Translations under genes and position numbers: made by a program
Shown: positions 1-20,266 of the stretch, piece by piece
How the letters are laid out: each line of letters opens with the position of its first letter
Position numbering within the stretch: position 1 is the stretch's first letter
Notes under the pieces: model-generated
Seen by the model: the letters and a program-made list of their open reading frames with translations, nothing else
What the model was told of the DNA's origin: nothing
The model's database searches: none
DNA from: a virus
Virus record (IMG/VR): IMGVR_UViG_3300018424_000345
Location: 1 to 20,266 of that record
Direction: 5' to 3' (one strand)
Length of the DNA stretch: 20,266 nt

Positions 1-712
1 CAATCACAAAGTACTGATTGGGTTTACCGTTGATAGTGATGTTACGATCCTGCACCAGACCCCAAGGACTGAGGCGGCTGGACATCTTGGTATCACCAGT
101 GATCTTGTACATACGGTTGATCAGATATGGAATATCGAAGAACCGTGTGTTCCACCCAGTAATAATATCAGGAGTATGCATCTCCCAGAACCGGACGAAC
201 TTCTGCAACAGATCGAACTCGTTGTCGCACTCAATGAAGAGTACGTCATCACGAGTCGGTGTGTAAGAGTCCAGACCCCAGACCCAGTACTGACCCTCCA
301 TAAGAAGGGCGATAGAGATGACCGGATGGTCTGCGGTTGCAGGTTCGGGAAAACCTTCAGAAGACTCGACCTCAATATCAATGTTCAGTACTTTAACCAG
401 TGACCGATCAAACTCAATCTGATTTGGGAATCGGTCAGTAATAAATTGTGCAACGTAGTTGGTGTTGCCGTAGATCTGTACGTTCGAGACGTGTTCGTAT
501 CTCTTGGTGAAGTCCCGTGCTTCGGACATAGAGTCGAACTCCATCTCCGTGACGGGTAGTCCATCAAGAGTAGTCCACCCCATACCCTTACCACCTACGT
601 AGAGTTTGGGACGAAATGGAATACGTTCCTTGACCGCTTCACCATTCCGGTATCCACGGTAGAGGATGTTGTTGCCGTAACGCACGGCACTCGTATAGAA
701 TTCTTTAATCAT
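1..712 (-). CDS. 43: DNA polymerase gp43, N-terminal part (runs off the left edge)
   Basis: This is the family B replicative DNA polymerase of T4-like phages. Only the first 237 codons lie in the window. The frame is open from ATG 712 to position 1. The start MIKEFY aligns with the T4 start MKEFY. Exonuclease motif Exo I is seen as D112-I-E114, by count the same positions as the catalytic T4 residues. Exo II is in TGWNTRFFDIPYLINR, residues 185-200, with D193. The polymerase domain is outside the window. There is no Shine-Dalgarno sequence before the ATG, and a consensus promoter places the predicted transcription start on the A of that ATG. The gene follows dam by 31 nt. In T4 this gene represses its own translation through a hairpin in its leader; a leaderless mRNA would not have one. 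Identification is very secure. Confidence 0.97.
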   Translation of the reverse strand, partial: MIKEFYTSAVRYGNNILYRGYRNGEAVKERIPFRPKLYVGGKGMGWTTLDGLPVTEMEFDSMSEARDFTKRYEHVSNVQIYGNTNYVAQFITDRFPNQIEFDRSLVKVLNIDIEVESSEGFPEPATADHPVISIALLMEGQYWVWGLDSYTPTRDDVLFIECDNEFDLLQKFVRFWEMHTPDIITGWNTRFFDIPYLINRMYKITGDTKMSSRLSPWGLVQDRNITINGKPNQYFVI

Positions 713-718
713 AGATGT

Positions 719-747
719 ATCATATCATACACTCAGTGTATTGTCAA
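719..747 (-). promoter_or_regulatory. Early sigma70-type promoter of gp43 with palindrome in the spacer
   Basis: On the minus strand TTGACA (747-742) is followed by a 17-nt spacer and TATGAT (724-719), with an extended -10 TGA. The six bases ACATCT separate the -10 box from ATG 712, so +1 is predicted on the start codon. The -35 box contains the TGA stop of dam (746-744). The spacer holds the perfect palindrome TACACTGAGTGTA (740-728). Confidence 0.85.
728..740. promoter_or_regulatory. 13-nt palindrome, operator candidate
   Basis: TACACTCAGTGTA reads as 6+1+6 with perfect dyad symmetry and lies wholly between the -35 and -10 boxes of the gp43 promoter. That is a typical place for a repressor to block RNA polymerase. 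In read-through RNA from upstream it could also form a short hairpin of about 5 bp with a 3-nt loop, 16 nt before the gp43 AUG. No candidate binding protein is identified. Confidence 0.5.
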
Positions 748-1628
748 CCGAAAAAATCTTCAAGGGTACTTGCACCTTGACTCTCATAGTTCCTTAGTAG
801 TAACTCCTTTCTATTGTGTTCGTCCTCACGATACTTCTGTCCGGAGTGCATCGTGTATGTAAGATCCCACTCTAACTGATCCCACCCAGTGTATGCATCC
901 CTCAGTGTCTCGTTAGAGTTGTAGGTAACCATCACCATAGAATCTGTTGAGTCAATTTGATCATGGAATCTTTTGTGACAGAACGAGTCGTGCATGTCAC
1001 CGTGATTACCATAGATGAAAGAGTTGATGTCATATGGTGGATCTGCAAAGATGAAAGTATTCTCATCTGCACCGTCACCTAGAAGATGTGAGTAGTCCTC
1101 GTTTGTGATTCTCCAGTTCCTCATGATGTGAGAGAACTTAGGTAGTTTGTCAATTAGTCTGTGATTGAACAAGTCCTTTACTGCGTCCTTACTAAAGGAT
1201 CCGGTAGACTCACCTAGACCAGAGAAACTGCATCTGTTCATGACGTAGAACATCCATGCAATCTCGAAAGGATCTTCTGCAGTGTTGAGACCCTCACGCA
1301 TCACATGGTAGTAGTCCAAGTGTGCCTGCAGAGAATCCTCCGCTTCAGATAGTTCTGTCTTTACACCGTGCAGTTTGTCTGCAAGTTTCTTACCGTCCTT
1401 CTGCAACTGCTTCCAGAAACAATACAGGTTGTAGTACTTGTCGTTTACCCACACCGGAATGTGTGGTCTCATCATAGAGAAATACAATGCACAACTACCA
1501 CCGCCGAGAAACATCTCACGGTACTCTTTTATTTCACGAGTCGGCATATTCTCTGCAGAAAACAAAAACTGTACTGCACGGGATTTACCGCCCGGATAAC
1601 GTAATGGGGTTTTTAGATCTTTATACAT
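744..1628 (-). CDS. dam: Dam-family DNA adenine methyltransferase
   Basis: This 294-aa protein resembles D12-class (Dam) N6-adenine methyltransferases, which methylate adenine, typically in GATC. The N-terminal TPLRYPGGKSRA (residues 8-19) and FLGGGS (40-45) form the S-adenosylmethionine site. FADPPYD (194-200) carries the catalytic DPPY. The start is ATG 1628, just ahead of the conserved PLRYPGGK; a longer open frame upstream has no support. There is no Shine-Dalgarno sequence. A perfect TTGACA-17-TATAAT promoter puts +1 on the A of this ATG, so the mRNA is predicted to be leaderless. The C-terminus, ASTLEDFFG, looks like a sliding-clamp-binding (PIP-like) peptide. The stop TGA lies inside the -35 box of the gp43 promoter. 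Target specificity cannot be read from the sequence. Confidence 0.92.
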   Translation of the reverse strand: MYKDLKTPLRYPGGKSRAVQFLFSAENMPTREIKEYREMFLGGGSCALYFSMMRPHIPVWVNDKYYNLYCFWKQLQKDGKKLADKLHGVKTELSEAEDSLQAHLDYYHVMREGLNTAEDPFEIAWMFYVMNRCSFSGLGESTGSFSKDAVKDLFNHRLIDKLPKFSHIMRNWRITNEDYSHLLGDGADENTFIFADPPYDINSFIYGNHGDMHDSFCHKRFHDQIDSTDSMVMVTYNSNETLRDAYTGWDQLEWDLTYTMHSGQKYREDEHNRKELLLRNYESQGASTLEDFFG

Positions 1629-1634
1629 GTGACC

Positions 1635-1663
1635 ATTATACCAAATGGAAATGGATTTGTCAA
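1635..1663 (-). promoter_or_regulatory. Perfect consensus early promoter of dam
   Basis: TTGACA (1663-1658), a 17-nt spacer ending TGG (extended -10), and TATAAT (1640-1635). Exactly six bases (GGTCAC) separate the -10 box from ATG 1628, predicting transcription from the A of the start codon. The -35 box contains the TGA stop (1662-1660) of the upstream gene. Confidence 0.9.
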
Positions 1664-2499
1664 TCCACGATATGAAACATTTTATGTCGAGTCCAAGGTT
1701 GATTGATCCACTGATCAGGATACCCATGGTGGTCTTGCGTGACGTTCAGTGACTTGGATATCACCTGAGTCGTAGGAACACGGACTGAACTCTGTGGATC
1801 CGGATCCGTATCGTTGAAAGGTATTTCAACCTGCTTACCAAAGTAGAGTGTGTTACACTCGTGCCATGGATGTACTACGGTATTCTTGAGGCCAAAAAAA
1901 TTGTAGTCCACAAGATATGAACTAGTATAGGTTCTGAACAAACGTTGCAGTGTGCAGTATGGGCCGCAGTTGATCGGAAACTTACCCTTATTACGAACAC
2001 CAAAAACCAGTAACTCCCACATCCACTTAGCACATGATTGTTCTAAGGAATACATCCCCATGAACAAACCTATGTTCACATAGAAAGGATTCTTTTCTTT
2101 GGTGTATTTAACTAGATCTCTTAGTGTCTCAACTTGGTCTGGTAATAGGTAAGTGTCATGCTCCATGACAAAGAATCTTTCTTCACCCGACTCGTTGTTA
2201 CCTGCAAATTTCATGAGATCCCAGTGAGAACACATACCCGCCTTTTCTGTTGGTGAGTGATCATCTGGATTACTACCATGTTGATCTGCCAACATCAAAG
2301 AGGTTTCCCAGTTGTACAGATCTCTGTGTGCTTCGTAAACCTCAGACTCAGGAGTTATTGCGTTATAGGTAGCAATCTCAGATATGATACCTTCTTCTAT
2401 TGCGGGTTTGAATGACGCTCTGGATATCTCTGCATATTCTTCTGATATCTCGTTACCCTTGATTACTATTTGAAATGCCTTCAAACGTTTATTCCCCAT
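1660..2499 (-). CDS. Glycosyltransferase-like protein
   Basis: This is a 279-aa protein from ATG 2499. The central segment ERFFVMEHDTYLLPDQ (about residues 107-122) has the hydrophobic-strand-plus-acidic pattern (EHD) found at the nucleotide-sugar/metal site of GT-A glycosyltransferases. It is preceded by a Cys-Ser-His segment and followed by a Trp-rich C-terminal half. The start overlaps the 3' end of the glycosyltransferase gene before it by 19 nt, so the two are probably translated together. The likely role is sugar transfer to phage DNA, a virion protein or a host surface glycan; the sequence does not say which. It is weaker than its neighbour because no clean DxD is present. There is no transmembrane segment. 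The stop TGA is used in the dam promoter. Confidence 0.5.
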   Translation of the reverse strand: MGNKRLKAFQIVIKGNEISEEYAEISRASFKPAIEEGIISEIATYNAITPESEVYEAHRDLYNWETSLMLADQHGSNPDDHSPTEKAGMCSHWDLMKFAGNNESGEERFFVMEHDTYLLPDQVETLRDLVKYTKEKNPFYVNIGLFMGMYSLEQSCAKWMWELLVFGVRNKGKFPINCGPYCTLQRLFRTYTSSYLVDYNFFGLKNTVVHPWHECNTLYFGKQVEIPFNDTDPDPQSSVRVPTTQVISKSLNVTQDHHGYPDQWINQPWTRHKMFHIVD

Positions 2500-3296
2500 T
2501 GATCCCGTGGTAGATTTACAATTTTCCAGTGTGTCTTTTCATCCAGATTATCTGCACCGGCGAATTGGACATGAACGAACTTAGTGTTCTCATCACGCCA
2601 ATCACATAAGTATCTATCCTCATGATAGATGTCCTTCGTGTAATGGATATAAGAATTCCAACCATTGTCCATTTCCTGCACGTCGAAGTTACATGAATAC
2701 ATCATTGCGTGTAGGTAGGGTTGATCGCATCTATAGAATGCAACCAAAGGATATCTGTTGATCATGTCAACATACACAGAAAAGTCACACCATTCAGAAC
2801 GTGCCTTCAGTCTCGCTTCTTTTGAATACAAGACCATACCCGTATTGAAAATCCTAACAAGACCTTCTTTGGTTCTAGGTACTTCACCACCAAACTGTTC
2901 TTTGACTATTTGTGCCCAGAGATCGTCTTGTGCAGAAGTGATCTGACCCTTGGTGATCGTGCGTTGTTTAGGTTGAAAGGGTTCGTCACAGATACCAATT
3001 TCACCTGTAAACGAATCAAAGATATTTTCTGTCAGTCCATCTACAGGAAATACGTCTGTGTCTGCAAACAAGATCTTATCGTACTTGTCGAAGTCCGTAT
3101 CGTAGATAGGTTTGAACGCACCATAGTGTGGTGTGTAGTTTCCAAAGTTGTATTTGAAATGAGTTCTGAGAAATTGGGGATTGTCTTCGAAGATGTACTC
3201 AGCGCCAATGCGTTCTGCGTACTCACGCATTGCATTAACACCTGCAAGACATGACTCCTTTACTTCACCATCCCAGTATTGATATATCAAGTTCAT
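2481..3296 (-). CDS. GT-A fold glycosyltransferase (GT8-like)
   Basis: This 271-aa protein carries KILFADTDVFP, with D79-T80-D81 as the DxD motif that binds the metal and nucleotide sugar. It also has FNTGMVLYSKEA further on, which resembles the Asn/Gly acceptor-side motif of family 8 glycosyltransferases, and HVQFAG near the C-terminus. The start ATG 3296 follows an AGGA about 7 nt upstream. It leads a tight pair with the second glycosyltransferase-like gene (19-nt overlap). Transcripts entering from upstream must cross a G6/C6 hairpin. The donor and acceptor are unknown. DNA glycosylation as in T4 is possible, but no hydroxymethylase is visible in the window to make such a substrate. Confidence 0.75.
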   Translation of the reverse strand: MNLIYQYWDGEVKESCLAGVNAMREYAERIGAEYIFEDNPQFLRTHFKYNFGNYTPHYGAFKPIYDTDFDKYDKILFADTDVFPVDGLTENIFDSFTGEIGICDEPFQPKQRTITKGQITSAQDDLWAQIVKEQFGGEVPRTKEGLVRIFNTGMVLYSKEARLKARSEWCDFSVYVDMINRYPLVAFYRCDQPYLHAMMYSCNFDVQEMDNGWNSYIHYTKDIYHEDRYLCDWRDENTKFVHVQFAGADNLDEKTHWKIVNLPRDQWGINV

Positions 3297-3311
3297 AATC
3301 TATTCCTATGT

Positions 3312-3338
3312 GGGGGGACTTCCACCCCCCTGTTTTTT
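3312..3338 (+). terminator. G6/C6 hairpin with T-tail on the plus strand (faces against all genes)
   Basis: Six G (3312-3317), a 7-nt loop and six C (3325-3330) are followed on the plus strand by TGTTTTTT. That is the structure of an intrinsic terminator for plus-strand transcription. On the minus strand the hairpin is followed by ACATAGGA with no T run, so it should not stop the gene-coding transcripts efficiently. It lies between a 30-aa gene and the first glycosyltransferase gene, and may block antisense RNA or protect a processed 5' end. Confidence 0.6.
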
Positions 3339-3429
3339 ATACTAAGGGCAAGAGACTCCATAACATAATACCGATAAACGATAATGATAGGAAGGCTTCG
3401 CCCAATCTTTCGATTGAGTCATTTTGCAT
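3337..3429 (-). CDS. 30-aa single-pass membrane microprotein
   Basis: The ORF ATG 3429 to TAA 3339-3337 encodes a short polar head (MQNDSIERLGE) followed by a hydrophobic stretch of about 18 residues (AFLSLSFIGIMLWSLLPL). A near-ideal ribosome binding site, GAGGAG (3441-3436), lies 6 nt before the ATG, which is the main reason to call it. It starts 25 nt after the Hsp20 stop. Its TAA abuts the strong G/C hairpin. The product would span the membrane once with a tiny N-terminal domain. No family is recognised and no function is proposed. Confidence 0.65.
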   Translation of the reverse strand: MQNDSIERLGEAFLSLSFIGIMLWSLLPLV

Positions 3430-3454
3430 TATTTTCTCCTCAAAAAATGATCGG

Positions 3455-3877
3455 CTAACTAATATCGATTTTTCGAGGTCTCTTCTCTTCAGGTAGTTCA
3501 AACTTCAACGTAATCGCAAGTATACCACCTTCTAACGAAGCACCGTCTACATAGACATACTCTGAGAGTCGAAACACCCTCTTGAAGTTTTTCTGCGATA
3601 TACCTTTGTGGATGTATTCAAGTTCACTATCTAGTTCACCTTTCTTGGTGCCCGAAACAGTCAACGTGCGTTCATCCTGTTCTATATCCAGATCTTCAAA
3701 AGTAAATCCCGCCACTGCGATTTCGATTCGATAATCGTTCTCACTCACCCTCACAATGTTATGTGGGGGATATGTATCCGTTGCATGTCGTGCCACCCAA
3801 TCAAGGTCTTGAAACAGGTGGTCGAAACCAACAAACGAAGAGCGTGGGAAAAGTGTATTTGCTTTAAGATTAGTCAT
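3455..3877 (-). CDS. hsp20: Small heat shock protein, Hsp20/alpha-crystallin family
   Basis: A 140-aa ATP-independent holdase chaperone of the kind often carried by T4-like cyanophages and relatives. The alpha-crystallin domain runs from RVSENDYRIEIAVAG (about residues 42-56) to the C-terminal GGILAITLKFELPEE, followed by RPRKIDIS. GGIL and the terminal PRKI.I are typical family signatures. The start is ATG 3877, because AAGGAG lies 7 nt upstream and MTNLKANTLFPRSSFVGFD has the usual short N-terminal arm. The reading frame is open further upstream, but no good start is there. About 97 nt precede the gene, with an AT-rich segment but no convincing promoter. The role is presumably protecting phage proteins during infection. 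Confidence 0.92.
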   Translation of the reverse strand: MTNLKANTLFPRSSFVGFDHLFQDLDWVARHATDTYPPHNIVRVSENDYRIEIAVAGFTFEDLDIEQDERTLTVSGTKKGELDSELEYIHKGISQKNFKRVFRLSEYVYVDGASLEGGILAITLKFELPEEKRPRKIDIS

Positions 3878-3974
3878 TGTATTCTCCTTTTTAAAAGCAA
3901 GATTAAATGAGTACCGGCCTATCCGCATACTCGTTACTATATATACAAGTTATACCTTTCAGAAGAAAGATATT

Positions 3975-4508
3975 TTAGAAATATATCGATGGATCAGGAT
4001 CACCCTCTACACCGAAAGAAAACGTAGCACGTGTTACCTTCGGAAAGACTTGGTGGTAGTTACCACGAGGGATCCAATAATAATCGCCTGGCATAAAGTC
4101 CACGGGTTCATCATGTAATCCATCCACACATATCTGTATCTTCCCCAACACTTGTACTAGAAAGACATCCATGGTATCTTTGTGCCGTGGATAACTATCA
4201 CTATTGGGGCCAAATCCAGTGAAAGCAATGTTGGTAATTTTATTACCATGAAGTGCGAACACTTCTTGCATTGCAGACTCAATGTCTTTTGCAAACTGAG
4301 GAGCAGAAGGTCTCGTGTGGAATGAGTTGAGACCTATACGCATTTTACTGGTATTAGTGTCAAGCAGTTCTTCGGGATGAGTATCCAACATATCCATGTG
4401 AATGTCCCAGTTATATCCGTCTAACAATTCTTGAGGAATTTTTCCGTGATAAGGAATTTTCTCTGCAATGTTTTCTACATTGTCCTCAAAGATGTCAACC
4501 ATATTCAT
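3975..4508 (-). CDS. Cupin/JmjC-like 2-oxoglutarate-Fe(II) oxygenase candidate
   Basis: A 177-aa protein with a C-terminal double-stranded beta-helix pattern: PRHKDTMDVFLVQVLGK gives H109-x-D111 as possible iron ligands, then PGDYYWIPRGNYHQV gives H152 as the third ligand. The spacing and the PGD/IPRG turn resemble cupin-like (JmjC/cupin_4) hydroxylases. The N-terminal 60 residues are not recognised. ATG 4508 directly follows the RegA stop codon, and GGGA lies 8 nt upstream. The gene sits between regA and hsp20, a place where T4 goes straight on to gp43, so it is an accessory insertion. The substrate is unknown; a protein or nucleic acid hydroxylase is possible. Confidence 0.55.
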   Translation of the reverse strand: MNMVDIFEDNVENIAEKIPYHGKIPQELLDGYNWDIHMDMLDTHPEELLDTNTSKMRIGLNSFHTRPSAPQFAKDIESAMQEVFALHGNKITNIAFTGFGPNSDSYPRHKDTMDVFLVQVLGKIQICVDGLHDEPVDFMPGDYYWIPRGNYHQVFPKVTRATFSFGVEGDPDPSIYF

Positions 4509-4880
4509 TTACTTGTTCCCGATATTATACTTGGGACATAGATCCCAGTTCTGCTTATCCTTATATCCAATGATTTTAATCTGTCTCATAGGTGCACAAT
4601 CTAGTGACACTTCGGTATTCTGGATCTCAACGAGACCCCAGTCCTGTAGTAGAGTTGCGATTGTATTCCTACGTTGCACATCACCTTCTTCTAGGTTAGA
4701 TTTCTTGCCGTCTAACATGAACAGTTCTTTAAAATGTACGATGAAGTACCGTCCCTGTTTGTGTAAGATGTGACACGATTGATACAATTTATTGTCACGC
4801 TTTGACGCAATACCAATTCGAGTTAGAGTTTCTTTGACCTTTAGGAAATCATCCGGTTCGGACAAAGTTACCTCCAACAT
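4509..4880 (-). CDS. regA: RegA translational repressor
   Basis: RegA binds the ribosome-binding region of many phage early mRNAs and blocks their translation. The N-terminal part PDDFLKVKETLTRIGIASK, then LYQSCHILHKQGRYFIVHFKE and LLQDWGLVEI, match T4 RegA closely. I start it at ATG 4880 because MLEVTLSEPDDFLKV aligns with the T4 start MIEITLKKPEDFLKV, giving 123 aa against 122 in T4. A longer frame from GTG 4919 inside gp62 adds 13 residues without family support. The gene lies directly after gp62 and before the cupin-like gene, matching the T4 order 44-62-regA-43 apart from the inserted genes. The ribosome binding site before ATG 4880 is weak. Confidence 0.95.
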   Translation of the reverse strand: MLEVTLSEPDDFLKVKETLTRIGIASKRDNKLYQSCHILHKQGRYFIVHFKELFMLDGKKSNLEEGDVQRRNTIATLLQDWGLVEIQNTEVSLDCAPMRQIKIIGYKDKQNWDLCPKYNIGNK

Positions 4881-4905
4881 CAACCCAGAGTTCCATTCAA
4901 CTAAT

Positions 4906-5304
4906 TTATTTTCTTCCACCTTTCTGCACCTTATTCTTTATCTTGTTTAGAGAATCGGGTGAGAGTAGTGGTAAAACTTGACGTGCTTTGTCATTGCTAT
5001 ATCCATAATACTCTTTCACCGCCTCAATATCATTTAACGTTTCGGGTTTAACCCACTTAGGGAAACGCTTCCGTTTCCTTACTATATTTAGTAAAAAATG
5101 ATATTGTAACTTACTGTCTACATCCCAGTAGCGGTTCATTTCATTAGCTAGCAATACAGTATCATGTGAATAGGACAATCCACGATTCACCATATAAGAG
5201 TTATAGTGAGTCTCGTTCTCCACATCCATGATGTCTCGTTTACTATAGTTAATACTGTTTAGGAATTCAAAAGGCCCTAGTTTTGTTCCGTTCGACCCAT
5301 CCAT
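4906..5304 (-). CDS. 62: Clamp loader small subunit gp62
   Basis: gp62 forms, with gp44, the clamp loader that places the gp45 ring on DNA. The family is fast-evolving, but the N-terminal FEFLNSINYSKRDIM, then NEMNRYWDVDSKLQYHFLL, then RKRKRFPKWVKPE and the position just before regA support it. The start is uncertain. ATG 5304 has AGGA (5316-5313) 8 nt upstream and gives 132 aa. ATG 5322 or 5310 in the same frame would add 6 or 2 residues; 5322 lies only 2 nt beyond the start site predicted from the promoter. The 5' end overlaps the end of the sulfotransferase gene. It is shorter than T4 gp62 (187 aa). Confidence 0.85.
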   Translation of the reverse strand: MDGSNGTKLGPFEFLNSINYSKRDIMDVENETHYNSYMVNRGLSYSHDTVLLANEMNRYWDVDSKLQYHFLLNIVRKRKRFPKWVKPETLNDIEAVKEYYGYSNDKARQVLPLLSPDSLNKIKNKVQKGGRK

Positions 5305-6019
5305 AATCATAGTCCTGTTCATAAATTTTCATTATACGCTTTCTTTGTACGGTTGTCAAATTACTAACACCACCGTAGTATAAACCAGACGTACTGTTAG
5401 TATGTATTTGATGAAGTTTTTTACTCGTGCGAGTTGCCTTTTCCAACCATTTCAACATCGCATCAAAGTCTGACATCGCCCAGATATCTGTGTATTGACT
5501 TCGGTTTCCAAGAAAATGTGATTGCGGAAAGAAGTGAGCATTGATTAAACCACCTGATCTAACCTCTGTTATCAAGTCATCCATCTTGTCAGGTATCTCA
5601 TCTAGTTCTGACAAACTCATGTAGAGTTTTCCTTTCTGATCTAGATCTAGATGGGTATTTGACTCCAGAAATGAAGACTCTTTTACCCATTGCAGTTTTA
5701 GATACTCTGCAGCAGACAAAAATCGTTCAATCGGATCACGTACAACAGTAACACGACTCGTGTTAACTCTCCACGGCAATAGCGTGGACTCTCCCTTTTC
5801 TTTAATCTCTTTCAGTCTATGTCCTTTGGTTCCACAGTTTGCAGCAAACTCAGGATCATCTTCCACACTGATTTTGTAGACATGCCACAGTGCCCATTTC
5901 AGTGTCGTGATTCCATTCTTGGGACACAGACGAATGTCTATGTTCTGTGGGAAATACAATACGTTGTCTTGGGGTGTCATAGTTCCACGCAATTTGTTGT
6001 GGATGATGTGACGCATCAT
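5267..6019 (-). CDS. Sulfotransferase family protein
   Basis: About 250 aa. CPKNGITTLKW (residues 32-42 from ATG 6019) matches the 5' PAPS-binding loop of carbohydrate sulfotransferases (usually PKsGtTtl). TVVRDPIERFLSA (from residue 91) matches the 3'-phosphate loop (vRdP..Rf.S). HFFPQSHFLG further on is typical of the Sulfotransfer_2 group. The enzyme would transfer sulfate from PAPS to a glycan, lipid or protein. The start is ambiguous: ATG 6019 or 6016, or TTG 6046, which overlaps the dCMP deaminase stop as TTGA; no version has a good ribosome binding site. The 3' end overlaps gp62 and contains its promoter. This is an uncommon accessory gene inside a replisome cluster. Confidence 0.75.
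   Translation of the reverse strand: MMRHIIHNKLRGTMTPQDNVLYFPQNIDIRLCPKNGITTLKWALWHVYKISVEDDPEFAANCGTKGHRLKEIKEKGESTLLPWRVNTSRVTVVRDPIERFLSAAEYLKLQWVKESSFLESNTHLDLDQKGKLYMSLSELDEIPDKMDDLITEVRSGGLINAHFFPQSHFLGNRSQYTDIWAMSDFDAMLKWLEKATRTSKKLHQIHTNSTSGLYYGGVSNLTTVQRKRIMKIYEQDYDYGWVERNKTRAF
5331..5359 (-). promoter_or_regulatory. Perfect consensus early promoter of gp62-regA
   Basis: TTGACA (5359-5354), a 17-nt spacer and TATAAT (5336-5331), located inside the 3' end of the sulfotransferase gene. Predicted +1 is near 5324, giving a leader of about 20 nt to ATG 5304, or only 2 nt to ATG 5322. No extended -10 here. Confidence 0.85.
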
Positions 6020-6042
6020 ATTTTCTGTTTCACGTAATTCTT

Positions 6043-6474
6043 TCAAAGGCGGTCAACCTGTATTTTGCATTTATTTAAAAACTCTAATCCGCCATTGTCT
6101 TTGGGGTAATCGTCCTTATATACCACTCGACTAATACCGGATTGGTAAATTAATTTGGCACAATCCATACAGGGTGCCATAGTAGTATATAGTGTAGATC
6201 CTTCGCAAGATTCTGTACTACGTGCAACTTTTGCGATAGCATTGGTTTCTGCATGAAGAACCTCTTTCTTGGTCACCAATTCTGTAAGACCAAGTTCGTG
6301 TGCCCTTACTTGAAACTCGCACTCATTGTCCCAACCCGTTGGCATACCGTTGTAACCAATCGACTGAATGCGATTGTCTTTAACGATAACACAACCTACG
6401 TGTGCACGTCTTGCGGAAGACAAATTGGCATATACTTCTGCCGCTTCCATATGTGCGGTATCCCATTTATTCAT
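6043..6474 (-). CDS. cd: dCMP deaminase (ComE/Cd family)
   Basis: A 143-aa zinc-dependent cytidine/deoxycytidylate deaminase. HAETNAIAK (H74, E76) is the zinc ligand and catalytic glutamate, and MAPCMDCAKLI (C102, C105) gives the other two zinc ligands. It converts dCMP to dUMP for dTTP synthesis and so matches phage precursor supply. The start is ATG 6474, with GAGGA (6485-6481) 6 nt upstream; the GTG codon before it is unlikely. It is shorter than the T4 enzyme (193 aa). It overlaps the 3' end of the psiE gene by 8 nt, and its own stop is joined to a TTG of the sulfotransferase frame. Confidence 0.93.
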   Translation of the reverse strand: MNKWDTAHMEAAEVYANLSSARRAHVGCVIVKDNRIQSIGYNGMPTGWDNECEFQVRAHELGLTELVTKKEVLHAETNAIAKVARSTESCEGSTLYTTMAPCMDCAKLIYQSGISRVVYKDDYPKDNGGLEFLNKCKIQVDRL

Positions 6475-6865
6475 CACGCATCCTCATTTTCTCTAAACTC
6501 AACTTATCCTTCAGAGACATCAAGTATGCAGATCCCGACAAGATAGCGATTGCACCAGCTTCTGCGAGTAACTGCATCATCTCCATCTCTTTACTATGTA
6601 AGATGATAAGTCTGCACAGTGCCGTCACCGCAATGATGATCGGAAGTGTTACCGGAATACGTGTGGTACTGTAGAACGCACCGACCATACCCAATACTTC
6701 TGCGTAGATAAACAACATGAATAGATCCGACAGTTCTACAGTCAGGTCAACGTACATATCATATATGTACTGTCCTGCGGCAATTATCGTCAGTGATCCA
6801 ATGATACCCAGTAAAATTTTCTCACTCAGTTCGGTTGTCCAGTGTAACTTTCTATCAATGGTCAT
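6467..6865 (-). CDS. psiE: PsiE-family membrane protein
   Basis: A 132-aa protein with four predicted membrane segments (near residues 16-34, 45-66, 72-86 and 95-112). The central FIYAEVLGMVGAFYSTTRIP, then a second run ending TALCRLIILHSKE, matches the PsiE pattern (YFEFI...ITAIVRLIIVDHK in E. coli). PsiE is named for induction by phosphate starvation and its biochemical role is unsettled. The start is ATG 6865 because AAGGG (6878-6874) lies 8 nt upstream; ATG 6871 would be only 2 nt from it. The gene overlaps the 34-aa membrane gene before it and the dCMP deaminase after it, so the three are likely translated together. It may be an auxiliary gene linked to phosphate stress or membrane energetics. 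Confidence 0.75.
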   Translation of the reverse strand: MTIDRKLHWTTELSEKILLGIIGSLTIIAAGQYIYDMYVDLTVELSDLFMLFIYAEVLGMVGAFYSTTRIPVTLPIIIAVTALCRLIILHSKEMEMMQLLAEAGAIAILSGSAYLMSLKDKLSLEKMRMRDE

Positions 6866-6959
6866 CGTCATTACCCTTAATGAGAATCCAAATCGTACCT
6901 ACGACTAGTGCCGTTAAGATAAAAATAAATTCCATTTGCATATCCACACCTGTCTCCAT
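6855..6959 (-). CDS. 34-aa single-pass membrane microprotein before psiE
   Basis: The ORF ATG 6959 to TGA 6857-6855 encodes METGVDMQ followed by a hydrophobic helix (MEFIFILTALVVGTIWILI) and a charged tail KGNDDDH. The ATG overlaps the gp44 stop as TAATG. GGAGG inside the last gp44 codons lies 7 nt upstream, an excellent ribosome binding site. The 3' end overlaps the psiE start by 11 nt. That gives the chain gp44 - microprotein - psiE - dCMP deaminase with an overlap at each joint. A partner of PsiE in the membrane is possible, but that is inference from gene order only. No family recognised. Confidence 0.7.
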   Translation of the reverse strand: METGVDMQMEFIFILTALVVGTIWILIKGNDDDH

Positions 6960-7897
6960 TATTTAACCTCCACGTTTGCCATGATCTCAGTCATACACGC
7001 AACTAAATTTACTTCATGATCTGCAACAAACGCATTCTTGTATTGATAATCAGCGAGGATCAATACGAGTTGGGGTATAGACTGAGGTTGAACATACTCG
7101 TACATCATATCGTATATCCCACGGAAGATCGATGCAGGTTCAACGTCCATATTGTTGACAACCCAACTACGCATCTTCTTGAAATCTTTGCTCTTTAGTG
7201 ATATGAAAAGTGCATTATAGTTATCATTTATATCACTAATGATAGCAGTAGTTTCCAATTGACCAGAGATAGAATGACGTTGTAACTCATTGAGTACACG
7301 TCTCCAGTCTGGTGCGTGACGGATGATAACCTGTGCTAGTGTGTCCTTGTTGTAATTCACCCCCTCGTCAACAAGGATACTACTTGCACGTTCCATAAAC
7401 TGACCACACAGTTGTGCCTGAATTTTCTTGTTGAAGTTAAACTCGTAGTTAGAACAACGAGAGTGTAGGGGTTCAATGATGCGGTTCTTGAAGTTGCACG
7501 TCAGAATGAATCGACAGTTCTTACTGAACTCTTCGATAAACCCACGGAGTGCGGGTTGTGTTGACGTAGGATTAAGGTAGTCTGCCTCATCAAGGATGAC
7601 TACTTTGTAACCACCAGTGAGAGAGATTGATGAGGCAAACTGTTTGATCTTACCACGTAGGGTTTCGATGTTACGTTCATCTGAACCATTGATGACAATA
7701 TAGTCAAGTCCTAGTTCATTACAGATGGCACGTGCGATTGTAGTTTTTCCAGTACCGGCAGTACCAGAGAATAACATGTTGGGGATCTCACCCCCATCCA
7801 CGATTTTCTGAAAGGTCTCCTTCAGTTCTTTGGTAAGTATGGTCTCCGATACTGTACGAGGACGATACTTCTCGACCCACAAAAATTCATCTTGCAT
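6959..7897 (-). CDS. 44: Clamp loader large subunit gp44 (AAA+ ATPase)
   Basis: A 312-aa AAA+ ATPase that drives loading of the gp45 clamp. From ATG 7897: KYRP near residue 10, Walker A GTAGTGKT (45-52), Walker B VVILDEAD (99-106), sensor-1 region FILTCN (130-135), and the arginine-finger SRC (146-148). The length is close to T4 gp44 (319 aa). The start is fixed by GGAG (7906-7903) 5 nt upstream and by the family start just before EKYRP; the frame is open 13 codons further up, which I reject. Its own promoter lies between the tRNA genes and the gene, with a leader of about 23 nt. Identification is very secure. Confidence 0.97.
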   Translation of the reverse strand: MQDEFLWVEKYRPRTVSETILTKELKETFQKIVDGGEIPNMLFSGTAGTGKTTIARAICNELGLDYIVINGSDERNIETLRGKIKQFASSISLTGGYKVVILDEADYLNPTSTQPALRGFIEEFSKNCRFILTCNFKNRIIEPLHSRCSNYEFNFNKKIQAQLCGQFMERASSILVDEGVNYNKDTLAQVIIRHAPDWRRVLNELQRHSISGQLETTAIISDINDNYNALFISLKSKDFKKMRSWVVNNMDVEPASIFRGIYDMMYEYVQPQSIPQLVLILADYQYKNAFVADHEVNLVACMTEIMANVEVK

Positions 7898-7926
7898 AAT
7901 AACTCCATAATTAAGTTGTCCCGTAT

Positions 7927-7955
7927 AGTATATCAAACGAGACAGTACATGTCAA
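7927..7955 (-). promoter_or_regulatory. Early promoter of gp44
   Basis: TTGACA (7955-7950) starts 2 nt after the CCA end of the tRNA-Arg(ACG) gene, followed by a 17-nt spacer ending TGA (extended -10) and TATACT (7932-7927). Predicted +1 is near 7920, which leaves a 23-nt leader with a normal Shine-Dalgarno sequence for gp44. Confidence 0.85.
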
Positions 7956-7957
7956 AT

Positions 7958-8032
7958 TGGTGCCCCCGCATGGAATCGAACCACGAGTTTGGCGTTCGTA
8001 GCGCCATGTTTTATCCGTTAAACTACGGAGGC
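7958..8032 (-). tRNA. tRNA-Arg (anticodon ACG)
   Basis: A complete cloverleaf can be drawn. Acceptor stem GCCTCCG/CGGGGGC, D stem GTTT/AAAC, anticodon stem TGGCG/CGCCA with loop CTACGAA, and T arm CGTGG-TTCGATT-CCATG. The discriminator is A and CCA is encoded (7960-7958). Anticodon ACG reads CGT, and CGC/CGA if A34 is converted to inosine by a host TadA-type enzyme. It is the second of two tandem tRNA-Arg genes and lies directly before the gp44 promoter. Confidence 0.95.
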
Positions 8033-8038
8033 AGGTAT

Positions 8039-8115
8039 TGGTGTCCCCGACAGGAGTTGAACCTGTAACCTACGGTTTAGAAGACCGTTGCTCTATCCTA
8101 TTGAGCTACGAGGAC
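8039..8115 (-). tRNA. tRNA-Arg (anticodon TCT)
   Basis: Acceptor stem GTCCTCG/CGGGGAC, D stem GCTC/GAGC, anticodon stem ACGGT/ACCGT with loop CTTCTAA, T stem ACAGG/CCTGT, discriminator A and encoded CCA (8041-8039). Anticodon TCT reads AGA and AGG. Six bases separate it from the next tRNA. Its first ten bases also carry the last codons and TAG stop of the upstream 59-aa gene, so the two genes overlap. Confidence 0.95.
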
Positions 8116-8285
8116 GAATCCGCCTCGATACGGACTACGGTTTCTTTTATGATATCCTCATAAGTTCCGTCCGTAGTCTTCACGACAAAGCGGTCACTGA
8201 TGTCATTGTTATATTGTTGAGGCATCTCTCCGACAACCTCCAACAATTTACCAGACTTCCAGTGTTTGTAGACAACACGAATCAC
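8106..8285 (-). CDS. 59-aa hypothetical protein ending inside a tRNA gene
   Basis: Read from GTG 8285 to TAG 8108-8106, the frame encodes MIRVVYKHWKSGKLLEVVGE, then MPQQYNND, DRFVVKTTDG and a C-terminal IIKETVVRIEADSSS. The composition is that of a folded small beta-rich protein. It lies in the same frame as the 72-aa gene upstream, separated only by TAA CAA CAC. The product could therefore start at the GTG or arise as a read-through extension. The ribosome binding site is weak (AGGG about 13 nt away). The last codons overlap the 5' end of tRNA-Arg(TCT). No family is recognised. Confidence 0.6.
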   Translation of the reverse strand: MIRVVYKHWKSGKLLEVVGEMPQQYNNDISDRFVVKTTDGTYEDIIKETVVRIEADSSS

Positions 8286-8291
8286 GTGTTG

Positions 8292-8510
8292 TTATTCGCC
8301 CTGCTGTAGTTGTTCGACTAGTTGGATCGCCTCAATCGCTTGATCACGAAGTTGTCCAATGGTCGAGAGTTCTTCACCCTTGAACCCACCACGTTGTACC
8401 ACAGTATCGATTACTGCGACAGTAGAACGGGATACACGGTTAGCAAGATCTTGCAAGACTGCGTAACGCTCGTCTACGACAGGTTCAGTTTTTTCAGTTT
8501 TGTTACTCAT
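8292..8510 (-). CDS. 72-aa hypothetical protein downstream of gp45
   Basis: A short, mostly helical protein (MSNKTEKTEPVVDERYAVLQ... ending IQLVEQLQQGE) with no Cys and no membrane segment. ATG 8510 starts just after the gp45 stop, with GGAG 7 nt upstream inside the last gp45 codons, so it is part of the gp45 transcript. It occupies the slot between gp45 and gp44, where T4 has no gene of this kind; the T4 neighbour RpbA is not similar. Function unknown; co-expression with the clamp suggests, but does not show, a replication or transcription role. Confidence 0.8.
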   Translation of the reverse strand: MSNKTEKTEPVVDERYAVLQDLANRVSRSTVAVIDTVVQRGGFKGEELSTIGQLRDQAIEAIQLVEQLQQGE

Positions 8511-8512
8511 CG

Positions 8513-9190
8513 TTATACTCCAAATGTTGATGATTTTTCGAGTGCAATAAAGTACTCAATTTCAGATTGTTTTGATTTGAAGTTGGAGATCAACTTAGAC
8601 GAAATGCCTACTTCGAAATCCTCGTTCACCACTTTCAAGTTATTCACGTTCAAGACAAAGTTAAAATCAACCCCTTCTTGGAACTCACCCTCTACCAGAG
8701 AGAAGAAACTATTCGATGTTGCATCTTCTGGATCAATGACTGTCAACTTCACACTACCACCGTCAGGTGAAATGCTAATGGAGTCGTGTCCAAGTACAGA
8801 TGCCGCACGTTTGATTCTGCTCAAGGTGTCAGTATCTAGTGTAAACTTAACTTCCGGTTCTGGCATCACCACGTCCTTGCTAGGTGCAGACAACATGTCA
8901 ATGTCAGAGAAGAAGTATCGATTACCCCTCAACCCAGTGGAGTCAGAGACCACCACACAATTATCCTCAAAGCGAAGATTCGGTTGTTCAACCAAACTCA
9001 ACACATTCAAGAATTCGTTCAAGTCGTAAATACCAAACTCCCTTGGGACAAACTCAGTCAGAGTTGCCTTCGCAAGAATGTTCTTTGCGACTGAAATAGT
9101 CTTCAACTCATTACCTTCACGGAAAACAATGTTCGAGTTGATGTTGGCGAAGTTTTTAAGTACTGCCAGAGTACGATCAGATAGTTCCAT
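8513..9190 (-). CDS. 45: Sliding clamp gp45
   Basis: A 225-aa trimeric DNA clamp (T4 gp45 is 228 aa). It tethers the polymerase and also activates late transcription with gp55. The start MELSDRTLAVLKNFANINSN matches T4 MKLSKDTTALLKNFATINSG, and IYDLNEFLNVLSLV matches T4 IYDLNGFLGILSLV. ATG 9190 has GAAGG (9203-9199) 8 nt upstream. The gene has its own promoter with a leader of about 29 nt. The 72-aa gene follows after 2 nt. Identification is very secure. Confidence 0.97.
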   Translation of the reverse strand: MELSDRTLAVLKNFANINSNIVFREGNELKTISVAKNILAKATLTEFVPREFGIYDLNEFLNVLSLVEQPNLRFEDNCVVVSDSTGLRGNRYFFSDIDMLSAPSKDVVMPEPEVKFTLDTDTLSRIKRAASVLGHDSISISPDGGSVKLTVIDPEDATSNSFFSLVEGEFQEGVDFNFVLNVNNLKVVNEDFEVGISSKLISNFKSKQSEIEYFIALEKSSTFGV

Positions 9191-9225
9191 AATTTATACC
9201 TTCATTAAAATTAAACATTACACAC

Positions 9226-9254
9226 ATAATAACACTATGACTTTCACTTGTCAA
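9226..9254 (-). promoter_or_regulatory. Early promoter of gp45
   Basis: TTGACA (9254-9249) lies inside the last codons of the oxygenase gene. It is followed by a 17-nt spacer ending TGT (extended -10) and TATTAT (9231-9226). Predicted +1 is near 9219, leaving a 29-nt AT-rich leader with a good Shine-Dalgarno sequence. Confidence 0.8.
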
Positions 9255-9783
9255 GCTTTTTCAACCAAACTTGCAAAGATTTTCTCAGGTGGTGTCCGAT
9301 CACTGGTGTGGTTCTATGATCCACCTCTCCCCTGATAAACATTGCGGTATTGAATGATGGACACAATCTTTGCATCTGGTCAGTACCAGTCTTGTAAATA
9401 AAGTCACCACCACGGTCAATATCCCATTCGGTGTTTAGATATACAGTAATCGCACCTTCACGATCTTCTCCAAGATCTCTGTGCCAATTGATCCAAGATC
9501 CATTGGTCATTAAATGGAATATCATATTGTCTACTTGTAGATCATCGATACCCATTTCAATTAGTTTCAAGTTTATCTCATGAGTCAGTTCTTGTCGAAC
9601 ACTATCTGGTACAAGATGTATCAGTATAGGGTTCGGAACAGAGACTCCCTCTTCATGTAGGGCTTTATCCCAGAACAAATTCAGTGCGAAGTTGTTCTCC
9701 GGTTGCGTCAACAGTCCACTGATATAGTTATTCCACTTATCAGGATCATCCAAGAAGTTTTTTATAACTAGATGCGATGTCAA
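9244..9783 (-). CDS. 2-oxoglutarate/Fe(II)-dependent oxygenase (prolyl hydroxylase-like)
   Basis: A 179-aa dioxygenase of the type common in marine T4-like phages. INWHRDLGED provides H101-x-D103, EVDHRTTPV provides the distal H156, and HLRKSLQVW provides R167, which would hold 2-oxoglutarate. YLNTEWDIDRGGDFIY is the typical core strand pair. The substrate is unknown. I start it at TTG 9783: the frame is closed by a stop a few codons upstream, there is no ATG until about residue 77, and the TTG overlaps the stop of the preceding 55-aa gene as TTGA. GGAA lies about 8 nt upstream. The 3' end carries the gp45 promoter. Confidence 0.85.
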   Translation of the reverse strand: MTSHLVIKNFLDDPDKWNNYISGLLTQPENNFALNLFWDKALHEEGVSVPNPILIHLVPDSVRQELTHEINLKLIEMGIDDLQVDNMIFHLMTNGSWINWHRDLGEDREGAITVYLNTEWDIDRGGDFIYKTGTDQMQRLCPSFNTAMFIRGEVDHRTTPVIGHHLRKSLQVWLKKLDK

Positions 9784-9947
9784 GATTTTTTCCAGATTTC
9801 GTCATAATTACAATGTCGCAGGTGACCCTCTTCAGTCTCATATACAAATTGATTACCAAGTAGTTGCACTACCTTACCAGTGTTCTCTCGTAGGAACGAG
9901 GGTTCCTTATGAGTTATAACGTCTCCGATCTTAGGTTTTTTCTTCAT
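9780..9947 (-). CDS. 55-aa hypothetical protein between gp46 and the oxygenase
   Basis: The frame from ATG 9947 to TGA 9782-9780 encodes a basic N-terminus MKKKPKIGDVITHKEPSFLR, then GKVVQLLGNQFVYETEEGH and a C-terminal NYDEIWKKS. The pattern (KIGD.. then short strands) suggests a small beta-barrel-like fold, which is only an impression. It overlaps the gp46 stop as ATGA and joins the oxygenase as TTGA, so all three are probably translated as a chain. No family is recognised. Confidence 0.75.
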   Translation of the reverse strand: MKKKPKIGDVITHKEPSFLRENTGKVVQLLGNQFVYETEEGHLRHCNYDEIWKKS

Positions 9948-11665
9948 GCCGCCTTCAGTTTTGAGAAGTTCTTTTCCTTGACGAATTCCAGTTTGCGTTG
10001 GAACTGTGCGTCCTCTAGTTCTGATTTGTGAGAGATTACAAATACGTTAGTCTCTTCACCCAGACTATACAGGATCTTCATCAAGTTGTCAACCCCATCA
10101 TCGTCCAGAGATGAATCGAATGTCTCATCAAGGATCAGTAGGTTGGTTGCAACACTGTTCTTCATCTTTGCAATCTGTCTCCACGTAAACAGTAGGGACA
10201 AATCGATACGTTGCTTCTCACCCTCAGAGAATGAGTCATACGAGAAGTTGTCACGGAATCGTGAACGGATGGTCTCGTTGAAACTTTCGTCTAAGTCGAA
10301 GTGGACAAAGAAGTCTAGAATCTGTAGATACTGATTGGTCAGTTGATTGATAACAGGGATGTACTGTTTGATGATCTTGGTCTTGATACCAGAATCTTTC
10401 AGTAACTCACTGCTGATTTGATTGTAGGAGTACTGCTCGTGTAGAGTGTACTTCTCATCTTGTTTTGATTCTAAGTCTTTACTTAGTTGTTCTAACTCAG
10501 CGTTTGCTTCTGCGAACTGGGATTTAGTGTCGGACATTTCATCGATTTCGTTTCGGATTCGGTCAATGTCTCGTTGGAGTCTGGTGATAGTGGATTGGTT
10601 TGATTGGACTGCATTCTGTAGATCTCTCGCTGTCTCGTAAGACGCTGTAAGTTCGCCCTGTGTCTGTTCATACTTGTCCATTTCCTCCTTCGATTTCGTG
10701 ATGGCATCGTTTAGTTCTTTCGCACGTGTTTGTGCGTCAGACTTTTTAGTCTCCCGAAGTGTATCGTCAATAGATTGATCACAAGTGGGGCAAATTTCGT
10801 TTTCGTCAAAGAACTTAGCTTCCTTGACCACAGTCTTTATCTGAGACTTGAAGGTGGATTGGAACTCAATCAACTTCTGTTTCTTAGTATTTAGACTTTC
10901 TAATTTTTTCGACACGTCATCAAGTTGTGTCGATGCGTTCGACATGTTCTTGTCGTTAAAGTCATTGAGTTCTTTAATCTCCGCATACAGTGCGGTGATT
11001 GCATCCTCTTTCTCCGCACGGTGTGCAGTGTTCAGTGCAGTAAGTTCACGCAGAGATTTTTTCTGTGCGTTGATCTTAGTCTTGATTAACTCAATACCAT
11101 GTCCGTTGTCAGTGATCTCTCCCTTGAGTATAGACATCTTCTCTTTGAGTAGACCGTTCATCTTAGAGAAGATATTGATGTCGAGTAGATCCTCAATCAC
11201 TTCTCTACGTGCACCACCAGACAACTGCATGAATGGTACGAACGAACTTGATCCCAGAACAACAATCTGGTGAAACGACTTATGCGTCAACTTTAGAATG
11301 TTCTTCTCAAGCATCTGTTGATATTCTTTGGCATGGGAACTCTGGTTCAACATGTTACCACCTACCCAGATCTCAAACTTATTAGGTTTGATACCACGCA
11401 CTACCTTGTACTTCTGAGAACCAATAGAGAACTCCACCTCAACCAGTGTACCCTTGTTGTTAATCGTATTGACCAACTGTGCCTTAGAGATCTTACGGTG
11501 TGGTTTACCAAACAAACCAAACGACAGGGCATCCAACATAGTGGACTTACCTGCACCGTTGTGACCGACTACAAGAGTAGTGGATGAAGTTGTAAAATCT
11601 ATATCAGTGAAGTTGTTACCGGATGACAAGAAATTCTTGTACCGGAGTTTTTCAAACTTAATCAA
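9944..11665 (-). CDS. 46: Recombination endonuclease subunit gp46 (Rad50-like)
   Basis: A 573-aa SMC/Rad50-type ATPase (T4 gp46 is 560 aa). With gp47 it resects DNA ends for recombination-dependent replication. Walker A GHNGAGKS (34-41), a long coiled coil on both sides of a zinc hook CPTC (292-295), signature FSEGEKQRIDL (479-489), Walker B NLLILDETFD (508-517), and the switch histidine in ISHKSE (545). IIKQYIPVINQ and LLFTW also match T4. The start is TTG 11665: it gives MIKFEKLRYKNF, the expected N-terminus, and GAGG lies about 9 nt upstream. It overlaps the preceding 66-aa gene by 8 nt. Identification is very secure. Confidence 0.97.
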   Translation of the reverse strand: MIKFEKLRYKNFLSSGNNFTDIDFTTSSTTLVVGHNGAGKSTMLDALSFGLFGKPHRKISKAQLVNTINNKGTLVEVEFSIGSQKYKVVRGIKPNKFEIWVGGNMLNQSSHAKEYQQMLEKNILKLTHKSFHQIVVLGSSSFVPFMQLSGGARREVIEDLLDINIFSKMNGLLKEKMSILKGEITDNGHGIELIKTKINAQKKSLRELTALNTAHRAEKEDAITALYAEIKELNDFNDKNMSNASTQLDDVSKKLESLNTKKQKLIEFQSTFKSQIKTVVKEAKFFDENEICPTCDQSIDDTLRETKKSDAQTRAKELNDAITKSKEEMDKYEQTQGELTASYETARDLQNAVQSNQSTITRLQRDIDRIRNEIDEMSDTKSQFAEANAELEQLSKDLESKQDEKYTLHEQYSYNQISSELLKDSGIKTKIIKQYIPVINQLTNQYLQILDFFVHFDLDESFNETIRSRFRDNFSYDSFSEGEKQRIDLSLLFTWRQIAKMKNSVATNLLILDETFDSSLDDDGVDNLMKILYSLGEETNVFVISHKSELEDAQFQRKLEFVKEKNFSKLKAA

Positions 11666-11858
11666 ACGTACCGTCCTCTTTCATTCCACACCAGTTGCAA
11701 GATGCACCTTTCTCAATAGTAAGATGGCCATCATGTTTGCAATGGTGTTCCCAACCTTCCATGTTTTTCTTACGGAAGATTTTATCATAATTATCACGAT
11801 ACTTATCCGACATTTTAGTCATGATAGTATCGCCAGTAATGTCATTTTTTGTTGCCAT
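11658..11858 (-). CDS. 66-aa conserved-looking Cys/His protein
   Basis: MATKNDITGDTIMTKMSDKY, then a basic segment (IFRKKNMEGWEHH), then HHCKHDGHL and SCNWCGMKEDG. Two cysteines in CNWC with the upstream C/H cluster suggest a small zinc-binding knuckle. The ATG 11858 has AGGTGA 3 nt upstream. However, a promoter places +1 only 3 nt before the ATG, so this site would be present only in longer transcripts. The gene runs into gp46 with an 8-nt overlap. I recall similar short proteins in other T4-like marine phages but cannot name a function. Confidence 0.75.
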   Translation of the reverse strand: MATKNDITGDTIMTKMSDKYRDNYDKIFRKKNMEGWEHHCKHDGHLTIEKGASCNWCGMKEDGTFD

Positions 11859-11867
11859 ATTTCACCT

Positions 11868-11897
11868 ATAATATCACAGTTCACGCCAATTGTCAAG
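11868..11897 (-). promoter_or_regulatory. Early promoter of the 66-aa gene and gp46
   Basis: TTGACA (11897-11892), an 18-nt spacer ending TGA (extended -10) and TATTAT (11873-11868). The -35 box lies within the last codons of the Mom-like gene. Predicted +1 (about 11861) is 3 nt before ATG 11858, so the RNA would be almost leaderless. Confidence 0.75.
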
Positions 11898-12392
11898 CAG
11901 TTCTTTATCGTAGACTTTACCAAACACATGATAAGTCACAGAGTAATCATCCGGCACTAGGTTATTTTCTTTACCGTAGTAGTCAAAGTTAGTTGCATGA
12001 TAGATCGTTCCATCATGGTATCGGTCATCTGCAAGTGTTAAAAGAAACCTAACGTCAAACTCTTGACGCAGTAACTTTATCGCACGTGACAAAAACCAAG
12101 AGGTTAAATTGTGCTCATCATGTGGTGCAACAGCTAATCTAACTATGTCCCAAAACCCTCTACCCTCTTCATAGAATCCAAAATAATCACGAATATCTTT
12201 TGCAGAGACCCGAGGGTCTGCCTCACAAAACTGGACTACACCAATCAACTCATCTTCTTTAAATAACCCATAGAAGATGTATTCACTATAGTACCAGTAA
12301 CGTAAAAATGCACCACGTAAGTAGTGGTGTTGTTGAAAGAATTTGTGTCCGAGATTACCACCACACTTTTTTACGGTGTACTGATCTTTCAC
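11874..12392 (-). CDS. Mom-like / GNAT-fold acyltransferase
   Basis: A 172-aa protein. FWDIVRLAVAPHDEHNLTSW with LSRAIKLLRQ, and then LTLADDRYHDGTIYHATNFD followed by YYGK, resemble the conserved blocks of phage Mu Mom and its relatives. These are acetyltransferase-fold proteins that modify adenine in DNA and give resistance to restriction enzymes. The N-terminal half, with LIGVVQF, fits the GNAT core strands. GTG 12392 overlaps the gp47 stop as TAGTG, so it is translated after gp47. It is inserted between the two subunits of the SbcCD-like nuclease. Activity on DNA is inferred from the family only; another GNAT substrate is possible. Confidence 0.65.
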   Translation of the reverse strand: MKDQYTVKKCGGNLGHKFFQQHHYLRGAFLRYWYYSEYIFYGLFKEDELIGVVQFCEADPRVSAKDIRDYFGFYEEGRGFWDIVRLAVAPHDEHNLTSWFLSRAIKLLRQEFDVRFLLTLADDRYHDGTIYHATNFDYYGKENNLVPDDYSVTYHVFGKVYDKELLDNWREL

Positions 12393-13456
12393 TATATGAC
12401 TTCCATAGATTGGGCTTCTGTCATCAAAACAGAAATCTCTCTCTTTATCCTATCCTTATCTAAGTCTGTGCTAACGTTGTCAATATAATCGTATACCAGT
12501 GTTTCGGTATCGTCAACAGATATGTTGTCATCCCCTACGTTCTCACCAAGGAAATCTTTGAAGTCTTCTGCGATCTTCAGTTCATGAATCTTCTGTTGCT
12601 GTACACGATCCACAAACCGTTCGAACTGATATGCATCACCCTTGTTAACCACAATGATCTTAACAAACTTGTTATCAAGGTATCGCATGTCCTTGAACTT
12701 GAAGTTCTCTACCTTCTCATGATCGTAGTAGATCTTCTCGTAGATAGTGATGGGGTTATGTACCGCAGTAATCTCTCTTGTTTCAGTATCAAGAATGTGG
12801 AAGTACTTCTTGTCATCACAGTCGTTCCAGAAGAACTCCATCTGTGATCCCAGATAGTGAATGTTTCCCTGCGACGATTTGGTGTGGAAGTGACCGGACA
12901 GAACCATCTCAAACTTATCGAAATGTTGTGCAGACATACCGTCCTTACATACTTGACCACGTGCCATCTCGAACCCAGATAATTCTAGGTGTGCACCCAC
13001 AACAGATGCCTTACAGTTCTCCAAGAATTTTAATGTCGCATTTTCGTTCTCTTGGTTGATCCACGGGATTAATGCGACATTTAAAGTGTCGTATTTCATC
13101 ACCGTAGGTTCCATGATCAGGTTCACTTCGTTCATGTAGTGACCCTGCAGTTCCTTCAGTGCGTTCAACTCATTAGTGTTCTTGTAGTACACGTCATGGT
13201 TGCCGGGAATGATATCCATAGTGATACCATACTCACGCAGCTTCTGCAGGAAAATTTTCCGGTTATGACTCAGTGCCTTGAAGTTGACCGTCTTACGATT
13301 ATCGTAGTAGTCTCCAAGGTGTATAATCTGAGTAATGTTGTTTTCTAACAGATACGGAAAGAACACCTCACTATAGAAGCGTTCTTGGTAATCCATAAAA
13401 ATGTCAGACGAGTTTCGACACCCTGCATGGGTATCGTTCAAAATTGCTATTTTCAT
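12392..13456 (-). CDS. 47: Recombination endonuclease subunit gp47 (Mre11-like)
   Basis: A 354-aa metallophosphoesterase nuclease (T4 gp47 is 339 aa), partner of gp46. All metal-binding motifs are visible: LNDTHAG (D8, H10), HLGDYYDNR (D49), IPGNHDV (N86, H87), VVGAHLEL (H155) and VLSGHFHTKS (H189, H191). ATG 13456 follows the stop of the 71-aa gene without a gap, with GAGG about 11 nt upstream. The promoter upstream of the two small genes is likely to serve it. Identification is very secure. Confidence 0.97.
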   Translation of the reverse strand: MKIAILNDTHAGCRNSSDIFMDYQERFYSEVFFPYLLENNITQIIHLGDYYDNRKTVNFKALSHNRKIFLQKLREYGITMDIIPGNHDVYYKNTNELNALKELQGHYMNEVNLIMEPTVMKYDTLNVALIPWINQENENATLKFLENCKASVVGAHLELSGFEMARGQVCKDGMSAQHFDKFEMVLSGHFHTKSSQGNIHYLGSQMEFFWNDCDDKKYFHILDTETREITAVHNPITIYEKIYYDHEKVENFKFKDMRYLDNKFVKIIVVNKGDAYQFERFVDRVQQQKIHELKIAEDFKDFLGENVGDDNISVDDTETLVYDYIDNVSTDLDKDRIKREISVLMTEAQSMEVI

Positions 13457-13672
13457 TTAATCATATGCCTCAATACAAAGGGATTCTTTATCACTAAACC
13501 TATATCCCGTTGCTTTCATAAAATCCTCCAATACTTGCAACATATCATCACGTGACAGATCCTTCTGCATAACGTCAATAGTAACACGTGTGTTCACGGA
13601 TGTTTCATGCTCGTAGGGATGACAGATCAGTTGTATATACGGTTTATCCAGTGGTGGATTATTATATCCCAT
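13457..13672 (-). CDS. 71-aa hypothetical protein before gp47
   Basis: Encodes MGYNNPPLDKPYIQLICHPY, then HETSVNTRVTIDVMQKDLSR and a helix ending in EDFMKATGYRF. KPYIQLICHPYEHE suggests a small alpha/beta protein, and the segment DDMLQVLEDFMKATGY looks like an amphipathic helix. I start it at ATG 13672, which overlaps the stop of the 39-aa gene as TGATG and has GGGAGG about 11 nt upstream. A longer frame from GTG 13732 overlaps that gene and has no ribosome binding site. Its stop directly abuts gp47. Function unknown. Confidence 0.7.
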   Translation of the reverse strand: MGYNNPPLDKPYIQLICHPYEHETSVNTRVTIDVMQKDLSRDDMLQVLEDFMKATGYRFSDKESLCIEAYD

Positions 13673-13791
13673 CAATCTGCATACCTCCCATGATTTATCA
13701 GGTGATGCATTCTGTGACTGTGAATAGCCCACAATAATTTAATCAAAGAGGTTTCAGTATAGACCCCCGATTCACATATATATTTCCACAT
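13672..13791 (-). CDS. 39-aa hypothetical protein
   Basis: The frame ATG 13791 to TGA 13674-13672 encodes MWKYICESGVYTETSLIKLL, then WAIHSHRMHHLINHGRYAD. The Trp/His-rich tail (HSHRMHHLINHGR) is unusual and could bind a metal or a nucleic acid. AGGT lies about 8 nt upstream. The stop overlaps the start of the next gene as TGATG, which supports real translation. It is the first gene with a plausible ribosome binding site after the gp55-end promoter, with a leader of about 25 nt. No family can be named with confidence. Confidence 0.6.
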   Translation of the reverse strand: MWKYICESGVYTETSLIKLLWAIHSHRMHHLINHGRYAD

Positions 13792-13822
13792 AATAAATTA
13801 CCTATTTTCATTTGGTGCACCC

Positions 13823-13851
13823 AGTATACCACACTGAGATTTATTTGTCAA
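13823..13851 (-). promoter_or_regulatory. Early promoter upstream of the small genes and gp47
   Basis: TTGACA (13851-13846) contains the gp55 stop TGA (13850-13848). It is followed by a 17-nt spacer ending TGG (extended -10) and TATACT (13828-13823). Predicted +1 is near 13816. It should drive the 39-aa and 71-aa genes, gp47 and the Mom-like gene. Confidence 0.85.
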
Positions 13852-14447
13852 ATCAAGAAGTCAGATAGGTCAGAGTCAACGTTTACTGCACGTCTTTTCC
13901 TCTGTTTAATTTCCTTCTTGTATGAATTGAATTGGTTATCTGCTTCCTTTACAGAGTCAATACGTATACGTAGTTGGTCAACAAAAGGTTGCGTATTGCT
14001 ATAGTCAGAGTAACCACCCTCCGTGTTCTCTTCAATGAACATAGAAAGATCTGCCTCAGAGATATACTTCATCTTGATATCCTGTTGCTTCTTCTCTTTC
14101 TGGATCCTACGAAGAAATGCATACCACGAGATTTGAGTAAAGTATGCGAATGCATTAGGGTTACCTGAACGAGTCGCTGCTTCGATGTCATAATTCTCAA
14201 TCGCTTTCAGACAGTTCTCCACTGCGTCCATCACCATCTCTTCACGATAGGTATACCGGACGAAGTTTGCCTTGTGCGACAATCCTTCTGCGATCTTCAG
14301 AAAACAAGTAGCAATGTAATCGGTAACGACAGGTCTAGGGTTTCCTTTACCTACCTCTTCCTTTACTTTAGTACAGTACTCAACCACTGCGAGAGAGAAC
14401 TCCCGATTGTTAACGTAGTGCGGTTTTTCTTTTGGTTTTGTTGCCAT
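13848..14447 (-). CDS. 55: Late transcription sigma factor gp55
   Basis: A 199-aa sigma70-related factor (T4 gp55 is 185 aa) that directs host RNA polymerase to TATAAATA late promoters, helped by gp45. The region EMVMDAVENCLKAIENYD, then NPNAFAYFTQISWYAFLRRI, matches sigma region 2 and the gp55 family. The C-terminus DLSDFLI fits the short hydrophobic clamp-binding tail known for T4 gp55. ATG 14447 has AGGAG 7 nt upstream and a promoter with a leader of about 18 nt. The stop TGA lies in the -35 box of the following promoter. Identification is secure. Confidence 0.95.
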   Translation of the reverse strand: MATKPKEKPHYVNNREFSLAVVEYCTKVKEEVGKGNPRPVVTDYIATCFLKIAEGLSHKANFVRYTYREEMVMDAVENCLKAIENYDIEAATRSGNPNAFAYFTQISWYAFLRRIQKEKKQQDIKMKYISEADLSMFIEENTEGGYSDYSNTQPFVDQLRIRIDSVKEADNQFNSYKKEIKQRKRRAVNVDSDLSDFLI

Positions 14448-14471
14448 TACAAATCTCCTAGTATTTCAAAC

Positions 14472-14500
14472 ATTATATGACATTCAGTGACCTTTGTCAA
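14472..14500 (-). promoter_or_regulatory. Perfect consensus early promoter of gp55
   Basis: TTGACA (14500-14495) inside the last codons of the cytidylyltransferase gene, a 17-nt spacer, and TATAAT (14477-14472). Predicted +1 is near 14465, with AGGAG (14459-14455) placed normally before ATG 14447. Confidence 0.9.
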
Positions 14501-14915
14501 CTATTTTCTGCCTCAATTTAGAGGTAGAGAATCCATGATCCCTTTTATTATAGTAGATCTCAATTCCTTTTAACTGACACTGATTTTTTCCTGTAAACTC
14601 TAGTGCACGATACTCCTCACCAATGATCCTCATGTCGATAGGATAGGTATCGAGAATATCTAACAGTTCGTGTTCGTACTCATACGGTACGATTTCGTCT
14701 ACATACTTTACTGCACTTAGTTGGATGTATCTTTCGGTTAGACCCTGCACAGGTTTGTTCTTCTCTAGTCGGTCTAGAGAGGGATCTACCTGTAGACCAC
14801 AGATCAAATAGTCGCAGACAGTCTTTGCCTCACGCAACATAGAGATGTGTCCTGCATGTAGTAAATCAAATGCAGATGCAGTAAATCCAACTTTTTTTCT
14901 TTTTTCGCTTGACAT
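14484..14915 (-). CDS. Cytidylyltransferase-like nucleotidyltransferase
   Basis: A 143-aa protein. FTASAFDLLHAGHISMLREA has the HxGH motif (H20-A-G-H23), and RDHGFSTSKLRQKI near the C-terminus matches the second signature (usually R.eGiSTt.i...i) of the glycerol-3-phosphate cytidylyltransferase (TagD-like) family. It would join CTP to a phosphorylated alcohol or sugar, making a CDP-activated precursor for a surface polymer or lipid. ATG 14915 follows an AT-rich 53-nt gap with TATTAT but no good -35. The ribosome binding site is weak. Its 3' end carries the gp55 promoter. The exact substrate cannot be read from the sequence. Confidence 0.85.
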   Translation of the reverse strand: MSSEKRKKVGFTASAFDLLHAGHISMLREAKTVCDYLICGLQVDPSLDRLEKNKPVQGLTERYIQLSAVKYVDEIVPYEYEHELLDILDTYPIDMRIIGEEYRALEFTGKNQCQLKGIEIYYNKRDHGFSTSKLRQKIVDKGH

Positions 14916-14968
14916 AATTAAAAATCCGTGATATAATAAGCTTGCCGTCTGGGGAAAAGAATATATAC

Positions 14969-15382
14969 CTAGTGAAGTTTGGGGAAATCGATGACATTAT
15001 TACTCGCACTGTCCTGATCCCCCATCTTCTTCATTAACTCTTCGTAGGGATCTACGATATCACCGTGACCCTCATATCCGTAATCACCACCACCCTCGTA
15101 AAAAATGTTGTGACAGGCAGCTTCGTATTGCTCTAACATTTCTGGTACAGGGTTCGCTACCGCAACTATCTTATCCATCTTACACATAATCATTCGTTCC
15201 GGATCTGCTTGGTAGCACATAAACAATTTAAAGGTGTACATGCGACCACCATCTTCTAAATGTTGAAACTGGATAGCAAGAGCGTTGCGAAGGAAAACAT
15301 CGTAATCATCCTCTTCTACAATTCTTGCAATGACTTCATCACCTGTTGAAAGTAGTATCTGTTTTATAGATTCACGCATCAT
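14969..15382 (-). CDS. Sm-like (Lsm/Hfq-type) protein candidate
   Basis: A 137-aa protein. QILLSTGDEVIARIVEEDDY, then LRNALAIQFQHL and later MDKIVAVANPV, have the strand pattern of Sm/Hfq barrels (LssGeeviarv...d, then a second motif). The C-terminal 45 residues are Gly/Tyr- and Asp-rich (GGGDYGYEGHGDIVDPYEE) and look disordered. An Sm-like protein of putative cyanophage origin has, as I recall, a solved structure. ATG 15382 overlaps the uvsW stop by 11 nt, with AGGG about 6 nt upstream. If the call is right, it may act on RNA, alone or with RegA. This call is from pattern only. Confidence 0.5.
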   Translation of the reverse strand: MMRESIKQILLSTGDEVIARIVEEDDYDVFLRNALAIQFQHLEDGGRMYTFKLFMCYQADPERMIMCKMDKIVAVANPVPEMLEQYEAACHNIFYEGGGDYGYEGHGDIVDPYEELMKKMGDQDSASNNVIDFPKLH

Positions 15383-16871
15383 CGTTTCCCTTTAGGTTTA
15401 TCGGATATACTGTGTATTTAAATCCTTCTCTTGTATATATCCGAATCCTTTCTCCCGAATGTTTCAAGGTGAAATTCTGGTGTCCCTTCACATGCATGTC
15501 ATCTGCTATATCGAATAACTTGGTAATCGTGCCATCATCTGACACTCGTAAACCTCTGCCAATGGACTGCAAGACTTTGACTTGTGATTTGGATGGTGTG
15601 GCAAAAATGATGTTGTGGAGGTTCTTGATATTAATACCAGTACTGAAAGTACCAAGACTAGCAACGATAATTGCATTTTTCTGTTTCTCAACAATTCCAC
15701 GTATCTGTTCCCTATCTGTGGTGTCCGTTTCACCAGACACATAAAATACCTTTCGACCCTCTTCTGACTGATCTCGAATCATCTCAAACAAAACTTTGCC
15801 GTGTTTCTCCACGAACTGAAACATCACCAGTGTATTACCCTTCTGATCAAGGGCGAGTTTGGTGATAAACTTATTCCTTCGTTCGTTGGTAACTATGTAG
15901 TCAACTTCTTCTTGATAAGTCTTGTCCTTCATTCTGTGACAGATATCATTGTGGTATCTTAGTAACAGTACAGAGATATCCAAATCAGATAGTTGTTTAT
16001 CTTCCTGCAGTTTCACGGTGGTAGTCACCGTAAATACGGGCCCGAATAAACCTTCGAGCACGAGTTTGTTTGTCTCAGTTCCGTCGAGTGTACCTGTAGT
16101 ACCTATTCTATACTTAGCGTTGATACACTTGTCCATCATAGTGGACAGAGACTTTGCCTTGAATAAATGGACTTCATCTCCGAAAATACTATCAAACTGT
16201 TCGAACCATTCAGAACCAAATTTGTAGATGGACTGCCACGTAGAGATAATAACAGGTTTGTCGGTGACCTTCTCCTTACCACTATAAATTCTGTGACAAG
16301 TATTTTCTACGTCATATCCGTAGTCCTCGAAGTCCTTGTACATCTGTTCTACCAGACTTGTTGTGGGAACAACAATGAGAGTCTTCTTAGATTTTTTCTT
16401 GTCGATCAAGTATCGTATCAGATTGTAGATAATGAATGACTTACCACTACCTGTCGGTGACAGTAACAGTGCACGTCTATTTTCTATACCGTGTGCAATC
16501 GCATCATACTGATAGTCTCTAGGTTCGAATGGTGCACCCAGAGTCGCAAGGTACTTAACTAGATCTTGGTGTTTAACTTTATCCTTTGCGTTCGGGATAC
16601 CATATTTTTTACTTTCGATGATCTGTAGACCATAGAACCTTTCTGCACAGAACTGTCGTAGGTGATGATACAGACCAACGTTCATCTGTTTGGTGACCAT
16701 GTTGTACAACTTGATCTTACCGTCCCAGACCTTTCTTTTATAGGCAGGCATGAACTTATAGCCCGGCACATAGAAAGAGAAGAAGTCTCGCAACTCCTGC
16801 TCCTGTGCGGGATTAGATTCTATTGCCATATACGAATGACTCAACATCCGTACTCGTATCGTATTATCCAC
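15372..16871 (-). CDS. uvsW: UvsW RNA-DNA/DNA helicase
   Basis: A 499-aa superfamily 2 helicase (T4 UvsW is 503 aa) that unwinds R-loops and branched DNA and shifts origin replication to recombination. From GTG 16871: ELRDFFSF in the N-terminal domain, RDYQ (118-121), Walker A SPTGSGKS (138-145), DEVH (232-235), TGTLDGT (around 260), FSTGINIKNLH, and QSIGRGLR (435-442). I choose GTG 16871 because MDNTIRVRMLSH aligns with T4 MDIKVHFHDFSH; the frame is open to TTG 16895, inside uvsY. The start overlaps the uvsY stop by 8 nt. Identification is very secure; the start is likely. Confidence 0.96.
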   Translation of the reverse strand: MDNTIRVRMLSHSYMAIESNPAQEQELRDFFSFYVPGYKFMPAYKRKVWDGKIKLYNMVTKQMNVGLYHHLRQFCAERFYGLQIIESKKYGIPNAKDKVKHQDLVKYLATLGAPFEPRDYQYDAIAHGIENRRALLLSPTGSGKSFIIYNLIRYLIDKKKSKKTLIVVPTTSLVEQMYKDFEDYGYDVENTCHRIYSGKEKVTDKPVIISTWQSIYKFGSEWFEQFDSIFGDEVHLFKAKSLSTMMDKCINAKYRIGTTGTLDGTETNKLVLEGLFGPVFTVTTTVKLQEDKQLSDLDISVLLLRYHNDICHRMKDKTYQEEVDYIVTNERRNKFITKLALDQKGNTLVMFQFVEKHGKVLFEMIRDQSEEGRKVFYVSGETDTTDREQIRGIVEKQKNAIIVASLGTFSTGINIKNLHNIIFATPSKSQVKVLQSIGRGLRVSDDGTITKLFDIADDMHVKGHQNFTLKHSGERIRIYTREGFKYTVYPINLKGNDDA

Positions 16872-17313
16872 CAGCCTGCAATCGTCTCCAATCAATGATA
16901 TTCTTAATGGTTTGATGTCTCCATTTAAGATTATCTAGTATTTCTTTAAGTGTGTCGATCAACGTTTTTAAATATGCAATCTTCTCTTCGGACTTTTGGA
17001 TCTCTGGATCTGCGTCATAGTATCGATCCATGTCACCTTTTAGTACACGTAACCCTTCAAGAGGATCAGGATTCCAACCCCTATCTTTGATAGACATCTC
17101 ATCCATTGACCCATTGTAGTAGTGCCACTTCTCTTTGAGTAAGACTAGTTGGGAGTTCTCTGCACGTTTGAGATTTAACTTGGTGATAGACAAGTACTGC
17201 AAATACTTTGCATGTAATTTAGGTGTCTCACGTGAGTTCTTGTCTAACTCAGCATCACTAATTTCACAGTCTACTTCCCATTCTTTCAAAATCGAATCAA
17301 GGTCTAACATCAT
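16864..17313 (-). CDS. uvsY: Recombination mediator UvsY
   Basis: A 149-aa protein (T4 UvsY is 137 aa) that loads the UvsX recombinase onto ssDNA. LHAKYLQYLSITKLNLKRAE and LLKEKWHYYNGSMDE match the T4 blocks YSKWLNKHSSIKKEMLRIEA and LKARLDYYSG. The C-terminal IKNIIDWRRLQAG matches IKHIQDMRAFEAG. It is adjacent to UvsW, as in T4. ATG 17313 overlaps the previous stop as ATGA; ATG 17310 is one codon later and has better spacing (7 nt) from GGAG. UvsX itself is not in the window. Confidence 0.92.
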   Translation of the reverse strand: MMLDLDSILKEWEVDCEISDAELDKNSRETPKLHAKYLQYLSITKLNLKRAENSQLVLLKEKWHYYNGSMDEMSIKDRGWNPDPLEGLRVLKGDMDRYYDADPEIQKSEEKIAYLKTLIDTLKEILDNLKWRHQTIKNIIDWRRLQAGG

Positions 17314-17942
17314 TTATCTCCAATCATTTCAATACAATCTTTCCAATAATCTATATCCTGCGACACAACGAACGACTGAGTAAGTCGCCAACACTTTGTG
17401 TATGCGGCATGATAACAAAGTTGTCCATCATCATAGTTACCGAAGTAACCTGCCTTGAGACTCCATCCTTTCTTGTCAGTGATCAGAATCTCATTACCAT
17501 ATTTATCCAGATACTTAAACCATCCTTCTCCAGTCTCAGACCAAGTAAAGATGAGATTGTACCCTACGGCATTTGCATTATTGTGCCACGCTATAAATCC
17601 GTCTGGTGGGTAGAGTTGCGAGAGTGCGTTTGAATTAATACCCAATTCAGTCTGCAGTGCAATATCGATACGTTCAAAATCCTTTCTATACTCAGGATCA
17701 TCACCATTGTAATGATTTGGTTTTAGAGGATAAGAACGGGCAGTCTCAGGATCGCCTCGAAAATCGCTACCCATTTCTACTATTATATCACGATACTTAC
17801 AAGAAGTAAAGTACCTAGAGTCACTTTCTAGTGATCCTATCATGTTATTTGTTTGGGTTACGTCATACTTATCACGATACAAATAACGAAAATGTTCTAA
17901 TAGTTCAAGAACTCTTGGGTTCTTGATTTCACATACTTGCAT
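17310..17942 (-). CDS. Double-stranded beta-helix (2OG oxygenase-like) protein
   Basis: A 210-aa protein. LYPPDGFIAWHNNANAVGYN, the run GEGWFKY, then GWSLKAGYFG and LCYHAAYTKCWRLTQSFVV look like the core of a 2-oxoglutarate/Fe(II) oxygenase: H120, then a distal H178 and R186. The usual acidic residue two after the first His is Asn here (HNN), so it may be inactive as a hydroxylase, use a different chemistry, or not be an oxygenase. ATG 17942 comes 1 nt after the stop of the tail tube gene, with no clear ribosome binding site. It overlaps uvsY by 4 nt. Function unknown. Confidence 0.5.
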   Translation of the reverse strand: MQVCEIKNPRVLELLEHFRYLYRDKYDVTQTNNMIGSLESDSRYFTSCKYRDIIVEMGSDFRGDPETARSYPLKPNHYNGDDPEYRKDFERIDIALQTELGINSNALSQLYPPDGFIAWHNNANAVGYNLIFTWSETGEGWFKYLDKYGNEILITDKKGWSLKAGYFGNYDDGQLCYHAAYTKCWRLTQSFVVSQDIDYWKDCIEMIGDK

Positions 17943-17943
17943 A

Positions 17944-18435
17944 TTAAGTTATCACAAATTGACTGAACCTGAATGATACGTTGAAGGTAGTATAGGCAAC
18001 ATCCTGCACGTTCGATGCAAGAGTTAACTGTCCGATAGATGTAGGAACACAATCTTGGTATTTGATTGTGACCGCATTATTGTTGTGGGAGTTAAGGATT
18101 ATAACTGTGATGTCCGAAGCGGTTGCTATTTTACCATTACGGTCTTCTGTGATATGACCATCATTTACGATACGTTCCAACCAGTTCTGCATCTCCTTAT
18201 ATGAAGTCATGTCTTCGTCAAGGATAATGTCAACCGACATCTCACCATAGTTGATCTTGTCACCTGCTAGAGGTACACGTGTAACTCGACTAGTAGGTAA
18301 TTCTACAGGCGAAACACTTGCGCCCGGATGCACTAGTGACTGTGCGAAGTACTCTAGGTTTGAATAGTTCTGTCTGTTGACTATAAACTTAAACCCTGTA
18401 GGTTGTAAGTAGTTTCTATTTGTTGTTAGTGCCAT
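17944..18435 (-). CDS. 19: Tail tube-like structural protein (gp19 family)
   Basis: A 163-aa protein, the same length as T4 gp19. FKFIVNRQNYSNLEYFAQSL, AGDKINYGEMSVDIILDED and MQNWLERI fit the gp19/tube-baseplate fold, which carries a conserved P/AGD..(N/T)(F/Y)xxxxVxxxxDE block. CVPTSIGQLTLASNVQDVAY matches the later T4 segment LWPTNVGELQLDW. ATG 18435 overlaps the preceding stop as TAATG, with AAGG 8 nt upstream; the longer frame to 18486 is not supported. In some cyanomyovirus maps, as I recall, the gene at this place is labelled gp3, so the name is tentative. Late expression is likely. Confidence 0.65.
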   Translation of the reverse strand: MALTTNRNYLQPTGFKFIVNRQNYSNLEYFAQSLVHPGASVSPVELPTSRVTRVPLAGDKINYGEMSVDIILDEDMTSYKEMQNWLERIVNDGHITEDRNGKIATASDITVIILNSHNNNAVTIKYQDCVPTSIGQLTLASNVQDVAYTTFNVSFRFSQFVIT

Positions 18436-18821
18436 TACTCGAACCTTGCCTGTTGTGCTCTCTTTGCGTTCTGTTCTTGGTGCCACCTTCCATAAACGCA
18501 GTGTGCAAGTTCATGACCCCAATAGTGTGGTTGATACTTCACGGTAGCATCATATGTGTATATGGTGCAAGAGTTACCGTCTGGATTGATAGTCCCAAAC
18601 GCTTGTACAGTACCGTCATTCCATGCTCCTTTTTCCATCGCAACTTTGCGAAACTCTGACTTCTCTTTAAACAAGACCATTTTTACTTCCAGTTCTGTCT
18701 TGACGTATTCTGGTTGTTCGAAGTAATAACCATCGGGTGACTTATTACTGCTATCAGAACACCCCACAATTATAGAGGATCCGATAAGAAACAGTGCAAT
18801 GTAGGTGTGTAGTTTGTTCAT
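18435..18821 (-). CDS. Lipoprotein with zinc-metallopeptidase motif
   Basis: A signal segment (LHTYIALFLIGSSI) ends in the lipobox IVGC, so the protein should be lipidated on Cys and anchored in a membrane. Near the C-terminus HYWGHELAHCVYGRWH contains HExxH with a further His, H105-E-L-A-H109...H116 counted from ATG 18827, the ligand set of a zincin peptidase. The polar middle includes Cys87. I start it at ATG 18821, with GAGG 7 nt upstream; ATG 18827 is the alternative. A perfect late promoter lies directly before it, so it is a late gene. It could trim proteins at the envelope or act in lysis or superinfection exclusion; none is proven. Confidence 0.75.
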   Translation of the reverse strand: MNKLHTYIALFLIGSSIIVGCSDSSNKSPDGYYFEQPEYVKTELEVKMVLFKEKSEFRKVAMEKGAWNDGTVQAFGTINPDGNSCTIYTYDATVKYQPHYWGHELAHCVYGRWHQEQNAKRAQQARFE

Positions 18822-18832
18822 CTTCATACCTC

Positions 18833-18840
18833 TATTTATA
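18833..18840 (-). promoter_or_regulatory. T4-type late promoter (TATAAATA)
   Basis: An exact TATAAATA on the minus strand (18840-18833), just after a strong terminator and 5 nt before ATG 18827. If the octamer spans -13 to -6 as in T4, transcription would start at or next to that ATG. gp55 and gp45, both encoded here, are the expected activators. Confidence 0.8.
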
Positions 18841-18841
18841 C

Positions 18842-18868
18842 AAAAAGAAAAGGGGGATTTCTCCCCCT
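18842..18868 (-). terminator. Rho-independent terminator after the EF-hand-like gene
   Basis: On the minus strand a 7-bp stem (AGGGGGA pairing with TCCCCCT, loop of 4 nt) is followed by TTTTCTTTTT. It lies 19 nt after the stop of the secreted-protein gene and separates it from the late promoter. Confidence 0.85.
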
Positions 18869-18886
18869 GTTATTGTCAGGGTGACT

Positions 18887-19291
18887 TTAACCGGAAGTAC
18901 AGACCCCTGCGTCTTCTGAAGCGTCGAACCCAACATCACCGCAACCATATTTACCATCTCTGTTGGTATCACATGCACGTTGCCATGATATCATATCGAA
19001 CGTCAGACCCTCATGCCACGGTACATAAGCTTTGCACCATTCATGAGAACCGACAACCATATCATCGGTTCCATCTGGGTCGGGAACATAGTCCCTTTTG
19101 GAGTGCTCTTTCTGGAGAGTAAAATGAACATTTCCATTGGAGTAGTTTTTCTGTGTAAACAACTTGCCTTTGGTAATGTAGATCTTCTCTTTCTCAGCTA
19201 GAGTATAGGTCGATCCATCGTCGTAGTTGATTACCGTCTCAGAATGAGCAGACAACGGTAAGAGCAACAGTAAGAACAGCGCTGTTCTCAT
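18887..19291 (-). CDS. Secreted protein with EF-hand-like loop
   Basis: A 134-aa protein with a clear signal peptide (MRTALFLLLLLPLSAHS, cut after about residue 17). The mature part holds four cysteines (in EWCKA, RACDT, YGCGD, GVCTSG), enough for two disulfides. DTNRDGKYGCGD (108-119) matches a 12-residue calcium loop (D1, N3, D5, G6, D12), as in dockerin or Excalibur-type proteins. It would act in the periplasm or outside the cell. ATG 19291 has GAGGG 8 nt upstream. It lies between two terminators, so it is a single-gene unit. Its promoter is unclear; only a weak late-like TATAAAAG is seen upstream. Function unknown. Confidence 0.75.
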   Translation of the reverse strand: MRTALFLLLLLPLSAHSETVINYDDGSTYTLAEKEKIYITKGKLFTQKNYSNGNVHFTLQKEHSKRDYVPDPDGTDDMVVGSHEWCKAYVPWHEGLTFDMISWQRACDTNRDGKYGCGDVGFDASEDAGVCTSG

Positions 19292-19357
19292 ATCACAATC
19301 CCTCTGTGAGTTTGTGCTTCCATTCTTTTAGTGACTACCTTGTCTCTTTTATATAGG

Positions 19358-19390
19358 CAAAAAAAGGGGGACTGCAGCGTCCCCCCAAAA
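19358..19390 (-). terminator. Rho-independent terminator after gp23
   Basis: On the minus strand GGGGGAC pairs with GTCCCCC (7 bp, 6-nt loop), followed by seven T. It lies 35-65 nt after the gp23 stop. A strong terminator after the most highly expressed virion gene fits T4-like practice. Confidence 0.9.
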
Positions 19391-19424
19391 ATGATCCCTA
19401 ATGAGATTCTTTTTATTACAGTAC

Positions 19425-20266
19425 TTACGTAAGGATGTTGTCCACACGGAAGATTCTGTAGTACTGGTTAGACTTAGCAGCAGCAAGTCCGTCAGCAGGA
19501 GTAGCGCCCACGAATGGGTTACTTGCCATACCGTAACGAGTCTTGAACCCGATTTTTGGTTGGAAAGTATCTTCGCCAACTGCTTTAACCATTTGCAGAG
19601 GTACGTATGGGCAGTAGAAAACACCTGCGTCATATGCGTTAGTACCTTTGTAACCTACAGTGATGTAGTCAGTAGATGCATACGGATCAATGTATACACG
19701 TACACGACCATTCAAAGTACCTGCAAAAGTGTTACCAGTGTCATCAACCTGAAGGTTGGTAGACATTGCAGGAGTGTAGTCCAACATACCAGAGGCAGCA
19801 AGAGCAGTAGCAACGTCAGAAGAACAGATAACTACGTTACCCTTTCCACGACGAGTTTCTTTTGCAATTACGTTGCACTCACGGTCAATTTGTACTACAA
19901 GACCTTTGAATTTCTCTGCAGACCAACGTCCGTCAGCGTCAGAAGACAAGTCAAAGATACCTTTAGTGGTAACGTTGGCTTGAAGACAACCAGTCTTCGC
20001 TTGAGAGTTGATAGTACGGATAACCTCACGGTTAATCTCCGCAAGAATCTCTGTAGAGAGAATGTTTGCAAGTTCTGTCTCAGCGTCAAGACCGTGGATT
20101 GCTTTCAGGTCTTGTGCAAGTTCGAGACTGTACTCAGCTTTCAGCGCACGAGACTTCGCAGTCACGGTTGCTTTTTCGATGGTGAAACCCATTTCTGCGA
20201 AAGGAGCACCAACACCGTCACCCAAAGCTTCTGCAGCAGCAGTAGTCATTGGAGATCCAGTCAATG
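19425..20266 (-). CDS. 23: Major capsid protein gp23, C-terminal part (runs off the right edge)
   Basis: The frame is open from the right edge to the stop at 19425, giving 280 codons of the HK97-fold major head protein. ALKAEYSLELAQDLKAIHGL, then ETELANILSTEILAEINREV with NSQAKTG, matches T4 gp23 closely. GFKTRYGMASNPF is a family hallmark near the C-terminus. The true start, and the N-terminal segment that is cleaved in T4, lie outside the window; the TTG at 20264 is an internal codon, not a start. It is followed by a strong terminator. Identification is very secure. Confidence 0.97.
   Translation of the reverse strand, partial: LTGSPMTTAAAEALGDGVGAPFAEMGFTIEKATVTAKSRALKAEYSLELAQDLKAIHGLDAETELANILSTEILAEINREVIRTINSQAKTGCLQANVTTKGIFDLSSDADGRWSAEKFKGLVVQIDRECNVIAKETRRGKGNVVICSSDVATALAASGMLDYTPAMSTNLQVDDTGNTFAGTLNGRVRVYIDPYASTDYITVGYKGTNAYDAGVFYCPYVPLQMVKAVGEDTFQPKIGFKTRYGMASNPFVGATPADGLAAAKSNQYYRIFRVDNILT

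Follow-up and report, generated by a model that had tools for sequence, protein, structure and literature searches.

Several described systems start translation at, or close to, the 5' end of the mRNA. TA-led leaderless genes are known in bacteria (Zheng et al. 2011, PMC3160421), as are the -10-motif genes of Deinococcus-Thermus (PMC12340547), and leaderless mRNAs in E. coli need an AUG start codon (review PMC9031893). The classical phage example is lambda cI, transcribed from a sigma70 promoter whose +1 falls on the AUG (PMC3160421, PMC9031893). One paper remarks that leaderless transcripts are common in phages (PMC5312081), which means that the idea as such has precedent. In T4, gene 43 is transcribed early in infection and its mRNA carries a leader hairpin about 40 nt upstream and a sequence overlapping the ribosome-binding site, both bound by gp43 (PMC3014915). 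T4 RegA sites overlap the AUG or sit just 5' of it, and have no reliable sequence signature (PMC3014915). No report of leaderless replication genes, or of a leaderless replication module, in T4-like phages was found in open-access papers, most subscription journals being outside the search. Conserved leaderless use for the T4-like replication module appears to be undescribed in the papers searched, and the breadth and gene specificity reported below are unusual.

The window analyzed here is an IMG/VR fragment of 20,266 bases from a T4-like phage, for which the closest isolate record is Phage C48C1 (Kyanoviridae). Nearly all recognized genes lie on the minus strand; they include gp43, dam, regA, gp62, gp44, gp45 and gp55, an SbcC/SbcD-like nuclease and a UvsW-like helicase. 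A sulfotransferase-like ORF (PF03567, E=5.5e-8) lies upstream of gp62, between gp62 and the gp44 region. A search of bacterial genomes for the host matched two environmental MAG contigs (Sphingobacteriales and Flavobacteriaceae), which are probably binned phage. TTGACA/TATAAT promoters together with genes led by a Shine-Dalgarno (SD) sequence appear unlike Bacteroidetes signals.

The sequence-only reading had proposed that gp43 and dam are made from leaderless mRNAs, on the grounds that each has a consensus promoter exactly six bases before the ATG, lacks an SD sequence and has a start fixed by family alignment. All three observations held. The promoters read TTGACA-17-TATGAT-ACATCT-ATG at gp43 and TTGACA-17-TATAAT-GGTCAC-ATG at dam (Table 1). 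No SD match was present at either gene; anti-SD duplex energies were +0.6 kcal/mol for gp43 (calculated on an identical contig) and -2.8 kcal/mol for dam, compared with about -5 to -7 kcal/mol for leadered genes. M1 and the FYT motif of gp43 were invariant in the family alignment, and (M)xKDLKTPLRYPGGKSRA was found throughout the dam alignment. An in-frame ATG at 1727, considered as an alternative dam start, sits inside the upstream gene, and a wrong start was ruled out by the family alignment.

Table 1. Positions of genes, promoter elements and other features in the window.
Feature	Position	Strand	Basis or remark
gp43 DNA polymerase, N-terminal 236 aa; remainder lies beyond the window	5..712	-	PHROG 262 E=8e-64; A1 alignment
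gp43 ATG; predicted +1 = A at 712	712..710	-	sigma70 geometry and -1 pyrimidine pattern
gp43 6-nt discriminator ACATCT	718..713	-	sequence
gp43 promoter -10 TATGAT, TGn just before	724..719	-	sequence
gp43 promoter spacer palindrome	741..720	-	
gp43 promoter -35 TTGACA	747..742	-	contains dam TGA stop 746..744 (ORF 744..1727)
dam, D12-class adenine methyltransferase, 294 aa	744..1628	-	PF02086 E=3.5e-25; PHROG 56 E=1.7e-65
dam ATG; predicted +1 = A at 1628	1628..1626	-	
dam 6-nt discriminator GGTCAC	1634..1629	-	sequence
dam promoter -10 TATAAT, TGn just before	1640..1635	-	sequence
dam promoter -35 TTGACA	1663..1658	-	contains TGA stop 1662..1660 of ORF 1660-2499
Upstream ORF of dam	1660-2499	-	TGA stop = 1662..1660
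regA	4509-4919		
Sulfotransferase-like ORF	5267..6046	-	PF03567
gp62 promoter and start region	5359..5297	-	
66-aa ORF with promoter	11896..11859	-	no PHROG or Pfam match
Promoter directed against the genes	14909..14937	+	12/12, TGn

The window contained 10 promoters with at least 11/12 consensus matches and a 17-nt spacer, and two of these have an ATG at 6 nt. In 100 dinucleotide shuffles the mean number of such promoters was 0.18 (maximum 1) and none had an ATG at 6 nt, which bears out the earlier view that the shared six-base spacing is not due to chance. At a loose threshold of 9/12 there was no enrichment in the window (55 vs 49), and it is therefore the near-consensus promoters that carry the argument. 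Strong promoters in gene orientation at gp55 (24 nt), gp45 (35 nt) and gp44 are followed by ordinary leaders and SD sequences. Closer spacings were seen at gp62 (8 nt) and at a 66-aa ORF, whose promoter stands 9 nt from the ATG and whose transcript may have a leader of 2-3 nt. A perfect match with TGn on the plus strand is directed against the genes and may give an antisense transcript.

With TA-led genes, gp43 and dam share a -10-like TANNNT whose first T lies about 12 bp before the start codon (12 bp in each of the two), the absence of an SD, an AUG start, and a start codon at the transcription start, which is predicted here. Unlike the bacterial TA-led genes, they belong to a lytic T4-like phage, have a full TTGACA -35 at 17 nt, and are part of a set of mainly replication genes in a genome whose other early genes are leadered. 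The likeness to lambda cI lies in the phage gene, the sigma70 promoter and the predicted +1 at the AUG; however, cI is one gene only, encoding the repressor of a temperate phage, whereas the present set comprises several replication enzymes in a phage of lytic type, and the arrangement is conserved across lineages.

About 245 phage loci were compared, the relatives having been gathered by dam, primase and a gp43 alignment and dereplicated on the 45 bases upstream of each start. The distance from the -10 box to the ATG was bimodal, with a narrow spike at 6-7 nt and, farther out, a broad hump spanning 20-40 nt. When 386 distinct strong promoters were taken regardless of gene, ATG-initiated ORFs began at a distance of 6 nt in 62 cases and of 7 nt in 36, whereas each position from 3 to 5 and from 11 to 19 nt held only 0-3. 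Most of a minor peak at 9 nt was coding sequence inside an epimerase gene. The position was gene-specific. Among distinct upstream regions with a near-consensus promoter, it stood at 6-7 nt in 51/53 for primase, 18/25 for dam and 40/96 for gp43, whereas gp44, gp45, gp55 and uvsX orthologues had promoters at 20-50 nt only. No near-consensus promoter was found for dnaB or regA orthologues in the fetched relatives. Within one gene, the spacers of the 6-7 nt promoters had a mean identity of 0.36-0.45 and the hexamers 0.89-0.96; the position is thus maintained while the surrounding DNA turns over, in the comparison with related phages that the sequence-only reading had put forward as a check. Two loci added later for a different purpose fitted the pattern, having primase at 7 nt with gp43 leadered at 25 nt and GAGGAG (L251), and gp43 at 6 nt (L252). 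Among isolates, a promoter at 6-7 nt was absent from three cyanophages, and gp43 of Melnitz has a leader with an SD-like AAGGA.

A third case comes from the same virus. A contig identical over gp43 (L001, L165), taken as the same virus, extends to the primase gene, which is preceded by TTGACA-18-TATAAT-GAATAC-ATG, again with 6 nt. In the complete phage C48C1, where gp43, dam and primase follow one another, the distances are 7, 6 and 6 nt, while most other early promoters lie 24-43 nt from the ATG. The spacer of the gp43 promoter in the window contains a perfect palindrome (ATACACT-G-AGTGTAT), and near-identical palindromes occur in the primase promoter spacers of L091, L093, L101, L108, L111, L112, L118, L120, L125 and L163. 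Palindromes were present in 13/51 primase promoter spacers vs 1.6 expected. This palindrome resembles a shared operator for a putative repressor.

The genes with promoters at 6-7 nt (leaderless-type) also differed from leadered genes around the start codon. An SD of -4 kcal/mol or stronger was found in 4/109 leaderless-type and 77/107 leadered genes, and the contrast was significant within gp43 alone (Mann-Whitney p = 4e-11). All 109 of the 109 leaderless-type genes counted by orthologue start with ATG, but that count used a rule preferring ATG, and we rely on the unbiased count made without start choice: 88 ATG and 6 GTG or TTG at 6-7 nt, 157 and 57 at 20-40 nt (p = 2e-5). Because leaderless mRNAs in E. 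coli need an AUG, the codon bias was predicted in advance and the count might have contradicted it. Over their first 45 nt, leaderless-type ORFs were no less structured than leadered ones (gp43 mean -5.4 vs -4.4 kcal/mol), and weak 5' structure was dropped as support for leaderlessness.

The base at -1 was a pyrimidine (C or T) in 104/109 leaderless-type genes. Transcription usually starts with a pyrimidine at -1 and a purine at +1. The alternative with the most left in its favor, which we nevertheless regard as improbable, is an ultra-short leader: transcription would begin 1-3 nt before the ATG, or from more than one position, with SD-independent translation. The distance is 7 rather than 6 nt in about half of the cases, some relatives are at 8-10 nt, where leaders would be 1-3 nt, and gp43 of HTVC008M has a promoter at 12 nt and no SD. 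Against this, the seventh base of the 7-nt cases was a pyrimidine in 48/49, so that in both spacing classes the predicted +1 falls on the A of the ATG, and there was no comparable pile-up at 8 nt.

Compaction is a less probable account. Promoters would have been squeezed into intergenic gaps of about 31 nt, leaderlessness would be a by-product, and most protein would come from polycistronic readthrough through coupling or reinitiation after the upstream stop. The short gaps fit, as does the upstream TGA, which lies inside the -35 (T[TGA]CA) of gp43 and dam in the window and of 62/109 leaderless-type cases. Since the genes are packed co-directionally, gp43 and dam probably also occur internally on readthrough mRNAs. 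However, compaction leaves unexplained the sharp spike at 6-7 nt and the near-empty positions at 3-5 and 11-19 nt, and the stop in the -35 also accompanies leadered promoters of the same gene families (16 cases). Reinitiation is moreover poor 31 nt from a stop without an SD. A third account, in which translation really begins farther downstream or the hexamers arose by chance, is very improbable. For the class formed by gp43, dam and primase it is refuted by the shuffles, the family-fixed starts and the conservation despite spacer turnover, even though some 6-9 nt matches are such artefacts (L020/L025/L034, with an SD and a downstream ATG, and the 9-nt epimerase family).

Leaderless initiation from host sigma70 promoters is the best explanation for gp43, dam and primase, and we hold it with considerable confidence on sequence grounds. 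The proposal of leaderless gp43 and dam mRNAs is strongly supported by the kept 6-7 nt spacing, the loss of the SD, the ATG-only starts, the pyrimidine at -1 and the extension to primase. In contrast to the mRNAs of neighboring early genes, theirs very probably have the start codon as their 5' end. Each gene would be driven by its own near-consensus host sigma70 early promoter, from which host RNA polymerase would make the message immediately after infection. Transcription is predicted to start at the A of the start codon, giving an mRNA with no leader and no SD site; translation would then proceed by recognition of the 5'-terminal AUG, 70S- or IF2-dependent as for known leaderless mRNAs.

In a gp43 tree of 106 proteins, the leaderless or leadered label changed 11-13 times, and at least 9-10 of these changes were forced by well-supported branches. 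In independent pairs the SD was lost in the leaderless partner in about 5.5/8, and the reverse almost never occurred; the median p of the sign test was 0.06, with a small sample of related sequences. Lineages would thus switch between a promoter at 6-7 nt with no SD and an ATG, and a promoter at 23-48 nt, usually with an SD, and an ATG or TTG. A leaderless state that is under selection and interchangeable is the best explanation for this pattern.

IMG/VR was scanned for the exact pattern TTGACA-17-TATAAT-6-ATG, with a 12-base spacing as control; the result is a contrast and not a frequency. Among the matches listed, the ATG opened an ORF of at least 60 codons in 85/132 at 6 nt vs 27/118 at 12 nt (p = 4e-11), and 3/85 of the 6-nt ORFs had an SD. 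Genes so placed, among the same matches, include a gp44-like clamp loader, primase, 5' nuclease, UvsY, dCMP deaminase, DNA ligase and a UvsW-like helicase. In the cultured SAR11 (Pelagibacter) phage HTVC008M, endonuclease V has TTGCCA-17-TATAAT-GTAAGT-ATG at its annotated start, the ATG at 76476 (L519, 76441-76478), which makes it a candidate leaderless gene in a culturable system.

Some promoters close to an ATG are followed by a second start. At gp62 in the window, the promoter lies 8 nt before ATGAACAGGACTATGATTATG, with a 5'-proximal AUG and then an internal AGGA before the third in-frame ATG; L179 is similarly arranged, and gp62 may have dual starts. In L020, L025, L032 and L034, promoters stand 6 nt before ATGTTAAATAAAAAAGGAGAAAAAATG-type sequences, in which a 5'-terminal AUG mini-start is followed by a strong SD and a second in-frame ATG. 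E. coli mRNAs that combine an SD with a 5'-terminal AUG (Beck et al. 2016, cited in PMC9031893) resemble gp62, L179 and L020/L025/L034; gp43, dam and primase differ from them in having no internal SD start.

Escape from RegA had been suggested as a consequence of leaderlessness. Some of a RegA site would survive in a leaderless mRNA, given that the T4 sites can extend over the AUG. A clearer consequence would be the loss of the T4-type gp43 RNA operator. The gene is orthologous to T4 gene 43, but the transcript predicted from its promoter has neither leader nor ribosome-binding site, and a leaderless gp43 mRNA cannot carry that operator. More tentatively, marine T4-like phages may keep a distinct translational class, in which replication and nucleotide-metabolism enzymes are made from leaderless early mRNAs that are translated selectively or timed apart from SD-led genes, and in which recurrent gain and loss of that state serves to transfer genes into or out of the class. 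Its members, on this possible reading, would be polymerase, Dam and primase and, in other lineages, UvsY, clamp loader, 5' nuclease, ligase and dCMP deaminase.

SD-based start calling, and models of RegA and gp43 control derived from T4, should be checked before they are applied to these marine phages. The genes described here form a natural set of conserved candidate leaderless genes in lytic phages, one of them in a cultured SAR11 phage. A central replication enzyme is predicted to be made from a leaderless mRNA, although its T4 counterpart is the textbook case of leader-based translational autoregulation.

Follow-up and report, generated by a model that had tools for sequence, protein, structure and literature searches.

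A short Mom-family gene at the gp47-gp46 junction of a T4-related marine phage

Genes and promoter-like sites around mom

The window, by which we mean the whole stretch of DNA analyzed here, comprises 20,266 nt (positions 1 to 20,266 of IMG/VR record IMGVR_UViG_3300018424_000345). The source virus is a marine phage related to T4, and the window includes a T4-like block of gp45, gp46, gp47, the late sigma factor and UvsW, arranged in the order common to the Kyanoviridae phage C48C1. The gene at the center of this study, mom, is a 172-codon open reading frame on the minus strand (11874-12392) with a GTG start that overlaps the gp47 stop codon by one base. On its upstream side lies gp47, encoding the SbcD-like nuclease subunit (12392-13456, minus strand; phrog_100, E=1.7e-94), preceded by a 91-aa open reading frame from the ORF list, orf91 (13457-13732, minus strand). 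No function is assigned to orf91, and family profile searches gave no match of note for it. On the other side, mom is followed by a variable gene for a 66-aa Cys/His-rich protein (11658-11858, minus strand) and then by gp46, encoding the SbcC-like nuclease subunit (9944-11665, minus strand; phrog_77, E=5e-172). A sequence-only reading of this DNA had proposed a Mom-like candidate between gp47 and gp46; both the reading frame and its placement are confirmed, except that the small ORF separates mom from gp46. Elsewhere among the replication genes, the window encodes a sulfotransferase-family protein (5267-6046) and a PsiE-family protein (6467-6871).

The window contains ten perfect TTGACA-17-TATNNT sites, compared with 0.16 expected. 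Those on the minus strand are found at 719-747, 1635-1663, 5331-5359, 7927-7955, 9226-9254, 10064-10092, 11868-11896, 13823-13851 and 14472-14500. The remaining site (14909-14937, plus strand) lies in the gap at 14916-14968 and points in the opposite direction; a small or antisense RNA may be transcribed from it. These consensus early promoter-like sites head most of the short transcription units of the window.

Two of them frame the region of interest. The sigma70-type site at 13823-13851 (TTGACA-17-TATACT) lies upstream of orf91 and gp47, and occupies the same position in the closest relatives, L038 and L040. The site at 11868-11896 (TTGACA-17-TATTAT) precedes the 66-aa ORF and gp46, and its -35 box falls inside the last mom codons (...LDNWREL stop), an overlap that recurs in other mom alleles. 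The ATG of the 66-aa ORF at 11858 is only a short distance from the -10 box, resembling the promoter layout of the methylase gene described below. No TTGACA-17-TATNNT site of the window directly precedes mom. Because the nearest upstream site precedes orf91 and the next one begins inside the end of mom, we predict that mom is read through from an early unit starting with orf91 and gp47. By the same layout, the promoter on the gp46 side would travel with the end of a mom cassette.

Family, fold and short form of the window Mom

By chemically modifying phage DNA, the known enzyme Mom hides it from bacterial defenses; the activity of the family is carbamoylmethylation of adenine N6 in DNA. The active site of Mu Mom has been reported to bind iron and acetyl-CoA. 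The window protein matched the Pfam family PF25680 'Mom' with 73.7 bits (E=2.2e-20; cut-off 27.1) and phrog_1384 'Mom-like DNA modification protein' with E=7e-20, both far above chance. It also aligned by sequence with Mu Mom (PDB 8bv8; E=7.7e-6), while an NCBIfam search returned no match. PF25680 was matched by all 22 of the 22 aligned relatives. Mom enzymes are common in viruses, with at least 547 confirmed relatives in a scan of the collection. In jumbo phages, according to one survey, Mom domains are often fused to endonuclease domains (PMC7824862).

We then considered the structure. An AlphaFold2 model built from a 39-sequence alignment had a pLDDT of 87.8 and a pTM of 0.87. With this model as a query, Foldseek ranked Mu Mom 8bv8 first in the PDB (3.6e-11, the next protein scoring 1.5e-6). 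VIA-align likewise placed 8bv8 first (Z 17.1, rmsd 2.5 Å over 160 residues), with every other GNAT at Z <=13.3. As modeled, the protein thus has a GNAT fold that is closest to Mu Mom among solved structures. The 8bv8 entry is the crystallized phage Mu Mom described as 'inactive mutant S124A', and in the sequence alignment the mutated serine corresponds to S98 of the window protein. In a wider alignment that included Mu, PX29 and Phynn, the residues common to the window protein and Mu Mom are H23-Y24, R85, N95, S98, A121-D122, G128, Y131, A133, N135-F136 and G140. In other words, the two proteins share the GNAT core, the serine (S124 = S98), HY, R, N, AD, the G..Y.A.NF motif and a further G. 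The sequence-only reading had rested on one block, ADDRYHDGTIYHATNFD (residues 121-137), as a likeness of the conserved region of Mu Mom. Profile, fold and catalytic residue bear this likeness out, and the protein is a Mom-family member as a whole, well beyond that block. That reading had also named an unrelated GNAT lacking the Mom active-site residues as the best structural match that would speak against it; instead, 8bv8 ranks first and the Mom residues are kept. The gene is under purifying selection, with dN/dS of 0.20-0.34 among close copies in the window's own group; values in the other groups are mostly 0.06-0.5.

The window Mom also differs from that of Mu. The two are 22-23% identical, and the window protein is without about 35 residues of the basic C-terminal segment of Mu Mom. 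After the NF-x-YYG motif it has 32 residues, of which 4 are K/R and 7 are D/E, whereas in full-length Moms of the long form this part typically spans 49-73 residues and includes 12-21 K/R. The basic segment present in Mu and most viral Moms is therefore missing, and the protein does not have the long-form layout. Its PF25680 match ends at profile position 139 of 202, compared with positions 1-199 for a long-form Mom (genome G007). In the tree, short Moms form one clade (19 rows, support 100/100) on a branch of 2.56 from other viral Moms, and the basic segment is absent throughout. The clade comprises 13 Moms from the gp47-gp46 junction and 6 from other marine phages; a grouping of every junction Mom in one clade was neither favored nor rejected (p-AU 0.36). 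The basic segment may serve DNA binding and, since it is missing, the window protein may have another mode of DNA binding or a different target.

The other marine phages of the short clade (100/100) carry mom away from this junction. In the two loci that we examined, L120 and L134, its neighbors are a NifU-like gene on one side and a gp32-type module on the other, as judged from gene names read from sequence. Moms of the L134 type (L134 2872-3393, L137 568-1116, L138 2872-3393, L141 1411-1923 and L145 2866-3417) form a subgroup that has kept the serine. This subgroup has lost HY and the D/H of a D-x3-H-x-G motif, and its activity has possibly changed.

Mom-family genes also occur in the T4-like isolates Aeromonas phage PX29, Pantoea phage Phynn and Synechococcus phage S-SSM7, but at other sites: by gene 49 and nrdAB, by a DNA methylase gene, and after psbA and tRNA genes. 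In a tree without S-SSM7, the PX29 and Phynn Moms fall outside the short clade. The nearest sequence in a named phage is a Mom-like ORF of Roseobacter phage CRP-212 (40% over 129 residues). Unlike the window Mom, this protein and its IMG/VR relatives are of the long form, have a MazG domain following Mom in the same frame and are encoded outside any T4-like gp47-gp46 context. The CRP-212 gene (gp15; L007 5836-6816) is annotated as MazG, yet its frame encodes Mom and then MazG, and the Mom match begins upstream of the annotated start.

The gp47-gp46 junction and the comparison with Mu-style control

Among 75 IMG/VR loci holding both flanking genes, mom is present at the junction in 28. At the remaining junctions, the two genes are separated by the small Cys-rich ORF alone, by a different ORF or by just 35-52 bases. 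The relatives compared, given here as L-numbered loci, are metagenome assemblies. One of them, L040, is 91% identical to the window in gp47 and 95% in gp46, but only 31% in Mom. At the DNA level, identity drops at the mom boundaries, stays at 0.51-0.61 across the gene and recovers on both sides. L040 joins the window in the gp46 tree (100/99) and in the gp47 tree (95/97), whereas in the mom tree it falls in another group (99/99). The gene can also be absent from otherwise near-identical phages. L053, which has no mom, and L057, which has it, show 100% identity across 900 bases of gp47 and 99.9% across 1500 bases of gp46. Because scraps of both mom ends, a few bases each, remain in L053 (2600-2760; compare L057 2620-3240), it looks like a mom deletion derivative. 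In C48C1, which among named phages is closest in gp46 (61%), gp47 and gp46 overlap by 4 bp and nothing lies between them. Two other loci have in the same gap an ORF of about 230 aa that is unrelated to mom and, by eye, looks like a dioxygenase (L091 3568-4263; L094 3493-4191).

The junction is thus a site where related phages repeatedly gain, lose and swap mom alleles, and recombination through the flanking genes would be the simplest explanation. In the literature that our search covered, largely outside subscription journals, no paper described mom at the junction of gp47 and gp46. While the kind of enzyme is already familiar, its short form, the predicted early operon and the site of exchange look new.

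Another adenine-modifying enzyme is encoded in the window, a D12-class adenine-N6 DNA methylase (744-1628, minus strand, within the listed ORF 744-1727; PF02086, E=4.9e-25). Its start is likely the ATG at 1628, and the alignment to PDB 7m6b begins at residue 38. The sequence-only reading had called this protein Dam. An adenine methylase is indeed present, but the label is more specific than the evidence, since among solved structures the protein is closest to 7m6b (E=3e-43) rather than to E. coli Dam (E=6e-4). The reading had further assigned both modification genes to the early promoter class. This holds for the methylase, which has a site immediately before it (1635-1663), but not in the same sense for mom, which has no site of its own and would rely on that at 13823-13851. 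In the methylase promoter, the end of the -10 box lies 7 bases upstream of the ATG at 1628 (window 1626-1663), so that the transcript would be nearly leaderless.

A linkage between Mom and Dam was considered and rejected: among 31 related contigs, D12 was detected in 2 and PF25680 in 14, and the two overlapped only in one long-form phage, neither D12 contig being from a junction-mom phage. Junction-mom relatives had no D12 methylase in contigs of up to 105 kb, a count that excludes the closest relatives L038 and L040, where the methylase region lies beyond the contigs. General N6/N4 methylase and Dam profiles also gave nothing over the cut-off in junction-mom contigs. As a separate observation, GATC is over-represented in the window (1-20266), occurring 124 times against a mean of 95.7, a count reached by 0 of 100 shuffles.

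Nor did we find the elements by which Mu controls its mom gene. No GATC occurs within about 190 bp of the promoter-like site at 13823-13851, the nearest being at 13625 and 14048. No Com homolog was found, and the 66-aa neighbor gave no alignment with Mu Com. This small ORF sits downstream of mom and occurs independently of it (after dereplication, 8 of 9 mom loci and 16 of 19 other loci have it; Fisher p = 1), so we rejected it as a Mom partner. In place of a late, activator-dependent promoter, there is the consensus sigma70-type site upstream of orf91 and gp47. Mu-style Dam/OxyR/Com control is accordingly not supported and was rejected, including the Dam control that the sequence-only reading had cited from Mu. 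Thus, where Mu mom has Com, a late promoter and a GATC control region, the window gene sits in a predicted early operon with gp47.

Function of the junction Mom

The most likely function of the window Mom, to which we give a probability of about three in four, is adenine-N6 modification of phage DNA against restriction, carried out early by an enzyme whose gene occupies an exchange site. The GNAT enzyme would attach a carbamoylmethyl-type (acyl-derived) group to adenine N6 of the phage's own DNA, and host restriction endonucleases would then no longer cut it. Made early by read-through from orf91-gp47, Mom would mark new phage DNA during replication, and conserved gp47 and gp46 would serve as homology arms for gain, loss and exchange of mom alleles. 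Sporadic presence, intact alleles under purifying selection and their repeated replacement fit the idea that host restriction has shaped the gene, as is known for Mu mom. For Mu Mom, an anti-restriction effect and a non-essential role have been reported; Mu mom is, however, a late gene whose early or high expression is toxic (PMC4461284). The early-unit position of the window gene therefore speaks against the proposal, and so does the missing basic segment of its product.

The main rival explanation is that the short clade has changed its substrate, retaining the GNAT core and the serine while acylating a tRNA base, a host protein or a replication protein. Such a change would be in keeping with the loss of the basic segment in the whole clade, its long branch (2.56, 100/100), the loss of HY and the D/H residues in the sister group of L134, L137, L138, L141 and L145, and predicted expression that is early rather than late. 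Yet the window Mom keeps every residue shared with Mu Mom, its fold is nearest to Mom among solved GNATs, and its gene is surrounded by DNA-metabolism genes. We consequently regard a changed substrate as rather improbable, though it deserves more weight than any other alternative.

A more speculative extension of the anti-restriction reading, which we put forward as a long shot, is that the short Mom is guided to DNA by the neighboring gp46/gp47 or by the replication machinery. Modification would then be coupled to recombination and replication, and alleles would be swapped at the junction to shift the modification pattern against different hosts.

The sequence-only reading had also raised the idea that modified DNA is shielded from the phage's own resection, that is, that the mark spares phage DNA from gp46/gp47 while host DNA is degraded. 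The placement of mom in one transcription unit with gp47 and the recurrence of the junction position in many phages might favor this. However, mom is absent from the junction in relatives whose gp46 and gp47 are 88-100% identical, PF25680 matched nowhere in 17 contigs of this group without mom (up to 147 kb), and in C48C1 the two nuclease genes directly overlap. Because nearly identical nucleases exist without mom, protection from them is unlikely. Least probable of all is that mom is a decaying or inactive leftover, preserved solely because the gp46 promoter region includes part of it: although the -35 box of the 66-aa ORF/gp46 promoter falls in the last mom codons and L053 resembles a deletion retaining exactly that 3' end, the frame is intact and full-length, its catalytic residues are conserved, dN/dS is well below 1, and mom is repeatedly replaced by other intact alleles.

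Anti-restriction modification of phage DNA thus remains our preferred reading of the junction Mom. Marine phages, including near-identical ones with and without the gene, offer a natural series of mom alleles at one fixed site. With this series, one could test directly which restriction systems are blocked by Mom and whether DNA recognition requires the basic C-terminal segment.
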